NCBI RefSeq assembly: GCF_004403065.1
Contig: NZ_SOHA01000040.1
Coordinates: 1-64,000, forward strand
Length of the DNA: 64,000 nucleotides
Source of the DNA: Cryobacterium cryoconiti
GTDB taxonomy: Bacteria > Actinomycetota > Actinomycetes > Actinomycetales > Microbacteriaceae
Direction of reading: 5' to 3'
Shown in pieces: positions 1-64,000 of this stretch. The notes under the pieces were generated by a model. The model ran no database searches and had not been told where the DNA came from. It worked only from the letters and a program-made list of their open reading frames with translations. Positions within the stretch are counted from its first letter, which is position 1. The number at the start of each line of letters is the position of its first letter. Position numbers and translations under genes: made by a program.

Positions 1-22
1 CCCCCCCCCCCCCCCCCCCCCC
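1..22. other. Poly-C run at the start of the window
   Basis: The first 22 bases are all C. A homopolymer of this length at an exact contig edge is most likely an assembly or library artefact. A real terminal tract cannot be excluded. From here to about 323 I see no convincing gene; the one open frame across it is only the upstream extension of the frame that later encodes the LysE C-terminus. Confidence 0.8.
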
Positions 23-323
23 GACATGTGCGAGCCCTCAATGCGCCGTAGATGGAATCTGGACGCTGCGGCCCGGGCGCGGCCCCTTCGGCCACCCCAT
101 CCCCGGCGAGCAGATCGGGGGTATTGCCCATCGAAGAGGCCATCCGGTTTTTCATCGCGCCGATACACTTTCGCGCATTGGCCTGCTCCGCCGCGGAGGC
201 GAGGCACCGGTCGTCGGGGTGAACGGCTGAACATCTTGGGGGCGTGTGAGGAATCACTCGCCCTCAACAGCGCTGACCGATATTCGCCAGCGGTGTGCGA
301 AAGGACCCGGAATCATTGCTTGA

Positions 324-958
324 GTGAGTACCGAGACGTTCGTGGCGCTGTTGGCGTTCCTGTTTCCTCTGGCCTACAGCCCCGGACCTGGCAACGCCTT
401 CTTCGCGGGGATCGGGGCATCCAAGGGGCTACGCGCGGCCATTCCCGCACTAACCGGCTATCACGTCGCCACGTTCGTGGTCACGGCAGCGGTAGGGCTG
501 GGGATGGGGGTAACGCTCCTCACCACCCGGTGGTTGCCAGAACGCTCGCTGCCATCGGAGGACTCTACTTACTCTGGCTGGCTTTCCAATTCGTCCGCGC
601 AGCACTGTCCAAGTCCAGTACACAGGCCGATGCCCCCGTTCCCAACGAGATACGGATCGGGTTCTGGTCGGGGGCTGTCGTGTTGCTGCTGAACCCGAAG
701 GCGTACTACATCATCGCGGTCATGTTCACCCAGTTCCTCCGTCCTCCGGTGAACGATGATGTCGCGACGGTCGTCGCGATCACGACGGTCTTCACCGTGA
801 ACAACCTCGTCGCGTTCATCGCGTGGGCGTTGGGTGGCAGCGCGCTTGCGATGTTGTTCCGTAGCGAATGGTCCAAACGCTGGATCGACTACCTGTTCGC
901 CGCGACGCTGATAGGAGTCGCGATCTGGATGGCCGTACCCCTCTTTGCACCGATCTAG
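324..958 (+). pseudogene. LysE/RhtB family amino-acid exporter, frameshifted
   Basis: The N-terminal half lies in the frame opening at GTG 324. It has the first membrane segment and the family's PGPGNAFF-type motif near residues 20-27. The C-terminal half, with the remaining membrane segments up to the stop at 958, lies in the +1 frame. The switch falls near 525-535, where the sequence reads through a short C-rich stretch. Rejoined, the product is about 210 residues, the normal length for a LysE-type homoserine/threonine/lysine exporter. A single-base indel explains everything, so this is either a recent pseudogene or a sequencing error. Confidence 0.8.
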
Positions 959-1120
959 CTCACCGTAGACGCTCAAAGCCTCGTCTCTCCGGTCGAGTGC
1001 GGCGGCGAAGTAGAAGGCGTGCACATCACTCGTGCCGTCGTGCCGATGATAAAGGACTGAGAGGCCTGTTCTGACCCGGATCAGGGGTGGGAAGAATTGA
1101 AAAGGGCACCGACGCGACGG

Positions 1121-1162
1121 TTGTGCAGACGAGTACGGAAGTTTGTGCAGACGAGTACGGAA
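1121..1162. repeat. Two tandem copies of a 20-bp sequence (22-bp period)
   Basis: The 20-mer beginning TTGTGCAGACGAG is present at 1121-1140 and again, identically, at 1143-1162. It lies between the LysE remnant and the padR operator. Its role is unknown. It could be a regulator-binding site or a remnant of a mobile element end. Confidence 0.7.
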
Positions 1163-1203
1163 AATGACTGTTCAGTGCCACCATCCGGCGTGGCGCCTGA
1201 ATC

Positions 1204-1226
1204 ACTACTGCGGATCGCGTAGTAGT
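1204..1226. promoter_or_regulatory. Inverted repeat upstream of padR, likely operator
   Basis: ACTACT at 1204-1209 faces AGTAGT at 1221-1226 across 11 bases, 24 bases upstream of the padR start. Most PadR regulators are autoregulated by binding an inverted repeat in their own promoter, so this is the natural candidate operator. The function is inferred. Confidence 0.5.
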
Positions 1227-1249
1227 GTGTGATGCGTCAGAGGAGATAC

Positions 1250-1612
1250 ATGGACACCACGCAGCTACTCAAAGGAGTGCTCGACGTCGCGGTGCTCGCC
1301 GTGATTCAGGAAGAAGACGGCTATGGCTACGACATTGTGCGGCGCCTGCGCGCTGCCGGCCTCAAAGAGGTGGGAGACGCCTCGGTTTATGGAACCCTTC
1401 GGCGCCTCTATACCGCGGGTGCATTGTCAACCTATGTTGTGCCCTCCGATGGTGGTCCGCACCGCAAGTACTACGGAATCAACACTGAGGGACGGACCAT
1501 GCTTGCCGAACAGCGAGCCAGCTGGACTCGGTTCGCCAACACACTGTCACTCCTCCTCACAGAACAGCACCAGCCCACCGCTACCATCCGCACGATCGGG
1601 GACAAGTCATGA
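1250..1612 (+). CDS. PadR family transcriptional regulator
   Basis: A 120-residue winged-helix repressor. It opens with the family pattern of a short helix followed by LLKGVLDVAVLAVI and a GYGYDIVRRL recognition region, then SVYGTLRRL and a KYYGIN wing. I chose ATG 1250 over the upstream start at 1229 because AGAGGAGA sits seven bases before it. The stop overlaps the ATG of the next gene (ATGA). PadR genes of this subfamily are typically paired with a HAAS/DUF1700 membrane protein, as here, so the two probably form one autoregulated operon. Confidence 0.9.
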   Translation: MDTTQLLKGVLDVAVLAVIQEEDGYGYDIVRRLRAAGLKEVGDASVYGTLRRLYTAGALSTYVVPSDGGPHRKYYGINTEGRTMLAEQRASWTRFANTLSLLLTEQHQPTATIRTIGDKS

Positions 1613-2706
1613 GCACGACCACCTCAGCCACCCTGGCCATCCGTGATTTTGCCGCTGCCGTGCGCGCCGCGCTCAGCGACCTTCCCAGTGAAGATGTCGA
1701 AGAACTCACGGACGGACTTGAAGCGGATTTGACCGAGCAGGCCGAGGATCTCGATGCGCCAGGTTTTGATCCGGGCGATGCTGTCGGCTACGCCGACGAG
1801 TTGCGGGCCGCGGCCGGGCTACCGGTTCGGGGAAAGCCGCGGCTGGCATCCGCCTGGACCGCCAACGAACTTCGCACCTGGGCCAGCGCACAGCGATCAA
1901 ACCTCGCCCGCAAGGCACGATCGACAGTGATCGGCTCGCGCACCCTGGACTTCTTCATTTCACTCCGACCGTTCTGGTGGGTGCTACGGGGCTGGGCCGT
2001 CTACAAGGTCATCTCGGCTCTAGTTATCGGCAACAGCATTGCCAGTACTCTGCCGTCGAATGGTGTTGAGTGGGTTCTGCTCCTGCTATTCGTCACCGTC
2101 AGCGTGCAATGGGGACGGGGACGATGGCTGCCCTGGTCCTGGCTGCCACCGCTGAGGACCCTGGTCAGTGTCTGCTCGATCATCGCGCTGCCACTTCTTC
2201 TTGTGCTCGCCACACCGTGGAATAGTTCGGCCGTCCAATACGTGGAGGACTATGTTCCACCAGGTCTGCTGCTCGACGGTAACGAGGTCTTCAATGTGTT
2301 CGTCTATGACTCAGACGGTCAACCTCTCACCGGCGTGCAGCTCTTCGACCAGGATGGACAACCACTCACGACCGTCGGCGATCCAAACGCCACACCGTGG
2401 GTTGCCACATACGGCGCCGACGGGACGGAGGTCATCTTGGTCCCCAGCTCCGACGTACCGGGGAGAACCGGTTGGAACGTTTTCCCCCTCAACAAGGTCG
2501 ACTCGGTGGACTATAACTTGCAGCCCAGTGGCGAGCCTGACCTCTCCACCGCTACTCCGGCCGTGCCACCCTTCACCCAAGTGCGGCCCCTCACACAGCA
2601 GACGCCGTCGCCAACGGCCCCGCCGACTCCCGCTCCCTCAGCGGCGCCGCCCGTCGCTCCCGAACCGAGCGCCACACCCACACCAAACTCCAAAGAAGGC
2701 AACTAA
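1609..2706 (+). CDS. PadR-associated HAAS-domain membrane protein
   Basis: The N-terminal ~75 residues match the HAAS/DUF1700 pattern (an acidic helical domain with LPSEDVEELTDGLEADL) that usually accompanies PadR regulators. About three membrane segments follow between residues 112 and 205. A ~160-residue outside domain ends in a Pro/Thr/Ser/Ala-rich tail. The start overlaps the padR stop by four bases, so the genes are translationally coupled. The pair is thought to sense envelope stress or a ligand, but the specific signal here is unknown. The extended extracellular part is longer than in short HAAS proteins. Confidence 0.8.
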   Translation: MSTTTSATLAIRDFAAAVRAALSDLPSEDVEELTDGLEADLTEQAEDLDAPGFDPGDAVGYADELRAAAGLPVRGKPRLASAWTANELRTWASAQRSNLARKARSTVIGSRTLDFFISLRPFWWVLRGWAVYKVISALVIGNSIASTLPSNGVEWVLLLLFVTVSVQWGRGRWLPWSWLPPLRTLVSVCSIIALPLLLVLATPWNSSAVQYVEDYVPPGLLLDGNEVFNVFVYDSDGQPLTGVQLFDQDGQPLTTVGDPNATPWVATYGADGTEVILVPSSDVPGRTGWNVFPLNKVDSVDYNLQPSGEPDLSTATPAVPPFTQVRPLTQQTPSPTAPPTPAPSAAPPVAPEPSATPTPNSKEGN

Positions 2707-3218
2707 ACGAGTCACCGCAGGCCAATCCCGCCCCGCGAAAAATCCTCCCATTAGCGATCGACCTACCGCCGACTCAACCACTCAACATCACCGCGTGGCT
2801 CACCTTCAGACGAGAAAACGAGTAGTCCTCGCGTCGCTTCTGGTGGATTCGCTGACGCTGGATGACCAACGACTGACCGTGTGACTTTCAGCGCTACGTG
2901 GCGGCGTTCTGTGATCGCTATTTGGCACATCGACATGGTTACCCGCGTTGACTCAACGTGCTTGCCTACGCGGTTGAATGGAGGGGTGGTCAGATGGGTT
3001 TGGTGCGTGGTGGGCCGCAAGCCGCCGCGAGCAAGACTGTCCACCCGGTTCTCCACGGCCAGCTGGTCGGGAATTGCAGTATCTGTTTCCGGGCTGAGGT
3101 CGAGATGCGGCTGAAATCGGTGGCAGTTTGCGGAAGATGATGCCGCTGCGTGCTTGGCCGAGTTTGCGTCGAAGTGCGAAATCCAGGCCGTCTCACGTCG
3201 TGAGTCATATTCAAATAT
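2707..3218. other. Intergenic, no gene recognised
   Basis: About 510 bases follow the HAAS gene. Short open frames exist on both strands, but none has a ribosome site or recognisable content. I see nothing here I can support as a feature. Confidence 0.5.
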
Positions 3219-3603
3219 GCGTCCTCGGCCCTACCCTTTCTGATTGGAAACGCCAGATATCGCAGGTTAGGGTGCGAGGCCGAGTTGTTCGAGCATGCCC
3301 TGTTGGTCGCTGCTGCCCCACCGCTCTACAAGTTTTCCGTTTTGGAAGCGGCTAATTTGCATGCCACGAACAGACATCGTTTTGCCGCTGGCGGCATGGC
3401 CCATGAGGGGGCCTTGGTGGGTGCCGGTGAGGGTATAGGCGAATGCGACGTCGGTGTCGTTGGCGACGAGGCGCTCGACTGCGATGTGCAGGTCGGGAAA
3501 AGCGGCAATCATCTCGCCGAAGAACGCCTTGTAGCCTGCGGGCCCCGGGCCTTGGCCAGGGGCAGGGTCGTTGTCGACGGCGTCTTCGGCCACAAGGGTT
3601 CAG
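3219..3603 (-). repeat. Inverted duplicate of 8079-8456
   Basis: This segment, read on the minus strand, matches 8079-8456 at about 85% by eye. The match includes roughly 50 bases beyond the coding stop, up to a shared sequence reading AATCAGAAA(A/G)GGTAGGGCCG. It stops abruptly at 3603, inside the gene. The two copies are in opposite orientation and flank 4.5 kb carrying the sortase operon and an alpha/beta hydrolase gene. Confidence 0.8.
3267..3603 (-). pseudogene. SnoaL-like ester cyclase, 5'-truncated copy
   Basis: The readable 108-112 residues correspond to the C-terminal four-fifths of the intact SnoaL-like protein at 7992-8402, with about 88% residue identity by eye. The first ~28 residues are missing. 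The match starts exactly at the CTTGTGGCC codons and the sequence upstream is unrelated. With no proper start or ribosome site it is probably not expressed. The copies share their 3' flank, so this is a DNA-level duplication rather than independent acquisition. Confidence 0.75.
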
Positions 3604-3745
3604 AAAGAAGAGATCGCTGGTCTAACGCAAGATGACCCTAGGTTCGATCGCTGCACCCAGAATGCGGCTAATTCCAGTCGTCGGGGTGCTCGTTGGTGCA
3701 GGATGTCCACCAAAACTGCTGCTTCGCTAATGACGCGCGGCCGGA

Positions 3746-4375
3746 CTAGTGTGCGGTCCAGCATCCCAGAATGGCAGTAGCTACTTGATAAGAGAACGCG
3801 GTGCGGGTGACGCCATGCGGCCCGACCTTATCCGTCAACTTTCTGGCGTCAACGTGTAACGTCATGCTGTCTTTGAGGAAGACGACCACGCCGTCTGTGG
3901 TTTCGTAAGCAGGCAATCCAAGATTCGCGAGCCCTTCAATGGTTTGGACGGGGGCAAGGTCTCCTTGCATCCTGTCGAAGTAGCCGCGGGCAGATCCTGC
4001 GTCCGAGGATTCCTGCACCGAGATCACGAAATCTCCATCAGTCAGATGGTATGTGCAGGTGTAGCGGCGATCGATCCAGCTGTCGACGGAGTGTGGCGGG
4101 GCGGCGAGAGCCAGCACACGTGTGATGTTGTCGCGTGTTTCGGTGCCACAAATCATCTGTGATGCTGCGGACGGTCCTGCCTCCGCGCTGCCTGCCGAGC
4201 TCGACTGCGGAATCGGGGAGGCCGACGTGCCTGGCATGGACATTTCGGGGTCCATGGTGTTTACGGCGCCGGAGGAGGTGGTCGCGCACCCAGCAAGTAA
4301 AGCTGTGGAAGCCACCGTGATCGCAAGCAGCCAGACGCGCCTGTTGACACGCTTCTCAGTCCTACTACGCCGCAT
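3746..4375 (-). CDS. Secreted lipoprotein in a sortase operon
   Basis: 209 residues if started at ATG 4375, which overlaps the end of the sortase gene. A basic N-terminus and a hydrophobic stretch lead to a lipobox LLAGC at about residue 29. A Ser/Pro/Thr/Ala-rich linker and a ~140-residue globular domain follow. That domain has a conserved-looking pair of cysteines in 'MICGTE' and 'RYTCTYH' and a C-terminal cysteine. The domain resembles DUF3558-like lipoproteins in its general features, but I cannot assign it firmly. Third gene of the CHRD-sortase-lipoprotein operon, so it probably acts at the outer face of the membrane. Confidence 0.75.
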   Translation of the reverse strand: MRRSRTEKRVNRRVWLLAITVASTALLAGCATTSSGAVNTMDPEMSMPGTSASPIPQSSSAGSAEAGPSAASQMICGTETRDNITRVLALAAPPHSVDSWIDRRYTCTYHLTDGDFVISVQESSDAGSARGYFDRMQGDLAPVQTIEGLANLGLPAYETTDGVVVFLKDSMTLHVDARKLTDKVGPHGVTRTAFSYQVATAILGCWTAH

Positions 4376-5078
4376 GGCTGGACACCAAGCTGGCGTAGAC
4401 AACGACGTTGTTCGGGTACGTTCGAGTGGTTTCGTTGAACTCTCCACCGCAGGTGATCAGCCGTAGTCCCGCATGATCGGTGTTGCCGTAGACGGCGAAC
4501 TGCGGAAAGTCATCTTTCGGGTATTCTTCCACTCCGTCGACCACGAATACCGCCACTGTCGCATCGGCTCGGGTAACCAAAATCTCGTCGCCGGGACGCA
4601 TCTCGCCAAGTCGGTAAAACACCGCGCGCCCCTGCACCCTGGAGTCGACGTGACCCAAGATGACGGAAGGTCCGATAGCGCCAGGGGTGGGCGAACCGGT
4701 GTACCAGCCGGCCGGGGAGGCCTCGTCCAACGACGGCGTCTGCACCGTGCCGTCAGGATTCTGTCCCAATTGCATTAGGACAGAGTCCACTTCAATCGCG
4801 GGGACGTTGATCTGGGTGGGCTCGGAGGCGGTCAAGGTCGGGCCGACAATCCGGTCCACCCGCGTAGTCGGCGGAACTGAGATGGGCTCCGGTGAGGGGG
4901 TAGCGGAGATGGACTCCTGCGATGGGGCTGACACGGCGGCCGAGGCTGGAGGTCGTGGAGGAGGAGGGTTGCCCCATAGGGCGAAACCGGTCGCCGTACA
5001 GCCGACGGTGAAAAGCAGAACCGCCGCCGCGGTAGCCAGACGGCTACCGCGGCGACGCTTTTCAGCCGGGATAATCAC
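4365..5078 (-). CDS. Class F sortase
   Basis: 237 residues: an N-terminal membrane anchor (about 14-35), a Pro/Ser linker, and a sortase domain from about residue 88. The catalytic triad is visible: His143 in ILGHVDS, Cys210 in LITCGGEF and Arg219 in TTRTYPNN. Sortases are cysteine transpeptidases that attach surface proteins to the cell wall. Class F enzymes are typical of actinobacteria. The start is GTG at 5078. It lies 17 bases downstream of a CHRD protein and overlaps a lipoprotein gene. The neighbouring CHRD protein has a C-terminal membrane segment but no obvious LPXTG motif, so its being the substrate is only inferred. Confidence 0.9.
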   Translation of the reverse strand: MIIPAEKRRRGSRLATAAAVLLFTVGCTATGFALWGNPPPPRPPASAAVSAPSQESISATPSPEPISVPPTTRVDRIVGPTLTASEPTQINVPAIEVDSVLMQLGQNPDGTVQTPSLDEASPAGWYTGSPTPGAIGPSVILGHVDSRVQGRAVFYRLGEMRPGDEILVTRADATVAVFVVDGVEEYPKDDFPQFAVYGNTDHAGLRLITCGGEFNETTRTYPNNVVVYASLVSSHAA

Positions 5079-5095
5079 CGGGGATCAATCCGATC

Positions 5096-5866
5096 TCAGC
5101 CTCGTGCAGCGAGACGTCGACGAATCATCACCGCGCCGCCTGCCGCGGTCAGGGCCCCGGCACCGAGGGCGAGAAGGCCCATGTCAGCACCGCTTGACGT
5201 GCTGCCACCGCCGGTTTCCACGCCACCGTCAGGCATGTTCGCCTGCGACGCGCTCAGGGCGCCGCACAGAGCCGGCGACGTTGCTGCCAGGGGCAGACTC
5301 GGAACCAAGTCACTCTTCGCGTCCTGTGCTGCCTTCGTCAACGTGGCCGGGTCCAGCCCGTGGACCACCACCACCGCCGTGCCTGCCTCTAGCGAGGCCG
5401 CGGTGGCGGCATCCAGAGTGAAGGTTCGGCTGTAGTCGTAGTTTGCACCCATCCCGGCAAGGGTCAGATCAGTTCCGGCCGCCGGACTCGTGTCGCCACT
5501 CGTGGACAACGTTGTGCCAATGTCTCCGTAAGACGGCTGACCTTCGGTCGTGCTGATCACACCATCTCCATTGGTGTCAGCTGCCGTGGTGGGACATTCC
5601 CCCTTCGCACCGATGTGGATGTGCTGTACGTGCGGGTACGGCTTACCGTCGAAGGTCTCGGCCAAACCCGTGACGGTCTGGGTGACAGTGGCCTGATCAC
5701 CGGAAACCTCAATGGAGAAGGTGCCACTGCCGTTGCTGCCGTTGATCGAATCAAGCGTTCCTTGGTAGGTCGCGTCACCAGTGGCTGCAAGGGCAGGGCC
5801 ACCCGTCAAGACGGCAACACCCAAAGCCAACGCGGGCACACACCACAGTGCTGTTTTCTTATTCAT
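5096..5866 (-). CDS. CHRD domain secreted surface protein
   Basis: 256 residues from ATG 5866 (a TTG directly before it is less likely). A signal peptide ends near GPALAATGD (about residues 22-30). A CHRD domain spans roughly 30-185 and contains PHVQHIHIGAKGECP with its metal-binding-like histidines, and a VVVHGLDP strand. It ends in a Gly/Ser linker, one membrane helix and RRRLAARG, the layout of a wall- or membrane-anchored protein. CHRD domains were first described in chordin and occur in bacterial surface proteins of unknown role. First gene of the operon with the sortase and lipoprotein. Confidence 0.85.
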   Translation of the reverse strand: MNKKTALWCVPALALGVAVLTGGPALAATGDATYQGTLDSINGSNGSGTFSIEVSGDQATVTQTVTGLAETFDGKPYPHVQHIHIGAKGECPTTAADTNGDGVISTTEGQPSYGDIGTTLSTSGDTSPAAGTDLTLAGMGANYDYSRTFTLDAATAASLEAGTAVVVVHGLDPATLTKAAQDAKSDLVPSLPLAATSPALCGALSASQANMPDGGVETGGGSTSSGADMGLLALGAGALTAAGGAVMIRRRLAARG

Positions 5867-5888
5867 CAAAGTCCCTTACTAGGAGGTA

Positions 5889-5921
5889 GTTTTCGAAAAC
5901 ATGCCGGGAGAAAAAACATGC
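5889..5921 (-). promoter_or_regulatory. Repeated motifs in the CHRD operon leader
   Basis: A perfect palindrome GTTTTCGAAAAC lies at 5889-5900. The 9-mer AAAACATGC (plus strand) occurs at 5896-5904 and again at 5913-5921, 17 bases apart. All lie 23-55 bases upstream of the CHRD start. The helical-turn-like spacing suggests binding of a regulator, but none is identified. Confidence 0.4.
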
Positions 5922-6681
5922 AGAAGTACAAGAAATCGTTGACGTTTGCTCAACGCAACCCACGTAACTTAGGGCTAGCAAACAAATACGACGTAACCAC
6001 TGGCATATTTCGCGGAAATGGCCTGTTTGTCAAGGACCAATCGGAGGCTACGTGAATCGACCCAGGCGAGCACCGTCACAGCGTCATCGAGCCAGTCTGC
6101 AAGCGCCACCCACGAAACCGCGCAAACAAAATCGCTGACAAAGTGGACTCACTACCGAGCTCATACCCGGTTAGGACGTGACCCCCGTCTCAGCAAGAGC
6201 GTCTCGAAATCACCGATACGTGACACTTTCGCTTGGAGCAAGGTGAGCGCAAGCAATGAACAGGGTTCAAACGACGGCAGGGATAGTGGGCCATGCTGAT
6301 GGGCTCTCATCTAGGAGGACAATGCTGCGATGTGCCCACAAGCCGGGGGCCGTGCGGGCGCTCAACGACTAGAACAGCCAGCGGAGCGATGACTACGAAT
6401 GGTGCCCGCAGGCGGAACGGTCGACGTGCGGTGCCCGCAGCGGGAACCCCTGCGGGAGAGTTGGGGCTGCGCACTGCGACGGGGCTGGCAATGTTCGCCG
6501 ATTTGTGCACCGGTCAGTGGTTTGAGGTCAGTGTCTGGCCGATGATGCGGGCTCCGTCCGTGAACGCACCGGGGTTGGGTCCGGAGTAGTCATTTCAGCC
6601 TTTTCCCAGCGAACCTCGATTGTCTCAAGCTCATAATCTCGGTTACCTCCAACGAACCATTCACGATTACGAGGAGAGAAC
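5922..6681. other. Intergenic between divergent genes, no gene recognised
   Basis: 760 bases between the CHRD operon and the hydrolase. It should hold both promoters. Open frames around 6293-6589 (+) and 6307-6510 (-) have no family resemblance and no convincing ribosome site, so I do not call them. Confidence 0.45.
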
Positions 6682-7530
6682 ATGCCTTTTATTACCGTCC
6701 CAGTTCACAGCGGGCCCGACGTCGTACTGCATTACGAAGACGTCGGTGCCGGTAAGCCCGTTGTACTAGTTCACGGCTGGCCCCTCAGTAGCCGGTCGTG
6801 GGAGGGTCAGGTGCCCGCGCTGGTCGACGCCGGCTACCGGGTGATCACGTACGATCGCCGCGGGTTCGGCCAGTCGTCGCAGCCGTGGAATGGGTACGAC
6901 TATGACACGTTGGCTGCCGACCTGAAGGCCGTTCTCGACACCCTTGACCTCCGGGACGTTACCCTGATCGGATTCTCGATGGGTGGCGGTGAGCTTGCCC
7001 GTTACGTAGGCACTTACGGTACCGATCGCATCGCAAAGCTCGTTTTCGCCAGTGCAGTGCCGCCGTACCTCTGGAAATCAGATGACAACCCTGACGGAGG
7101 CGTCGATGCCGCACTGGCTCAGTGGTTCCACGGCGGGCTCACCGGAGACCGGCCGGCATTCCTGCACGAATTTCTTCAGATGTTCTTCACCGCCGGCAAG
7201 CCGTCGTTGACCAATAAGCCGAAGGTCAGCTCGGAGCAGATTGCTTACAACCTCGATATTGCCGAAATGGCGTCGCCGAAGGGCACGCTCGACAGCACCA
7301 CCGCATTCGCGACGACGGACTTCCGCGACGACTTGACGAAAATCACTGTGCCGACCCTAGTGATACACGGTGACTCCGACACCATCGTGCCGTTTGAGGT
7401 CAGTGGCAAGCGCACCCAGGAGGCCGTTTCGGACAGCGAGCTTGTACTGATTGAAGGCGCCCCTCATGGTCTCACCATTTCACACAAAGACGAATGGAAC
7501 CGGCACGTACTCGCGTTCCTCGCGAAGTAG
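6682..7530 (+). CDS. Alpha/beta hydrolase (non-heme chloroperoxidase type)
   Basis: 282 residues, the usual length for cofactor-free haloperoxidase/perhydrolase-type esterases. The oxyanion motif VLVHGWP lies near 28-34. The nucleophile is Ser99 in IGFSMGGGE, the acid is in VIHGDSDTIVP (231-233), and His262 is in GAPHGL. GAGGAGA precedes the ATG by seven bases. The family hydrolyses esters and can form peracids; the substrate here is unknown. Single-gene unit with its own terminator at 7538-7579. Confidence 0.9.
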   Translation: MPFITVPVHSGPDVVLHYEDVGAGKPVVLVHGWPLSSRSWEGQVPALVDAGYRVITYDRRGFGQSSQPWNGYDYDTLAADLKAVLDTLDLRDVTLIGFSMGGGELARYVGTYGTDRIAKLVFASAVPPYLWKSDDNPDGGVDAALAQWFHGGLTGDRPAFLHEFLQMFFTAGKPSLTNKPKVSSEQIAYNLDIAEMASPKGTLDSTTAFATTDFRDDLTKITVPTLVIHGDSDTIVPFEVSGKRTQEAVSDSELVLIEGAPHGLTISHKDEWNRHVLAFLAK

Positions 7531-7537
7531 CAGAACC

Positions 7538-7579
7538 GAGGAGGGCCCCTCGACGACGGGTGAAGAGCCCTCCTCTTTT
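7538..7579 (+). terminator. Rho-independent terminator after the hydrolase
   Basis: GAGGAGGGC (7538-7546) pairs perfectly with GCCCTCCTC (7567-7575) and is followed by TTTT. It sits eight bases after the hydrolase stop. Confidence 0.85.
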
Positions 7580-7770
7580 CTGGCGGGCTCACAGCATCCG
7601 CAACGACTGCAACTCAACAATGGAATGTTTGTCCGCTGGCGGCAACGTGGAGAATTTCTCTAGGTGATCGATCATCTGTGCCTTAGGGTAACGGCACGTC
7701 TTTGCGCCTTCGGCGCTGAGACCGCTCAATGACTGTCTGCAAAAACCTCTTCCACAAATAACCGCGCAAG

Positions 7771-7812
7771 CGAGGGGAGCCTGCCGGCCGACGGTGGCGC
7801 AGGCTCCCCTCG
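7771..7812. terminator. Strong 14-bp hairpin, terminator-like
   Basis: CGAGGGGAGCCTGC (7771-7784) and GCAGGCTCCCCTCG (7799-7812) form a perfect 14-bp stem with a 14-base loop. There is no T-tract on either side. It may be a U-tract-less actinobacterial terminator or a leader structure 180 bases before the SnoaL-like gene. The rest of 7580-7991 shows nothing else. Confidence 0.6.
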
Positions 7813-7991
7813 CCTAGTGGGTCCAGTCGGGCGTCGTACGCCGAACCAACGTGTCTCCCGGGGCCATAGACGCGATCCAAGACTGTTTCCACGAGCTCAC
7901 CCGGAAGTGTCCAGCCGCGTTATCGGCGATATGGGCATCCCCTGACCCCCACAAATCGATTCGCGATCAATCCCAAGAAAAGAGCGAACAC

Positions 7992-8402
7992 ATGAGTCAA
8001 GAAGTGAATATCGCCGCCCAGCAGAAGTTCGGTGAGGCCGTGAACAGCGGACAACTCGATCTTCTCGACGACCTTGTGGCCGAAGATGCAGTCGACAATG
8101 ATCCTGCCCCCGGTCAAGGCCCAGGCCCCGCCGGCTATAAAGCGTTCTTCGGTGAGATGATTGCCGCTTTTCCAGACCTGCACCTCGAAGTTGAGCGCCT
8201 CGTCGCAAACGACACCGACGTCGCATTCGCGTATACCCTCACCGGCACCCATCAGGGCCCTCTGATGGGCCACTCCGCTAGCGGGAAAATGATGTCCGTT
8301 CGTGGCATGCAAATCAGCCGGTTCGAGAAGGGGAAACTGGTCGAGCGGTGGGGTAGCAGCGACCAGCAGGGCATGCTCGAACAACTCGGTCTCACAACCT
8401 AA
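7992..8402 (+). CDS. SnoaL-like ester cyclase family protein
   Basis: 136 residues with ATG 7992. A longer reading from 7851 is possible, but only the part from MSQEVN matches the family. Features are the helix LDLLDDLVAEDAVDND, PGPAGYKAFFGEMIAAFPDLH, TGTHQGPLMGHSASGK and a final ISRFEKGKLVERWGSSDQQGMLEQLG. This is the small alpha+beta barrel of the SnoaL/polyketide-cyclase-like superfamily. Such standalone proteins are usually of unknown substrate. A truncated inverted copy lies at 3267-3603. Confidence 0.85.
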   Translation: MSQEVNIAAQQKFGEAVNSGQLDLLDDLVAEDAVDNDPAPGQGPGPAGYKAFFGEMIAAFPDLHLEVERLVANDTDVAFAYTLTGTHQGPLMGHSASGKMMSVRGMQISRFEKGKLVERWGSSDQQGMLEQLGLTT

Positions 8403-8456
8403 CCTGCGACAACTGGCGTTACCAATCAGAAAAGGTAGGGCCGAAGACGCTTACCT
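8079..8456 (+). repeat. Inverted duplicate of 3219-3603
   Basis: Intact partner of the repeat at 3219-3603. It covers most of the SnoaL-like gene plus about 50 bases after its stop, ending at the GTAGGGCCGAAGACGC block. Confidence 0.8.
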
Positions 8457-8865
8457 AGAGACTATTCACGACGCGAGACGCCCTCACGACGAGGTCTTTG
8501 TGGTCGCTGTCGGTGCTGATGAGGTGCTGCGCGACCCGGTATCCGGCGGCCGTGTGGTCGCGGTGGGTGTTGATCCCGTCACAGGAGTACCGCACGACGC
8601 GGGGCATGTCCTCCCCGTCGAACGCGACGAGCGCGGATCCTTGGTCGCCGTACCCGTCCGTCATGCCGTTGAACTTGCGGCCCTCACACTGGCTGGTTAC
8701 CGCGCTCACCTGCCGGTCGGTGGGTCCGTCGCTCCACGACACGTTCGTCCATGCGGATGCGGTGCCGGTGCTCATCCGGGCGCTGGACTTCACGCCGGGA
8801 AACGCGTTCTTCAATGCCGCTCGAACCAACTTGGCGGTGTCTTTGATGCTGATGTAATCCGTCAT
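8455..8865 (-). CDS. LPD29 domain protein (conjugation/phage-associated)
   Basis: 136 residues starting YISIKDTAKLVRAALKNAFPGVKSS, with WSDGPTDRQV and a central YGDQGSALVAFDGEDMPRVVRYSCDGI. This matches my memory of large polyvalent-protein-associated domain 29, found alone or fused in giant proteins of conjugative elements and phages. The biochemical role is unknown; a function in the recipient cell is suspected for the group. GGGAGAT precedes the ATG. It lies 12 bases after a frameshifted small gene and would be co-transcribed with it. Confidence 0.7.
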   Translation of the reverse strand: MTDYISIKDTAKLVRAALKNAFPGVKSSARMSTGTASAWTNVSWSDGPTDRQVSAVTSQCEGRKFNGMTDGYGDQGSALVAFDGEDMPRVVRYSCDGINTHRDHTAAGYRVAQHLISTDSDHKDLVVRASRVVNSL

Positions 8866-8877
8866 GTTCGTATCTCC

Positions 8878-9134
8878 CTAGTTGCTCAGTGCGGTGGTGG
8901 CTTGGTCGGACTGGATGGCTTCCCAGCGGGCTAGCCGGGTCTGGAGTTCGTCAATCCGGGCGAGCTGGTCGGCGGTGCGCGCGGCTACGACTGCGGGGTG
9001 CTCGGGAGTGTGGCGTATCCGTCCCAGGTCACGAGGCGTTCGCGCCTGCGGATCGAGCTGGTGAGGTGGCGGATCTTCCGCTCGACGTCAGCGGGAGTGA
9101 TCGTGTGTGCGGGGGTCTGGATCCGTTCAAGCAT
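8878..9134 (-). pseudogene. Small plasmid protein with a one-base deletion
   Basis: The N-terminal part from ATG 9134 (GGAGGAG at the right distance) reads MLERIQTPAHTITPADVERK and continues to a stop near position 50. Adding one C in the CTCCC run near 9004-9008 restores a frame running to 8878 with VVAARTADQLARIDELQTRL and an end at ALSN. The total length, 257 bases, confirms a single missing base. The full protein would be 85 residues with a helical, coiled-coil-like C-terminal half. It is placed just upstream of the LPD29 gene, 12 bases apart. Either a pseudogene or a homopolymer sequencing error. Confidence 0.6.
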
Positions 9135-9149
9135 TTTCTCTCCTCCACA

Positions 9150-9166
9150 TTTTTTTGCCTTTCAGC
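9150..9166 (-). ncRNA. Truncated fifth copy (E5) of the repeated leader element
   Basis: TTTTTTTGCCTTTCAGC on the plus strand closely resembles the outer arm of element E3 at 45214-45230 (TTTTTTGCCTTTCCGGC). It occupies the same place, 16 bases before a minus-strand ribosome site and start. The rest of the element is missing because IS21-derived sequence begins by about 9184. Confidence 0.45.
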
Positions 9167-9183
9167 GGTTTCTTCGCCTTAAT

Positions 9184-9206
9184 GGAGTGCTGTCGGGGTC
9201 AAGCCT
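9184..9206 (+). repeat. 23-bp direct repeat, copy 1 (identical to 11845-11867)
   Basis: The 23 bases beginning GGAGTGCTGTCGGGG recur exactly, in the same orientation, at 11845-11867. In this copy the GGGGTCAA core is followed by TTTGACCCC, making an inverted repeat at the edge of the IS21 remnant. The two copies bracket the SRPBCC and dehydrogenase genes. Confidence 0.8.
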
Positions 9207-9460
9207 GAGTATTTGACCCCTTGAGCGCCACCAGTTATTGCGGTTGAGCGCCACTGGGTATTGCCGGTGAGCGCCAGCGGTTCAGCTCGCGCTCACCGGC
9301 GTGGGTCACGCCGCGTTGTCCGCGGTGTGTTCGCGCATGTTGGTGCCGTCGGTCTCGATCCAGATCGTGCGGTGCACGATGCGGTCCATGATCGCGTCGG
9401 CGTGAACGCCGGAGCCCAGTCGCTGGTGCCACTCTTTCTTGGCGGACTTCCCAATGGACG
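9207..9460 (-). mobile_element. IS21-family remnant: IstB C-terminus and element end
   Basis: On the minus strand 9306-9460 encodes about 50 residues ending VHADAIMDRIVHRTIWIETDG plus a short tail. This resembles the C-terminus of IstB, the ATPase helper of IS21-type transposases. After the stop, the motif TGAGCGCCA occurs three times between 9224 and 9280, like the multiple terminal repeats of IS21 elements. Everything upstream of the IstB end is gone; the junction to other DNA is near 9460. It interrupts the leader of the gene at 8878-9134. Confidence 0.65.
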
Positions 9461-9494
9461 TTCTCAGTATCAAACGGGTCTCGACGCGGCAGCG

Positions 9495-9950
9495 TTAGGC
9501 TTGCACGTCCCCACGCCATCCGCTGTCGTTGGTTGCTTTCGTCTCGATGAACTTCTTGAAGTTCGCGAGGTCCTTATTGATGGCGTGATCGTCCACACTG
9601 AGGACGGCCCCGATCTTCTCAAACAGTCCGGTGGCCTCCCAATCGAGTTGCACCGTCACGCGAGTTTTGTTCTCCGCCAATTTGTGGAACGTGACGACTC
9701 CAGCGTGGTCGACTTGCCCGCCGGTGCTGTTCCACGCAACACGCTCGTCGGGGTGCTGCTCAGTTATCTGAGCTTCGAACTCGCGCTCCACCCCGCCGAC
9801 TTTGACCTTCCATATGGTGAGCGTGTCCGTCACCTGCGTGATGGATTCGACAAAACTCAGGAATTGCGGAAACTCCTCAAATCTCGTCCACTGATTGTAG
9901 GCAACGGTAACGGGAACATTAACGTCAACGGTTTCGATGGCATTAGGCAT
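9495..9950 (-). CDS. SRPBCC family protein (coenzyme Q-binding-like)
   Basis: 151 residues from ATG 9950, preceded by CAGGAGATC. The protein begins with the START-like pattern IETVDVNVPVTVAYNQWTRFEEFPQFLSFV and continues with the expected strands (ERVAWNST, VTFHKLAENKTRVTVQLDWE). It ends in a helix after residue 110. These helix-grip proteins bind hydrophobic ligands; no ligand can be inferred. It lies alone between the IS21 remnant and the dehydrogenase gene. Confidence 0.8.
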   Translation of the reverse strand: MPNAIETVDVNVPVTVAYNQWTRFEEFPQFLSFVESITQVTDTLTIWKVKVGGVEREFEAQITEQHPDERVAWNSTGGQVDHAGVVTFHKLAENKTRVTVQLDWEATGLFEKIGAVLSVDDHAINKDLANFKKFIETKATNDSGWRGDVQA

Positions 9951-10152
9951 AATGATCTCCTGGTGCAAATAGAACTGATGAGCTGGATTTCCGAATTCGT
10001 CCCACAGTAACGAGAGCTGCCGCACAGTCAACCTGACTGGGTGTCACCCGCATGGGGGCTAACAGAATCCTCCTTCCCAGAGAGAAAGCGGCAGGAAACC
10101 AGGGACCGTCCACTGAACAGTGTTTGCCGCGTCGGCCGAGGTCTGCGATTGG

Positions 10153-11520
10153 TCAGCCGATACGGATGAGTTTCTTGTTTACGAATTCGCTCGCGCCGTA
10201 GCGTCCGAGTTCGCGCCCGAAGCCACTTCTTTTCACCCCGCCGAACGGTAGCTCGGCACTGCCCGCGTCGACGAGGTTGACGTAGACCATGCCGGCCTCG
10301 ATACGGTCGGCGACTCGCAGTGCCTGCTCGGGATCAGTCGTAAACAGGTAGGAGCCGAGTCCGAACGGAGTGTCATTCGCGAGTGCGATAGCTTCTTTTT
10401 CTGAGCCTGCCCGGTAGACGAATGCCACGGGTCCGAAGAACTCTTCGTGGTACGTGTCGTTGTCTCGCGTGACATCGGTGAGCACGGTAGACGGGTAGAA
10501 GGCGCCAGCGCGTTTTCCCGTAGTCGCCAGGGTCGCTCCCTGCGCGACTGCGCGTTCTACTTGCTCCTCGAGATGCTCGGCCGCGCCGAGGGACGAGAGG
10601 GGTCCGTAGTCTGCACCGTGGACGGTCGGGTCGCTGGGGGAGTTCGCCAGGATGGCGGCGGTGAACCTCTCCGTGAACTCGTCATAAAGTTCATCGATTA
10701 TGATGAACCGCTTAGCCGCATCGCATGCCTGCCCGCCGTTGCGGAGGCGACCGGCGACAGCGGCGTTCACGGTCGCGGCCATGTCGTCGGTACTCAGCAG
10801 GATAAACGGGTCTGACCCGCCAAGTTCCAGCACGACCTTCTTGAGGTGACGACCGGCCACCTCCGCAACGGCTGCGCCGGCGCCCTCCGAACCGGTGAGG
10901 GAGATGCCTTGTACCCTCGGGTCGGCGATGACCGTGGCAACCTGCTCGCTATCGGCATACACGTTCGTGTAAGCGCCAGCCGGGAAGCCTGCATCCTGGA
11001 AGATTTGCTCAATCGCCGCAGCCGATTCCGGGCACTGCGACGCATGCTTGAGCACGATCGTGTTGCCGATCATGAGGTTCGGTCCGGCGAAGCGCGCAAC
11101 CTGGTAATACGGGAAATTCCATGGCATGACGCCAATGAGCACACCCAAAGAGGTGGAACGCATGAACGCCGAACCCTCGCCGCTGAGAAGGGTGATTGGT
11201 TCGTCCTTCAAAAATTCCTGCGCGTTCTCCGCGTAGTAACGGTAAATGTCGCCGGCGTAGTCGACCTCGCTGAGCGCTTGATCGACCGGCTTACCCATCT
11301 CACGCACGATCATGTCTGCTAGCTGGTCGCGGCGTTCCTCATGCAGATCGCCGACCCTTCGCAGGAGTGCGGCCCGCTCGTCGGTCGAAGAGTTCCGTGA
11401 CCAGCCGTGGTGAGCCTCGTCAGCCGATGCGATGACCTGCTGGAGTTGATCATCCGAAAGTTGGGGATAAGTTTTGACGGTCTCGCCAGTGGCGGGGTTG
11501 ATAACGGCGTGGTGGCTCAC
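10153..11520 (-). CDS. gabD: NAD(P)-dependent succinate-semialdehyde dehydrogenase
   Basis: 455 residues from GTG 11520, chosen because AAAGGAGG lies seven bases before it; the open frame extends 20 codons further without a ribosome site. It is an aldehyde dehydrogenase: MPWNFP with its catalytic Asn at about 135, LTGSEGAG for NAD binding, Glu232 in VLELGGSDP and Cys266 in NGGQACDAAK. The length fits the short SSADH group that oxidises succinate semialdehyde in GABA or related catabolism. Other small aldehydes are possible substrates. No aminotransferase gene is nearby. Confidence 0.85.
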   Translation of the reverse strand: MSHHAVINPATGETVKTYPQLSDDQLQQVIASADEAHHGWSRNSSTDERAALLRRVGDLHEERRDQLADMIVREMGKPVDQALSEVDYAGDIYRYYAENAQEFLKDEPITLLSGEGSAFMRSTSLGVLIGVMPWNFPYYQVARFAGPNLMIGNTIVLKHASQCPESAAAIEQIFQDAGFPAGAYTNVYADSEQVATVIADPRVQGISLTGSEGAGAAVAEVAGRHLKKVVLELGGSDPFILLSTDDMAATVNAAVAGRLRNGGQACDAAKRFIIIDELYDEFTERFTAAILANSPSDPTVHGADYGPLSSLGAAEHLEEQVERAVAQGATLATTGKRAGAFYPSTVLTDVTRDNDTYHEEFFGPVAFVYRAGSEKEAIALANDTPFGLGSYLFTTDPEQALRVADRIEAGMVYVNLVDAGSAELPFGGVKRSGFGRELGRYGASEFVNKKLIRIG

Positions 11521-12235
11521 GAGCCACCTCCTTTCACGGTCGAACTGCTGTGCCGGAAATTGTGACGTAAAACGAGCCAATCATGTTCACGGAATTTGTC
11601 AAGATGAGAAAGACCAGCGGGAGTTTCGTGGCGCCGCTATTGATAGGAGTCGCGGTCCGGTGACCTCGTCAGCGCGCCCGGTCTGCCCACTGCGCAATGC
11701 GCTCCGACACGCCAGGAAACACGAGGCCCGGGGAATAGCAGACATGGGGCGCGCGGGCACCGCTCAGCGCTGCGTCCCGGGTCGATGGTTGACCCGAATC
11801 AAACGGATGCGCGGATGATCTTGAGGTCACCCGTGTGCGCACGCGGAGTGCTGTCGGGGTCAAGCCTCAAGGAACGGTTGCAGGCCAAAAGTTATGAAGG
11901 AGCGCAACGGGGGAAGAAGTTTTTGCTGAAACTGCGACGACGGCGTGACGCCGGCAGCACGCAGTGAACAATCCCCCAGACGAAAAGCAACAAAGTTGAC
12001 ATACGCCGACCTACACAGTCGGGCACCAGGACTCCTCGTTCATCTGCGGATTCGCACCAGACGTTACGAACCAGTGACGATGGCGGGGAAAGTCCGTGTC
12101 GTCATCGCGTCGGTGTCCACCGACGACCTTGACCTCTTCGGTATCGACTCAGGCGACGTAGATGACGCGTCCATAACCTCCGCCTGTCGGGGGAAGGCCT
12201 TGTCAGTGTCGGAGCCCCGACCTACACTCCCCATA
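11521..12235. other. Intergenic, contains copy 2 of a 23-bp repeat
   Basis: About 710 bases between the dehydrogenase and dnaE2. The only structured item is the 23-bp sequence at 11845-11867, identical to 9184-9206. Its IS21 part is absent here, so it may mark an old excision or recombination endpoint. Short open frames are not convincing. Confidence 0.55.
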
Positions 12236-12251
12236 TCGAATAAACGTTCGA
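12236..12251 (+). promoter_or_regulatory. LexA (SOS) box upstream of dnaE2
   Basis: TCGAATAAACGTTCGA has both perfect half-sites TCGAA and TTCGA with a six-base centre, the actinobacterial LexA operator pattern. It lies 22 bases before the dnaE2 start, so transcription should be DNA-damage induced. Confidence 0.85.
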
Positions 12252-12273
12252 TAGCAGGGGGTTGGAGGTACAG

Positions 12274-15200
12274 ATGCGACAGAGCTTCCCACACCTCCAC
12301 GTCGCCTCCGCGTACTCCCCGCACTACGGCGTGACCATGCCCGAGGCCCTCGTCGAGCAGGCGGCAGCGGCCGGCGCTGACTTCCTCGCCCTGACCGATC
12401 GGGATGGGCTGTATGGGGCGGTCAAGCATGTGCGGGCGTGCGCTGCCGCCGGGATCCGGCCGGGCCTTGGCGCGGACCTGGCCGTCCACGATGATGAGCA
12501 CCGGCCGCTCGGCCGGGTTACCCTGCTCGCCCACGGCGGCGACGGCCGCGGCTACGCCGCACTCTGCCGGGCCGTGAGCTCCGCCCATGAGGCAGGCCGG
12601 GTGCCGAGCATTGACCGGCGCCGGCTCGCCACCTGGGCGGAGGGACGCACCCTCACCGTGCTCCTCGGGCCACTCTCTGATGTGGGGCTCGCGGTGGAAC
12701 GCCGGGACAGCCTGGAGTCGGTCGCTGGGTTGCGGGCGTGGCTCCGGGTCATGCCCATCGGCACGGTCACCCTCGAAGTCGTCTGCCACCTCGCGTCGAC
12801 CGGGCAACGCGGTTCCGTGGCCGCGGCCACCCGGATGCTCGGGCTCGCCGAGGACACCGGCACCCCCGCCATCCTCTCCAACGCCGTCCGCTACGGCGAG
12901 CCGGGCGACGCGACGACCGCGGACCTCGCCGACGCAACCCGGATGCTCACCCCACTCGCCCAACTCGAGGAACCCCAGGCGAACGGGCAAGCCTGGCTGA
13001 AAGACGCACCACACATGCGCCAGGTCGCGCGCATGGTTGTTGACGCCGGCGCCCGGAACCCCGGCGCCCTCGACCAACTGCTGCAGGCGACCCGCGAGCT
13101 GGCGGACCGGTGCGCCCTGGACCCAGCCGCGGACATCGGACTCGGCACACCACGGATGCCGGAAGCCTCGATCATCGGCGTGGTCGGCGACCCGGTGGCT
13201 GAGCTGTGGCGGCGGGCCCGGCACGGCATCGACGACCGATACGCCAGCACCACCCTCGCCCGTGCCGCACACGAGGAGCTCGCGCATGAGATGGAGACGG
13301 TCGAGCACCTCGGGTTCGCCGCGTATTTCTTGACCGTCGCCCGGGTCGCCGACCTGATCCGGGGCATGGGGGTCCGGGTGCAAGCGCGGGGTTCCGGTGT
13401 CGGCTCCGTCCTCAACTACGCGCTTCGCACATCCTCGGTCGAGCCGATCGAGAACGGCCTCATCTGGGAACGGTTCCTCTCCCCCGAACGCCAGACCCTG
13501 CCCGACATCGATATCGACGTCGAATCCGCACGGCGCCACGACATCTACCGGGAAGTGTTCCAGGTCTTCGGCGCCAACCGGGTATCACTGATGTCGATGA
13601 CCAACGCCTACCGGGGGCGGGGCGCCGTCCGCGACGCCGGGCTCGCCCTCGGCATGCCCGAAGACCGGGTCGCGGCCATCGCGAAGCAGATGTGGCGGTT
13701 CAACGCCCGCGACTTCCGCCGCGCCCTCGAGGAAAAACCCGAGCTCGCGGAACTCGCCGCGCAGGTGCGCGAGTCGCAGCAGCTGGACCAGCTGGTGGAC
13801 CTTACGGCGAAGCTCGACCGGCTCCCCCGCCACATCAGCGTGCACCCGTGCGGCGTCATCCTCTCCGACACCTCACTCCTCGACCGCACCCCGGTGCAGA
13901 AGTCTGGGATGGGACTACCCATGTCCCAGTACGACAAACACGACATGGACCCGATGGGCCTGATCAAGCTCGACATCCTCGGCGTCCGAATGCAGTCCGC
14001 GATGGCGTACGCGATCGAGGAGCACCGGCGCCTCACCGGCGAGACCATCGACCTGGACCGGGTCCCCCTCGACGACGAGGCCACCTACGAGATGCTCCGC
14101 ACCACCCGCACCCTCGGCGTCTTCCAGCTCGAATCGCCAGGACAGATGGAACTGATCGGGAAGCTCCAACCTGAAGTCTTCAACGACCTGACCGTGGAGA
14201 TCAGCTTGTTCCGCCCCGGCCCAATGCAAGCCAACATGCCCCTCCAGTACCTGAAGGCACGGCACGGGGAAATCGCACCTGATCACATGCACCCGCGGTT
14301 CAAGCCGTTCCTCGCCGAAACCAACGGCGTCGTCGTCTTCCACGAACAGGTCATGCGGCTCTTCGACGAGCTGACCGGCTGCGGGATGGGCAAAGCGGAT
14401 GTGTTCCGCCGGCACCTCGGGAAATCCGGTGACCTCGCCGAGATCGAAGCGTACGTGCGGCAGCAGGCTGCCACCCGCGGGTTTTCGGCGCCGGTTGTCG
14501 ACCGGGCGTGGAAGGTGCTCTCCGGCTTCGGAAGCTTCGGGTTCGCCAAAGCGCACGGGGCCGCGTTCGCCAGGACCACGTACGAGAGCGCGTGGCTGAA
14601 AACGCATCACCCGGCGACGTTCTTCGCCGGGCTCCTCACCCACGACCCCGGCATGTGGCCCAAGGACCTGATCGTCGCCGAAGCCCGCAACCTCGGCGTC
14701 CCCGTCCTCGGTCTCGACGTGCAGAAGTCGGCGTTGGACTACCGGGTCGAGCAGCTGGGCGACGGGCAGCTCGCTATCCGTCTCGCCCTGCCCGAACTAG
14801 CCGGCTCCAGCGCCCTGGAGCGGCAGCGGATCGCCGAGCATCAACCGTTCTCCTCGTTGCAGGACTTCCGGGACCGGGTGCGGCCCCGCCGTCGCACGTT
14901 CGAAGCGTTGGCCCGGGTTGGTGCCCTGGACTCGTTCATCGGCTACGACCGGGCCCGCCGCGGCGACCTCCTCGCCCACATCCAAGGCCTCGGCGGCAAG
15001 GCCCTCCCCGTCGGCCCCGACCAGCTCGCCTTCGACATCGAACTGCCACTGCCTGACTTCGACCGGTCGGTCACCGCCCTCGACCTCCGCGGCCGCACCC
15101 AAACAGACGTGGAACTCCGAGACCTCGGCCTCGCCGTCAGCCACCACCAAATGACCCGGTTCTACCCACTCTTCAAAGAACTCGGGGTCACCCCCACCTC

Positions 15201-15588
15201 GGAGCTCGTGAACCTGCCCGGCGGCACCGAAGTCCTCGTCGCCGGGGTCCGCCGCGCCACCCACACACCCCCGATGCGCAGCGGCAAACGCGTCGTCTTC
15301 CTCTCCCTCGACGACGGCACCGGGCCGGTCTCCAACGTGGTGTTCTTCCACGACGCCCAAGCCCGAATCGGGCCACCCGTGTTCCGCACCCATTACGCCC
15401 TGATCCGCGGCCGGACCCGGCGCACCGGTGCCCGCGGGGTGTCAGTGACTGGCGAGCAGATGTGGGATCTGCTGGACGTGGCAGGGAAGGTACGGGCACG
15501 CCAGGCCGCGGAACTGGAGCGAGAGCGGGTTGTGGTCGAGGCGGAGGCTGCGGACAACGTCATCCAGATGTGGAAGCGGAGAGCGTGA
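12274..15588 (+). CDS. dnaE2: Error-prone DNA polymerase DnaE2 (ImuC)
   Basis: 1104 residues from ATG 12274, with GGAGG five bases upstream; the family is usually 1050-1150. An N-terminal PHP domain opens with FPHLHVASAYSPHYGV. The C-family polymerase core has the catalytic aspartates in TLPDIDIDVES (near 409-413) and GSGVGSVLNYAL. A helix-hairpin region and C-terminal OB fold (VLVAGVRRATHTPP, VVFLSLDDGTGP) follow. DnaE2 performs damage-induced mutagenic translesion synthesis with ImuB and ImuA. Neither partner is in this window, so they would have to come from elsewhere. A LexA box lies immediately upstream. Confidence 0.92.
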   Translation: MRQSFPHLHVASAYSPHYGVTMPEALVEQAAAAGADFLALTDRDGLYGAVKHVRACAAAGIRPGLGADLAVHDDEHRPLGRVTLLAHGGDGRGYAALCRAVSSAHEAGRVPSIDRRRLATWAEGRTLTVLLGPLSDVGLAVERRDSLESVAGLRAWLRVMPIGTVTLEVVCHLASTGQRGSVAAATRMLGLAEDTGTPAILSNAVRYGEPGDATTADLADATRMLTPLAQLEEPQANGQAWLKDAPHMRQVARMVVDAGARNPGALDQLLQATRELADRCALDPAADIGLGTPRMPEASIIGVVGDPVAELWRRARHGIDDRYASTTLARAAHEELAHEMETVEHLGFAAYFLTVARVADLIRGMGVRVQARGSGVGSVLNYALRTSSVEPIENGLIWERFLSPERQTLPDIDIDVESARRHDIYREVFQVFGANRVSLMSMTNAYRGRGAVRDAGLALGMPEDRVAAIAKQMWRFNARDFRRALEEKPELAELAAQVRESQQLDQLVDLTAKLDRLPRHISVHPCGVILSDTSLLDRTPVQKSGMGLPMSQYDKHDMDPMGLIKLDILGVRMQSAMAYAIEEHRRLTGETIDLDRVPLDDEATYEMLRTTRTLGVFQLESPGQMELIGKLQPEVFNDLTVEISLFRPGPMQANMPLQYLKARHGEIAPDHMHPRFKPFLAETNGVVVFHEQVMRLFDELTGCGMGKADVFRRHLGKSGDLAEIEAYVRQQAATRGFSAPVVDRAWKVLSGFGSFGFAKAHGAAFARTTYESAWLKTHHPATFFAGLLTHDPGMWPKDLIVAEARNLGVPVLGLDVQKSALDYRVEQLGDGQLAIRLALPELAGSSALERQRIAEHQPFSSLQDFRDRVRPRRRTFEALARVGALDSFIGYDRARRGDLLAHIQGLGGKALPVGPDQLAFDIELPLPDFDRSVTALDLRGRTQTDVELRDLGLAVSHHQMTRFYPLFKELGVTPTSELVNLPGGTEVLVAGVRRATHTPPMRSGKRVVFLSLDDGTGPVSNVVFFHDAQARIGPPVFRTHYALIRGRTRRTGARGVSVTGEQMWDLLDVAGKVRARQAAELERERVVVEAEAADNVIQMWKRRA

Positions 15589-15589
15589 C

Positions 15590-16129
15590 CTATCTCCGAC
15601 GCAGTGGAAACCAAGGCTGCCTCGCTGGGGCCGGAGCACCTTCCGCCAAGAGTGCATCCTCAAAAGCCCTGAGCCACACGTGCGCCATCTTGCGGCGCGT
15701 GTCCATCCGCAGAGCCAGTGAGATAGCGACCACGGCGACCACGAGATAAGCCGCGACGGCCAGCAGCACCGCAATGTGAATGCTCATAGCGACGTCACTG
15801 ACAGCCAGCACAACCGCACCGATGGAAACGATGATCGCGGCCAGGGTCACCAACATTTGCGAACTCGCTGGTTCAGCCCATCGGCGCAGGCCCGTGAGAA
15901 CCGCCAGCCGCGCATCCAGCTTCCCGTCAGTGCGTTCAAGGAACAGATTGACATCTTCCGAGGTCGGCCATCCATCCTTTCGCGGCCAACAACCAATCGC
16001 GTCAGCGGGAAGGTCCTCCGGCACCCACGGCAGGTTCCCAAACCCTCGTGCTTCTCGCTCCTGTCGACGCTCAATCCTCCGCGCCTTCCTGCTGCGTCGG
16101 GTCACTGTGCGTGATCGTCCTGACCGCAC
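15590..16129 (-). CDS. Small membrane protein of unknown function
   Basis: Up to 179 residues. An Arg/Lys-rich N-terminus is followed by a soluble part with GNLPWVPEDLPADAIGCWP. Two membrane helices at about 92-142 are then followed by a basic C-terminal region (LRMDTRRKMAHVWLRAFEDALLAEG). It is convergent with dnaE2, one base beyond its stop. No family recognised. The exact start among several upstream codons is uncertain. Confidence 0.6.
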   Translation of the reverse strand: MRSGRSRTVTRRSRKARRIERRQEREARGFGNLPWVPEDLPADAIGCWPRKDGWPTSEDVNLFLERTDGKLDARLAVLTGLRRWAEPASSQMLVTLAAIIVSIGAVVLAVSDVAMSIHIAVLLAVAAYLVVAVVAISLALRMDTRRKMAHVWLRAFEDALLAEGAPAPARQPWFPLRRR

Positions 16130-16148
16130 CGCACAAGTGGGCGAGTAG

Positions 16149-17390
16149 TCACCGTTGGGCCGTGCTTGTAGCTTTCGGCCGCGCGAAAGCAGTCTTGAAG
16201 GACACTCTGGTGGTGTATTCGATAGACCCGTACCGGAACAGCCGCGCGGCGAGCTGCAGCACGATAGCGCTAAGAAGGAACAGCTCGGTGATGACGATGG
16301 CCGCTTCCCAGCCGGCGAGAGAGCCGAACGCGTTGCGGAGCATCGCAGTGATCGGCGCCGAATACGGGAAGTAGGTGAATATCTGCACGACGGGGCTGTT
16401 CGGGTCCGAGAGGATCAGCGAAAGGGAGTAGAGCGGGACGATCATCAGGATGATCAGTGTTGAGAACCAGCTGCCGGCGTCTTTCGCTGTGGGCATGACC
16501 GCCCCGATCGCGACCAACGTGCCAGTGAACAAGGCGAACCCACCCAAAGCCAGCAGGGCGCCGATGATCATTTGAATGGGATCGAAGGTGAGGCTGGACA
16601 GGTCTACCTCTGGCAGGTTCAGCGACGTGCGGAAAACCACGTAAGCCACCAGCGCGGGCACCAGGAACACGAGCACCTGAACAAAGCCGACGATGAACAG
16701 GGAAATGATCTTCCCGCTGATCAGCACGGTGGGGTTCAGGGTGGTGAGGATCATCTCCGTGACCCGGTTTTCCTTTTCTTCCAACGTGCTGGTGAGCATC
16801 TGGTTGGAGAGCAGGACGAAGACGAGGAAGAAGATGAGTAGAAAGACCAGCGGCGGGATCATGCCCATGAACCCGGCCGCTTCTTCGCCGTCGGTGAAGG
16901 TGGTCGAGGTCACGGAAACACTGCCCTGGGCCAACGCTGTCAACGAGGGATCGCCGATCTGGTCCTGGGCGCTGATGATCAGGACCTGGGTCGCCACACC
17001 CTCATACTCGCCGTTACCAAAGAGGCCCTTATCGACCCCGTAAACCTGGGTGGGCGTCTTGGCCGGGTCCGCCGGGTACACGAAATGGGCGTCCTCATCC
17101 CCTGACTTCACCCCAGCGATCGCCACCGCATCATCGGTGACGGCGGTGCCACCCAACGCGGTAGCCACGGCGGGGTCGACATACCCGGACGCGTCACTGT
17201 AGGTGAAGGTGAGTTTCGCATCGGACTGGGCGTCGATGGTGCTCGCGGCCGTCGAGTTTCCCAGGCTCACCAAAGCAATCACAATGCCGATCGCGATCGG
17301 GACCAACAAGGTGATGAACCAAAACTTCTTCTTGCCCAGGGTGCGGCCGACTTCGAACCCGATGACGGTGCGGAGGTTGTTTCGTCCCAT
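16149..17390 (-). CDS. ABC-2 type exporter permease (NatB-like)
   Basis: 413 residues from ATG 17390, which lies just beyond the ATPase stop. There is one membrane helix near the N-terminus (GKKKFWFITLLVPIAIGIV), a ~150-residue outside loop, then about five helices including FLVFVLLSNQMLTSTLEEKENRVTE before the conserved cytoplasmic loop. This is the layout of NatB/YhaP-type sodium or drug exporters. The gene forms an operon with the ATPase at 17392-18342. The substrate is unknown. Confidence 0.85.
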   Translation of the reverse strand: MGRNNLRTVIGFEVGRTLGKKKFWFITLLVPIAIGIVIALVSLGNSTAASTIDAQSDAKLTFTYSDASGYVDPAVATALGGTAVTDDAVAIAGVKSGDEDAHFVYPADPAKTPTQVYGVDKGLFGNGEYEGVATQVLIISAQDQIGDPSLTALAQGSVSVTSTTFTDGEEAAGFMGMIPPLVFLLIFFLVFVLLSNQMLTSTLEEKENRVTEMILTTLNPTVLISGKIISLFIVGFVQVLVFLVPALVAYVVFRTSLNLPEVDLSSLTFDPIQMIIGALLALGGFALFTGTLVAIGAVMPTAKDAGSWFSTLIILMIVPLYSLSLILSDPNSPVVQIFTYFPYSAPITAMLRNAFGSLAGWEAAIVITELFLLSAIVLQLAARLFRYGSIEYTTRVSFKTAFARPKATSTAQR

Positions 17391-17391
17391 C

Positions 17392-18342
17392 TCAGGCACC
17401 CACCATTTCGTTCTGCTCGCCATACACACTCACGAAGATCTCCTCGAGCGAGAGCTTGCTCGTCGTGAAGCTGCGCACCAAGACACCCGCGCCAACCAGG
17501 TCACGCAGGATCAGGGCCTCATCAACGGTGCCGATGAGCGTGAGTTCGGCATAGTTCCGGTCGCGGAGACTGATCTCGTAGTGCGGTGACTCCGGGATCT
17601 CCCCCGAGTAGCCGACCCGGATCATCGTGCCGCCGTACTGGTTCTGCACCTCAGGAATCGTCCCGTACGCTTCCGCACGGCCGCCCTTGAGCAGAATCAC
17701 CCGGTCGCACAACCGCTCCACTTCCTCCATCTGATGCGTAACCATCAGCACCGTGGCGCCAGCCCGCTTCTGTTCCTCGATGATGTCCATCAGTAGGCGC
17801 CGGTTCACCGGATCGAACCCTTTTGTGGGCTCATCCAGGATGAGTAGCTCCGGGTCGTTCATGATCGTGACGCCGAGCTGGACTTTCTGCTGCTGCCCAC
17901 CGGAGAGCTTGTCCACACGGGCCTTGGCCTTGTCCGCCATGCCGACGCGCTCGAGGTAGTTCATCGACCAGGACGCAGCGGCCTTCTTGCTCAAACCTTT
18001 GAGCTCGCCGAAGTACGTCATCACGGTCAGGACGGATTCCTTCTTATACAGTCCGCGCTCTTCCGGGAGGTAGCCGAGGCGGCTGCCGGCCTCCGGCGTG
18101 AACGGGCGACCATCAATGTGCAGCACCCCCGCGGTTGGCAGATAGATCCCGAGCAGCGCCCGAAGCGTGGTGGTCTTGCCCGAACCGTTGGATCCGAGGA
18201 ATCCGAACGTCTCGCCCCGCTTCACGTCGAAGGAGAGATCCTCGACGACCGTGGTGCCGGCGAAATCCATCCGAAAATGCTCAATCTGGACCAAAGGCTC
18301 GCCGCGCGAGACCAGCCGCGTTGCAGGCACGGACGTCATCAC
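17392..18342 (-). CDS. ABC transporter ATP-binding protein (NatA-like)
   Basis: 316 residues. Walker A GSNGSGKTT, signature LSGGQQQK, Walker B LLILDEPTKG and H-loop VTHQ are all present. After the ATPase domain (about 18-235) comes the ~75-residue C-terminal extension with YAELTLIGTVDEAL that is common in ABC-2 exporters of the NatA/YhaQ type. The start is GTG 18342 or the adjoining ATG 18339. It couples to the permease gene immediately downstream. Confidence 0.9.
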   Translation of the reverse strand: MMTSVPATRLVSRGEPLVQIEHFRMDFAGTTVVEDLSFDVKRGETFGFLGSNGSGKTTTLRALLGIYLPTAGVLHIDGRPFTPEAGSRLGYLPEERGLYKKESVLTVMTYFGELKGLSKKAAASWSMNYLERVGMADKAKARVDKLSGGQQQKVQLGVTIMNDPELLILDEPTKGFDPVNRRLLMDIIEEQKRAGATVLMVTHQMEEVERLCDRVILLKGGRAEAYGTIPEVQNQYGGTMIRVGYSGEIPESPHYEISLRDRNYAELTLIGTVDEALILRDLVGAGVLVRSFTTSKLSLEEIFVSVYGEQNEMVGA

Positions 18343-18866
18343 GAGGCCAGCGCCAGAACGGGTGCTTGATCCTGGTCTCGGGGCTGTGCTCTCCGGCTTA
18401 GTCCTGGCCGACGGTGAGATGCACCCCGCCGATCAGAAAGAGCAGCGATGGCGACCCTGGACATACCTGTGAAACGCAAATTTCCCCCAATGTGCTTGTC
18501 CCCATCCTCCCACCGGCACGTGTCCTGACCGCGCTCGGAACTCAGCTCGGGAATACCGGACTTAGACCAAGGAGTGCACCGGACGAATTCAGAGCTGCGT
18601 GCGCTGCTATCCATGCGATCGTTCAGCTGGCGGGCTGCTGTGTCCTCATGGTCGACATGGCCGCGCGCCAGTCCAGAGCGAAGTCGGAAATACCACGGGC
18701 GAATCGGCTACGGGGCCAGCGGGGAGCCCCAACCGCGCCCTGGTGCGATCCAGTCCGAGAGCACCGTGCCCCAGAACGCGTCGACTGCGGGTCTCATCCC
18801 CCGTCAGGCATGGCGGTCGTCTGCATCCCGGTGCCCAAAAACGACCAATTTAGACTTGACTAGAGC
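18343..18866. other. Intergenic, no gene recognised
   Basis: About 520 bases between divergent ABC and tetR units. Three overlapping plus-strand frames exist but none resembles a protein. It should hold the ABC promoter and, at its right edge, the tetR promoter: a TTGACT -35 near 18856 and a TTAGGG -10 about 17 bases downstream. Confidence 0.45.
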
Positions 18867-18895
18867 TCCTAGGTTGATTTAGGGTAGTCCTAGGA
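18867..18895. promoter_or_regulatory. Paired CCTAGG sites in the tetR promoter
   Basis: TCCTAGG at 18867-18873 and TCCTAGGA at 18888-18895 are 21 bases apart, two helical turns. They overlap the spacer and -10 region of the likely promoter. Each is itself palindromic. They are the natural autoregulatory operator for the TetR protein that starts 17 bases later. Confidence 0.6.
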
Positions 18896-18911
18896 ATGGG
18901 GAGGTAGAACA

Positions 18912-19481
18912 ATGGCACGTGCAGGACTTACTCCGGCTCGCATTGTCGCCGCTGCTGCAGATTTGGCTGACGTGGACGGATTCGACACGGTGTCGATGTC
19001 CGCCGTCGCTCGGCACTTCGAAGTCAGGGACGCCAGCTTGTACGCCCACGTGCGCAGCCTCCACGACTTACGTTCCGGGATAGCGGTGCTCTCGTTGGCG
19101 GAACTTGCGGATCAAGTGAGTGCGGCACTTGCGGGCCGAGCCGGACGTGACGCTCTTGTCGCCTTCGCCCATGCGTACCGCTTGTACGCGCTAAAGCATC
19201 CCGGGCGCTATGCGTCGACACAAATGACCTTGGAGCCAGATGTTGCCGAGCAGAGTGCTGCTCGCCGCCATGCGGATATGACGCGAGCTATCTTGCGCGG
19301 CTACGCATTGAGCGAACCCGACGAGACGGATGCCGTGCGGCTGCTGCACGCCACTTTTCACGGCTACGTCCTGCTGGAACGAGGCGGAGGGTTCAGCCGC
19401 GGCACCCGTTCCAGCACAGCTTCGTGGGACAGTGCGCTGAATGCCTTGCACTTCACGCTCGGTCACTGGCCATCCAGCTGA
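18912..19481 (+). CDS. TetR/AcrR family transcriptional regulator
   Basis: 189 residues. The N-terminal helix-turn-helix reads TPARIVAAAADLADVDGFDTVSMSAVARHFEV with the typical SLYAHVRS after it. The C-terminal half matches the WHG-type ligand domain (YALKHPGRYAS, LLHATFHGYVLLERGGGF). GGGGAGG precedes the ATG. It likely represses itself and the FBP gene 33 bases downstream through the CCTAGG sites. This TetR plus FBP pairing is common in actinobacteria. Confidence 0.88.
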   Translation: MARAGLTPARIVAAAADLADVDGFDTVSMSAVARHFEVRDASLYAHVRSLHDLRSGIAVLSLAELADQVSAALAGRAGRDALVAFAHAYRLYALKHPGRYASTQMTLEPDVAEQSAARRHADMTRAILRGYALSEPDETDAVRLLHATFHGYVLLERGGGFSRGTRSSTASWDSALNALHFTLGHWPSS

Positions 19482-19514
19482 AATCTACTCGATATAGCGA
19501 AAGGACCACCTACC

Positions 19515-20006
19515 GTGAAACAGCTCACCGCAGCTGACGTGCGCGCATCCTTCATCAACACCTCCCTTCGGGAACGAAAGGCCGTCACACTTCCGGCCAA
19601 ATTCGACACCCTTGCCTGGACAGACCTTGACTACCTGGGATGGAAAGATCCCAAGCTCCCCACGATCGGGTACGTCGTCGCCCACCTCGAGGATGGTCCG
19701 ACCGGGATCATGCTGCGACAGTCCGTCGGGCGTACCCGCTCGCGGCCGCAATGCTCGTGGTGCGAAGATGTCACTCTCCCCAATGACGTGCACTACTTCA
19801 CCGCGCGACGGGCGGGGCCCGCGGGACGGGCCGGCGACACAGTCTCGACTCTCGTCTGCGCCAACTTCGAGTGCTCCGCTAACGTGCGCAAGCTCCCTCC
19901 GATGGCCTATACCGGGTTCGATCGGGAAGCGGCGCGAGCCAAGCGGATCGAAAGGCTTGAACTGCGTTCGGGAGGATTCGTCGCGGACCTCCGCCACACC
20001 GCCTGA
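19515..20006 (+). CDS. FBP-domain (FusB-like, EF-G-binding) zinc protein
   Basis: 163 residues. The core is an alpha-helical N-terminus, then LGWKDPKLPTIGYVV, RPQCSWCED and CANFECSANVRK, giving four cysteines in the C-x2-C and C-x4-C arrangement of a treble-clef zinc site. The family includes FusB/FBP proteins that bind elongation factor G, some conferring fusidic acid resistance. Whether this one confers resistance is unknown. It forms a two-gene operon with the TetR regulator. Confidence 0.8.
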   Translation: MKQLTAADVRASFINTSLRERKAVTLPAKFDTLAWTDLDYLGWKDPKLPTIGYVVAHLEDGPTGIMLRQSVGRTRSRPQCSWCEDVTLPNDVHYFTARRAGPAGRAGDTVSTLVCANFECSANVRKLPPMAYTGFDREAARAKRIERLELRSGGFVADLRHTA

Positions 20007-20266
20007 CCTTCGATTCGGTGCCGCGCGGGAAGACCCCGGTCCCTAGGCCTAGATCACGCCTCGGGCCAAGACACCACCTGGGTCATCACCGCCACCCGTC
20101 CTCAATCTGGGCCAGGCCACCCAGGAGAACGTGTTGGTTTGCAGACGGCGACTTGACTGTGCCCAAGGGCATGGCGTCGACTACTCCGTGACACGTCGAC
20201 ATCTCGTCAAGTTGCACAGAATCGGGACAGATCATCATCAGAATCGCCGGTACCTCACTTCTCGCC

Positions 20267-20503
20267 GTGGGATTCGCCATGCTCGCGGTCGCCCTGCTGA
20301 TCTTCGACCCCGCCGCGTCCGACGCAAACACCGGAGCAGGCTTCCTCAAGCTCACAGGGCTCCCTCTCGGCATACTCGGGCTCACATTCGTGATGATCCA
20401 GGCAGCCCGGGCGGCCCGGCTCCGATACGACACACGAATAAGAAGGAAGTCATGGATACCCAGAACAAACGGTGGACGACGATCGTCCTCGGATCGCTGC
20501 TGA
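20267..20503 (+). CDS. Possible small membrane protein before the beta-lactamase
   Basis: 78 residues with two hydrophobic segments (MLAVALLIFDPAA and LPLGILGLTFVMIQAARAA) and a basic end that overlaps the beta-lactamase start by about 50 bases. In-frame hydrophobic codons continue upstream of the assumed GTG, so the true start may be earlier or the gene may be 5'-truncated. Weak call. The rest of 20007-20266 shows nothing. Confidence 0.35.
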   Translation: MGFAMLAVALLIFDPAASDANTGAGFLKLTGLPLGILGLTFVMIQAARAARLRYDTRIRRKSWIPRTNGGRRSSSDRC

Positions 20504-21399
20504 TGGTCGCATCCTCCGGATGCACCGCGATGGAGGCCAGCGCACCACCAAGCACGTCCTCGACGGCCTCCACGGCACCGGCAGACTCAGCGCTGCAGAC
20601 CGCACTAGGCGAACTCGAGGACCAGTACGACGCTCGGATCGGGCTCAGCGTGACCGATACCGCTGACGGCTCGACCCTCAACTACCAAGGCGACAGTCGC
20701 TTTGGCTACGCATCGACTCTCAAAACGCTGGCCGCTGCAGCGTTGCTCGACCGGACGACGCCTGAACAGCTGGACCGCGTCATTACCTGGTCTGAGGCGG
20801 ATGTCCTCGAGTCCGGCTATTCGCCCGTCACCAGCGAACACATCGACACCGGTCTGCCACTCGGTGATGTCGCCATGGCGGCAATGCGCGCGAGTGACAA
20901 CACCGCCATGAACCTCATGCTCAAGCAATTCGGAGGCACAGCCGGCCTCGACAAGATCCTCGAAGACTACGGCGACAACCTGACCGACGTCGTCGACAAC
21001 GAGCCTGGTCTGAACACGGTCACCACCGACAACGCTGCCAACACGTCGACTCCGCGAGCTTTCACGAAGACCCTGGAGCGAATCATGTCGGGTGAGATTC
21101 TGGATGACGCCGACCGTTCCACCCTCATCGACTGGATGACGGGAAATGCGACCGGGGACACCCTGATTCGTGCCGGAGTGCCGGAAGGTTGGGAAGTCGC
21201 CGATAAATCCGGTGGCGCCGGAGCGATCCGCAACGATGTCGCCGTCGTGATCCCCCCGGACGGCATCCCGGTGATCATCACGGTCTTCACAACTCGAAAC
21301 AACCCCGACGCGAAATACGATGACGCGCTCGTCGCGGAGACGGCGAGATTGGCTCTCGCGACGATCGCAGCCGCCCGCGAGAACCGGCAACCAGCATGA
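20452..21399 (+). CDS. Class A beta-lactamase, probably a lipoprotein
   Basis: 315 residues from ATG 20452, preceded by AGAAGGAAG. All class A landmarks are present: Ser88-x-x-Lys91 (STLK), SDN at 148-150, Glu184 in EPGLN (the Glu166 equivalent) and KSG at 252-254. The N-terminus has a hydrophobic stretch ending SSGC at residue 24, a lipobox-like site, then a Ser/Thr/Pro linker. It should hydrolyse beta-lactams by the acyl-serine route. The spectrum cannot be told from sequence by eye. The frame can be read open from 20131, but that part is not protein-like. Confidence 0.92.
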   Translation: MDTQNKRWTTIVLGSLLMVASSGCTAMEASAPPSTSSTASTAPADSALQTALGELEDQYDARIGLSVTDTADGSTLNYQGDSRFGYASTLKTLAAAALLDRTTPEQLDRVITWSEADVLESGYSPVTSEHIDTGLPLGDVAMAAMRASDNTAMNLMLKQFGGTAGLDKILEDYGDNLTDVVDNEPGLNTVTTDNAANTSTPRAFTKTLERIMSGEILDDADRSTLIDWMTGNATGDTLIRAGVPEGWEVADKSGGAGAIRNDVAVVIPPDGIPVIITVFTTRNNPDAKYDDALVAETARLALATIAAARENRQPA

Positions 21400-21502
21400 A
21401 TCGCTCCAGGACCGCGACTTTCCACCCCGACCTTGGAGTAAAAACCATGAATCCGCAATTGCTATTTGACCCTGCCCCTGGGACATACGTTTGGCTCGAC
21501 AG

Positions 21503-22693
21503 ATGACTCCTTCCATTTCGATGACCACAAGACCGATTAGCAGGGCCGCGTTCTCAGCGATCGCGGAACTCGAAACCACCGAGCGAGGCATCCTTCCCCA
21601 CCGGATCCCACTCTGGGCCAGGCAGCAATTCCCTGACCCGCAGATGCTGGCAATGGAAGTTCAACCATCCGGAGTGAGACTGTCGATCCGCACGCGCTCC
21701 ACCCGGATCGAGCTTGTCTCGCACGCTCGCCGTGTGAGCTACGCGGGAGCGGACCGACCCCGCGGACGCATCGACCTCCTCGTCGACGGAACGCTCCTCC
21801 GCTCGGACACGCTCACGGGTGGTGACATCATTCACACCGATCTGCAGAGCGGGGCGAGCGAACTGGAGTCGGGCGCCCCGCACGTGAGCGTCTTCCGCGA
21901 CCTGGGTACCGCGGACAAGGAGATCGAGATCTGGCTACCGCACAACGAAGCTATCGAGCTGATCTCCTGGGCCTCAGACGCTCCGATCAGCCCGGCTCCA
22001 AGACGTAAGCCACTCTGGGTGCATCACGGCAGCTCAATCAGCCACGGCTCAAACGCGACCAGCCCCAGCGCCATCTGGCCTGCGGTCGCAGCGCGGTCCG
22101 CAGGCGCGGACCTCCACAACCTGGGACTTGGAGGCAGCGCGCTCCTCGACCCCTTCATGGCACGCCTCATTCGCGATGCGCCTGCCGATGTCATCAGTGC
22201 GAAAATCGGGATCAACATCGTCAACTTCGACTCGATGCGCCTCCGCGCCTTCGTCCCCGCCCTCCACGGATTCCTCGACACGATACGCGACGGCCATCCA
22301 ACAACGCCGATCCTTCTCGTGTCACCGATCTTCTGCGGCATCCACGAGAACACTCCAGGACCCGGATCCGTCGATGTCTCCACCCTCGGGACGGACCGTA
22401 TCCGGTTCACAACGACAGGAGACGAGGGCGACACTCGCCTCGGGCGCCTGACTCTCCGGGTCATCCGCGACGCGATGAGGACCCTCGTGACTGGCAGGCA
22501 GGACACACAACTCCACTACGTCAACGGACTGAACCTTTACGGGCCGGATGACGCCGGAGCGCACCCTCTTCCGGATGCGATTCATCCAGATACCGAAACT
22601 CACGCGCTCATCGGCGATCGCTTCGCCCGCCTACTCTCCATGGCGTGCATCCCGGAGACAACACGTTCGCAGGACTGGCGGTGGGGCAGATGA
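21503..22693 (+). CDS. SGNH/GDSL-type hydrolase
   Basis: About 396 residues if started at ATG 21503; TTG 21491 and ATG 21521 are alternatives and no ribosome site decides. An N-terminal beta-rich domain (about 1-165) is followed by the esterase: block I WVHHGSSISHG with its Ser, block II LGLGGSA, block III GINIVN and block V DAIHPDTETH with Asp and His. The product is likely a carbohydrate or lipid esterase. There is no signal peptide. It lies 100 bases after the beta-lactamase gene in the same direction. Confidence 0.8.
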   Translation: MTPSISMTTRPISRAAFSAIAELETTERGILPHRIPLWARQQFPDPQMLAMEVQPSGVRLSIRTRSTRIELVSHARRVSYAGADRPRGRIDLLVDGTLLRSDTLTGGDIIHTDLQSGASELESGAPHVSVFRDLGTADKEIEIWLPHNEAIELISWASDAPISPAPRRKPLWVHHGSSISHGSNATSPSAIWPAVAARSAGADLHNLGLGGSALLDPFMARLIRDAPADVISAKIGINIVNFDSMRLRAFVPALHGFLDTIRDGHPTTPILLVSPIFCGIHENTPGPGSVDVSTLGTDRIRFTTTGDEGDTRLGRLTLRVIRDAMRTLVTGRQDTQLHYVNGLNLYGPDDAGAHPLPDAIHPDTETHALIGDRFARLLSMACIPETTRSQDWRWGR

Positions 22694-22998
22694 TGATCGT
22701 GCAACAGACCGGCAGACCTCCGCGGGTGAGTGGATTGGTGGCATCCAGGCAACACGTCGATCCCGCGTCATACACCCGTTCGTAATAGCGGTCGTCGGTC
22801 AAGTCTTGGAGAAGGTCGATCTCGCTTGGTTCCCAGCCGACGATTCGTCGGGCGTTCGCACTGGACGCAGGCGCGTCGATTCCGAGGGGCATCGCGAGGA
22901 ATCCGAAGTTCCCGACAGTGGTCACTCGCGTGCACCGCAAGGGGTTCCAAGCGCTACTCCCCCGAGGTTTCGATACTCAGGTCTCGACGGGTTCCGGG
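22694..22998. other. Intergenic between convergent genes
   Basis: 305 bases. A short hairpin-rich stretch lies near 22965-23000 (CGAGGTTTCGATACTCAGGT and GTCTCGACGGG). I see no gene. Confidence 0.4.
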
Positions 22999-24204
22999 TC
23001 AGGGCTGCGGGTCAGGGACGGCGTCTGTCAGTGACCAGGCCGTGACGGAGACTTCGCCGCCAGCGACGATGTCGAGGGTGCTGGGCCAGGAACCGCGAAC
23101 CAGGCCTGGGTAGAGCGCTGCGTAGAGCGTGTAGGTAGTGGGGACATCCGCTGTGGCCATGGCGCCCCAGCCGAGTCGGGCGATGGCGTAGCCGCCGGCC
23201 GGAACCACGATGGGCACGGGGCCCTCGTCGGTGGTCATGAACGTTCCGCCGTGCACGAGGGTGACGTCGAGGGCCGACCCGCTCTCGTCCGCGAAGGCGA
23301 GGTCGGGGTAGCCGCTGAGGGTGCACGGAGAGTCGGTGAAGTTCATCGCCTGGATCGACAGAGTGCGGTGCCCCATGGCCGCGTCCGGGTCTCCGAGGAG
23401 TAACGCCGCCTGGTCGGGCGTGCACCAGTCGGCGGCGGGCTCGGCCGCTGCGGGCGCGATGGTGGGCGGCGGCGTGACCGGGACATCCGGGTCGGGTACG
23501 GAGCCGAGGGTGTGCCCATTGGCGCGGGCGTTCTCCGCCGCCGCATCGAGCCGCGCGGCCCGACTCCCCGTACCGGCCGCCAAACCGGAAAGAATCACGG
23601 CGACGACTACGATGCTGCCAAGAACGGCGAGCGGACGCGTGCGCAACGGGCCGGGTGCGGCCGACGCCGGGACGGCATCCCCGCCCGGCTGAGCAGGGTG
23701 GGCCGGTTGGGCGCGCACCCGTGCACGGCGCAGGGCGAACAGGGCCGGCAACCACCCCCAGGCGATCCCCCAGTACCCGCTGAGGAGAACGGACTCACCA
23801 GCCGGATCGAGCACGAATGCGGCGCGGGACGGCGGGAATGCCGCAACGATCGCACTGATCACCCACGGGAGAGTGGCGAGGAAGCCGGTCAGAACGGCCA
23901 CGAACCACAGGGCGAAGAACCGGGCTGTGCGCGATCCGTCGGTCCGGTCGACGATGAGGCGCGCCAGGAACAGGTAAACCACGAAGACGACGGCGGCCGA
24001 GGCAAGCGGGGCGAGAGCGATCCACGGCCAGGACCAGAACCAGACGCTGCGCGGAATCGTTTCCGGCAGGAGGTGCTTCACGAAGGCGTTGGGCACCAGA
24101 GCGAACCAGGTCAGGAAGCCGAATCCGCCGGCGCACACGACCCACCACGCGGCAGCGACGGACGCCGGAATCCAGAAAAATGGGCTGTGGCCGGGCCTTG
24201 TCAT
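22999..24204 (-). CDS. Membrane protein with extracellular DUF4232 domain
   Basis: 401 residues. About five membrane helices lie in the first 215 residues. A Pro/Ala linker follows, then a DUF4232 domain from about 250 to the end (WCTPDQAALLLGD, CTLSGYPDLAFADE, GGYAIARLGWG). DUF4232 domains are usually on actinobacterial lipoproteins; fusion to a multi-helix N-terminus is less common. The function is unknown. GGGGATGAC precedes the ATG. Monocistronic. Confidence 0.8.
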   Translation of the reverse strand: MTRPGHSPFFWIPASVAAAWWVVCAGGFGFLTWFALVPNAFVKHLLPETIPRSVWFWSWPWIALAPLASAAVVFVVYLFLARLIVDRTDGSRTARFFALWFVAVLTGFLATLPWVISAIVAAFPPSRAAFVLDPAGESVLLSGYWGIAWGWLPALFALRRARVRAQPAHPAQPGGDAVPASAAPGPLRTRPLAVLGSIVVVAVILSGLAAGTGSRAARLDAAAENARANGHTLGSVPDPDVPVTPPPTIAPAAAEPAADWCTPDQAALLLGDPDAAMGHRTLSIQAMNFTDSPCTLSGYPDLAFADESGSALDVTLVHGGTFMTTDEGPVPIVVPAGGYAIARLGWGAMATADVPTTYTLYAALYPGLVRGSWPSTLDIVAGGEVSVTAWSLTDAVPDPQP

Positions 24205-24402
24205 CCCCAGAGACTACTTCACCGCCGTGCAGGCATCGCACGCAGTTACGGGCACATTGGCAAGACAAGGTCCAACGATCCAAGCCGTTCCGCTAAGGGT
24301 TCCGGTTTAGCACGACCATGCCGCATGAGCACCGGGATGTTTCGCCTGCCCCCGACACGCAGTAAATGAGCCCTTCGGCACGGCAGCGCGCCCAAATAAC
24401 TC

Positions 24403-24963
24403 CTACCCCTGAACTCGGACTATCCAGCCGACAAGCTCACCGTGGAATGTGCGCGGCTTTCGCAGGCAGAGCACACTGTGCTGCATGGCACCCCCGGTTT
24501 CAGCCACCCCCACCCCGCGCTCCTCTGGGACTTCCGACGGGTAGTACCGAACCGAGATCTGATCAATTCGAGCCACATGACCGGATAGATGAGCCCAAAC
24601 CAAGGGTTCGGAAAGGTCCTGGGTTGCCTCTGCATAGACGTCAAGCTGTAAAGAAACTGTTCGGCGGCCGACGAACAGTCGGGCCACCCAATTCTGATCC
24701 ATCGGCACGAGAGCCCAATCGACGTGTTGATCGACTGCGACGTCAAAGCCGTCCTCGGCGACCTGCCACTCTGTCAACCACACATCGGTTTCGTGTGGCC
24801 CCCTGCTTGGCACGATGTCCTCTGCATCAACCGGCTCTTCGTCGCTTCTCAGGAGTGGTTCGTAGGAGAAGACGAAATGCTCGTGGGTGCTCCCGTCGCG
24901 GGGAGCGACGCGTGAGCTCTGCGGACTCGTCGCCGAAGATCGCTCGCTTCTGGGGCTCGTCAT
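24403..24963 (-). CDS. Hypothetical protein
   Basis: Up to 186 residues. The first 25 residues are low-complexity and the real start may be inside. The remainder looks like folded protein (DVWLTEWQVAEDGFDVAVDQ, WVARLFVGRRTVSLQLDV, WAHLSGHVARIDQISVRYYP) with alternating beta-type strands. Family not recognised. It lies between the DUF4232 gene and the serine recombinase in the same direction. Confidence 0.55.
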   Translation of the reverse strand: MTSPRSERSSATSPQSSRVAPRDGSTHEHFVFSYEPLLRSDEEPVDAEDIVPSRGPHETDVWLTEWQVAEDGFDVAVDQHVDWALVPMDQNWVARLFVGRRTVSLQLDVYAEATQDLSEPLVWAHLSGHVARIDQISVRYYPSEVPEERGVGVAETGGAMQHSVLCLRKPRTFHGELVGWIVRVQG

Positions 24964-25077
24964 GGAACCAGAGTACGAACATTCATTCCTTCTGGCGAGA
25001 ACATTCAGTCATCTGCGTCTATCTGACGTCGGAACGCCCGATAAGGGTTCCCTTCTGACAGTGACCAGGTGAGGCCA

Positions 25078-25692
25078 CTACTTCCTCGAGAGGAGCTTCG
25101 CACCGTCCGACCGAAGCTCCCCCGCCGGTGAGACATGGCGGTACAGCGTCTGCCGGGTGATCCCGAGCTCCTTGCAGAGGTCGCCAACCTTCGTTTCCTT
25201 CTGACCCATCGCGGCCATGGCCAGGCGAACCTTGGCCGGCGTCATCTTGAACGGCCGCCCGCCCGTCCTCCCCCGTGCTCGAGCTGCGGCAAGCCCGGCG
25301 ACAGTGCGCTCAGAGATGAGCGCCCGCTCGAACTCGGAGAGAGCAGCAAAGATTCCGAAGACGAGCTTCCCAGGTGCCGTCGTGGTGTCGATCGCTGCGC
25401 CCTCTCCGGTGAGCACCTTGAGGCCGATGCCACGGTCGGTGAGGTCATGCACCGTATTGACCAAATGACGCAGGTCTCGGCCGAGCCGGTCCAGCTTCCA
25501 AACCAGGAGCGTGTCACCATGACGCAGCGCCTTCAAGCAGGCGGCCAAGTATGGCCGGTCGTCCTTCTTGCCGGATGCCTGGTCCTCGTAGAGATTCCCG
25601 GCAGCGACGCCGGCGGCCAGGAGTGCGTCTCGTTGTAGATCAGTGCTCTGCGAACCATCAGCTTTTGACACGCGCATGTATCCGACGAGCAT
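25078..25692 (-). CDS. Serine recombinase, resolvase/invertase type
   Basis: 204 residues, the usual size for Tn3-type resolvases and Pin-type invertases. The catalytic Ser9 sits in GYMRVSKADGSQ. Downstream are YEDQASGKKDDRP, the active-site arginines in LLVWKLDRLGRDLRHL, and a C-terminal helix-turn-helix (KVGDLCKELGITRQTLYRHV). Such enzymes resolve multimers or invert DNA at a site next to their own promoter. The repeats at 25702-25770 fit that. It marks a likely mobile boundary of the defence-like island that follows. Confidence 0.9.
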   Translation of the reverse strand: MLVGYMRVSKADGSQSTDLQRDALLAAGVAAGNLYEDQASGKKDDRPYLAACLKALRHGDTLLVWKLDRLGRDLRHLVNTVHDLTDRGIGLKVLTGEGAAIDTTTAPGKLVFGIFAALSEFERALISERTVAGLAAARARGRTGGRPFKMTPAKVRLAMAAMGQKETKVGDLCKELGITRQTLYRHVSPAGELRSDGAKLLSRK

Positions 25693-25701
25693 GCTCGACC
25701 C

Positions 25702-25770
25702 CTGTCACTTAAACGTCCGATTACGTGACAGAGGAGTCTTCGGCTTCGACAGAACAAAATATGTCACTTA
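25702..25770. promoter_or_regulatory. Candidate res site and promoter of the recombinase
   Basis: CTGTCAC (25702-25708) and GTGACAG (25725-25731) form an inverted repeat ten bases from the recombinase start. TGTCACTTA recurs at 25762-25770. Dyads plus repeats abutting a resolvase gene are the usual layout of its recombination site. The crossover point is not determinable by eye. No gene is seen in the remainder up to 26181. Confidence 0.55.
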
Positions 25771-26181
25771 TCCAGTCATTTATTCTAAGTCCCGCAAAGG
25801 CCAGGCTGCGGGTTGGGTGATGGAACTCATGCGATGGCCTCAACTAAGAACCGCGACAGCCGCCCCAACGAGGCCGCCGGTTTGTGCTTGTAGTGCTCGT
25901 CTCTGGGGTCAATGTCGGGGAAAACGCTGTGCCTACACTCGGCGGAAGCCGAAACGACGGGTGTACTTATGGCGGCCGGCTCACGCGCGGGCCAAGGAAG
26001 TACCTCTAGCGACCATGAGTTGTACCCGAGATTGGTGTGCGACCAGACTGTGCGGCCGTCGTGCAGTTCGCCCCACACGGGGTTCGCTAACGAGGAGACC
26101 GTCCACGCATTGGACTCCCCCGACGCGACCAAACTCGCCAGACGCGAGCAGCTCTTTAGGGCTCTGGTCGGGGCGCAGCCG

Positions 26182-27618
26182 TCACGGACGGACGACGATC
26201 ACCTTGTCCTGAAGCGCCAATTTATGCGCGTCACCCTTCGTGTAGGACGCGATCCACTTCATCTTCGTAATGGCGTTGCCCGCCTGGTCACGCCCCAGCG
26301 AGGGGTACGGCTGGTGCCGCCAGTGCCCGCGAACGCTCCATGCGGGGTGGTCGATGGAGTTGCTCGGATCGTCACGCCGATAGACCTGCGCGTGATCCGT
26401 GCCTGCCTTCACGCGCACGATGGTGAGATCGCCACGCTCCGCACTCTCGGACAAGGGTCCGCTGTCAGGAGCTCGACGATCGGACTCCGTGATCCCGCCC
26501 TGCGCCATCAGCGCCCAGACGGCCGCCAGGAGCTTCTGCTCGGGACGGGTCTCGTCCCATACGGGCACGAACGGCAGACGCCCGACCAGTCGCTCGCCTA
26601 CTTCCTTGGGCTCATTGCCGATTCCGGCTGCAAAGGTACGCATCCGCCAAAGCACCTCACCCTGCCGATACCACACCGCGCGGACGTGTCGCTCGCTGTC
26701 GTCGGGCCGACGCATGATGACCGGGCGGGCGAAGACCCACAGCCCATTGAGGTGCACTGGCAGCGGGTCGAGCTGCTCATCACTGTCGAGGCTGTCGATG
26801 GCGAGCTGGAGCAGTTCCTCGTGCAGTAGAAACGCCTCCTCCGGGCGGTCCTGGGTCGTGCTGAGGTCGCGCACGAGCACCGGAACGTGCCCCGGATTGA
26901 AAATCTGCGCCCTGGGTGCCAGCCGAGCAGGCGAACCTTCCAGCACCTCCGGGATCGGCTCCGAGGTGCTCGCGTTCAAGTACGGACCCTTCGGCCGCTT
27001 GTTGAAGGACCGGCCGAACCAAGCGCGCCCGTTCGGCACGTCGATGACGATGAACATGTTCGGGGGCATGAGGGCCCGGTCTCGGTACCGGCGATCGAGC
27101 GCACGAAGCGGTCCGAGGAGCGCATCCCTAGTTACCCCGCTCCCGGCCGCCGGCATCCAGCGCTCGCGACTCAGGTTGGATAGGCCGTACTCGGGTCGCA
27201 GACTGGCATCGTGGAAGATGACGACGACACCGTCGGCGGCTGTCCCGTTGCCACAACGGAGCAACAGGTCGAACAAACCCGGGATCATCCCCCGAACCGC
27301 GGCAGCGTGCTCCGGGCCGAGGATCTCCTTCGGCATCGGCCGTATCGTCCGCTGCGGACGAGAGGAGGGCCGCTTGGTCCGGTCGACTGCCGGCCGAGCA
27401 GGAGCACGGCGAGCCTTCGGCTGCCCTACCAACTCTGGCACAGCCTCAGGTGCGCTCGATGGCAGGCCAAGGGCGCAGCGAAGCTTCCGCGTCAGGTCGA
27501 GGTCTAGTCGCTTCGTCGGTACGGCCACGTCGAATCCGAGCCTCTTCAATTCGCCGAGAGCCGTCTTCACGTCGACACCAGCTTCGTTTGCGATCTCGAA
27601 TACTCTCTGATGCCCCAT
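26182..27618 (-). CDS. Unknown protein with IF2-like N-terminal domain
   Basis: 478 residues from ATG 27618; the frame is open 38 codons further upstream but the domain begins here. Residues 1-50 (GHQRVFEIANEAGVDVKTAL, then RLGFDV) resemble the helical N-terminal domain repeated in bacterial IF-2. A basic Pro/Arg linker leads to a ~350-residue region with mixed alpha/beta content, including FIVIDVPNGRAWFGRSF and a C-terminal VRGHWRHQPYPSLG plus WIASYTKGD. That last motif pair recurs in actinobacterial plasmid and phage proteins of unknown role. I cannot assign a function. Two long plus-strand open frames across it are shadows. Confidence 0.7.
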   Translation of the reverse strand: MGHQRVFEIANEAGVDVKTALGELKRLGFDVAVPTKRLDLDLTRKLRCALGLPSSAPEAVPELVGQPKARRAPARPAVDRTKRPSSRPQRTIRPMPKEILGPEHAAAVRGMIPGLFDLLLRCGNGTAADGVVVIFHDASLRPEYGLSNLSRERWMPAAGSGVTRDALLGPLRALDRRYRDRALMPPNMFIVIDVPNGRAWFGRSFNKRPKGPYLNASTSEPIPEVLEGSPARLAPRAQIFNPGHVPVLVRDLSTTQDRPEEAFLLHEELLQLAIDSLDSDEQLDPLPVHLNGLWVFARPVIMRRPDDSERHVRAVWYRQGEVLWRMRTFAAGIGNEPKEVGERLVGRLPFVPVWDETRPEQKLLAAVWALMAQGGITESDRRAPDSGPLSESAERGDLTIVRVKAGTDHAQVYRRDDPSNSIDHPAWSVRGHWRHQPYPSLGRDQAGNAITKMKWIASYTKGDAHKLALQDKVIVVRP

Positions 27619-28196
27619 GCTTCGATGATCTCGCACGCCGTCGAGACTCGAAACTCCCCATGGTGGTGCCACGATCCTTGGGCCAGAGGACTTCGACTCA
27701 GCCCCGCGGGCGCCGACCGAAAACAGGACCATGAGCGCCGGGCGACTTCTAGGTCTCGTCGCTCTTCGATGAGAGATGAAAATAGGTGCGGCCGCTATTT
27801 CTTGAGCCTCTCCACTTCGTTAGCCAGGTCGACGACTGCATTGCAGAGCGCAGCGTTCAATTCAGTTAGCAGGATGAGTTGCTTGGATGTGTATGCGGCG
27901 GCTCCGGACAAGCTATTGCGCGTTTTCGTCAGTGTGAAGGTCTCTGTGGCGTACATCTAGGCGGGCGGAAAACACCTTCATGGCAGCGAGTAGGTCGGAT
28001 TGAATGCTCATAAACTCACCGCATCCAGAGGTCACGCACAGTCCGACATCCGGGGGTTTTCGGCCCCGCTGGGTGAATCCATGCTGCGCGCAATGTGCGC
28101 CTGGTTCCTCTTGTGAGTTTTCCTTCATCACCCTGAGCTAAAGGGTGCGCGATGATCGCTAAGTGCATCACTTTGATGCCGACACGGGGGGTAGAA
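27619..28196. other. Intergenic with possible short minus-strand ORFs
   Basis: About 580 bases. Two overlapping minus-strand short frames are present: one ending at 27795 (listed separately) and one spanning 27913-28131 with a CAQHGF/GLCVTSGCGEF cysteine-containing part. They may be one gene broken by a frameshift. No promoter is evident. Confidence 0.35.
27795..27956 (-). CDS. Possible 53-residue protein
   Basis: From ATG 27956 it reads MYATETFTLTKTRNSLSGAA and ends LCNAVVDLANEVERLKK, a plausible short amphipathic coiled coil. There is no good ribosome site, and it overlaps another short frame that reads MSIQSDLLAAMKVFSARL. Low confidence. Confidence 0.3.
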   Translation of the reverse strand: MYATETFTLTKTRNSLSGAAAYTSKQLILLTELNAALCNAVVDLANEVERLKK

Positions 28197-30152
28197 ATGC
28201 TGATCACAAGGGTGGAAATCGAGAACTTTCGCTGCATAGAGAACCACACCATAGATTTCGACAAGATAACGAGCTTCATCGGCCCCAATGGGGCCGGGAA
28301 ATCGACAGTTCTTCGAGCCCTCGATTGGGTTTTCAACAGCGCAAAAGACGCGCTGACAGTGACCGATTTCTTTGGTTCGCCCAAAGCGACCACCGGCACG
28401 ATCTGCGTCACCGTACATTTCAGCAATCTCACGGACCGAGACCGGATCATTCTGACCGACCGGTACGCTCCTCCGCACGCTGACACTTTTGCCTTGAAGC
28501 GTGAGTGGAGCGTTGCCGGTGGGGATCGACTGTCGGGTGCTTCGGCCGGTTATCCAGCTTTCGCCCCTATTCGAAAGATCCTCGACGGACCAGCGGATCC
28601 AGTGAAAGCATTGTTCGCTGAGGTTCGCGGTCAACTCGCTGAAGCCGGAGTTACTTTGGCTTCGGCCGCCTCCAAGCCAGCCATCGGGAGGGTGCTCGAT
28701 GAGTGGGAGGCAACTCATCCGGACACTTTGATACCGACGTTCAGCTCAGACAGCCAAATGTTCGGGTTCGCCGGCCAGGGCGAACTGGCAAAGGTGTTCT
28801 CGTACGTTTTCGTTGACGCTGATCTTCGAGCCACTGTTGAAACCGAAGACTCGAGCAAAACTATCCTCGGCAAACTGTTGTTCCGTGCGCTTGATCGTTC
28901 CGAAGCAGAAACTGCGCTGGCCGATCTTGCAGACGAGGTCACTCAGAAGCATGACGCGATCAATAAGAAGCACCTCGGGCCGAGCCTTGCGAAGATTTCC
29001 CGCGAACTAACCGCAGGAATTGGCCGTTTCACAGCCGGGCGCCAGCTTGTCTTGCGGCCCCAAGGATCCTTGTACACGCCTCCAAAAGCGAGAGTGGACG
29101 TGAGAGTTCTCGATCACATTGTTGAGACTGCCCTCGCGAACCAAGGTCACGGATTCCAGCGGGCGGCGCTGGTGGCGAGTCTCCAAGTTCTCGCTGACTA
29201 CTCGACAGACTCCACCCAGGAAAGCGTCTTGTTTCTTGCCATTGAGGAACCCGAACTTTTTCAACACCCGACGCAGGCACGCGCCTTTGCATCAGTCCTC
29301 CGCCGCCTGGCCCGAGACACGGAACACAACCTGCAGATTGCTTACGCGACTCACAGCCCCTATTTTGTCGACCCGTTTGAGTTCCATGAAGTTCGACGTG
29401 TCACTAGGACCTCCCAAGGAAAATTCTCCGTTGCGGCAGCAGGCCGAGAGGTAATTGCTACTATCGTCAGCACCCAGATGTCGGACACTTGGGATATTTC
29501 TAGCGGGTGGTCCAAACTCATTCTCCTCGACTTGCGGGAAGCTTTATTCGCGTCGGCGGTCGTGCTTTGCGAGGGCGCTGACGACGCGGCCGTCCTGCAA
29601 GGTGCAAGCGCCCATTTCGGCGACTTCGATGTCTTTGGAATCACCGCGACGGCAGTGAGGGGCAAAACGGACCTATTTCTAGCGCAGGCTGTGCTGGCTG
29701 CTTTTGATATCCCGACGCTCGTCGTGTGGGACAACGATTCCCGTGTGGATGAAAGAGCTAAAGAGAGAAAGCTCCAGAAACTGATCGACGCTGGCCAACC
29801 ACGCGCACTCACCCCTCCCGAATTGGCCGAGATCGCCAATGCCAAGGGCAGAGACGCCGCTCACTTCAATCGCAAGCTAGTTGCCTTCATGAACATTGAT
29901 CTAGACGAGGATTACCCCATCGGACTCATCTCCGAGAATTTGTTTGCCGTCGATGACACTCTGGAGACCATGTTGGCAAAGGACTGGCCCGCCTTCCTTA
30001 CTTCCAAGCTCGCGGTGATCGCCAGCGGCGATGGGGTCGATAGCGCAAAGCATGAAGCGACATACCGGCTGGCGGCCCAGCAGTGTTCGAGTGCCCCAAC
30101 TGGCGCTCTCGCCGCCATCTTGGCTTCGGCTGAAGCGCTTGCAGTTGCTTGA
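28197..30152 (+). CDS. OLD-family ATP-dependent nuclease (AAA + TOPRIM)
   Basis: 651 residues from ATG 28197 (an earlier ATG at 28152 is possible). The N-terminal SMC/RecF-like ATPase has VEIENFRCIENHTIDF and Walker A IGPNGAGKST near 29-36, and Walker B FLAIEEPELFQHPTQ near 350. A C-terminal TOPRIM domain begins at about 450 with VVLCEGADDAAVLQG and continues with a VVWDNDSR acidic motif. This is the layout of overcoming-lysogenization-defect nucleases, several of which are antiphage. No UvrD-like GajB partner follows, so it is class 1-like. It begins a cluster of accessory and defence genes. Confidence 0.88.
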   Translation: MLITRVEIENFRCIENHTIDFDKITSFIGPNGAGKSTVLRALDWVFNSAKDALTVTDFFGSPKATTGTICVTVHFSNLTDRDRIILTDRYAPPHADTFALKREWSVAGGDRLSGASAGYPAFAPIRKILDGPADPVKALFAEVRGQLAEAGVTLASAASKPAIGRVLDEWEATHPDTLIPTFSSDSQMFGFAGQGELAKVFSYVFVDADLRATVETEDSSKTILGKLLFRALDRSEAETALADLADEVTQKHDAINKKHLGPSLAKISRELTAGIGRFTAGRQLVLRPQGSLYTPPKARVDVRVLDHIVETALANQGHGFQRAALVASLQVLADYSTDSTQESVLFLAIEEPELFQHPTQARAFASVLRRLARDTEHNLQIAYATHSPYFVDPFEFHEVRRVTRTSQGKFSVAAAGREVIATIVSTQMSDTWDISSGWSKLILLDLREALFASAVVLCEGADDAAVLQGASAHFGDFDVFGITATAVRGKTDLFLAQAVLAAFDIPTLVVWDNDSRVDERAKERKLQKLIDAGQPRALTPPELAEIANAKGRDAAHFNRKLVAFMNIDLDEDYPIGLISENLFAVDDTLETMLAKDWPAFLTSKLAVIASGDGVDSAKHEATYRLAAQQCSSAPTGALAAILASAEALAVA

Positions 30153-30565
30153 GGAGATTTACGATCACCGAAGCAAGTCCCATACTGAGCACTGTATTGG
30201 CGCCCGCACCGCAGAGTGTGCAGACAAGACCTGCACCCGTGACCGACGGATTATGAGTCCGCTGCTTCAGCACTCCGCCGGCCATCTCGAGCAATCAAGG
30301 CGCGATCAAAAACGGCTACATTTCGGCGGCTTCTAATTTCGGCCACGGGCTTTGATCCCCTGACTGATGGAGGTCCCACCCGGATACCCCGACTCGAACT
30401 AAAGCTCAAAGAGCGGCTCAGAAACGATCGTTTACGGCCGTCACGGGTAAGCGGAGGGCCCGAACGACCACCCCTGGAACCGCCCCATCCGCTCGCTTGG
30501 AAATCGAAGGCCCCATTGGATCAGAGACTGGTACGGGTTCCTCAACAAGGGCCGAATCGTCGAAG
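30153..30565. other. Intergenic, no gene recognised
   Basis: About 410 bases between the OLD nuclease and the next promoter. A stretch near 30390 reads GACTCGAAC on the plus strand, a faint tRNA T-arm resemblance, but no cloverleaf can be built. Nothing else seen. Confidence 0.4.
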
Positions 30566-30594
30566 TTGCTCTGTAACATTTATGGCAATAGTAT
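30566..30594 (+). promoter_or_regulatory. Sigma70-type promoter for a leaderless transcript
   Basis: TTGCTC at 30566-30571, a 17-base spacer, and TAGTAT at 30589-30594. The ATG at 30602 is seven bases after the -10, so transcription should begin at or within a base of the start codon. This explains the lack of a ribosome site. Confidence 0.65.
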
Positions 30595-30601
30595 TACCAG
30601 T

Positions 30602-31240
30602 ATGGATATCACCTCCGCCGAGCAAGTCGCACAGACCTTTGCTCCTCTGGGCTTCGCGCTCAACGAGATTATGCCCCAAGCCCTTGAGCGTGCCCAGAAG
30701 ATGATGAAGATCGGGAACATGCCGGTCAACAAATACCCAACGCAGTTCGCCCACAACGTGGGCGGTGCGGCCCACAGCCTGCTCTGCTCGACGGACACCG
30801 CCGAATGGACTCTCAACCCTGAGGCAACCAAGAAGCAGCTGCATTTCTCCAGAGACCTCTGGACCGCACGAATGCTTTCCCGTGGAGGCCTGGACGTTCC
30901 GGGCGCCGGAACCAATGGCGAGCGTCGCGCGTTCTACACGAATTCGCTGCTCGCCGACCAGGGTTCGCCTGAAGCGCTCCTAACTCACCACGGGTTTCTG
31001 ATCACATGGAACACTCGTCTCGCCACCGGCGAGGTCGAACTCGAGCTGATCCACACCACATCTCCCTGGAAATACGGCAGCCCCGCGCACGTCGACCTTC
31101 GAATGCCGCTGGCAGCCGACAGCGAAGGTCTCGCAACGCTTCGATTCGCTCCGCCCGTCGACGATGACCTTGACGGTCTTGGACTCATCGACGGAAAAGG
31201 CATGTTCCAGCAAGGCGCATTCGATGAAGACGCAGTTTAA
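30602..31240 (+). CDS. Unknown protein coupled to an XRE-ImmA regulator
   Basis: 212 residues from ATG 30602, placed by the leaderless promoter. There is no signal peptide or membrane helix. It is helical at the N-terminus (SAEQVAQTFAPLGFALNEIM) and beta-rich in the second half (GFLITWNTRL, VELELIHTTSPWKY, ATLRFAPPVDDDLDGLGL). No family recognised. It overlaps the following XRE-ImmA gene by 17 bases, so the two are co-translated. By analogy with XRE-ImmA units it could be the effector, toxin or a target of proteolysis, but that is inference. Confidence 0.65.
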   Translation: MDITSAEQVAQTFAPLGFALNEIMPQALERAQKMMKIGNMPVNKYPTQFAHNVGGAAHSLLCSTDTAEWTLNPEATKKQLHFSRDLWTARMLSRGGLDVPGAGTNGERRAFYTNSLLADQGSPEALLTHHGFLITWNTRLATGEVELELIHTTSPWKYGSPAHVDLRMPLAADSEGLATLRFAPPVDDDLDGLGLIDGKGMFQQGAFDEDAV

Positions 31241-32342
31241 TCCTCAACGGATATTAGCCGCCCGCGATTTGCTCGGATTCACTCTGACAGAGCTGGCAGA
31301 GGCCATCGAGGTCAGCCAAGCGTTCCTGTCTCAAGTCGCCGGTGGAAATAAGAATCTATCCGAACCCCACGCCGAATCTCTGGCCCAGGTAACCGGCCTG
31401 CCGATCACCTTCTTCACCATGGAGTCCCCCGACCTCCCGTCGGACTCCCTACGATTTCGGAAGAATAAGACTGCCAGCTCGAGGCTGACAAGGCAGGCCT
31501 CGGCGCTTTTTCGCGAGACGTACCGAGTCGCAGCTGACCTTGCCGCCGCAACAGCGCTCAAAACCCGCCCCTTGACCCAAGCAAGCACCACCATCGAATC
31601 AATCGATGACACTCGGCTGGAAGACGCTGCGGCCGCGGCGCGGTCGCTTCTGGGCCTGGATGGAAGCCAGCCGATACTCAACCTCACGCGATCGATCGAA
31701 CGCTTGGGTATCGTCGTGGCACCGATCATTCTGGATCCGATAAGCGAAGAGTCCGGTGTTGTTGCCCCAGGACATTTCGGTATTTCACACGGTAAGACGG
31801 ACCAGGGCACACCGCTCATCGGATACTTCCCGGGTTCTGCCCCCGACCGCGATCGCTTCACGCTCGCTCACGAGCTCGGGCATCTCGTCCTCCATCCAGG
31901 TCGGCAACTCCCTTCTGCAGAGGACGAGGCGAATTACTTCGCTGGAGCGCTGCTATTCCCTGAAGCAGCGGCACGAAGCCTTATCCGGCCGGATGCAACT
32001 CTCAGCCAGCTCGCTCGGGTGAAAGCAGAGTACGGCATTTCTATCCAAGCCCTGATTATGCGAGCCGCTGCCTTGGGAATACTGTCGCCTGAACGCAAGC
32101 GGTCGTTGTTCGTCCAGTTGAGCGCGCGAGGGTGGAGAACCAACGAGCCGGTTGAAGTAGCGGCTGAGTATCCGCTCCTTTTTCGAAAGATGTTCGATAT
32201 AGCGACAAGCGGAGTGAAGTCGGTCAGTTTGATTGAACAGCGGTTCGGGCTGCCTATGAGCTATCTGCGCTCTATGGCCCCTTCCGCCTCGAACCGTGGC
32301 CTCGAGAACGGCGCAGAGGTCATCAGCCTGCGACGGGCTTGA
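31224..32342 (+). CDS. XRE repressor fused to ImmA/IrrE metallopeptidase
   Basis: 372 residues from ATG 31224, overlapping the previous gene. The N-terminal helix-turn-helix (about 8-60) reads RILAARDLLGFTLTELAEAI then VSQAFLSQVAGG. The ImmA/IrrE (Peptidase M78) domain has the zinc motif in FTLAHELGHLVLHPG near 215, followed by EDEANYFAGALLFP. These proteins de-repress genes by cleavage or by dissociation, for example ImmA of ICEBs1 and IrrE/DdrO in Deinococcus. Here sensor and repressor are one chain. A perfect 9-bp palindrome at 32367-32387 follows the stop. Confidence 0.88.
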   Translation: MKTQFNPQRILAARDLLGFTLTELAEAIEVSQAFLSQVAGGNKNLSEPHAESLAQVTGLPITFFTMESPDLPSDSLRFRKNKTASSRLTRQASALFRETYRVAADLAAATALKTRPLTQASTTIESIDDTRLEDAAAAARSLLGLDGSQPILNLTRSIERLGIVVAPIILDPISEESGVVAPGHFGISHGKTDQGTPLIGYFPGSAPDRDRFTLAHELGHLVLHPGRQLPSAEDEANYFAGALLFPEAAARSLIRPDATLSQLARVKAEYGISIQALIMRAAALGILSPERKRSLFVQLSARGWRTNEPVEVAAEYPLLFRKMFDIATSGVKSVSLIEQRFGLPMSYLRSMAPSASNRGLENGAEVISLRRA

Positions 32343-32366
32343 TCGCGTTCTCCGCTGGCAAGCGCA

Positions 32367-32387
32367 AACGTCACCGTTGGTGACGTT
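32367..32387. terminator. Perfect palindrome after the XRE-ImmA gene
   Basis: AACGTCACC (32367-32375) and GGTGACGTT (32379-32387) with a three-base centre, 25 bases after the stop. It could be a terminator hairpin without a T-tract or a binding site for the upstream regulator. Confidence 0.5.
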
Positions 32388-32810
32388 AAAACGCTGGAAA
32401 GTCTCGAGAATCCGGGCCAATATTCCCACGCTGCAGCTGGGTTGCTCGAGCAGATTAAGTCGCTGGTGGGACAAATCAATCCGCCCGTGGTGATTGAACG
32501 AAACGGGTAAGAACTTCTCCATCACCCACGGAAGTGGACGACTGGTACGAAAGCGTGAGTGTCACCGGCCGCGCTGGACCCCTACGTGTCAGGGTTGCGT
32601 GAGGCCAGTACCTCAGAGCAAGTCCGCCGTTTACGTGGCCGGCCGAGTGTCGGCAGCATCTGTTTGCTCCGCGCGGCGTGCTTCTGCGGGGTCGGCGCGG
32701 CTACGCTGTTTGCGCGCTTCCTGGCGCAGCTCGGCGATCTCTTCCCTGAGCTGAGTGAGTTGTTGTGAGTGGCCATGCCTGTCAATGGCCACTCCGAACT
32801 GGGCGGTTAC

Positions 32811-33063
32811 TGGCCACCGATTCCAGTCTTGCGTTGCCGGGGGCCGGGCCACCCGGCTTCGCCCAGCCCGGCTTCAATCCCCACGACGCCAGGTTCACGT
32901 CACGCTGCACTGTTTCGTCGTGGATCCATTCGCGCACGATGGGTGCAGGGTCTGTGGGGGGGGCACCTTACGAGGGCTGCCAGTCGGCGGCGTTGTTACC
33001 GGTGGCGTCGAAGAGGCTCAGCAGCTCGGCTGTGGTGCTGGGGACCACGTATCTGCCGCCCAT
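32811..33063 (-). pseudogene. Decayed partial copy of the SRAP (YedK) gene
   Basis: Aligns with the first ~85 codons of the intact SRAP gene at 36937-37638. Damage is clear. The second codon, which encodes the catalytic Cys2, is GGC (Gly), giving MGGRY instead of MCGRF. A TAA stop replaces the Tyr codon of PSYSVAPTDP near codon 38, next to an expanded G-run. The match ends at 32808-32811 within GTTACTGGCCACCGATTCCA, shared by both copies. This half of the duplication is non-functional. Confidence 0.8.
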
Positions 33064-33133
33064 GCAGTTGAAACAAGCTCTCCCCTGGCCTCGTCAGCAA
33101 CGGCATCGTCGCCTTATGATCCTCACCAAGAAG

Positions 33134-33394
33134 AAACATCAGACGAGTCGAACGAAGCCGCACTCCGGACAGCACCAATCACTCCGGGCAGCACCAATAG
33201 GGGCCGTCGTCGGTGCCCTCGATCGCCATGGGCACCCGCCTCGGCGGCATCGGACGCGGCGCCTCACTCACAGGACTCATCCTGGGGTACGTCACGCTCG
33301 GCATCTCCGTGATCACGACTTTCCTGTAGATAGCCACCGCAGCGGCCGCATCAAGTTCAGGCCAATAGCCAGCCACCCGGGCCCGTTCCGCCAT
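33134..33394 (-). pseudogene. Decayed copy of the small zinc-ribbon gene
   Basis: Matches the intact gene at 37721-37846 in MAIEGTDDGPYWCCPE. A ~17-base tandem duplication (TTGGTGCTG...CCGGAGTG twice) then creates a stop before the final Cys, which is followed by the GFVRLV codons. It lies in the same relative position downstream of a SRAP copy as the intact one, though on a longer spacer. Confidence 0.65.
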
Positions 33395-33597
33395 CGTCCA
33401 CCCCCGTCAGCGTCAGGGAACCTCCAAGAGCCATGCCAGGGAGTGTCAAGGAATGAAGAAACCGACCCTATCTGGCCGCAGTCCTACTCTCTGACCTGAC
33501 GTCGAGCTGGGGCGTACCCCAGCTGGCATGACCGGATACCCACTCTGGGGGTGACCTCTGGCCCAATGCCGTCCTGCGCCGCCGATAGGTTCGAAAC

Positions 33598-34707
33598 ATG
33601 CCTGAATCCTCGCTGGACGCCTTTGCAAGATTCTTGGCCAAATGGTTTGTAAAAGGCCGGCGTGCTTCGGGCGTCATCTACGAAGCAGTTAAGCCCTACC
33701 TGGCGAGAGCATTCGCTGCGACTCTCGGGACCCGAAAGAGAAAGATTCTCGCTGCTTCACTGACTCTGGCAATCCTGGTCGGGGTTGCGGGTATGACCGT
33801 TGGCGGCAACTATTCCGAGGAACAGGCCCGCATCGCCGCAGTCGCTGTCAAGGCGGAGAAGGATGCGACGCTTGCCACGGCTGCCGCGAGCCGGAAGCTC
33901 GGGGATGCCAGGTCGGCCGCGGCCGAGCGCCTGATCACCGGTGAAGGCTTCCGCGTCGAATCAGCAGACTATGCAGCACCTGAAGATACAGCCGCCTTGG
34001 AAGCTGCCCTCACAAAACTCAGGACGATCCTTTACAGCGGAACCGCAGCAGAGGTTTCAACTGCCTCCTCCAAGGTGTCGATCTGGGTTGAAACAATCGG
34101 AGATAGACCGATCCCCCACGACTGGCGGATCAGCTGCAACGACGCCAAGTACACGGCCCACGATTTTCCCACCTTCCGGGACGTTTGGGCGTCAACGCTG
34201 GAACTCGTCAGCTGCACCCCCGGCATTATGACGGGGGACTTCTATACGGACGTTCAGAACGCGGCTGTGGCGTCAGGCGCGTCACCGAGCATCGACAAGA
34301 TCGGAACTTTGTATGCCGTCTGCGCCGACTTGAGTTTCGGCACATACGGCTCACTCGCGAGCTATTCCGAATCTCAAGTGAAGGAACTGACTGGCGCTTT
34401 GACCATTTGCCCTGACCAGCCAAGCGCGCCCTTTATCCAATTGAAGATCACGGCCCAGGCGAAGGCAGCTGCGGATATGGCATCAGGTGCCGTGTTCGGA
34501 TCAGGCGTTCGCCGAATCGGCGAAAATATCCAGCCCGGGGTCTATGTCTCGGAAGGGTCAGCTGGGTGCTACTGGGAACGCCTTGATTCGACCGGCGAGA
34601 TCATCGACAACAACTTCATCATGGGCGCCACTCGCGCCGAGGTGACGGTCCAGAGCTCGGACTACTCATTCAATTCCACGGGGTGCTCCCAGTGGAGAAG
34701 GCAGTAA
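33598..34707 (+). CDS. Membrane-anchored protein of unknown function
   Basis: 369 residues. A basic N-terminal region leads to one membrane helix at about 50-70 (KILAASLTLAILVGVAGMTV). An Ala/Glu-rich helical stalk and a soluble domain with spaced cysteines follow. The last ~60 residues (GVRRIGENIQPGVYVSEGSA and GCYWERLDSTGEIIDNNF) match a short beta-type C-terminal module found repeatedly on actinobacterial secreted proteins. The type is N-in, C-out. Function unknown. Confidence 0.7.
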   Translation: MPESSLDAFARFLAKWFVKGRRASGVIYEAVKPYLARAFAATLGTRKRKILAASLTLAILVGVAGMTVGGNYSEEQARIAAVAVKAEKDATLATAAASRKLGDARSAAAERLITGEGFRVESADYAAPEDTAALEAALTKLRTILYSGTAAEVSTASSKVSIWVETIGDRPIPHDWRISCNDAKYTAHDFPTFRDVWASTLELVSCTPGIMTGDFYTDVQNAAVASGASPSIDKIGTLYAVCADLSFGTYGSLASYSESQVKELTGALTICPDQPSAPFIQLKITAQAKAAADMASGAVFGSGVRRIGENIQPGVYVSEGSAGCYWERLDSTGEIIDNNFIMGATRAEVTVQSSDYSFNSTGCSQWRRQ

Positions 34708-34791
34708 CTGGGGCGCCGCATGCGAGTCTGGCGGAGCGATGTCCTCGGCCGGCACTAACGTCTGTAACAGAGACTTGATTTTGGGGGAACC

Positions 34792-35883
34792 ATGGATTTT
34801 GCGGAGCTATTGGCGGCATTGGCACTGAAAGTGCGCAATCAGCGCGGTGCGATTCAAACCGAGGAAGCGACGAAGAACGCATTCATCATGCCGTTCATCT
34901 CAACGATCCTGGGCTACGACGTTTTCAACCCGCTTGAAGTCGTTCCTGAGTTCACCGCAGATGTCGGCGTGAAGCGCGGCGAAAAGGTTGACTACGCCAT
35001 CATGCGTGACGGCGAAGTACAGATCCTCATCGAGTGCAAGAAGTCATCCGAGCCGCTCAAGATCGAGCATGCTTCCCAGCTTTTCCGCTACTTCGCGGTC
35101 ACCAATGCCCGTATCGCCGTTCTGACAAATGGCGAGTTGTACCAGTTCTACACCGACCTCGACGCCCCCAATCGCATGGATGAGAAACCGTTCCTCGTTC
35201 TGGACCTGCTGGACATTGATGAGACCCTCATCCCCGAGCTTCGGAAACTCACCAAGGATGTTTTCGATCTCGATTCCATCATCAGTTCCGCCGAAGAACT
35301 GAAATACATAGGCCAGATCAAACGTACGATCGCAGCCCAGTTCACGGAGCCACAAGATGAGTGGATTCGCTTTTTCACGACCCGGGTTTATGAGGGCGCG
35401 TTTACACAAAAAGTACGCGAGCAGTTCACTTCGCTGGTCACGAAGGCTACGAAGCAGTACCTGAATGATCAGGTGAACGCAAGGCTGAAGACTGCCCTCG
35501 GCGGGTCGAACTTCTCTCCTCCGGACGCGGCTGCTGAGGCGATCAGTAGCATCCCGGTGGCTCAAGACGACCTGGACCGCGATACCGAAATCCTCACCAC
35601 ACTGGATGAGCTCGAGGGGTATCAGATCGTGAAGGCAATTGCGTGCAGCGAGGTCAAGCCTCAGCGAGTAATGCATCGCGACGCGAAGTCCTACTTCGCA
35701 ATTCTGCTTGATGACAACAATCGGAAGCCGATCGCTCGCTTGCACTTCAATAGCAAGAAGCAGAAATACATCGGGATTTTCGACGGCGATAAGGTCGAGA
35801 CGCGCCATCCAATCGATTCACTCGACGAGATCTATTTGCATGCAAGTGCAATCCGGGACACCGTTCGGATTCACCAGGGCTAG
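34792..35883 (+). CDS. Predicted type IV restriction endonuclease (HsdR_N-like)
   Basis: 363 residues. The N-terminal nuclease domain has EEATKNAFIMPFISTILGYDVFN-type opening, VDYAIM and the core ILIECKKSSEPL, the D...E-x-K of the PD-(D/E)XK fold, then QLFRYFAVTNARIAVLTNGE. This matches the stand-alone HsdR-N/COG4748 group that is predicted to cut modified or foreign DNA. A C-terminal region (about 190-363) is unassigned. No methylase is adjacent, as expected for a modification-dependent enzyme. It lies within the 25-36 kb accessory island. Confidence 0.8.
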   Translation: MDFAELLAALALKVRNQRGAIQTEEATKNAFIMPFISTILGYDVFNPLEVVPEFTADVGVKRGEKVDYAIMRDGEVQILIECKKSSEPLKIEHASQLFRYFAVTNARIAVLTNGELYQFYTDLDAPNRMDEKPFLVLDLLDIDETLIPELRKLTKDVFDLDSIISSAEELKYIGQIKRTIAAQFTEPQDEWIRFFTTRVYEGAFTQKVREQFTSLVTKATKQYLNDQVNARLKTALGGSNFSPPDAAAEAISSIPVAQDDLDRDTEILTTLDELEGYQIVKAIACSEVKPQRVMHRDAKSYFAILLDDNNRKPIARLHFNSKKQKYIGIFDGDKVETRHPIDSLDEIYLHASAIRDTVRIHQG

Positions 35884-36169
35884 TTCGTCCAGCGGCATTG
35901 ATACCCACCTCCAAAGCAAGTCCGCCATTCCTGAGAGCTGTGGGTGGGGAAACTGACGCGCCGGCAGTCACCGGTGCGCCTCGACCCTACGACCGGTCCC
36001 AAGTGCTCCTCCGCGGCCCTGCCTTCGGATGTCCGGCTCCTTCCCCGGTCTTGGGGCAGAGACGGCAGGGATCATCCCGAGGTACGTTCCGCAGGCTGTT
36101 CTCCCCCTTCGGGGTGATCGCCCTGCTCGACGAACCTCGTTACGCTGAGAAAAAGCTTGGGGAGCGAAT

Positions 36170-36388
36170 ATGGAGTACGTCCTTATCTGGATCATCGGGT
36201 CCGTTGTCGGTCTTGCCATTACCTACGCCGTAATTCAGGCGGCAGTGCGCTCAGCGCTCTTCGGTCACTACAAGGTAGTCAGGTGGTACGAGGCCACGGG
36301 CGAGTGGCTGCCCAGCTACGGTTCGTGGAAGGAAAAGCCACGACAACTCGATGGCATCGCTTCGTCGCCGTCCAAAGCGGTCAGGTAG
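36170..36388 (+). CDS. Small single-helix membrane protein
   Basis: 72 residues with GGGGAG seven bases before the ATG. One membrane helix at about 4-24 is followed by a cytoplasmic tail with VVRWYEATGEWLPSYGSWKE. No family recognised. It is 55 bases upstream of the TM2 gene and probably co-transcribed. Confidence 0.6.
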   Translation: MEYVLIWIIGSVVGLAITYAVIQAAVRSALFGHYKVVRWYEATGEWLPSYGSWKEKPRQLDGIASSPSKAVR

Positions 36389-36443
36389 GGTCCGCGACTT
36401 CGCAAGGCCGTACAGGACGAATGCAGCATGTTGATGGGGGATC

Positions 36444-36869
36444 GTGAGTAACGACGTTGAGGCGCCGCCGGGTTGGTACATCGACCCGAATGACGCGACG
36501 CTATATCGCTGGTGGAACGGCACCGTGTGGACCGCGCAGTCATCCCCGGTGGCAACTGCACCCGTCCAGCACGCGATCCCGCTGGCACGTGGCCCCATCC
36601 AGCAGACTCCCGGCGCCAAGGACTCCACCACCGCATATCTGTTGTGCATTCTTCTAGGCGGAGTCTCCGCACACAACTTCTACCTGGGTCACATCCGCAC
36701 TGCGATCATCTTCCTGCTTCTCTGGTGGGGAGGGTGGGTACTCACTCCATTCGGATTCGGATATCTGTTGCTCCTGGGCGCAGCAATCATGTGGATAATT
36801 GACCTCATCTACATGCCCGAGTACGTGCGGAGCGCCAACGCGAGGCTGTACGCAAACAACCGCCCGTGA
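36444..36869 (+). CDS. TM2-domain protein with N-terminal DUF2510
   Basis: 141 residues from GTG 36444. Residues 7-31 (PPGWYIDPNDATLYRWWNG plus TVWTAQ) are a DUF2510 motif. Residues 60-130 are a TM2 domain: KDSTTAYLLCILLGGVSAHN, FYLGH, and two membrane helices with a conserved acidic IDLIYMPEYV end. Both modules are common on actinobacterial small membrane proteins of unknown role. Confidence 0.8.
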   Translation: MSNDVEAPPGWYIDPNDATLYRWWNGTVWTAQSSPVATAPVQHAIPLARGPIQQTPGAKDSTTAYLLCILLGGVSAHNFYLGHIRTAIIFLLLWWGGWVLTPFGFGYLLLLGAAIMWIIDLIYMPEYVRSANARLYANNRP

Positions 36870-36936
36870 TCTCTCGGTCCGCGGCCTAACGGCCTCGATT
36901 GAAGCTCTTCCAATCGGCTGCGCTGGACGCCGGGCT

Positions 36937-37638
36937 CTACCCTTTTTTGGCCGCAGGCTCAATAAGGGCAGGATCCCCAGGATCGAGCGTGCGGACATTG
37001 TTCACAGTGCGGGCTACCGGGTACGCCGTCACTGTCTCGGCGATAGCGATGGAGCTGCGGTCAAGCATCGAGAGGGCTTCCTCCTTGTCGGTGATCTTCT
37101 CCGGGCGCAGCCACTGGTCCCACACGTCCGGGGTCAAGAACACGGGCATCCGGTCGTGGATCTCACCTGACGCGTCGCGCGCCGCGCGGGTGATGATCGT
37201 GAATGAGATCTTCCACACGTCTCCCTCCTGGCGGGCCGCGTACAGGCCGGCCGCCACCAGCACATCGCCGTCGCTGTGGATGAAGTAGGGCTGTTTGCCG
37301 TCGTCCATCTGCTGCCACTCGTAGTAGCCGGCCATGGGCACCAGGCACCGTTGGCTGGCAAACGCGCTGCGGAACATGCCGTTACTGGCCACCGATTCCA
37401 GGCGTGCGTTGATCGGTGCCGGACCGCCCGGCTTCGCCCAACCCGGCTTCAATCCCCACGATGCCAAATCCAGGTCACGCTGCACTGTTTCGTCGTGGAT
37501 CCACTCGCGCACGATCGGTGCCGGATCCGTGGGGGCAACACTGTACGAGGGCTTCCACTCGGCGGCGCTGTCGCCGGTAGCGTCGAAGACGCTCAGCAGC
37601 TCGTCGGTGGTGCTGGGGACCACGAATCTGCCGCACAT
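36937..37638 (-). CDS. SOS response-associated peptidase (SRAP/YedK/HMCES)
   Basis: 233 residues. Catalytic Cys2 in MCGRFVV, Asn in PAPINARLES, Glu in AGYYEWQ and the His of EIHDRMPVFL are all present. SRAP proteins form a thiazolidine cross-link with abasic sites in single-stranded DNA and so protect them, a fitting role for a plasmid transferred as single strands. No LexA box is visible. A broken partial copy lies at 32811-33063. Confidence 0.9.
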   Translation of the reverse strand: MCGRFVVPSTTDELLSVFDATGDSAAEWKPSYSVAPTDPAPIVREWIHDETVQRDLDLASWGLKPGWAKPGGPAPINARLESVASNGMFRSAFASQRCLVPMAGYYEWQQMDDGKQPYFIHSDGDVLVAAGLYAARQEGDVWKISFTIITRAARDASGEIHDRMPVFLTPDVWDQWLRPEKITDKEEALSMLDRSSIAIAETVTAYPVARTVNNVRTLDPGDPALIEPAAKKG

Positions 37639-37720
37639 GCTGTTGAAGTTACCGCTCCCCCGACCTCACCTGCAATGGAATCGACCCGTCGCCCTCTGGG
37701 TACAGCCGGGAAGAGGTACG

Positions 37721-37846
37721 TCAGACGAGTCGAACGACACCGCACTCGGGGCAGCACCAGAAGGGGCCTTCATCTGTGCCCTCGATCGCCATGCGGACCA
37801 AGCATCGTTCGCAGTTCGGCGCACCAAGGTCGTCCATGTCGGCCAT
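37721..37846 (-). CDS. 41-residue zinc-ribbon protein
   Basis: From ATG 37846 the product is short: LGAPNCERCLVRMAIEGTDE, then WCCPECG and a VVRLV end. The two pairs of cysteines (NCERC and CCPEC) make a zinc ribbon. It is upstream of, and in the same direction as, the SRAP gene. Its conservation as a decayed copy next to the SRAP remnant supports it being a real gene. Confidence 0.55.
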   Translation of the reverse strand: MADMDDLGAPNCERCLVRMAIEGTDEGPFWCCPECGVVRLV

Positions 37847-38020
37847 ATTACGCACGCACCCGCGTTGGATGACTAGCGGATCTGGTTGCCTTCTCAGAAA
37901 TCGCTGCGATGACCGGCCGGCCCGACGGATCATGGTGAGATGTCGCCTTCGTATCCCTCCCCCAGGGTTGTGTGAGGGTGAACAGCATCCGGGCTGCTGG
38001 GTGTGGCGCGTCGTGGACCG

Positions 38021-38407
38021 CTAGCGGAAGTTCTTCTTCGAGTCCGTTTCATTGGGGTGGCCGGTGGCGGCTCTCGTGATGTACACGCGTCCTGGCTCCT
38101 TCGCCTTCGCATTGGGCTCGTCAACGGCGTACCAGAGTCGTGCACCGTCGGTCACTTTGTACTGCCACTGTGGAAGGGCTTCACCGTTGACCAGGACCGT
38201 TTCGAGATCTCCGCGAAGTCGGTAACAGCGATCAGGGTCGTACTTCGCGGGATGCGCGGTGAGATAGTCGAAGGCGTCTGCCAGGGCATTCTTCGCGGAC
38301 GCCTTCAGATCAGTCCAACCGCGTTGGGCTGCAGCACTGCCGAAGAAGATTTCGTACTCGGTGCCCTTGATCGGTCGCGGAACCGGGGTACCGCGCTTCC
38401 CTGCCAT
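38021..38407 (-). CDS. RelE/ParE-superfamily toxin-like protein
   Basis: 128 residues. YEIFFGSAAAQRGWTDLKAS, the DRCYRLRGDL core, LPQWQYKVTDGARLWYAVDE and a VYITRAATGHPNETD end give the helix-helix-sheet order of RelE-like toxins, longer than average. Its start directly follows the stop of the antitoxin-like gene. Expected to act as an mRNA interferase or gyrase poison in plasmid maintenance; the exact activity is unknown. Confidence 0.75.
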   Translation of the reverse strand: MAGKRGTPVPRPIKGTEYEIFFGSAAAQRGWTDLKASAKNALADAFDYLTAHPAKYDPDRCYRLRGDLETVLVNGEALPQWQYKVTDGARLWYAVDEPNAKAKEPGRVYITRAATGHPNETDSKKNFR

Positions 38408-38845
38408 CTACGGTCGGATAACGCGGACAGGAACAGCTGGAAGCTCGATGGGCTCGACAGGTGGCATACCCATCGCGTAAGCCAAGGCTGTTTCCTTCCA
38501 CTCCTGCTGCGCGCGCAGCAGCCGCTCAAACGTCCCCAGCTCGCTGGCGGCATAGAGCAGCTGCTCGATCTCGGCCGCGTACGCGCTGAGTTCTTCGGGG
38601 GTGAACTCCCCCGTCCACGCAAACAGGTCGGTCAGTGCTGCCGCGACGTCGCCCTTGTTCCTGCCGATCGCGCGGATCAATCGACTCGACAGCGCGACAC
38701 CATTCTCGAGGACGTCAAGATCGTGACCGCGAAGAATCACCAGATCGTCACCGTCACGGCGCGTGATTCGAACCTGGCCCTCGTCGATGTGGGCCAGAAC
38801 CTCCTTGGGCTTGCGCAGAAGGTCAGTGAAGGTTGCGGTACTCAT
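38408..38845 (-). CDS. Phd/YefM-like antitoxin with extended C-terminus
   Basis: 145 residues. The first ~55 (TFTDLLRKPKEVLAHIDEGQ then VRITRRDGDDLVIL) match the Phd DNA-binding fold. The longer helical C-terminus (FTPEELSAYAAEIEQLLYAA) would neutralise the toxin encoded immediately downstream. A palindrome at 38859-38876 next to the start is the likely autoregulatory operator. Confidence 0.8.
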   Translation of the reverse strand: MSTATFTDLLRKPKEVLAHIDEGQVRITRRDGDDLVILRGHDLDVLENGVALSSRLIRAIGRNKGDVAAALTDLFAWTGEFTPEELSAYAAEIEQLLYAASELGTFERLLRAQQEWKETALAYAMGMPPVEPIELPAVPVRVIRP

Positions 38846-38858
38846 ACCTACACACTAC

Positions 38859-38876
38859 ATCAGATAAACATCTGAT
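38859..38876. promoter_or_regulatory. Operator palindrome of the toxin-antitoxin unit
   Basis: ATCAGAT-AAAC-ATCTGAT, a perfect 7+7 inverted repeat, ends 14 bases upstream of the antitoxin start. Phd-type antitoxins repress by binding such sites. Confidence 0.75.
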
Positions 38877-38910
38877 TGACGGCCTGGGGTAATTAGCACT
38901 GCCGGCTTAG

Positions 38911-38942
38911 AAAATTACGAACTTACAGAGTTACGAAGTTGA
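38911..38942. repeat. Centromere-like 8-bp repeats, distal cluster
   Basis: Four 8-bp units in phase: AAAATTAC, GAACTTAC, AGAGTTAC, GAAGTTGA. They overlap the 3' end of the parB-like gene. They match the consensus of the main array at 40003-40340, so the partition complex may also load here. Confidence 0.65.
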
Positions 38943-39340
38943 TCCTCCGTGCTTCCAGCAAGATTGTCGGCCCTGGCCAACAGCAGATCTACGGCTATGC
39001 GGATGAGCGTGTTGTCTGTAATGCGCTCCCCGCCGTCTGTCTTGTTTCGGTTGATTTGGCGAGCCTTTGCCGCGAGGGCATCCATCTGATCTCCGCGTAG
39101 GCGAGTCTCTTTCCGTACGAAGGAAAGATAGTGGGCACCTCCCCCGACATCAGGAGCCTCATTTGGCTCCTTCTGTTTGACTGCCGCACGGCTCGACGGC
39201 GCAGGAGCAATCTCAGGTGCTGGTGCTGGTGCTGGTACTGGTACTGGTACTGATTCAGTCATGACCGGCTCGCGGACGATTGCCTGTGCAGCTTCTCGTT
39301 TTGGATCGCCGAGCAGCTGGGTGAGTTTCGTTCTCGCCAT
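38915..39340 (-). CDS. ParB-like ribbon-helix-helix centromere-binding protein
   Basis: 141 residues from ATG 39340, which overlaps the parA stop by one base (TGATG). There is a disordered N-terminal ~60 residues with a VPVPVPAPAPAPE repeat. A ribbon-helix-helix domain follows: KETRLRGDQMDALAAKARQI as strand and helix, then ITDNTLIRIAVDLLLARAD. This is the arrangement of ParG/omega-type partners of type Ib ParA ATPases: a flexible tail that stimulates ParA and an RHH dimer that binds short DNA repeats, here the 8-bp arrays. Confidence 0.8.
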   Translation of the reverse strand: MARTKLTQLLGDPKREAAQAIVREPVMTESVPVPVPAPAPAPEIAPAPSSRAAVKQKEPNEAPDVGGGAHYLSFVRKETRLRGDQMDALAAKARQINRNKTDGGERITDNTLIRIAVDLLLARADNLAGSTEDQLRNSVSS

Positions 39341-39993
39341 CACTTGCCTCCTTTGGTGTTGGCCCAGTAGGAAACGAGCTCGAGGGCAACTCGTCGGTAG
39401 TCCTCGCGCGCCTTGCTGGCGATTCTGGAGTCCCCGTCTGCGTATTGGGTTACAACACGGCCCTCAATGGGTGCCATCTTGTGGATCTTGTAATCGCGAA
39501 TCGCCGCTTCGAATCGCGCAAAGCCAGCTCCATCTAGTAGCCCCTGGGCATCAACCAGGTCCGACGGAACACGCGGGTCGACCCGATTGACCAGAACCCG
39601 ATAGTTCACGCCGGCCGGGACGACTACCTCATTTATCGTGGCCATCAACGGAGCAAAAGCGAGTGGCGACGGCTCGGTGGGAAGGATCACGAAGTCGGAC
39701 TCCCCCAGGACGGTAGAAAGCACGTCTCGTCCTTCAAGAGAACCTGGGGTGTCAACGAAGACCACGTCATAGGGCAGTTCCCGCAGCCGGGCGAGATTTC
39801 TCGGGTCAGTGTCGTCGGCGACATCGAATGGAAGGCTGTCCCCCGCCCTGTCGGCCCACCACGCTGATGATCCTTGCGGGTCCACGTCGACAACTAGGAC
39901 TCGGGAGTTCTCAGCGCAGACGCTCGCGAGATTCATCACTGTTGTTGTCTTGCCGGCGCCGCCCTTTTGGTTGGCTATTGAAACAATCCGCAT
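39340..39993 (-). CDS. parA: ParA-type partition ATPase
   Basis: 217 residues, the short type Ib size with no N-terminal DNA-binding domain. Deviant Walker [11 protein letters not shown] with Lys10 and Lys15, [13 protein letters not shown], and the Walker B region VVFVDTPGS. It positions plasmid copies by forming ATP-dependent patterns on the nucleoid with the RHH protein encoded next. The operon reads parA then parB, with the centromere array just upstream. Confidence 0.9.
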
Positions 39994-40002
39994 TTGATCT
40001 CC

Positions 40003-40340
40003 GCTCTGTAACTCTGTAAGTTCCAGACTCCGTAAGTATCGAAGTTCGGTTGTTACTAAGTCTGTTAGTTCGAAAGTACCAGAGTCCGGAACCTACAGAC
40101 TCATTCAACTTGCGCGTGTTGCACTTACAAACTTCCGAAGTAACGAACTCCCGTGACACCGGACAATCGGAATTCCAGACTTGCGAAGTTACAGACTCAC
40201 GAAGTTACAGACTCATTAGGCGTTTGGACCGGTTCTTGCAAACGCGCCAATGAACGAATGTGGGCGAAGTTCCGAACTTACGTACTTACGTACTTACGTA
40301 CTTACGTACTTACGTACTTTCGAAGTTACAAAGTTCAAGC
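40003..40340. repeat. parS centromere: phased 8-bp repeat array
   Basis: Upstream of parA. Perfect units GTACTTAC occur five times at about 40278-40317. They are flanked in the same 8-base register by GAACTTAC, GTACTTTC, GAAGTTAC and AAAGTTCA. A second stretch at about 40188-40216 alternates GAAGTTAC and AGACTCA(C/T). Degenerate units (CTCTGTAA, CTCCGTAA, GTATCGAA, GTTCGAAA, GTACCAGA) fill about 40010-40100, also mostly in 8-base phase. Eight-base spacing is what ParG-like RHH dimers use. No gene is present; frames through it are repeat artefacts. Confidence 0.8.
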
Positions 40341-40533
40341 AAGGGCTAGCTGGCGGGCTATCGAAACCGAGAAGCGACCAAGAGTCGAGTTCGGCCGGGG
40401 CCAGTGACCAGATCGGTCCGTACGCGGTTTCGGGCGGGCCAGGGGAGCGGTCTGGGGATCTACACATAGGTGACGGGGTGCCGCCCGCGCCAACGGTCTC
40501 GAGAATGGGCGCACATCGTCAGTTTGACCGTTC

Positions 40534-40626
40534 ACTGACATCGCGATGAGCGGATTACTGACATCCCGTTGAGCATTCTCAGCAGACGACTTCGAAAAAT
40601 GACACGAACGGTGAGCATTTTCGTGT
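40534..40626. promoter_or_regulatory. Direct and inverted repeats upstream of the KfrA-like gene
   Basis: ACTGACATCGCGATGAGC at 40534-40551 is repeated as ACTGACATCCCGTTGAGC at 40557-40574, a 23-base period. ACACGAA (40602-40608) and TTCGTGT (40620-40626) form an inverted repeat. The AT-rich 40610-40680 should hold the promoter. KfrA-type proteins are known autorepressors, so these are candidate operators; an origin iteron role is possible for the direct repeats. Confidence 0.5.
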
Positions 40627-40682
40627 ATCGTGTTTCGTTGTTTTGTTACGTGTTTTGTGTTCAGTTCTGTTAGTGTGACGTT

Positions 40683-41798
40683 ATGAACGATCTGGTGCCG
40701 GTGGAGCAGCGTGTGTGTCGGTTTCCTGGGTGTGAGCGGTCTGCTGTGGCTGCGGAGGCTGGGACGGGGCGGCCGCCGGAGTATTGCGATGATGAGGGCC
40801 ACAACCGGGCCGCGGCGTGGCGAGCACGCCGGCGCCTGAGTGCGGAGCCTGCGCGGGGTGTCGAGGATGAGAAACGTCCGGTGGATGCTGCGCGGCAGCG
40901 TGCGAGTGAGCTCCGGGGTCAGGTCGCGGGGATGGTCGAGCACCTCGGCGCCCAGCTGAATGCCCTGGTCGAGGAGCTCCGCACGGTCGCGGATCCCGAC
41001 GCGGCTGAGGCGCAGATCGAATCCGTCACGAGCGAGGCGGCCGAGCAGGTCGCGTCGGCGTCGGCGCGGGCGACGCGGGCGGAGCAGGCGCAGCGGAAGG
41101 CAGAAGCGGAGCGGGTGGAGGCCGACGCGGCCGCCGTCGAGGCTTCCGAGCTCGCCGAGCAGCAGCAGGCCGCCCTGGCCGAGACTCACGAACAACTGGT
41201 CGAACAGGCCCAGGCGCTGGAGCAGGCCACGGTCGAGCTGGCCGAGACCCGGAGTGCGGGGGAGGCCCGGGACCTGGCGGCGCAGGCGGAACTGGTCGAG
41301 CTCCGCGAGCAATTGGCCGATACTCAGGTGCGTTTGACTGAGACCGAGCAGTCCCGCACCGAGGCGACAGCCCGTGCAGAGGCCGCGGTCATGGCGCGGG
41401 CGGAAGCGGACGAGCGTGCCCGGGGCGCGGTCGCCCGCGCTGACGAGGAAGCGGGGCGGGCCAAGCGGGCCGAGGCCGATCTGGTCGTTGCCCGGGAGCA
41501 GCTGGACCAGCTCCGCACCGAGCGTGAAACGTTACGCGAACAGGTCAGTGAGCTTCGTGGCTCGGTGGCCACGGTGAGTGTGGAGCGGGACGCGGCCCGG
41601 ACTGACGCTGGCCGGGAGCGGGTCCACGGGGATCAGCGGGTCGCTGATCTCCGCACCAGCCAGGACCAGCAGTACGAGCAGATCCGCACCGAACTGGCCG
41701 AAGCACGCCAGGACGCCCGTGATCAGCGCACCCGCGCCGACACCGCCGAAGCACGAACCACCCCGCCGACGACCAGGAAGCCGGCCTCGAAGCAGTAA
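40683..41798 (+). CDS. KfrA-like coiled-coil plasmid protein
   Basis: 371 residues. The first ~50 have RVCRFPGCERSA and a PEYCDDEGHNRAAAWRARR motif, which looks like a small zinc- or DNA-binding module. Residues 70-350 are an almost continuous Ala/Glu/Arg/Gln-rich coiled coil, then a Thr/Pro/Lys tail. The layout matches KfrA and similar plasmid alpha-helical proteins that act as DNA-binding regulators or partition accessories. Its position beside the par locus supports this. Confidence 0.65.
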   Translation: MNDLVPVEQRVCRFPGCERSAVAAEAGTGRPPEYCDDEGHNRAAAWRARRRLSAEPARGVEDEKRPVDAARQRASELRGQVAGMVEHLGAQLNALVEELRTVADPDAAEAQIESVTSEAAEQVASASARATRAEQAQRKAEAERVEADAAAVEASELAEQQQAALAETHEQLVEQAQALEQATVELAETRSAGEARDLAAQAELVELREQLADTQVRLTETEQSRTEATARAEAAVMARAEADERARGAVARADEEAGRAKRAEADLVVAREQLDQLRTERETLREQVSELRGSVATVSVERDAARTDAGRERVHGDQRVADLRTSQDQQYEQIRTELAEARQDARDQRTRADTAEARTTPPTTRKPASKQ

Positions 41799-41850
41799 AC
41801 CTCTCCGCCGTCATCAGGTCGACGGGCCCGCGAGAACCACGGGTTGCCTT

Positions 41851-41882
41851 GGTGGGGGAGCGCGAGGGGACTCGCCCCTCGC
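41851..41882. terminator. GC-rich 3' hairpin T1
   Basis: On the minus strand GCGAGGGG and CCCCTCGC pair around CGAGT and are followed by GCTCCCCCACC. It lies between the convergent KfrA-like and DUF3846 genes and resembles T2-T4. A second hairpin directly after the DUF3846 stop pairs CACCGGCTGGCC with GGCCAGCCGGTG. Confidence 0.6.
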
Positions 41883-41998
41883 CGCCGGCCGACGGCCGGT
41901 GTTACGCGCCCGAATGCTATCGGCGACCGTGCCGGTGGAAGAGTAGCGCCGGGTTGCCCCTCACCGGCTGGCCTGTTAGGGCCAGCCGGTGCTTGCGG

Positions 41999-42418
41999 CT
42001 AGATGTTGCGGAGCATGCTCACCACGGTGGGGAACGGGGACAGACTCTCCACTAGGGCGTCGACGGTCCCGGCGTCGGGCTTCTGCGCGAAAGACTCCTG
42101 GATCCGGGCGAGCTGGGCGTCGGAGAGGCCGACGGTTTCACCGTCTCCGGTGACGCTGACGGCGATGGCGGTGCCGAAAATGACGGTGCGGGAGCCGAGC
42201 CGGTGGGCGAGCACGGTTGCGGGCAGGTTCAGGGTTGACCCGTTGATGAGTCCTTCATCATCGACGAAGAGGTCGATGTCGTCCTCCAGGCCGACGACGT
42301 CGAACATCCGGCAACCGATGGCGGCGATGATGTCCGCCCCGATGCTGTCCTCGTTCACGTCCAGGACGCTGATGGTTTCGGTCGGGTTGATCTTGACGCT
42401 GCGGATGCTGGTGGTCAT
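41999..42418 (-). CDS. DUF3846 family protein
   Basis: 139 residues from ATG 42418 with GGAGAGAG upstream. VDDEGLINGSTLNLPATVLA and VIFGTAIAVSVTGDGETVGL match the DUF3846 core found on mobile elements. The C-terminus adds a helical segment (LSDAQLARIQESFAQKP). Function unknown. It is the last of the cassette-like minus-strand units and is preceded by leader element E1 with an 80-base gap. Confidence 0.75.
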   Translation of the reverse strand: MTTSIRSVKINPTETISVLDVNEDSIGADIIAAIGCRMFDVVGLEDDIDLFVDDEGLINGSTLNLPATVLAHRLGSRTVIFGTAIAVSVTGDGETVGLSDAQLARIQESFAQKPDAGTVDALVESLSPFPTVVSMLRNI

Positions 42419-42497
42419 GGGGTTCTCTCTCCAAGGTTGGTGAGGTGCGCGGGGTCCCGAGCTCTCTCGTGGGCAGTGGTTGTGTTGTCGTCCACCG

Positions 42498-42654
42498 TTT
42501 TTCTGCCCTTGGTGGCAAGAGAAATCGATTGAGAGCGGGAGTGCCGGAGTGCCCGCAGTCTCGTGCGAAATAAGGGAGCTTGCGACCGCGTGCGAGAGTG
42601 CGGGTGACGCAGGCACGGGAGCGAACTACGATGATTGGCCACCAAGGGAAGAAA
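42498..42654 (-). ncRNA. Repeated structured leader element, copy E1
   Basis: The outer arms TGCCCTTGGTGGC (from about 42504) and GCCACCAAGGGAAGAAA (to 42654) close the element. CCCGCAGTCTCG pairs with CGAGAGTGCGGG, and GTGCC pairs with GGCAC. Unpaired blocks ATCGATTGAGAGCGGGAG, GAAATAAG and GCGAACTACGAT are shared with E2-E4. It lies upstream of the DUF3846 gene. See the finding for the comparison. Confidence 0.7.
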
Positions 42655-42721
42655 TGTTTTGAAAGAGTCAGGCCGGCGCAGCCGGCTCCGTGTGGGTCCG
42701 GCCTCCAGGCCGGATTCACCT

Positions 42722-42756
42722 GGTGGGGGAGTGTGAGGGGGCACCATCCCCCTCAC
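42722..42756 (-). terminator. GC-rich 3' hairpin T2 after the DUF3560 gene
   Basis: On the minus strand GTGAGGGGG and CCCCCTCAC pair around a five-to-six-base loop and are followed by ACTCCCCCACC. It sits 40-70 bases after the stop at 42794. There is no U-tract. Confidence 0.6.
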
Positions 42757-42793
42757 GGCGGTCGGCCCCTCGGCCGGCCGGCCTACGCGGCAG

Positions 42794-43729
42794 TTATTCG
42801 GGCCGCTGGTGCTGCTGGATCTCCGCATACGGGGCGGTATCGGTCCACGTGTAGCCCGTGGTGACGCTGACGGTCTTGGGGTTGGCGCGGACGACTTCGC
42901 GCCACTGGCCGCGGATCTTCACCCGGTCACCCTTCTTCACGGTGCTGCGGTCGTAGCTGGTTGCCGTTCCGCTCTCGATCTGGGCGGCGCGCACGGCTTC
43001 CCAGTACGCGATCTGGTCGCGCTTCTCGGCGAGGTTCGGTGCGAGGTGGTCTGCTCGGGCCTGCTTCTGGGCGTCGGTTGCGTCGATGTAGCCTTGTGCG
43101 TCGTCGTAGCGCGGGGCGATGATGCGTCGTTCTAACTTGCGCAGCTCAGCCCCCAGAGTGTCGATACGGTTGGCCACGGTCAAGGGCCGGTAGCGGGCGT
43201 CGGTGGTGTGCGTGGAGGCGTCGGCACGCGCCTGCGCGTGGGTGGCGTCCGTGCTGGCTTCGACTGATTTACGCATGGCGTTATCTGCTTTGGCGATCGC
43301 GTTGCGGTGGCGACCTTCGGAGTGGTGGCCAATCTTGATCGGTTCTCCTCCTTCGGGCAGGCGGTCAAGCGCGCTCCGGGCGCGGGTCCACGCGGCATCC
43401 TCGGCGGTTGCCTTGCGGTCGGCTGTGGCGGCCAGGGCGTCGACCCGCTCGGCCTGACGTCCGATCTTTCCGGCCTCGACCTCGGCGGTCGTGCGTCGCT
43501 CGTGATTGATGTCGGTTTCGACCTCGAATCCGGCCGCTTCCAAGGCCTCCTGGGTGCGGGTGATGGTGTGGATTTTGGGGAGGCGGTCGCGGGATTGGGG
43601 GACGAACCAGGCGCTGATGCTGCGCCCCCAACGCCAACCAACGGTCTTGAGGACGTCGGCGGTTCCGTCGCCTTTACTGGTGCCGTCGATCATGGTTCCG
43701 GCGGCGTGGCTGTGGGTGATGGTGAGCAT
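42794..43729 (-). CDS. DUF3560 domain protein
   Basis: 311 residues from ATG 43729, with GAGGAAA upstream. An N-terminal ~75 residues (GWRWGRSISAWFVPQSRDR) precede the DUF3560 core RQAERVDALAATADRKATAE, LPEGGEPIKIGHHSEGRHRN. A long helical region and a C-terminal KKGDRVKIRGQWREVVRAN SH3-like strand pair follow. DUF3560 proteins are widespread on actinobacterial and other conjugative plasmids; their function is not established. Second gene of a unit whose first gene is the Cys-rich peptide at 43747-43899. Confidence 0.8.
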   Translation of the reverse strand: MLTITHSHAAGTMIDGTSKGDGTADVLKTVGWRWGRSISAWFVPQSRDRLPKIHTITRTQEALEAAGFEVETDINHERRTTAEVEAGKIGRQAERVDALAATADRKATAEDAAWTRARSALDRLPEGGEPIKIGHHSEGRHRNAIAKADNAMRKSVEASTDATHAQARADASTHTTDARYRPLTVANRIDTLGAELRKLERRIIAPRYDDAQGYIDATDAQKQARADHLAPNLAEKRDQIAYWEAVRAAQIESGTATSYDRSTVKKGDRVKIRGQWREVVRANPKTVSVTTGYTWTDTAPYAEIQQHQRPE

Positions 43730-43746
43730 GATTTCTGTTTCCTCGT

Positions 43747-43899
43747 TTAGGCGAAGCTGTCGGCGTAGCGGGTCGCGGTGCAGGTTTCTCCGGGCTGGGT
43801 ATCTACGGCACCTTCCGAGGTGCACCCGCTGCAAGCGCACCCGTCCGCGTAGCGCTCCCTCGGGTAGGTGTTCTCGTACGGGCAATCGGACTCGACCAT
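43747..43899 (-). CDS. 50-residue cysteine-rich protein
   Basis: From ATG 43899, with GAGGAAAGAG upstream. Five cysteines: DCPYENTYP, GCACSGC and GETCTAT. The C-x-C-x2-C cluster suggests a zinc-binding peptide. It is 17 bases upstream of the DUF3560 gene, so probably co-translated. No family recognised. The ribosome site and position make it a likely real gene despite its size. Confidence 0.6.
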   Translation of the reverse strand: MVESDCPYENTYPRERYADGCACSGCTSEGAVDTQPGETCTATRYADSFA

Positions 43900-43925
43900 G
43901 GGTTCTCTTTCCTCGTGAACAACTG

Positions 43926-44076
43926 TTTTTTTTGCCTGTCTGGCAAGAGAAATCGATAGCGACCGGGAGTGCCGAAGTGCCCGCAGTGCCGGGCGAAATA
44001 AGCCCGCAGGGCGCGTCCGGCACTGTGGGTGACGCAGGCACGGAGGGAGCTACGATGATTGGCCAGATAGGACAAA
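43926..44076 (-). ncRNA. Repeated structured leader element, copy E2
   Basis: Outer arms TTTTGCCTGTCTGGC (ending 43944) and GCCAGATAGGACAAAA (44062-44076 region), pairing with one bulge. CCCGCAGTGCCGG pairs with CCGGCACTGTGGG. The shared blocks ATCGATAGCGACCGGGAG, GAAATAAG and ACTACGAT-like GCTACGAT are present. It lies 27 bases upstream of the Cys-rich gene. Confidence 0.7.
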
Positions 44077-44109
44077 ATGCCCGGCAATCAGCGCCGCACA
44101 GCGGCTCCA

Positions 44110-44175
44110 TATCGCTTCTGACGGCTTCGCCGTCGCAGTTTCATAGTGATATCAGTGTGATATTCCGCTGCGGGG
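44110..44175. repeat. Intergenic block shared with 50340-50400
   Basis: GACGGCTTCGCCGTC, then GATATCAGTGTGATAT and GGGGGAG in this order here. The same order is seen at 50340-50400 as GACGGCATCACCGTC, GTATCACGCTGATAT and GGGGGAG. It has a small hairpin followed by a dyad of TGATAT. It could be a promoter or binding site shared by two units. Confidence 0.55.
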
Positions 44176-44227
44176 GAGTGCGAGGGGGATTTCTCCCCCT
44201 CGCCGGCCAGCTCGGGAGCTGGCCGGC
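44171..44227 (-). terminator. Double GC-rich 3' hairpin T3 after dprA
   Basis: On the minus strand GCCGGCCAGCT/AGCTGGCCGGC forms a perfect stem. It is followed by GCGAGGGGGA/TCCCCCTCGC and then ACTCCCCCGC, the same tail as T1, T2 and T4. It begins 17 bases after the dprA stop. Confidence 0.6.
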
Positions 44228-44243
44228 TGCCCGGCCCGGCGGG

Positions 44244-45183
44244 TTAGGCGGTGGTGAGTGCTGCGGCTTCGTCAGTGGTGCTGATCAGGGTGGCGCCATG
44301 GTCACGGATCAGTCGGGAACACCCGGCGCTGGTCGGGCTCGTGATCGGGCCAGGCACGGCCCCGAGCGGACGGCCGAGCGCTGTGGCGTGTCCGGCCACG
44401 TTCAGGCTCCCGGACCGGAACCCGGCCTCGACGATGAGGACCGCGTCGGTCAGGGCGGCGGCGAGGCGGCCGCGCTGGATGAAGGTCCACTTCGTGGGCG
44501 CCCGGTGCGGGGGCAGCTCGGTCACGATCGCACCCCGCTCGGTGATCCGGGTCAGGAGGTCGCCGTCCCCGGCCGGGAAGGGACGGCCGAGCCCGGACGC
44601 GGACACGACGACCGTGTGCCCGCCGGCCGCGAGGGCGGCCCGGTGGGCCATCCCGGCGAAGCCGTAACTGCCGGTGCCGACGATGATGTGGCCGCGCGCG
44701 ACGAGCCCCGCCGTGATCTCCATGGGGACATGCTCCCCGTACCCGGTGCCCCCCCCCGACCAGGATCCTCGGGACAGCACGAACCAGAAGCCCCGGATCC
44801 CCGGCGACGTAGAGCGCGAACGGGGCCCGGGAGCCCAGGTCCCGGAGCCCGGCCGGCCACCCGTCATCGGATGGGATCAACACCGTGTGCCCGTGCTCGA
44901 TGATCGTGGCCAGTACCTGCCGGAACTCCGCACTCTCCAGTCGGGGCAGGACACGCTCCCGCAGCACGACCACGTCGACGTCCTCGCAGGTCCCGCCGAG
45001 GACCAGGTCCAGGGCTGCGATAGCGCCTTGGTCAGCGATCAGGGCCCCGGCGGTTGCGTCGCCGGGCTCGCACACGATCGTCCACAGGATCCGGGCCAGA
45101 CGTTCACCGCTGAAACCGTGTTCCTGGGACAGTTCAGTCAGGGTGGCAGTCATGGCCGCTGTGCGTGCGGTGGTGGTGTTCAT
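44244..45183 (-). pseudogene. dprA: DprA-like ssDNA-binding protein, frameshifted in a C-run
   Basis: The N-terminal ~145 residues run from ATG 45183 (GAGGGAGAG upstream) to VRAVPRILVGG. The C-terminal ~170 continue in another frame from SGGGTGYGEHVPMEITAGLV to the stop at 44244. The switch is at a run of nine C near 44751-44759. Rejoined it is a full DprA/SMF: a Rossmann-like domain with GSYGFAGMAHRAAL, ELPPHRAP and VPGPITSPTSAGCSRLI. DprA loads RecA on incoming single-stranded DNA, fitting a conjugative plasmid. The run length suggests a sequencing error or a contingency tract rather than decay. Confidence 0.8.
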
Positions 45184-45213
45184 GGTGTGGGTCCTCTCCC
45201 TCAAAACAACGTG

Positions 45214-45368
45214 TTTTTTGCCTTTCCGGCACGAGAGATCGATTGAGAGCGGGAGGCCCGAAGTGCCCAGTTATCGGGGCGAAATAAGGGAGCCTGCGAC
45301 CGCGTCCCGACAACCGGGCACGCAGGGCCGGGAGCGAACTACGATCGGCTGCCGGAAAGGAAAAAAAA
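45214..45368 (-). ncRNA. Repeated structured leader element, copy E3
   Basis: Outer arms TTTTTTGCCTTTCCGGC (45214-45230) and GCCGGAAAGGAAAAAAAA (45351-45368). The pairing sequence differs from E1, E2 and E4 yet is kept complementary. CCCAGTTATCGGG pairs with CCCGACAACCGGG. The middle helix is GGCCC/GGGCC where other copies have GTGCC/GGCAC. It lies 31 bases upstream of dprA. Confidence 0.7.
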
Positions 45369-45507
45369 CGGGGTCAGAACGTGCCGCGCAGCGGCTCACA
45401 AAAAGGCTCTTCCCGGCGCAGCCGGCCCCGACAGGGGATTCCTAACAGGATTCTGTGGCGCTGGCAAGGGGGTTGAATACTGGGCAGGGCGGGGAAACAG
45501 TGGATGG

Positions 45508-45723
45508 ATGAGACAAGTCACTTTCAGCGGGGCGTCTTCCCTGACCGCGGATGCCCTCGCCCGCGTGCTCGGAGATCGCGACCACCAATTTCGACAGCAG
45601 CGACTTCACCGACACCGGCCGCACCCCATGACCACCCCAACCAGGCACAGAGCACGCGGCTTCCTGTACTCCGGGGTGGGACCCATGAGCGTGATTAAGG
45701 AGGGCGTCTCATGGGAAGGCTGA
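45508..45723 (+). CDS. Short protein paired with the DUF7882 gene
   Basis: 71 residues reading MRQVTFSGASSLTADALARV and ending GFLYSGVGPMSVIKEGVSWEG. Start and end resemble the ~65-residue protein that usually precedes DUF7882 genes in Microbacteriaceae, but the middle (HRHRPHPMTT) does not. A shifted frame there reads IATTNFDSSDFTDTG, so two compensating indels may be present. It overlaps the next gene by 13 bases. Confidence 0.45.
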   Translation: MRQVTFSGASSLTADALARVLGDRDHQFRQQRLHRHRPHPMTTPTRHRARGFLYSGVGPMSVIKEGVSWEG

Positions 45724-46031
45724 CCTATAACTCGAGAATGAATATCGATTTCGCGGACCGCACCCTCGCGCACCTGCAAAGCGTCATCAACACCAAACTT
45801 CAACGCGCGGAAGGGTTCCACTTCACCTGGGCCGACGACCCCGCGGGCGGCAGCGGGCGAAACACGATCTGGATTCACCCCGGCATTCCGCTCTCCTTCA
45901 CCTTCACCAGCTCCAAACAGGCCCTACTCAATCAGCGGTGGCTGGAGGCCCTCATCCGCACCGCCAATACCGTTACCGGCCTCGAAGTCGTCCCCGAGCC
46001 ACCCCGTCCGCCCGCCACCGCCCACGCCTGA
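45711..46031 (+). CDS. DUF7882-type protein (MGRLTYNS family)
   Basis: 106 residues. MGRLTYNSRMNIDFADRTLA, FHFTWADDP, GRNTIWIHPGIPLSFTF and WLEALIRTANTVTGL are the hallmark segments of this family, abundant and often multicopy in Microbacteriaceae chromosomes and plasmids. Function unknown. GGAGGG lies before the ATG. A useful taxonomic marker for the host. Confidence 0.8.
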   Translation: MGRLTYNSRMNIDFADRTLAHLQSVINTKLQRAEGFHFTWADDPAGGSGRNTIWIHPGIPLSFTFTSSKQALLNQRWLEALIRTANTVTGLEVVPEPPRPPATAHA

Positions 46032-46073
46032 ACACTTCTCCTTGCCAGGGGCTGCTGGCACATCGGCTCGGGG

Positions 46074-46442
46074 TCACGGTGCGGATCGGGTATCCGAGGT
46101 GGTTCCGGAAAACATCCGCTCGAGCGGGTCCACGTCGTCCTGGCCACCGCCGCCAAGTAGGGCCGGCAGGAACCGGGCCAACGCGTCGAACCCGGCCTCC
46201 TGATCCGGATACACGCCGAGAGAGACCAGGTGGGTGTCTCCGCTGGACAGGGTCAGGTTCAGGCACGGGTAGTGCTCCTCCGCCGTGATACCCAACCGGA
46301 CGGCATCCGCGAACGTGTTGCTGCCCAGCTGCTCCTGGATGGACACAACCTGGTCCAGGTTGACCCAGATGTCGTCGGCGCCGACCACGGGCCGGGACCA
46401 GCCCTGACCGGGGGTAGCGACGGCGAGTTTGATGAAGCGCAT
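46074..46442 (-). CDS. Hypothetical protein
   Basis: 122 residues. DDIWVNLDQVVSIQEQLG, YPCLNLTLSSGDTHLVSLGV and a helical end before a variable tail suggest a small beta-rich fold. No family recognised. Isolated minus-strand gene between the DUF7882 gene and T4, without an E element. Confidence 0.6.
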   Translation of the reverse strand: MRFIKLAVATPGQGWSRPVVGADDIWVNLDQVVSIQEQLGSNTFADAVRLGITAEEHYPCLNLTLSSGDTHLVSLGVYPDQEAGFDALARFLPALLGGGGQDDVDPLERMFSGTTSDTRSAP

Positions 46443-46532
46443 GTGATGTCCGATCAGTAGAGAGACCTCGACGCTAAAACGCTCCCCGCCGCGACCGCCC
46501 TAATCCCGTGTACCTGTGGAGAACCCGGCGCA

Positions 46533-46568
46533 CCGGGGGAGTGTGAGGGGCGTGCTGGCCCCACACCC
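46533..46568 (-). terminator. GC-rich 3' hairpin T4
   Basis: On the minus strand GTGTGGGGCC and GCCCCTCACAC pair around a short loop, followed by TCCCCCGG. It sits about 35 bases after the stop of the gene at 46604-47266 and has the same tail as T1-T3. Confidence 0.55.
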
Positions 46569-46603
46569 GTTGCCACCCCCGCCGGGGTGGCCACGAGGCA
46601 CGG

Positions 46604-47266
46604 CTAGCGGCGGTTCGTGGCGGTGAGGGCAATTTCCAGGGCCCGGGCCTCACTCATCCCGATAGGACGAATAACGTTTCTGCTATACCGTTTGGTCTTC
46701 TTCACCCGGGTGGTCCCGGTGTACCCGGCGGGGCCATCCTGCGCAGGACCATACAGGGGGTGCACCAGCAACCACTGGATGAAGAGCAAGGCCGGGGCCG
46801 CCACTCGGCGGCGAAAGCGAGGGGTGGGGTTCGCGCACAGGGCCCAAAACCGGGCCGCCTCACCCCGGGCTGCGAGCCGGTCGGCGACCGGGATCGGGAC
46901 CGCCCGGGGCGGGTGCATGAGCTTGATCGTGGAGACGTGCACGTAAGCCTGCAGCGCGGAATCATCCCGGGCCGGGATCTCCTCCGCCAACTCTCGGACG
47001 GCGCGCCGGATGCGGGCGGTGATCCGGTCGGTGCGGGTGTCGTGGGGGTGGGTGCGCATCCACGCGGCGGCTTCGAGGACACAGCAAACCAGGCTCCACT
47101 CGTAGCTGTAAAAGCGCAGCAGAGAAGCCACATCCCGGTTCCAACTGCTGCGCTTGTACGGGTTTTCGGTGTCGTAGCGGGCGAAGAAAGCGGTGCCGGC
47201 TTTCCGGTCGGCTGCGATCTGGTCACTGGTGCGCTGGGGCCGAACCTCGACAAGGAACTGGGACAT
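46604..47266 (-). CDS. Hypothetical plasmid protein
   Basis: 220 residues. Mainly helical: SSWNRDVASLLRFYSYEWSL, WMRTHPHDTRTDRITARIRR, LQAYVHVSTIKLMHPPRAVP. The basic C-terminus carries TRVKKTKRYSRNVIRP. No known family. First gene after leader element E4, 21 bases away, with GCGGAGAG as ribosome site. Its bracketing by E4 and T4 makes it a complete cassette. Confidence 0.65.
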   Translation of the reverse strand: MSQFLVEVRPQRTSDQIAADRKAGTAFFARYDTENPYKRSSWNRDVASLLRFYSYEWSLVCCVLEAAAWMRTHPHDTRTDRITARIRRAVRELAEEIPARDDSALQAYVHVSTIKLMHPPRAVPIPVADRLAARGEAARFWALCANPTPRFRRRVAAPALLFIQWLLVHPLYGPAQDGPAGYTGTTRVKKTKRYSRNVIRPIGMSEARALEIALTATNRR

Positions 47267-47286
47267 GGAACTCTCCGCTCAACTGA

Positions 47287-47439
47287 TTTTTTTGCCTGTC
47301 TGGCAAGAGAATCGATTGAGAGCGGGAGTGCCGAAGAGCCCGAATTATCGAGGGAAATAAGCCCGCCAGGGCGCGCTCGATATACCGGGCACGCAGGCAC
47401 GCAAAGCGAACTACGATGACCGGCCAGACAGACAAAAAA
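47287..47439 (-). ncRNA. Repeated structured leader element, copy E4
   Basis: Outer arms TTTTTTGCCTGTCTGGC (to 47304) and GCCAGACAGACAAAAAA (47423-47439) pair over 17 positions with one C-A (a G-U on the minus strand). CCCGAATTATCGAG pairs with CTCGATATACCGGG around a small GCCC/GGGC hairpin. GTGCC pairs with GGCAC. Blocks ATCGATTGAGAGCGGGAG, GAAATAAG and GCGAACTACGAT are present. Confidence 0.7.
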
Positions 47440-47585
47440 GTCTTCAAACCAGCACGGCCGCGCAGCGGTCAACATGCCGGAACGGCCCCACCACACGGCG
47501 GCAGCCGAAACCCTCACTCCACGTCATCCAACACAGATGACCGGAACCCGCTTCGTCGTAATCCGACAACCCACCCCTAATAACA

Positions 47586-47598
47586 TTTAGTGGCTAAA
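47586..47598. promoter_or_regulatory. TTTAG-TGG-CTAAA operator
   Basis: A perfect 5+5 inverted repeat ten bases before ATG 47608. It is the likely binding site of the MarR-type regulator encoded in the same operon. Confidence 0.6.
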
Positions 47599-47607
47599 CT
47601 AATGGGT

Positions 47608-48240
47608 ATGACAGTGATCGCTTTGTTTGGTGCGACCGGTAAGACCGGTCATCGCGTGCTGACGCGTGCTCTTGCCGCGGGATTTGAGGTGCGGGCTTTG
47701 GTGCGTGATCCGGCCAAGCTCACAACGACGTCGCCGGCTCTGACGGTTTTCCACGGTGACGTGTTGGACCCGGAGGCTGTAGATCAGACGGTGTCGGGTT
47801 CAGACGCCGTGCTCAGCCTGTTCGGGCAGGTCAAAGGCTCGCCGCCGACACTGCAGGCCCAGGGCACCCAGCTGATTGTTGACGCCATGGGGCGCCACGA
47901 CGTGAAACGGGTCGTCACCTTGTCTGGCGGTGGCCTGTCGGCCCCGCTGGATCGGCCTGGTCCGGCCGATCGTGTGATCAAGTTCTTGCTGAAGACCTTG
48001 TCCGGGCATATCCTCGCCGATGCCGAGCAGCACCTGCGGGTGCTTGAGGCGTCCGGGCTGGACTGGACGGTGGTGCGTGGTCCGCGGTTGACGGAGAAGC
48101 CGGGCACTGGCACGTACCGGGTGGGCTGGGTGGGTGTTGATGCGAGCACCCAGATCAGTCGCGATGACCTCGCAGATTTCATCCTCACCCAAGTCGAGGA
48201 CCGCACCTTCATCGGGCAAATGCCGTTCATCAGCGCATGA
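47608..48240 (+). CDS. NAD(P)-binding oxidoreductase, NmrA/SDR-like
   Basis: 210 residues from ATG 47608 (GTG 47590 would overlap the operator). Rossmann motif ALFGATGKTGHRV, then ALVRDP, HGDVLDPEAVD and VVTLSGGGLS. This is the atypical short-chain (BVR-B/NmrA-like) fold that binds NAD(P) but often lacks the classical catalytic Tyr. First gene of a three-gene operon with a MarR regulator and a second NmrA-like protein. Confidence 0.85.
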   Translation: MTVIALFGATGKTGHRVLTRALAAGFEVRALVRDPAKLTTTSPALTVFHGDVLDPEAVDQTVSGSDAVLSLFGQVKGSPPTLQAQGTQLIVDAMGRHDVKRVVTLSGGGLSAPLDRPGPADRVIKFLLKTLSGHILADAEQHLRVLEASGLDWTVVRGPRLTEKPGTGTYRVGWVGVDASTQISRDDLADFILTQVEDRTFIGQMPFISA

Positions 48241-48692
48241 CACACTCAACGCCCGTACTCACCGTTGACCGGTCGACTCAGGTGGGGGAGGTGCTGGCGG
48301 CGGTCGTTCGTCTGTCACGGTCGCTGGCGAACCCACGGTCGACTCCTTTTGGCGGCACGGTGCTCACCCGCACCCAACTGGATGTCCTCTTCGTCCTCGC
48401 TCACGCACCGGACCCGGTCACACCGGGCCAGCTCGCCGCACTGTTGCACGTCACCCCGGGTGCCATCACGCAGCTGGTGGACCAACTGCGCGAGCACGAC
48501 CTGGTCGAGCAGTTCGCGTCCGACCAGGACGGACGGGTACGGCTCCTCCGACTCACCAGCGCTGCACGCTCCCAGGTTGAGGCGTTCGAAACTGTCGCAA
48601 TAGAGCGCTCCGCACCTTGGTTTGACACGCTGACTGACGACGCACTGACCGAGCTTGCCGGGCTGCTCGCTCAGGTGAAAGGCGGATCCTGA
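48237..48692 (+). CDS. MarR family transcriptional regulator
   Basis: 151 residues. Winged helix: VLTRTQLDVLFVLAHAPDPV, TPGQLAALLHVTPGAITQLV, wing FASDQDGRVRLLRLT. It overlaps the stop of the preceding gene by four bases (ATGA) and its own stop overlaps the next start. It probably represses the operon from 47586-47598, responding to a small electrophile or phenolic ligand as MarR proteins often do. Confidence 0.88.
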   Translation: MTHSTPVLTVDRSTQVGEVLAAVVRLSRSLANPRSTPFGGTVLTRTQLDVLFVLAHAPDPVTPGQLAALLHVTPGAITQLVDQLREHDLVEQFASDQDGRVRLLRLTSAARSQVEAFETVAIERSAPWFDTLTDDALTELAGLLAQVKGGS

Positions 48693-49546
48693 TGGGTGCG
48701 GTCTTCGTGACGGGGGCGACCGGGACCGTCGGCTCAGCCGTGGTGGAGCACCTACTCCGACTCGGACAACCCGTGATCGCCGGCATCCGCAACCCGGCCG
48801 ATGCAGCCCGGATCTCGCACCCCGCGGTGACCCGGGAATTCTCCTTCGACGCGGACCCCGCGCAACTGGACGCCGTCTTGGAAGGAGCGGACCGGCTGTT
48901 CCTGATGCGACCGCCAGCAATCGCCGACGTGCAGCGGACATTATTCCCGGTGATCGACGCGGCCAACCGTTCCGGGATTCGGCAGATCGCGTTCCTGTCG
49001 CTGCAGGGCGTGCAAGTCAACCACAAGACACCCCATCACGCGGTTGAGCAGTACCTGCGGGAGAGCCGGAGCCCGTACACGTTTCTGCGCCCGAACTTCT
49101 TCATGCAAAACCTCGCCACCACCTACGCCGGCCCGATCCGGGAACGCGGCGAGATCTTCGTTCCCGCGGGACGCTCACGAACCGCTTTCATCGACGCGCG
49201 CGACGTCGGCCGGGTCGCCGCGACGACCCTGTCTGATCCCGGCCACATCGGAAAGAAATACACCCTCTCCGGTGAGCAGAGCCGCAGCTACCGTGATGTC
49301 GCCGCCATCATGTCCGACGTGCTCGGCCGCCCAATCCGGTACACCAGGCCCAGCGAAGACCAGTACCTCGCACAACTAAGGTCCGACAACCTTCCCGCGG
49401 ACTACATCGCCGTGCAAAAGATGATCCACCGTGTGGTGCGGCTGAACATCTCCGCGTTCCCGAACCGGATGATCCGAGCACTGACCGGACACCCCGCCAC
49501 CACCCTCCGCCAGTACGTCACCGACAACACGCAGGCCTGGGACTAA
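48692..49546 (+). CDS. NmrA-like NAD(P)H-binding protein
   Basis: 284 residues. GATGTVGSAVVEHLLRLG binding loop, IRQIAFLSLQGVQ, SPYTFLRPNFFMQNL and FIDARDVGRVAATTL are hallmark NmrA/QorB-like segments. It is likely a quinone- or redox-related oxidoreductase or sensor. It starts on the last base of the MarR stop codon, so the operon is tightly coupled. Confidence 0.85.
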   Translation: MGAVFVTGATGTVGSAVVEHLLRLGQPVIAGIRNPADAARISHPAVTREFSFDADPAQLDAVLEGADRLFLMRPPAIADVQRTLFPVIDAANRSGIRQIAFLSLQGVQVNHKTPHHAVEQYLRESRSPYTFLRPNFFMQNLATTYAGPIRERGEIFVPAGRSRTAFIDARDVGRVAATTLSDPGHIGKKYTLSGEQSRSYRDVAAIMSDVLGRPIRYTRPSEDQYLAQLRSDNLPADYIAVQKMIHRVVRLNISAFPNRMIRALTGHPATTLRQYVTDNTQAWD

Positions 49547-49708
49547 CCCTCAGAAATCAAGCAACTCCACCATCCCGCGAAACGTCACCCACCCCGGACC
49601 CCGGCAATCCCTGACACAGCCGGCCGAACACAAACAGCCCACCCCCCTGAAGCCACGAATGTGAAACAACCACCCCACAACACTGCTCACTCGCGTTAAT
49701 GTGCCCGA

Positions 49709-49769
49709 GGAAGGGCCTCCGTGACTGGTGAAGACATTAGATACCCACACTCACTGCGGGGGCCCTTCC
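49709..49769. ncRNA. Structured element with conserved ATTAGATAC loop, copy F1
   Basis: GGAAGGGCC (49709-49717) pairs perfectly with GGCCCTTCC (49761-49769). The interior carries GACATTAGATACCC. The same loop with different, still complementary flanks recurs at 51958-52018 (F2). Both copies lie just beyond the 3' end of a rep sequence. The remainder of 49547-49808 shows no gene. Confidence 0.55.
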
Positions 49770-49808
49770 CACCGCAAACCACGAACCTCTGAGCATCCAA
49801 GGTGCCCC

Positions 49809-50325
49809 TTATGCTGCCTCACCCAGGTACTGCCACCGATTCTCCGGGTTGAGCAAACCGGCCCCTACCAGCTCGAGCGCGGCACGGTGATCAGCCAGGT
49901 TCGTGCTGGCCCGCGGATACCGCGGCCACACCCGCTCACCAGGTGTGCTCGCCTCAAACAACGGCCGGCTCAACACGTGCGGGCGCCGCGGCCGAGACCG
50001 GGGCGCTGACATCATCGTGGTCAGTTCAGCTTGCCACCACGCCCACACCTCCCGCTCAATCCGATACCTCTCCATCCGAGCCAGCAAGGTTCCCAACACG
50101 CCCAGCTGAAGGGCCGCCTGGTTCCGAAGATCCTGCTTCGACCTGGCCCACCCATCACGGTGCACGACCAGGAGCTTGTGCCGCCGTAGACGACTGAGAA
50201 TCGTGGCCGTGTGCCGGGCAGTAACGCCCAGGAAACGAGCAGCCGAATCGACAGTGAGGGAAGGGTGCCGACGTAGTAGGGCGTAGACCTTGCCGACAAG
50301 ATGCCCGAGGCCCCGGCGAATGAGG
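49809..50325 (-). pseudogene. 3' fragment of a rep gene
   Basis: Encodes the last ~170 residues of a protein nearly identical to the C-terminus of the intact Rep at 52162-54192 (RHTATILSRLRRHKLLVVHR, WAWWQAELTTMMSAPRSRPR). Identity is about 90% by eye. The match starts near 50325, and the next sequence is the block shared with 44110-44175. With the intact copy it forms a direct repeat of about 510 bp. Confidence 0.8.
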
Positions 50326-50700
50326 CGGCTCCAACTGTTCCTGACGGCATCACCGTCACGGTTTCTACAGTGGTATCACGCTGATATCCCGCCCCGGGGG
50401 AGCGAGAGAGGGGTTCCAGTGTGGGGTCGTCGCTAATTCCCGCTGGTCGAACCGCGCCCAGAACGCAACGTTGGGACTTGGACAGGGGAGGCGTCCCTGC
50501 GTATCTATCGAGGGCATCGCACTGCCCGCCATCTTGTGCCAGACGGGCAGTGGCCAGTCAAGTGCGGTCGTGATAAACATGAGCTACGCCCATTTTCCGC
50601 GCAGCCTGAGACTCTGCTCGGATATTCATCCTTAGAGCACCTCCGACAGTCAAAAAAGATCTCACGTTTTTCATTGTCACAAATTCAGGGAGTGAAAGAA
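50326..50700. other. Intergenic, contains a shared promoter-like block
   Basis: 375 bases. 50340-50400 matches 44110-44175 (small hairpin, TGATAT dyad, GGGGGAG). The rest up to the dehydrogenase start shows no gene. A TTTTTCATTG-rich stretch near 50670 may be part of its promoter. Confidence 0.45.
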
Positions 50701-51840
50701 ATGAAAGCAGTCGTCTACAAAGGCCCCAACGAAGTCAATGTTGAAGAAGTTCCCGATGCCAAGATCGAACGCCCCACTGACGTTCTCGTACGCATCACGG
50801 CCACAAACATTTGCGGTTCAGATTTACACATGTACGAGGGACGCACCAATTTCGAAGTTGGACGCACGTTCGGTCACGAAAACATGGGTGAGGTCATCGA
50901 GGTCGGTAACGGTGTCGACAAAGTCAAGGTCGGCGAGCACGTCGTGCTGCCATTCAATATTTCCTGCGGGTTCTGTAAGAACTGTGAGCGCGGCTTCACC
51001 AACTACTGCATGACAACTCAGCCAGACCCGGTTGGCGCGGGCGCAGCCTACGGCTTCGCTGGAATGGGCCCGTATCCCGGCGGGCAGGCCCAAATGCTGC
51101 GCGTGCCCTACGGCGACAACAACTGTTTGCGCCTGGGAGAAGATGCCATAGAAAAGCAAAACGACTACGTGATGCTCTCGGACATTTTCCCTACCGGCTA
51201 CCACGCTACTGAGATGGCCGGCGTGATTCCTGGTGACACCGTCGTGGTCTACGGAGCCGGTCCAGTCGGGTTGATGGCCGCCTTGTCTGCCACGATCAAA
51301 GGCGCAAGCAAAGTCTGGGTCGTGGACCGACGCCCGGACCGGCTGGCCCTTGCCGAGCAGATCGGTGCGATCGCCATTGATGACTCAAAGACGGACCCGG
51401 TTCAGTTCGTTCTGGACCAGACAAAAGGTATCGGCGCAGACCGAGGATGTGAATGCGTGGGTTACCAAGCCCACGACCCCCAGGGCACCGAAGACCCCGC
51501 AATGACTCTGAATCAGCTCATCCGGTCCGTGCGCATCACCGGGGGAATCGGTGTTGTTGGCGTCTTCCTGCCAGCAGATCCCGGCGGCTTCGACGAGAAC
51601 GCCAAGCAGGGCAAGCTTGCCATCGACTACGGCATGCAATGGCTGAAAGGCCAAAACATTGGCAGCGGCCAATGCCCGGTGAAGAAGTACAACCGGCAAT
51701 TGCGCGACCTGATCGCCGCGGGCAAAGCCAAGCCATCTTGGATCGTTTCCCACGAGATCCCCCTCAGCAAAGCCGCCGACGCCTATAAAAACTTCGACGA
51801 ACGCACCAACGGGTGGACAAAAGTCATACTCAAGCCCTGA
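50701..51840 (+). CDS. fdhA: Zn-dependent glutathione-independent formaldehyde dehydrogenase
   Basis: 379 residues from ATG 50701, with AGGGAG upstream; the frame is open further upstream but without family similarity. Catalytic zinc ligands: Cys38 in CGSDLH and His59-Glu60 in FGHEN. Structural zinc: Cys89, Cys92, Cys95 and Cys103. Rossmann motif VVYGAGPVGLMA. Length and the QIGAIAIDDSK-type segment fit FdhA-like enzymes that oxidise formaldehyde or other aldehydes with bound NAD. It lies between direct repeats of the rep 3' end, so it may have been inserted with a rep duplication. Confidence 0.85.
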   Translation: MKAVVYKGPNEVNVEEVPDAKIERPTDVLVRITATNICGSDLHMYEGRTNFEVGRTFGHENMGEVIEVGNGVDKVKVGEHVVLPFNISCGFCKNCERGFTNYCMTTQPDPVGAGAAYGFAGMGPYPGGQAQMLRVPYGDNNCLRLGEDAIEKQNDYVMLSDIFPTGYHATEMAGVIPGDTVVVYGAGPVGLMAALSATIKGASKVWVVDRRPDRLALAEQIGAIAIDDSKTDPVQFVLDQTKGIGADRGCECVGYQAHDPQGTEDPAMTLNQLIRSVRITGGIGVVGVFLPADPGGFDENAKQGKLAIDYGMQWLKGQNIGSGQCPVKKYNRQLRDLIAAGKAKPSWIVSHEIPLSKAADAYKNFDERTNGWTKVILKP

Positions 51841-51957
51841 TAGGCCAAAGCCTGACCGGCCCGGTCAACGCCGCCCTCGCGGCGCAAGCCACGACACGAC
51901 ACGGGAGCAAGAAACTAGCCCGCAGAGTTACCCGTTTTGCCTGGCGTGTGACATGCG

Positions 51958-52018
51958 CGGGGAGGCCCCGTGATTGGGGCAGATATTAGATACCTGCCCT
52001 TAACCCGGGGTCTCTCCC
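51958..52018. ncRNA. Structured element with conserved ATTAGATAC loop, copy F2
   Basis: GGGAG pairs with CTCCC, CCCCG with CGGGG, and GGGGCAG with CTGCCC(T), leaving the loop ATATTAGATAC. It sits about 145 bases beyond the rep stop, the same relation as F1 to the rep fragment. No gene lies between 51841 and 52161. Confidence 0.55.
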
Positions 52019-52161
52019 AAGCCACAAGCAACGCAACATCACGGCAACTTACCCAGAAACAGGCGTCAGCGCACGGCGGCGCACACATCGCAAATCTCCG
52101 GCAAAGACGTCCCCAAGATGCAAGACTTAATTGGCAACTTCCTCTCCCCGAACGGTACCTG

Positions 52162-54192
52162 CTATGCGACCTCACCCAGGTACTGCCACCGGTTCTCCGG
52201 GTTGAGCAGACCCGCACTGACCAGCTCGAGCGCGGAACGGTGATCAGCCCTGTTCGTGCTGGCCCGCGGGTACCGCGGCCACACCCGCTCACCCGTCGTG
52301 CTCGCCTCAAACAACGGCCGGCTCGACACATGCGGGCGCCTCGGCCGCGACCTCGGCGCTGACATCATCGTGGCCAGCTCGGCTTGCCACCACGCCCACA
52401 CCTCCCGCTCGACCCGATACCGCTCCGCCCGAGCCAGAAGTGTACCCAGCACGTTGAGCTGCAGGGCCGCCTGGTTCCTAAGATCCCTCTTCGACCTGGC
52501 CCACCCATCACGGTGCACGACCAGGAGCTTGTGACGACGGAGGCGACTGAGGATCGTGGCAGTGTGCCGGGCCGTGACACCGAGGAGACGAGCTGCGGAG
52601 TCAATGGTCAGGGACGGGTGCTGGCGCAGCAGGGCGTAGAGCTTCCCGGCCAGGTGTCCCAAACCGCGGCGGGTGAAGAGGTCGTGGCGCTGGTCAGTGA
52701 GTTGTTCCTCGAGCAGAGCGACGAGATGGGTACGGGTGTTAAAGAGCTCAGCTGCAGAACGACCTGGAGACGACGGGATTTCGTGCGGGGGGCGGGGGTT
52801 ATTAAGTGGTTGTGACCGGACTGTACTGTGACCTGTGGATAACGTGGAGGCTAGGCGCCATTCGGCGGCGTTACCGTCGTCGCTCGCACTGACCCGTTCG
52901 ACGTATCCGGCAGCAGCGAGGGCGGCAAGTGCGTCGGCTGCAGTGGTGCGGCCCAGGCCCCCCATCGGGCCCAGGTCCCGGATCGCGGCGGCGACCGTGC
53001 GTTTGCCGGTCTGCAGGGTCAGGTAGGCCAGGGCGCGGAGAACGGTCTGCTGATTCGAAGACGCCTCGGTCCTGCCCCACCGGCCCGGGCTGACCCGGAA
53101 CCGGGTGAGGAGGGCTTCAACGTCGGTCACGATGGCGTCCAACTCCGACAGGTCCTGCGGCTCCCGCACCGCCGGCAGCGGACGCTGGAGGGCTGCGTAC
53201 TGCTGGGCTTTATCCCACTGGCGGCCCAACCGGGCTCGAGCTTCGGCGGCGGCCCGGGGGCGGCGGTCGCCGCGGCCGGTGTTCTTCGTCCGGAAGTGCT
53301 CCATCCCGGGGGCGGTCTTGATGGCGTGCTCGACGTCGACGAGCTGCCAGCCGGCGTTCGCGGCCGACAACAGGCACATGAACCCGGTCCAGCTCGGGTT
53401 GCTGCCGCCATCGATGGTGGCCATATGGGCGGTGCCGGCCGTGCTCAGGCGCCGGTGCGACTGGTGGCGCGCGGTGACGGGGCCCGACGGGGCACTGTCT
53501 TCCGCGCGGAGGGACGGCTTCCGCGCCTCAAGCACCGCGGCCAGGGCGGCGAGGTCAGCGGTCGTGGTGGACGGGACAATCAGGGTATTCAGGTTGCCGC
53601 GGAGGACCGTGGAACTGCTGCCGTCCCGGTGCGGAGACAGGGGCGGCCGTGCGGCACCGGTGACAGCGTTCAGGAGCATGCCATGGTCCAAGCGGCGGAA
53701 GTTCGCCCGCGCAGCACTGGCCACGGGGGCGACGGCGAGTTTCGGGGCGCCACCCTGGAGGGCGAGCCAGATGTGGCGGCCACCCGTCCCGGACGACTGG
53801 CACACGACATGCTCGATTGAGAGGGCATCGAGGGTGCGGGAGAGGACATCGCACTCGTCGACGGCTTCCTCCATCAACTCAGCGTCGACACCGTGCTTGT
53901 CTTTACCGTCGAAGTCAAAGCACAGCACCCGGAACAAGCCGGTCTCATCGGCCAGGTTCATCGCCCACGGCGTCGTGGGTTCCGTCGGTCCAACACGGTG
54001 GATCAGGGGGTAACTGTTCTCGTCCACCCGCCCGTACGCGTCGCGCTTCATCACACGGACCTGATCGCGCGGACTCATTCGGCGCGTCAAAGCCCAGGCT
54101 GTCCACGGTTCAGTGGACACGCCAGACACGCCAGACACGCCGGAAACAATTCCGGGCGCATTGAGGGGTACGTGCGCTATGCTCTGGGACAT
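52162..54192 (-). CDS. Plasmid replication protein with primase-like domain
   Basis: 676 residues, GGGAGG before ATG 54192. An N-terminal GVSGVSGVS repeat comes first. An archaeo-eukaryotic-primase-like region follows: VLCFDFDGKDKHG (Asp93, Asp95), CQSSGTGGRHIWLAL (His140) and LDHGMLLNAVTGAARPP. The middle (about 330-430) has a winged-helix look (NQQTVLRALAYLTLQTGKRT). The C-terminus holds another helix-turn-helix (SLTIDSAARLLGVTARHTAT) and a conserved tail. This organisation is typical of actinobacterial plasmid Rep proteins that prime and initiate replication. A 3' fragment duplicate lies at 49809-50325. Confidence 0.78.
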   Translation of the reverse strand: MSQSIAHVPLNAPGIVSGVSGVSGVSTEPWTAWALTRRMSPRDQVRVMKRDAYGRVDENSYPLIHRVGPTEPTTPWAMNLADETGLFRVLCFDFDGKDKHGVDAELMEEAVDECDVLSRTLDALSIEHVVCQSSGTGGRHIWLALQGGAPKLAVAPVASAARANFRRLDHGMLLNAVTGAARPPLSPHRDGSSSTVLRGNLNTLIVPSTTTADLAALAAVLEARKPSLRAEDSAPSGPVTARHQSHRRLSTAGTAHMATIDGGSNPSWTGFMCLLSAANAGWQLVDVEHAIKTAPGMEHFRTKNTGRGDRRPRAAAEARARLGRQWDKAQQYAALQRPLPAVREPQDLSELDAIVTDVEALLTRFRVSPGRWGRTEASSNQQTVLRALAYLTLQTGKRTVAAAIRDLGPMGGLGRTTAADALAALAAAGYVERVSASDDGNAAEWRLASTLSTGHSTVRSQPLNNPRPPHEIPSSPGRSAAELFNTRTHLVALLEEQLTDQRHDLFTRRGLGHLAGKLYALLRQHPSLTIDSAARLLGVTARHTATILSRLRRHKLLVVHRDGWARSKRDLRNQAALQLNVLGTLLARAERYRVEREVWAWWQAELATMMSAPRSRPRRPHVSSRPLFEASTTGERVWPRYPRASTNRADHRSALELVSAGLLNPENRWQYLGEVA

Positions 54193-54227
54193 AGAGAAAC
54201 CTCCCGCGAGGGCTGTTGATCTGGATT

Positions 54228-54312
54228 AGCTCGAACCTCCTCGCCGGGAAGCACAGAGGGTTTGAGCTACGAAACTTGCAGTAGCCCGTCGCGAAAGCGA
54301 CGGGCTCTTTCG
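54228..54312 (+). ncRNA. Candidate antisense RNA opposite the rep leader
   Basis: On the plus strand AGCTCGAACC (54228-54237) pairs with GGTTTGAGCT (54259-54268), one pair being G-U. Then AGCCCGTCGC (54283-54292), a GAAA loop and GCGACGGGCT (54297-54306) form a textbook terminator followed by CTTTCGTTT. No plus-strand gene ends here. The opposite strand is the sequence upstream of the rep start. A short terminated transcript antisense to rep mRNA is the usual form of copy-number control. The promoter is not certain; TATGCT at 54179-54184 is a possible -10. Confidence 0.55.
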
Positions 54313-54313
54313 T

Positions 54314-54547
54314 TTAAGCGACCTGGTTGATGGGCAGCTCCTCGTCATGACGGATGGATGCCTGGGGCGCGAGGGTGGCAAGGCCAACATCTCGTGCGAG
54401 TACTGAAGCGATGTAATCGCTCAGTGACATTCCTCGTTCCTCTGCGCGGTCGCGCACTGCGTCCGCGATCGGCGACGGAACTCTGGAAATCAGCGGTTGG
54501 CGATCGCCTTTGCTTTTGCGTCCGCCGTAGGAACGTTGAGGTGGCAT
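54314..54547 (-). CDS. Small CopG/RHH-like DNA-binding protein
   Basis: 77 residues from ATG 54547 (the longer reading to 54664 is not protein-like). RQPLISRVPSPIADAVRDRA and EERGMSLSDYIASVLARDVG give the strand-helix-helix pattern of Arc/CopG proteins. It sits directly upstream of the rep leader, so repression of rep is a plausible role, alongside the candidate antisense RNA. Confidence 0.65.
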   Translation of the reverse strand: MPPQRSYGGRKSKGDRQPLISRVPSPIADAVRDRAEERGMSLSDYIASVLARDVGLATLAPQASIRHDEELPINQVA

Positions 54548-54667
54548 GGTCTGAAGATATCGGGATGCTGAATCAGAAACAGGGAGGTTGTGGCGGCGTG
54601 TTGCCAAACCGTGGCTAATTCTCCCCTGATCGGCCAAGGCAGTTCTCCGGACGGACATCAGCATCCG

Positions 54668-54931
54668 TCAGCGCCCGAGGACGTAATCAAGATGTCCGGA
54701 GGCAGCCGCCGCGATAATTCGATTGTTCGCTACGAATCTTGACGTTTCGGAACTGTTTCTATTTGGGAGTTCATCGACCAAGTCGCAGTCCACTAATTCT
54801 TCGAGGTGGCGACGCACCGTTCGCTGGGATGCTCGCGTTGACTTAGCGATTTCCTCGATTGTCATGGCGCCTCGGAGCACAAGGAATCGCACGATACCTG
54901 CGCCCGAACGACGAGCGATTAGTTGAACCAT
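54668..54931 (-). CDS. Winged-helix regulator
   Basis: 87 residues from ATG 54931 (GTG 54949 is possible). MTIEEIAKSTRASQRTVRRH and LEELVDCDLVDELP form a clear helix-turn-helix plus wing of ArsR/MarR type, lacking metal-site cysteines. It is divergent from the operon at 55097; a perfect 15+15 palindrome lies between them. Confidence 0.7.
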   Translation of the reverse strand: MVQLIARRSGAGIVRFLVLRGAMTIEEIAKSTRASQRTVRRHLEELVDCDLVDELPNRNSSETSRFVANNRIIAAAASGHLDYVLGR

Positions 54932-54962
54932 GCGTAAATCTCTTCCCACGAATGCCTCAGAT

Positions 54963-54998
54963 GCTGGACATGCCTAGCCCACTCTAGGCATGTCCAGC
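54963..54998. promoter_or_regulatory. Perfect 15-bp inverted repeat between divergent units
   Basis: GCTGGACATGCCTAG (54963-54977) and CTAGGCATGTCCAGC (54984-54998) are exact complements with six bases between. It lies between the winged-helix gene and the XRE operon. GTGTCCAACTAGG nearby is a partial third site. It is a very strong candidate operator for one or both regulators. Confidence 0.8.
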
Positions 54999-55096
54999 TG
55001 CGCGTGTCCAACTAGGGTGGAACTGCGCTTGCACGTCGCGCCGACTCCCCAAGGCCGGATCGGTCGCGCGATGTGCCCGACTATTAGAAGGCCAGA

Positions 55097-55567
55097 TTGA
55101 ACGAAACCCGCCTAGAAGAAAACGCCTCTGGGGACGAACGCGCCAGGTATGAGTTGGCGCGAAAGCTGAACTTGTTGCTGGACGCTTTCGCTGCGGAACG
55201 TGGCAATGCTTTGACTTACAAGGAGATCGCCGCGGTACTTGATGCACGCGGCGTGCGACTGTCGCGCGCACGTTGGTCCTACATGCTGAGCGGGTCCGGA
55301 TACTTGGTGACGGACGAGTCGCTCCTGCGCGGCTTGGCTAAGTACTTCGACGTTGACCCTGAATATCTCTTGGGCGGACCTGGCGTTCCAGAGCCAGAAC
55401 GGGTCATCGCGATGAACGAGATGATCATTGCCATTCGCGCCTCTAAAGTGAAGAATTTTGCAGCGCGCACTCTGGGCGAAGTATCGCCGCCAACGCTTAG
55501 GGCGATTACTGAACTCTTGAACCAGGTGATCGGTGAAGCGGACGATGAAGATCCCAAAGTGGACTAG
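55097..55567 (+). CDS. XRE-type regulator (EspR-like N-terminus)
   Basis: 156 residues from TTG 55097 with AGAAGG at the right distance. An N-terminal helix-turn-helix reads LNLLLDAFAAERGNALTYKE, RGVRLSRARWSYMLSG and TDESLLRGLAKYFDVDPEYLL, as in actinobacterial XRE regulators of the EspR type. The acidic, helical C-terminus probably dimerises. First gene of a four-gene operon in which each gene overlaps the next. Confidence 0.8.
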   Translation: MNETRLEENASGDERARYELARKLNLLLDAFAAERGNALTYKEIAAVLDARGVRLSRARWSYMLSGSGYLVTDESLLRGLAKYFDVDPEYLLGGPGVPEPERVIAMNEMIIAIRASKVKNFAARTLGEVSPPTLRAITELLNQVIGEADDEDPKVD

Positions 55568-56057
55568 AGCGTCCCACAGAGCCGTCGCCGACCCGGAGAA
55601 CGCATCTTCACCGCGCGAACTTGCACGCGCCGCCTTCTCAGCGTTAGACCTTCGCGATCGAGTGTCAATAGAGAGCATTGTCGGCCTCGTGGAGAGTCGG
55701 CGCGGCAAGCCCATCTCGATCGCCATTTCAAGGCATCTAAACGGAACCGAGATTTGCGGGCTCTGGCTCGCCCGGCAAGGGGATGATCTGATCTTCCACG
55801 CAGCAACGGATTCCGAATTTCACCGGCAACAGATTGTCTGTCACGAGTTGTCTCACATGATCTTGCGTCACGACGAGATCGACGGCCCAGGGCTCCCTGG
55901 GCACCAGCTCGCGGGGGGAGGAGCCGCAACGGCCTTCGGCCGTTCAGGATTCCGGGATTCATACGAGTTAGCGGCTGAAGCCCTAGCAGACCTACTCACG
56001 AACGCAATCCGATCCAGTACGAGAGAACCCGAGGGATTCGAGGGCGTCTTCGGATGA
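55545..56057 (+). CDS. ImmA/IrrE-type metallopeptidase
   Basis: 170 residues from ATG 55545, overlapping the XRE gene by 23 bases. The zinc motif is in QQIVCHELSHMILRHDEIDG, with a downstream helix SYELAAEALADLLTNAI supplying a likely third ligand. Partner of the XRE protein: in characterised pairs the peptidase inactivates the repressor on a signal. No membrane segment. Confidence 0.82.
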   Translation: MKIPKWTRASHRAVADPENASSPRELARAAFSALDLRDRVSIESIVGLVESRRGKPISIAISRHLNGTEICGLWLARQGDDLIFHAATDSEFHRQQIVCHELSHMILRHDEIDGPGLPGHQLAGGGAATAFGRSGFRDSYELAAEALADLLTNAIRSSTREPEGFEGVFG

Positions 56058-57037
56058 CGCAAACGATCATCGCTTCAGTTCTTTGGGGGCTCGTGGCGGC
56101 GCTGGCGTCAGGCACTCGTCGACGCACAGATCAAAGCATCCTGTACGCGGCCGTCATGATCGCCGTTTCATTGACGTTAAACGTTGATGCTGTTTATAGG
56201 GCAACAGACCTGTTCTTGACCGGACACAACTATGCGGATTTGCTGGCAAATCTCCTTCTTATAGTTGGGGTCTATTTCCTTTCGCGGGCCATTTTGCGAG
56301 CATCCTCACGCAGCAGAGCTCGATCGACAGAGAAGCCATTTCTTATAGGTGCGATCCTGAGTTCTTGCCTCACAATCACTGCCTTTCAATTCGTGGACGC
56401 CCCCTGGTCTTCAGATTCGTTCATGCGAGATTTCGGAGACCAACCCGCGGCGTGCGCATATTCCCTGATCCAGTTCACATACTTGGGCATCGTTGTAGCG
56501 GTGACGGGATCGATCTGTCTGCAATTTGCTGGACGCATGAGCACGGCTGCGAGGCGAAGCGGTTTTTACATCGTTGGGGCGGGGTGCTGGGCCGCCGTTC
56601 TGAATGTCTTCAGCATCGTGGGCATGGATTTGACGCACCTATTCGGTCCGCCACATTTGCTGGCACTTTTTTCCAGTGCGTATGACGTTCTGAACGTCGC
56701 ATCACTCGTACTTCTATGCATCGGGTTGTCCCTCCCGCCCATTCTCGGATGGGCCAACGACCGATTGGAGCGCAGACGACTGCAGCTCATCCTTCCCGAC
56801 CTGAATCGAATCTGGGACAAGGTCTCAGCTCAGCGGATCGAACTGGGCCGGGATTCCATCAGCCGCACACAAGGAGCAAGAAGACCCGACGTGGACGTCG
56901 CAGTTCACCGAACACTGGTCGAGATTCGCGATGCGCTCTTGCTTGAGGCGAGCGCCAAAGACAAGCTCACCGATGCAGACTTGGCCATTCTCCTCGGGGC
57001 CGAGACCCCGACCGGCGCGCGGAACACGACCGAATGA
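56054..57037 (+). CDS. MAB_1171c-type multi-helix membrane protein
   Basis: 327 residues overlapping the peptidase gene by four bases. Seven membrane helices fill residues 5-235. A cytoplasmic helical tail follows with RRRLQLILPDLNRIWDKVSA and VHRTLVEIRDALLLEASA. The layout and tail match what I recall of the 'MAB_1171c family putative transporter' with a DUF6545 C-terminus, frequently encoded beside XRE and ImmA proteins in actinobacteria. It has no transport motifs, so a receptor role is equally possible. Confidence 0.7.
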   Translation: MTQTIIASVLWGLVAALASGTRRRTDQSILYAAVMIAVSLTLNVDAVYRATDLFLTGHNYADLLANLLLIVGVYFLSRAILRASSRSRARSTEKPFLIGAILSSCLTITAFQFVDAPWSSDSFMRDFGDQPAACAYSLIQFTYLGIVVAVTGSICLQFAGRMSTAARRSGFYIVGAGCWAAVLNVFSIVGMDLTHLFGPPHLLALFSSAYDVLNVASLVLLCIGLSLPPILGWANDRLERRRLQLILPDLNRIWDKVSAQRIELGRDSISRTQGARRPDVDVAVHRTLVEIRDALLLEASAKDKLTDADLAILLGAETPTGARNTTE

Positions 57038-58191
57038 TTCTTCGAAGTGCAATCGCGGTGTGCGGTCTAACCATCTTGGGCATGCTCACTGCAAGCATCG
57101 CGATCGCCAAAAACATAGTTGGCACGGAAACCCCAAGGCGGGAATCGATGCGGATTGCAGCGGTCGGAACAGACGAGCCAATCCCTGTCGTGACCCTTCC
57201 GCTGAGCGCCGCGACCAGAGCGCCTGGGGAGTATGCAATTTGGTATGACTATGGCAGGGGCTACGCGAGGGTTGGCGAGGTTGTGGCGGTTGATGAATGT
57301 GCCTCCGTTGTCACTCGCGAAGTAATTAGCTCCGTTGGCAGCACACTGCGCGCAGGCCAGACGGCGCGCTGGAGCGGTGTCGTTCCGTCCCGACCCGAGG
57401 ACCTCGAGTTGCCGTTTACCACTGTGAACATACCGACCGCGTTGGGTTCAGCCCCAGCTACGCGCTTTGACGCAACACCACACCAGTCAAAACCATCGAT
57501 GTGGGCGATTCACATTCACGGACAGGGCGCCACCCGAGCCGGTCCACTTCGGGGAATTCCAGTCACCCACAGCGCCGGCCTGACTTCTCTCGTGGTCTCC
57601 TATCGAAATGATCAGGAGGCTCCAAACTCCGACGACCGAAGATCGATGCTTGGCCAGACAGAATGGCTTGATGTAGAAGCGGCACTCGACTACGCCCGCG
57701 AGCAGGGAGCCCAAGGCTTTGTCTTAGTCGGCTGGTCGATGGGGGCAAGCATTGCGTTGCTGCTGGCTCGCTCGTCCAAGCATCGGGATCTTATTCTGGG
57801 ACTTTGCCTCGTTGCCCCGGTAACGGATTGGCGTTCGACAATAATCGCGGGAGGCCGAAGTGCCCGCCTGCCTGCGGTCTTGATTCGCCTGGCGATGCAC
57901 GTCTTGGCGGACAGTTCGCTGCGGCGCACCATCCAGCTCAAGGAAACCATAGACCTGCACGCGCTGGACTGGATAAGAAATGGCTCCGACCTACGAATTC
58001 CTACCCTCGTGCTGCACAGCGCCGGCGACAAATCCGTGCCGATCGAATTGTCGCGGAAGTTTTCGGAGGCGCACAAGGACACGGTCGAGTTGGTCGAACT
58101 CCCAGCGACGCCCCACACACTCGAATGGAACAGGGACCGAGAATTGTGGGAGAGTGCCCTCGCCCAGTGGCTGAGTCGACGTACCGATTAA
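57034..58191 (+). CDS. Membrane-anchored alpha/beta hydrolase
   Basis: 385 residues overlapping the previous gene by four bases. One N-terminal membrane helix (residues 4-26) precedes a ~120-residue outside domain. A hydrolase domain follows with oxyanion region WAIHIHGQG, nucleophile in LVGWSMGASIALLL, acid in LVLHSAGDKSVP and His in LPATPHTLEW. As the helix is N-terminal, the catalytic part is likely outside the cell. It may make, degrade or trim a signal sensed by the other three proteins; this is inference. Confidence 0.8.
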   Translation: MILRSAIAVCGLTILGMLTASIAIAKNIVGTETPRRESMRIAAVGTDEPIPVVTLPLSAATRAPGEYAIWYDYGRGYARVGEVVAVDECASVVTREVISSVGSTLRAGQTARWSGVVPSRPEDLELPFTTVNIPTALGSAPATRFDATPHQSKPSMWAIHIHGQGATRAGPLRGIPVTHSAGLTSLVVSYRNDQEAPNSDDRRSMLGQTEWLDVEAALDYAREQGAQGFVLVGWSMGASIALLLARSSKHRDLILGLCLVAPVTDWRSTIIAGGRSARLPAVLIRLAMHVLADSSLRRTIQLKETIDLHALDWIRNGSDLRIPTLVLHSAGDKSVPIELSRKFSEAHKDTVELVELPATPHTLEWNRDRELWESALAQWLSRRTD

Positions 58192-58209
58192 CCCCGATAC
58201 AGCTATGAC

Positions 58210-58497
58210 CTACTTTGAGCTTTCACCGAGGAGATAGCGCATCCACGCCTGCCCGAGGGCTTCGACTCGTGCTCTCCGGATCGAATAGCGGACCCCGCGA
58301 CCCTGACGCTGACCCGGCGGAAGATCAGCGGCGATCACGCCGTACTCTTCCAGCGCGCGCAAGTGCCGATGTAGCGTGCTGTCCCGAATTCCAACCTGCT
58401 CGCGTAGATCTCCATAAGTCATCTGGTCGGAGACAGCAAGCACTCGAATGATGTCGTTGCGTGCACGGTTGCCGAATATTTGCTCAATCGCCTTCAT
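58210..58497 (-). CDS. ArsR-type winged-helix regulator
   Basis: 95 residues from ATG 58497; GTG 58542 or TTG 58560 are possible longer starts. IFGNRARNDIIRVLAVSDQM, TYGDLREQVGIRDSTLHRHL and the basic wing PPGQRQGRGVRYSI are diagnostic. It is similar in layout to the regulator at 54668-54931. Convergent with the hydrolase gene and divergent from the secretion operon, which it could regulate. Confidence 0.7.
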   Translation of the reverse strand: MKAIEQIFGNRARNDIIRVLAVSDQMTYGDLREQVGIRDSTLHRHLRALEEYGVIAADLPPGQRQGRGVRYSIRRARVEALGQAWMRYLLGESSK

Positions 58498-58630
58498 GTC
58501 AGTGTTCCACTCAGGAGCTGACGGTTGCTTGGCGGGATCCACCCGTCCATTCTGGCGCAAGGCGGAGCCGCATTCGTTCGCCCCTCACAGGCTAGCCGAT
58601 CACGAATACGAAGCTCTCAAAAATTGGCAG

Positions 58631-58636
58631 TATACT
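58631..58636 (+). promoter_or_regulatory. -10 element for the secretion operon, leaderless start
   Basis: TATACT at 58631-58636 lies eight bases before ATG 58645, so the transcript should start at or near the initiation codon. A matching -35 is not clear. The region lies between divergent units and could be bound by the regulator at 58210-58497. Confidence 0.5.
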
Positions 58637-58644
58637 TTCTGTCT

Positions 58645-59286
58645 ATGGAAGCATTAGTGGACGGCGCCGTAGGCTTCTCGATTAGCGCGTTTTTCAGTTG
58701 GCCTGAATCAGGAGGCACTCTACGCGTCTCGCGGGAGGCAACGTGCCCAGGATCTAAAGTACCCCTGAACGGGTTACAGAATCTCGCAGGCCTGGATCGC
58801 AGGGCAGAATCAGTCGGCGGTGACGGGGGAGTATCCGTTAGCCGCACGGCACCCGCTGCCACTTACCGAGCGGCCAGTCCAAGGACTATCGCTGCAGTCG
58901 GTGACGAAGGAATCTACGGGTTCCGGATCGTGATCACCCGCCCTCGCGCCGTCCAAGCCTCCACGCTTACCTTGCTGTGCACCGCTACGGTCTCGCCCGG
59001 CGAACCCGGCGATCCCCTCCAGCCGGGCACCGTGATCTCCTCGCAACGCCTCCGGTGCGGTCGACGGAGCTGCCACCTTCAATTCGATACTCGGGTGGAA
59101 CGAATTAATCTCGCCCATTCTGCAAGCCCGTGGAAAGACCTCCTGTTCGCACCATTCGAAAGGCGTCACTTGCAGCACACGACCTGGACCGTCCACATCG
59201 CTGTCGATGTCCCTGACATCGCCCTTGGCGGGAACGCAACATTCATTTCAGGGCCTAATGGCAGAGGACACACCACCCATGAGTGA
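58645..59286 (+). CDS. Unknown protein at the head of the secretion operon
   Basis: 213 residues from ATG 58645, set by the -10. The first 60 residues are of mixed character. The second half looks like beta-rich protein (GIYGFRIVITRPRAVQASTL, TWTVHIAVDVPDIALGG) with strong G/C at third positions. It overlaps the start of the ATPase gene by eight bases. No family recognised; a minus-strand frame here is less convincing. Confidence 0.5.
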   Translation: MEALVDGAVGFSISAFFSWPESGGTLRVSREATCPGSKVPLNGLQNLAGLDRRAESVGGDGGVSVSRTAPAATYRAASPRTIAAVGDEGIYGFRIVITRPRAVQASTLTLLCTATVSPGEPGDPLQPGTVISSQRLRCGRRSCHLQFDTRVERINLAHSASPWKDLLFAPFERRHLQHTTWTVHIAVDVPDIALGGNATFISGPNGRGHTTHE

Positions 59287-60505
59287 CACAGGTTGCAGCG
59301 CACCCAACGACGTCTTCGGAGCGGCAGACCGCGCCGGAGATTACATCGAGGAAGACGCCGCTCTCATCGCCCCGATACAGCCTCGGCTCCGTTCCAAAAC
59401 CACGGGCAACACCACCGAAGGACCCGCCCAGATTGCACTGCCCCTACCGGCCGACGCGCTAAAGACCTCGCCGGGCTCGGGCGCATCGGCATCAACGATG
59501 GCCATCGCCAGTGATCTGGCCAGTACGTCTGTGCTGTTCACCAGTCCCACTGGCCTAGCTATCGCGTCGCACTCGACAACTCTGGGCAAGGCCACTGCCG
59601 GGTTTCGCGGTGCTTTGGCCCGCTTGGGACTGCCCGTTGGGCCAGGTGCCGCCGAGCTGGGGGATCGGCGCTGTCAGGAACTGCGGACTACGCACGAGAC
59701 GACAGTGCGGCAGGCGACTTGGACGCGTGCGGTCTCGGTCCTGGTGAACAACCCCAAGGGCGGCACGGGCAAGACTCCCACCGCCCTGCTCCTCGGGGGA
59801 GTGCTGGCCGCGATCCGCGGCGGATCGGTCGCGATCCTCGAAGTCTCCGACGACCCCGGCGCCCTGAACTTCCGCGCCGAGGGCAGCCCCCTCCTCGGCC
59901 TCGGCGAACTCGTCTGCGACGTCGACCAGGTCGCCACCGCGGGATGCCTCGCCGGATACACGGCCCCGCAAACATCGTTCGCCTCGGTGATCGGATCCAC
60001 CGGTCGCCGGGACCGGCTCACTGGCGAATCGGTCGTCGCCGTGTCCAACGTCATCGACGACTTCTACTCCATCCGTGTCATGGATTCGGGCAACGTTCCC
60101 ACCTCCTCCGCGTTCCGCGGCGCCGTGTCCGTCTCCGACGTCCTGGTGATCCCCGTGATGAACGCTGGCGACTCCGTCCTCGAAGCCATCCAGCTCCTCG
60201 AGGAGTTGCGGGCAGAGGGCGGGCCTTCCGCGGAGCTTGCGAATCGGGCCATCGCCATCCGCCTCACCGACGGCCGCCCCGAGAACGACGCCGTCCGAGA
60301 AGAGGTCGAGCGGCTCCTGAGCCAGGCCGGCGTGTCTGCCCTGCACGAGATTCCTTACGACTCCCACATTGCCGAACGCGGACAACTGACCCTCAGCCGC
60401 CTCAATCCTGCAACCCGGGACGCGTTCGTGGCAGCCGCCGCCAGCGTGGTCCGGTCCCTGCAAACCGCGGTCTCCGCCGCATCCACACAGAACCGGAAGG
60501 CCTAA
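59279..60505 (+). CDS. ParA/MinD-like ATPase of a conjugation cluster
   Basis: 408 residues from ATG 59279. A ~150-residue variable N-terminus is followed by an ATPase domain: deviant Walker A PKGGTGKTPTALLLGG (Pro where ParA usually has Thr or Ser), then AILEVSDDPGALNFRAEG, and a switch II region IRVMDSGNVPTSSAF. Homologues sit at the start of actinobacterial type IV secretion operons next to SCO6880-like genes. Probably organises or positions the apparatus rather than partitioning DNA. Confidence 0.75.
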   Translation: MSDTGCSAPNDVFGAADRAGDYIEEDAALIAPIQPRLRSKTTGNTTEGPAQIALPLPADALKTSPGSGASASTMAIASDLASTSVLFTSPTGLAIASHSTTLGKATAGFRGALARLGLPVGPGAAELGDRRCQELRTTHETTVRQATWTRAVSVLVNNPKGGTGKTPTALLLGGVLAAIRGGSVAILEVSDDPGALNFRAEGSPLLGLGELVCDVDQVATAGCLAGYTAPQTSFASVIGSTGRRDRLTGESVVAVSNVIDDFYSIRVMDSGNVPTSSAFRGAVSVSDVLVIPVMNAGDSVLEAIQLLEELRAEGGPSAELANRAIAIRLTDGRPENDAVREEVERLLSQAGVSALHEIPYDSHIAERGQLTLSRLNPATRDAFVAAAASVVRSLQTAVSAASTQNRKA

Positions 60506-60510
60506 CCCCC

Positions 60511-60825
60511 ATGCACGACCTCCTGCTCCACGCGGCGATCGAGAACCCCCTCGACGGGATCCTGCCCGACTTCTCTTTCGGCGGCGCCGAATTCACCGCT
60601 CTCTGGCAAAAACTCATCGCCGCTCTCTGGGCGATCGGCATCCTCGTGTCTATCGGATTCCTGATCTTCGGAATCGTCGCCATGGCCGGAGCTTCCGGAG
60701 ACACCAATCCCAACCCCCAAGCCCACGCCCAAGGACGCCGGAAAGCCGTCTGGGCCGGCATCTCCCTCGCCGCCCTCGCCGGCCTCGCCATCATCGTCGG
60801 CGCCGTCCTCTCCTTCGCCGGCTAA
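60511..60825 (+). CDS. Small two-helix membrane protein, pilin-like
   Basis: 104 residues, five bases after the ATPase stop. Two membrane helices (LIAALWAIGILVSIGFLIFG and AVWAGISLAALAGLAIIVGA) with a short Asn/Pro-rich loop. Size, topology and position fit VirB2-like pilins or the small membrane protein of actinobacterial secretion systems. Assignment by context. Confidence 0.65.
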   Translation: MHDLLLHAAIENPLDGILPDFSFGGAEFTALWQKLIAALWAIGILVSIGFLIFGIVAMAGASGDTNPNPQAHAQGRRKAVWAGISLAALAGLAIIVGAVLSFAG

Positions 60826-60861
60826 CCCACACCATCAACGCGCAAACCAAGGAGTCCCACC

Positions 60862-61587
60862 ATGCGAATGGTCACAGCATCCGGCCGTAGCCGCTGGCCC
60901 ATCGTCATCGGGGCCGCAGCCCTCGTCGTCGCCATTAGTGGAGGCATCGCCTACACCGCCACCCGCCCCACCCCAACACCGACCGCCGCACCGAGCACCG
61001 CAACGGCCACCCCCACACCGACCCCAACGGGCAGCGCGGGCGCCGGGGGGATCGGGGACGACGTCGCACCCACCGGCTGCCTCGGCGGACAAGACCGCAA
61101 CGTCAACATGGTCCTGGCCGCCCAGGCAGACGCCAAACACACCAGTTACGGAGCAGTGGAGGTCGCCACCACGTTCTATCGGTGGCTGTGGCAATCCCCG
61201 AACCCAGCAGCAAATTCAGCTGACGCAAACACAGTGAGTGCAGCGATCATGTCGTCCACGGCCAATGAGGCATTTCGCGACCTCGCCGCCGGCTACTCGG
61301 CGATGGCCAACACCGACATAACCTCCGGGCAGGTCCCAGCGAACACTCCTTTCCACTTGTCCACCACGAACGGCCTGTGGTTGATCTCGGAGGGATCCAC
61401 TGCTGACGAAGTCGAAGTGAACATCGCGGCAGGGTACGTGGTCAACGGCGAACTCAGCCCGACCAAGACGGCGGTCATCTCCCAGACGTTGGTCTGGGAG
61501 GACAACGCGTGGCACATCCAGAGCGCCGGCACTCCCGATCAAGCGAAGCTCGCAGCGGGCGGTACGCGTTACACCGGCGGCTGCTGA
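60862..61587 (+). CDS. VirB8/TcpC-like secretion protein
   Basis: 241 residues. One N-terminal helix (RWPIVIGAAALVVAISGGIA) is followed by a Thr/Pro linker and an outside domain with TSYGAVEVATTFYRWLWQSP, AANTVSAAIMSS-like helix and beta strands through TAVISQTLVWEDNAWHIQSA. This is the NTF2-like VirB8 fold arrangement, periplasm-side scaffold of type IV systems. The stop overlaps the next ATG (TGATGG). Confidence 0.7.
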   Translation: MRMVTASGRSRWPIVIGAAALVVAISGGIAYTATRPTPTPTAAPSTATATPTPTPTGSAGAGGIGDDVAPTGCLGGQDRNVNMVLAAQADAKHTSYGAVEVATTFYRWLWQSPNPAANSADANTVSAAIMSSTANEAFRDLAAGYSAMANTDITSGQVPANTPFHLSTTNGLWLISEGSTADEVEVNIAAGYVVNGELSPTKTAVISQTLVWEDNAWHIQSAGTPDQAKLAAGGTRYTGGC

Positions 61588-62990
61588 TGGCCGCAGATTG
61601 CGACAGCAACTTCTTCGTGTGCGGCGTGAAAGACGTCGCCGGTGGAGTCTCGGGTGCTGTCGGCGGTGTCAACAACGCCGTGAACACGGTCGCGGGTGTG
61701 GCGGACTTCTGGTCGGACCCGGCCGGGAACTCCTTCAAGTTGCTGCAGGGTGCAGCCAAGGGCCTCTCCGATACGGTGCTGCCGGCGCTCACGCAGGCGA
61801 CGCTTCCGGACCTGACCGCGGATTGGTTCATTCAGGCATACCAGGTGTCGTTTGCCCTAGCGATCTTCGTGTTCGTGGCCCTGTTGATCCCGCAGATCGT
61901 ACGCACCGCACGCGGCCACCAGTCCGGCCGGGAGCTGGGGGAGTCCCTCACCCTCTACGGGCCCGCGTTCATCCTTGGGGCCATGTTCGGTCCCGCACTC
62001 GGCGCGTTCCTGGTGAAGTTCTTCGGCGCCCTGTCTGACTCCTTGATCGCGTGGGGCGTCACCAGCAACTCCGAAACCATCGTGGCCAAGTTCTCCACGA
62101 TGCTCTCCGAGCAAGACGGGTCCGGACTTGCCGGCGGCGCTGTCCTTGGCGTGATTCTGATGTTCTTCATGATCCTGGGCCTGCTCGTCGTGCTCCTGAT
62201 GCTGATCGTTCAACTCATCACCCTGTACTTCTCCGGCGTCCTGTTCCCGCTGGGGTTCGTGTGGATCGTGGACCCGCAGAAACGGAAGTTCGGGTCGAAG
62301 ATCGCGTACCTCTGGTTCGGGGTCCTGGCGTCCCACCCGCTGCTGTTCTTCCTGCTCGCGATCGCGTACAGCATGATGAGCGCCCAGGTCGATGCGTTCT
62401 CCGACACCCCCAGCCTCGCCAAAACGGTGACCCTGGTCGTGTCGATCCTGGCTTTGTTCATGGCCGGCCTTGCCCCGGTCGCCCTGACGAAGTTCGCCCC
62501 CGTCATCCCCACCGGTGGCGGCGGCGCCGCACCCGCGGGACCGAACATCGGATCCCAGTCCATGCAGCAAGCCGACGCCAAATACAGCGACAACGGCCCC
62601 GAAAGCTCCGGCGGCGGAAGCTCACCGTCCACGGGCAGCTCAAGCAGAAGCAGCATCAGTTCCGGCGGCGCGTCGGCGGCCGGTGAGGGTGAGGCGGCGA
62701 CGTCGTCGATCTCTGAGGCCGCGTCCATGGGCACCACTGGCGGGGCCACCGCCGGTGCCGGCGCCGCTGCAGCAGGCGGCGGCGCGGCCGCTGCGGAGAG
62801 CGGCATGGCCGCCGCCGGTGTGGCCGAGTCCGCGACCGGTGCGGGGGCCGCGATCGGGATTCCCACGATGATTGCCGCCGGTGCGATGGCCGGGTTTGAG
62901 GCGACGAAGAAGGTCACCGATTCGGTGACCGACGCGGCCGTTGCCCCGGTTGAGGACCACGAGGACCATTATGGAAAGGACTCCGTCTAG
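61587..62990 (+). CDS. VirB6/TrbL-like polytopic secretion protein
   Basis: 467 residues. An N-terminal outside region with Gly/Val repeats (VAGGVSGAVGGVNNAVNTVA) comes first. About six membrane helices lie between 85 and 310, including the long LGVILMFFMILGLLVVLLML. A low-complexity Ser/Gly/Ala-rich C-terminal ~150 residues follows. This is the layout of TrbL/VirB6 channel proteins in actinobacterial conjugation systems. Confidence 0.75.
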   Translation: MAADCDSNFFVCGVKDVAGGVSGAVGGVNNAVNTVAGVADFWSDPAGNSFKLLQGAAKGLSDTVLPALTQATLPDLTADWFIQAYQVSFALAIFVFVALLIPQIVRTARGHQSGRELGESLTLYGPAFILGAMFGPALGAFLVKFFGALSDSLIAWGVTSNSETIVAKFSTMLSEQDGSGLAGGAVLGVILMFFMILGLLVVLLMLIVQLITLYFSGVLFPLGFVWIVDPQKRKFGSKIAYLWFGVLASHPLLFFLLAIAYSMMSAQVDAFSDTPSLAKTVTLVVSILALFMAGLAPVALTKFAPVIPTGGGGAAPAGPNIGSQSMQQADAKYSDNGPESSGGGSSPSTGSSSRSSISSGGASAAGEGEAATSSISEAASMGTTGGATAGAGAAAAGGGAAAAESGMAAAGVAESATGAGAAIGIPTMIAAGAMAGFEATKKVTDSVTDAAVAPVEDHEDHYGKDSV

Positions 62991-64000
62991 TGAGTGATAC
63001 CCCGGAGTCCCACATCCGTTACCTCGGCGGCGAGTCCGGCCACCGCGGCTTCTTCGGCGGCACCGCCTCCAAAACCCGGATGATCCTCCTCACCGTGTTC
63101 ATCGCCGGCGGCATGGCCGGCATGGTCTCAGGGCTCGGCCTCCCCGCCCTGATCGTCGCCGTCGCCGGTGTCGGCATCACGATGCTGACCACCGCCCGCA
63201 CCCACCGCGGCACCGTCCTCGAGCGTCGCCGGAAGCGCGCCCGCGCCCGGGCCAGGAAGCGCCTCGGCACAGACGAGTTCGTGCCGTACGAGGTCGGCGC
63301 GTGGGACCAACTCCAAGAAGCCATCCTCCGCGGCACCAAAACCGAGAAGCAGGTTGCGGAGCGGGCAGCGGTGAAGATGCGGGCGAACCCGGACGGCGCC
63401 GACGGCATGGGCTGGCTCCAATACGCCTCCAACATGCCCGGCATCGCCTGGCACGCCCCGATCGGTGAGCAACCATACCTGTCCGTCGCATTCTCCGTGT
63501 CCGGGCAGCTGCGCGGCATGGAAACCGCCGCCGCCCTCACCCGGGCAGCGAACGCGTGGGGCAAGTTCCTCGCCCGCCGCGCCGCACCCTCCTCGCTGAT
63601 CCGAAACGTGCAAACCCTCACCCGGGTTCTGCCGCCGGACTCGGCCCGGCAGCAACTGTGGGTGAAAACCCGCCTGGAACCCGTGCAGGAGAACTGGACG
63701 ACGGAGCAGCGGGAGTCGTTTGAGGCGCAGAAGCTCTCCTACGACGAAGTGATCCGGAAGTCCAGTGCCAACGCGATGGTGCAGCGCCACTACGTGGTCG
63801 TGTCTTGGCCCCTCACCCAGCAATTCACCGACGCCGCCGCAAAATACGGGCCGGGACGCGACGCGTGGCGGGCGTTGATGGCCGGGCAGATTCAGGCCAC
63901 CAAACTGGGGTTGAATGAGGCCCGGATGGGTGACGTGCAGGTCCTGACTGCGAAGCAGACCACGGCGCTAATGTTGCACCAGCAGAACCCGCACCTGCCC
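62990..64000 (+). CDS. SCO6880-family secretion protein, partial
   Basis: Starts at GTG 62990, overlapping the TAG of the previous gene by one base, and stays open to the window end (337 codons seen). Begins MSDTPESHIRYLGGESGHRG, then two membrane helices (about 29-65) and a basic stretch ERRRKRARARARKRLGTDEF. A soluble domain contains MGWLQYASNMPGIAWHAPIG and YVVVSWPLTQQFTDAAAKYG. The family is found in actinobacterial type IV systems upstream of the VirB4-like ATPase, which should lie beyond the window. Confidence 0.75.
   Translation, partial: MSDTPESHIRYLGGESGHRGFFGGTASKTRMILLTVFIAGGMAGMVSGLGLPALIVAVAGVGITMLTTARTHRGTVLERRRKRARARARKRLGTDEFVPYEVGAWDQLQEAILRGTKTEKQVAERAAVKMRANPDGADGMGWLQYASNMPGIAWHAPIGEQPYLSVAFSVSGQLRGMETAAALTRAANAWGKFLARRAAPSSLIRNVQTLTRVLPPDSARQQLWVKTRLEPVQENWTTEQRESFEAQKLSYDEVIRKSSANAMVQRHYVVVSWPLTQQFTDAAAKYGPGRDAWRALMAGQIQATKLGLNEARMGDVQVLTAKQTTALMLHQQNPHLP

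Follow-up and report, generated by a model that had tools for sequence, protein, structure and literature searches.

We propose that an element of about 155 nt (E1–E4, boundaries taken from a covariance model), which stands four times in front of minus-strand genes on a Cryobacterium cryoconiti contig, is probably a single-stranded DNA promoter for zygotic expression, i.e. expression that comes first in the recipient; no experiment stands behind this proposal. The window that we analysed comprises 64,000 nucleotides of this contig (NZ_SOHA01000040.1, positions 1 to 64,000). As no exact match of at least 30 links the start of the contig to its end, its circularity has not been shown.

All four copies lie with the folded strand as the plus strand. 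E1 (42499..42654; 170.8 bits with covariance model R1) is located 5' of a gene encoding a 139-aa DUF3846 protein (41999..42418, minus strand; Pfam PF12957, E 2.5e-15), whose start codon is 80 nt from the element edge. E2 (43927..44078; 160.6 bits) is followed by a 50-aa Cys-rich ORF (43747..43899, minus), 27 nt from the element edge, and then by a gene for a 312-aa DUF3560 protein (42794..43732, minus; PF12083, E 9.4e-17). E3 (45213..45367; 165.0 bits) precedes a DprA-like gene (about 44244..45183, minus; PF02481, E 4.9e-37 on 44244-44867), the ATG of which is 29 nt away, and E4 (47287..47439; 147.9 bits) precedes a 220-aa gene of unknown function (46604..47266, minus), with an ATG at 20 nt and without a Pfam match. 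The DprA-like gene reads in two overlapping frames in the window. A sequence-only reading of this DNA had placed the four copies where we find them, each followed by a minus-strand gene, and the covariance-model boundaries differ from its own by no more than 2 bases.

The same reading had described closing helices which vary in sequence among the copies while remaining complementary, a middle helix that is either GTGCC/GGCAC or GGCCC/GGGCC, and an inner helix whose sequence also changes, and all of these are present. Its description of nearly invariant unpaired blocks requires two small corrections, as E2 shows variation there (ATCGATAGCGACCGGGAG, GAGGGAGCTACGAT) and ATCG/CGAT within the blocks are actually paired. 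The central claim, that of a repeated structured element with compensatory changes, is borne out far beyond chance. Two-sided changes are seen in 15 of 36 predicted pairs among 12 copies, and in 33 of 36 among 130 relatives (127 distinct). In the 130-copy alignment 91.5% of cells pair, none of 500 shuffles reached any of the five measures, and the pairing falls to 33-46% when one arm is shifted by 1-3 columns. It needs to be mentioned that this alignment was fitted to the covariance model, which was itself built on an RNAalifold consensus. As covariation remains strong after homologues are added, a functional folded RNA or single-stranded DNA, as had been suggested, is supported. The element also belongs to no named family in the Rfam comparison, which gave 0 matches at the gathering score in the window and, with E relaxed up to 5, still nothing on the elements; 30 of 33 best-match places in plasmid records carry no annotated feature, in a gene table that is incomplete. 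Apical loops of the form CCC..GGG (n=49) comprise 37 C-GNA-G triloops, 7 C-GNNA-G tetraloops and 0 GNRA loops.

A covariance-model search for relatives revealed the element well beyond the window, in 67 of 398 sampled Microbacteriaceae genomes. Under strict filters, the full element was found in 7 of 396 genomes of an order-wide sample and in 4 of 394 of a class-wide sample, in both cases only in its own family. The set A3 retained 144 of 150 rows after the removal of 2 overlapping duplicates and 4 pieces of at most 100 nt.

The genes behind the elements are of particular kinds. In 73 of 141 elements with an ORF, i.e. about half of the copies, the start codon lies 20-29 nt from the element, while the distribution on the other side is flat; gene starts were chosen by score, and single distances may be wrong. 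The clusters behind these 141 elements include ParB-like (25), NrdH (15), DprA-like (13), DUF3846 (12), ArdC (11) and DUF3560 (6) proteins, among others, each cluster having been named from one or two of its members, and the 220-aa protein belongs to a cluster of 7 found behind such elements. SSB adjoins NrdH in annotated plasmids, and the kinds of genes (SSB, ParB-like, antirestriction) resemble those of the F leading region. A location directly upstream of leading-region or establishment genes, which is one criterion for Frpo/ssi elements, is therefore met. Similarity is 69.6% among elements of the same locus (n=113) vs 59.0% among those that precede the same gene cluster at different loci (n=750), which indicates that the elements are not strictly gene-specific. 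A label of "mini-DprA" was dropped, as 11 short proteins join the DprA cluster through one weak link (E 5.6e-6); among four of these that were tested, three had no Pfam match and one was far below the cut-off (E 0.27).

The folded form seems to be single-stranded DNA of the plus strand rather than RNA. In strand-neutral MAFFT counts with pairs fixed on E1, G.T changes exceeded A.C changes in each set: 129 vs 20 in 49 sequences (21 vs 3 columns, p=3e-4), 180 vs 41 in 67 sequences (24 vs 7 columns) and 216 vs 93 in 94 sequences (23 vs 8 columns, p=0.01). A variant count with G-U pairs forbidden kept only 5 pairs and was uninformative. As A.C here equals G.U on the mRNA strand and is the rarer change in all three counts, pairing is not kept on the mRNA strand as a 5' UTR riboregulator requires. 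The complement of the mRNA, i.e. the template strand, is the more stable one in 92 of 94 elements under DNA energy parameters, and a stable stem-loop on the template strand of the gene, another Frpo/ssi criterion, is thus present. Loops on the folded strand are purine-rich (74.7%). The excess of G.T over A.C changes, the purine-rich loops, the C-GNA-G loops and a TAnnnT motif pointing at the gene together favour the plus strand as single-stranded DNA.

This TAnnnT motif occurs in the 3' arm of all 130 family members, and changes at nnn are matched by changes in the 5' arm (helix 2). In the window it reads TACGAT and lies on the plus strand at 42627..42632 in E1, 44051..44056 in E2, 45340..45345 in E3 and 47412..47417 in E4. 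It was also found in 55 of 57 further elements, none of them near-identical to the first set, some of which share genera or genomes with that set; both misses resemble class II, relatives of about 200 nt, five of which have no TAnnnT at the expected place. The motif aims at the gene only when the plus strand folds. On the gene-directed strand of duplex DNA (n=94), TAnnnT is present in 2% of 5' arms (shuffle mean 9%), 5% of 3' arms (35%) and 5% of the 100-nt stretches upstream (17%), in each case below all 100 dinucleotide shuffles, which were used since mononucleotide shuffles overstated the depletion. It was not below the shuffles in the leader (0% vs a mean of 4%, minimum 0) or in the middle of the element (28% vs 25%). 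We infer that TAnnnT is a -10 box; the criterion concerning the fold is met, while action as a -10 box has not been shown. A clear -35 is lacking: by our own reading there is merely an ACG, conserved in part, some 16 nt upstream, and no TTGACA-like hexamer was seen in the elements.

The rival that has to be taken most seriously, unlikely as we consider it, is a structured RNA leader: the minus-strand mRNAs would carry the element as their 5' UTR, where it would act as a riboswitch, attenuator or antiterminator site, perhaps in the manner of EGeRS1. On one hand, the elements stand directly 5' of start codons, their fold is strong and conserved, and among the 39 fetched loci that have at least two elements, 17 carry copies on both strands, including divergent pairs, which would be natural for a leader; moreover, EGeRS1 of pLS20 consists of repeated structured regions before ardC that were judged unlikely to be single-stranded promoters, according to the available part of PMC8708921. 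On the other hand, it is the complement of the mRNA that shows the tolerance in pairing and the purine-rich unpaired positions, few elements (5% of 94) have TAnnnT on the gene strand within the 100 nt that precede them, and the invariant TAnnnT would have to be on the other strand to serve these genes as a duplex promoter.

Under the single-stranded promoter proposal, the plasmid strand would enter the recipient as single-stranded DNA and the plus strand of each element would form a long hairpin. Its 3' arm, acting as non-template strand, would set the -10 box against the 5' arm, and this arm runs on without a break into the template of the adjacent gene; in the predicted fold nnnT is paired, and TA lies in an internal loop as if pre-melted. 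RNA polymerase may then start about 7-8 nt beyond the box, at the inner end of the closing helix, leave via the base of the hairpin and transcribe the gene off single-stranded DNA. Once the complementary strand is synthesised, the hairpin would be lost, and because TAnnnT in the duplex points away from the gene, expression would stop. The start point, the timing, the absence of a conventional promoter for these genes and transcription of single-stranded DNA by the host polymerase are all inferred.

The orientation of the elements on plasmids is consistent: all 11 plasmid records that have at least two matches keep them on a single strand, some of these plasmids being related to each other. The elements are opposite to the MOBF relaxase gene in 23 of 23 cases on 10 records, as well as in 4 of 4 in the window contig; taken together, the 27 elements found on the 11 replicons that also have a MOBF relaxase are without exception on the strand expected to be transferred. 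That the folded strand is the transferred one is inferred from the direction of the relaxase gene by analogy with F, as oriT and the nicked strand are unmapped. In some plasmids (e.g. W01, W05) the elements are tens of kb from the relaxase gene, and W15, a plasmid with a relaxase, was left out because its two BLAST places were below the model threshold. On chromosomal contigs near TrwC genes, the strand rule fails for 14 of 29 listed elements, 13 of which are located before the same short gene, whose function is unknown. Nor do the 17 of 39 fetched loci with elements on both strands fit the inference on the transferred strand.

A folded transferred strand could also be a single-strand initiation site, where the hairpin lets RNA polymerase or primase prime the complementary strand after conjugation or rolling-circle replication. 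The accessible portion of PMC8744291 describes Frpo of F as both promoter and primer site, the plus strand of our element folds, and elements are found on plasmids typed MOBF, MOBP and MOBC. This idea is nevertheless quite improbable, as priming does not require one copy per gene with the start codon 20-29 nt away in 73 of 141 cases, and there are as many as five copies per plasmid. The sso/ssi single-strand origins of rolling-circle and conjugative plasmids are likewise folded single-stranded DNA recognised by RNA polymerase; unlike the element, they are tied to replication and not to start codons, and there is usually one per plasmid. Very improbable, in our opinion, is a hairpin promoter active from duplex DNA through cruciform extrusion, whatever the orientation and the time: it would account for elements on both strands within one locus, but both strands would have to pair, whereas a change of only one partner mostly survives as G.T, and this on one strand, and in plasmid records the elements stay on one strand. 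A recombination site or small mobile element (an attC-like cassette site, a MITE or an IS remnant) would fit a folded single strand repeated between genes of the same orientation in the window, but, as judged without an integrase or IS search, is hardly tenable given arms that differ among copies yet remain complementary and the preferred distance to start codons.

Among known systems, the single-stranded promoter that we propose is closest to Frpo/ssi of F, ColIb-P9 and relatives in Enterobacteriaceae. In both, a repeated hairpin stands before leading-region operons (SSB, ParB-like, antirestriction), the template strand folds, a -10-like box is rebuilt in the fold and the genes run in the relaxase/tra direction. 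However, Frpo is 328 bp long (as given in the part of PMC8744291 at hand) vs about 155 nt, and our element differs in its TAnnnT box, in the lack of a clear -35, in its occurrence in Micrococcales rather than enterobacteria and in the many loci with copies on both strands. Nothing was found in F 47000-68000 with the element's covariance model R2, and the published -35/-10 boxes of Frpo could not be picked out from its sequence. As far as sequence comparison goes (this R2 search, with no BLAST against Frpo), the element may thus work like Frpo/ssi without any detectable relation to it. EGeRS1 of the pLS20-family plasmids of Bacillus is also repeated, structured and present in several copies before establishment genes including ardC; in the available sections of PMC8708921, its authors judge a single-stranded promoter highly unlikely, since they detected none in the fold and it is the non-template strand that is transferred. 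Its 400-600 bp, taken from the same sections, are matched neither by our element nor by class II. The tiny hairpins are what sets apart the promoters of the phage N4 virion RNA polymerase, which are active as DNA hairpins with a small stable loop and are used by a phage polymerase; no relation to them is suggested.

A broader and more speculative possibility, which we regard as rather doubtful, is that plasmids and chromosomal conjugative elements of Actinobacteria possess an independently evolved class of single-stranded promoters with its own fold, in which the use of both strands has a logic: copies on the transferred strand would fire in the recipient, and those on the opposite strand, above all before the short unknown gene, on the remaining single strand of the donor or upon uptake of single-stranded DNA of either polarity.

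Single-stranded promoters account for the way in which plasmids are armed before becoming double-stranded, and the genes behind the element are probably those required when the plasmid reaches a new cell. So far such promoters have been known chiefly from E. coli plasmids and those of related bacteria; candidates beyond enterobacterial plasmids come from an insect metagenome (in the portion of PMC11541004 available), and the sole repeated element that we have seen reported before Gram-positive establishment genes is EGeRS1, judged not to be one (PMC8708921, same sections). If our proposal is true, more than 100 natural sequences would be at hand for reading the rules of such promoters, and the 220-aa family, DUF3846, DUF3560 and the short opposite-strand family would become candidates for early establishment or anti-defence functions. 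A second, unrelated class, carried by about one in six of the sampled Microbacteriaceae genomes, would suggest that this strategy evolved more than once.

All four copies of the ~155-nt element that the sequence-only reading had reported are present at the places it gave, to within 2 bases (E1, 42499-42654; E2, 43927-44078; E3, 45213-45367; E4, 47287-47439). Judged by BLAST and by a first covariance model, built from 12 copies, these four are the only ones in the source draft genome, to which contig C26 (113,296 bp), holding the window, belongs. Folding and comparison make each of them one long hairpin. It has a closing helix whose sequence varies, helices of 4 bp (mostly ATCG/CGAT) and 2 bp, a middle helix of 5 bp, and an inner helix that bears an apical module (GCGAAATAAG... 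or similar). The same reading had recognised no named family in it, and a search of Rfam with E1-E4 likewise gave no match. Small palindromes like GCCGCGCAGCGGC lie on the right flanks (42672-42690, 44087-44103, 45380-45398 and 47455-47470) and are also found ~20-35 nt past the 3' edge in many of 30 listed elements.

BLAST with E1 found matches in 33 of 72,556 plasmid records (16 from Clavibacter, 6 from Curtobacterium, 5 from Cryobacterium, 2 from Arthrobacter and one each from Mycetocola, Brachybacterium, Leifsonia and Frigoribacterium). At least 80% of the query is covered in 6 of the 33, many others share the apical part only, and in 30 no listed gene lies under the best-matching place. 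With the 12-copy model, carriers amount to at least 67 of 398 Microbacteriaceae genomes and at least 30 of 85 genera; an order-wide sample (7 of 396 genomes) and a class-wide one (4 of 394) yielded carriers from Microbacteriaceae only. From 60 fetched stretches, 152 model matches were collected over 70 sources. The apical module alone, searched as one exact pattern, occurs in 76 stretches, mainly of Cryobacterium and other Microbacteriaceae, and also in Nesterenkonia, Kocuria, Enteractinococcus, Brachybacterium and Oerskovia. Besides E1-like elements (class I), there is a class II element of ~200 nt, with the same apical module and a different closing helix (GCCGTGAAGGC/GCCTTCACGGC).

Pairs were counted on 130 of the 152 matches (E up to 1e-11, 65 sources). 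Two-sided changes occur at 33 of 36 pairs, 91.5% of cells are paired, and the covariation score is 0.481 vs 0.152 in shuffles, being reached by none of 500; pairing collapses once one arm is slid. This alignment was fitted to the covariance model and is thus biased towards structure; a MAFFT alignment of 12 copies and MAFFT-based G.T/A.C counts agree with its result. The earlier claim of a functional folded RNA or single-stranded DNA is supported by the covariation, with single-stranded DNA the likeliest form.

Which strand folds can be read from one-sided changes, since a change kept as G.T (G.U) on the folding strand is A.C on the other. In strand-neutral MAFFT alignments whose pairs were taken from E1, G.T exceeds A.C by 129:20 in 49 sequences (columns 21:3, sign test 0.0003), by 180:41 in 67 (24:7, 0.003) and by 216:93 in 94 (23:8, 0.01). 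Purines make up 74.7% of unpaired positions, and under DNA parameters 92 of 94 non-redundant copies fold more stably as the + strand than as the complementary one (mean energy -36.5 vs -30.0 kcal/mol). On account of the G.T excess, the purine-rich loops and the stabler + strand, we infer that the strand which folds is complementary to the downstream mRNA, in other words the gene's template. Apical loops were read in 150 rows, including related sequences and two duplicates; 49 were classed as CCC..GGG loops, and the other 101, of other apical kinds, were left unclassed. Among the 49 there are 37 C-GNA-G triloops, with all four bases occurring at N, 7 C-GNNA-G tetraloops (GTCA, GCCA, GACA), no GNRA loop and 5 others. 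When closed by C-G, GNA and GNNA loops are unusually stable in DNA, so DNA rather than RNA would be favoured.

The 3' arm carries TAnnnT in 130 of 130 members: the first two bases never vary, and the final T is likewise present in all, in the same column in 126 and off by an alignment column in 4. The middle bases vary (TACGAT 73, TAGGTT 21, TACGGT 19, others) and covary with the 5' arm, 3 of the 4 pairs of helix 2 showing two-sided changes. Judged from sequence alone, this invariant TAnnnT has the pattern expected for a -10 box. It recurs in 55 of 57 further elements from apical-module contigs, which are not near-identical to the first set and come partly from the same genera or genomes; the two without it resemble class II. 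When 20 class II candidates were read by eye, two were class I, one was unclear, five were without the box, and in 12 the closing helix of the candidate itself was preceded, at a distance of a few bases, by TAnnnT (8) or CAnnnT (4). Five class II elements (at loci L111, L112, L116, L119 and L191) have an extra small hairpin and no TAnnnT beside the closing helix.

In the fold, the 3' arm would act as the non-template strand and the 5' arm as the template continuing into the gene. The box lies 7-8 nt from the inner end of the closing helix, where transcription would be expected to start, and a leader of ~40 nt may be inferred for copies whose start codon is at 20-29 nt. No clear -35 box can be made out in the fold. 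In duplex form, TAnnnT is directed away from the gene. On the gene-directed duplex strand of 94 copies it is found in 2% of 5' arms, 5% of 3' arms and 5% of the 100 nt upstream, each figure being lower than in any of 100 dinucleotide shuffles (mean values 9%, 35% and 17%, with 13% for background windows). The middle stretch of the element is not depleted (28% vs 25% in shuffles), and the leader, with 0% on the gene strand vs 4% in shuffles (minimum 0), is too short to be informative. It remains possible that a conventional promoter lies further upstream.

An ORF of at least 60 aa, pointing away, begins within 260 nt on the 5' side of 141 of 144 elements, and in 73 of the 141 a gap of 20-29 nt separates the element from the start codon selected; starts on the other side are evenly spread. 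The selection used a score that took in the start codon, the Shine-Dalgarno match and the length, so single assignments may be wrong. The downstream proteins, in clusters named from one or two members each, are ParB-like (25), NrdH glutaredoxin (15), DprA-like (13), DUF3846 (12), ArdC (11), a short ~100-aa family with no Pfam match of note (11), an unknown family of 220 aa (7), DUF3560 (6) and some smaller groups; SSB adjoins NrdH in annotated plasmids. For comparison, the leading region of F holds antirestriction, SSB, ParB-like and psiB genes in the same direction as the tra genes. ArdC of R388 is reported to be required in the recipient but dispensable in the donor (PMC7213743).

The DprA-like gene of the window (44244-45183, minus) is split over two overlapping frames, the break falling close to a homopolymer run; either a sequencing error or a genuine frameshift could account for it. 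A 315-aa relative stands behind an element in locus L095. At 41863, 42725, 44172 and 46535, similar GC-rich inverted repeats (GGGGGAGTGTGAGGGG...) come after the transcription units as possible terminators, in which case every unit would depend on a promoter of its own. Upstream of a ParA-type gene, at 38902-40338, there are clusters of short direct repeats (ACGTACTT, CGAAGTTACAGACTCA), perhaps a partition or replication site.

Model matches occur in 17 of 18 plasmid records searched whole, some as the apical part only. All 11 records with two or more matches keep to one strand, and in the ten with both matches and a TrwC (MOBF) relaxase, 23 of 23 elements lie opposite the strand of the relaxase gene, so that element-driven genes and relaxase run the same way. 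The contig of the window agrees (4 of 4 elements; relaxase C26:108169-109362, minus). The arrangement in F is the same, and there the transferred strand is the template for driven genes and relaxase alike. Several of the plasmids counted here are interrelated, the transferred strand is not fixed by a mapped oriT, and the distance between elements and relaxase gene runs to tens of kb in some of them.

On chromosomal contigs, a hand tally of matches listed within ~70 kb of a TrwC gene finds 15 that keep to the expected strand and 14 that do not. Among 39 loci with two or more elements, 22 use one strand and 17 both. Of the 14 rule-breaking elements among the matches listed, 13 precede the short ~100-aa family gene, and such an element often forms a divergent pair with a rule-obeying ArdC or ParB element. 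Where the short gene is directly upstream of the relaxase, the rule is obeyed in four cases (L090, L092, L093, L094). Ten more mixed loci remain without resolution (L049, L051, L052, L058, L062, L067, L076, L081, L085, L088), and a model based on the transferred strand only explains neither the mixed loci nor the rule-breaking elements. The short gene, many of whose products begin MRVF, has its element against the strand rule in chromosomal conjugative-type loci (L068, L071, L082, L083, L084, L091, L106, L201-L206).

Frpo of F folds as single-stranded DNA, rebuilding -10 and -35 boxes, and is required in vivo for early expression of leading genes (PMC9849209). A large survey by BLAST and consensus search reported that leading regions contain homologues of Frpo and candidates resembling it; the words Actinobacteria and Actinomycet are absent from its main text (PMC11541004), and a later survey took its sequences as queries (PMC12826799). 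In pLS20, the structured EGeRS1 repeats precede establishment genes; no promoter was detected in them, and the strand transferred is the non-template one (PMC8708921). EGeRS1 is also longer than our ~155-nt element. The covariance model found nothing in the leading region of F, and no report of actinobacterial promoters of such kind was found in an open-access library, to which our search was limited. For these reasons we speak of likeness only: the actinobacterial element would work like Frpo, yet membership of the Frpo family is not shown. The element itself is real, widespread and covarying, single-stranded DNA is most likely its folded form, and it probably represents a new class of single-stranded DNA promoter.
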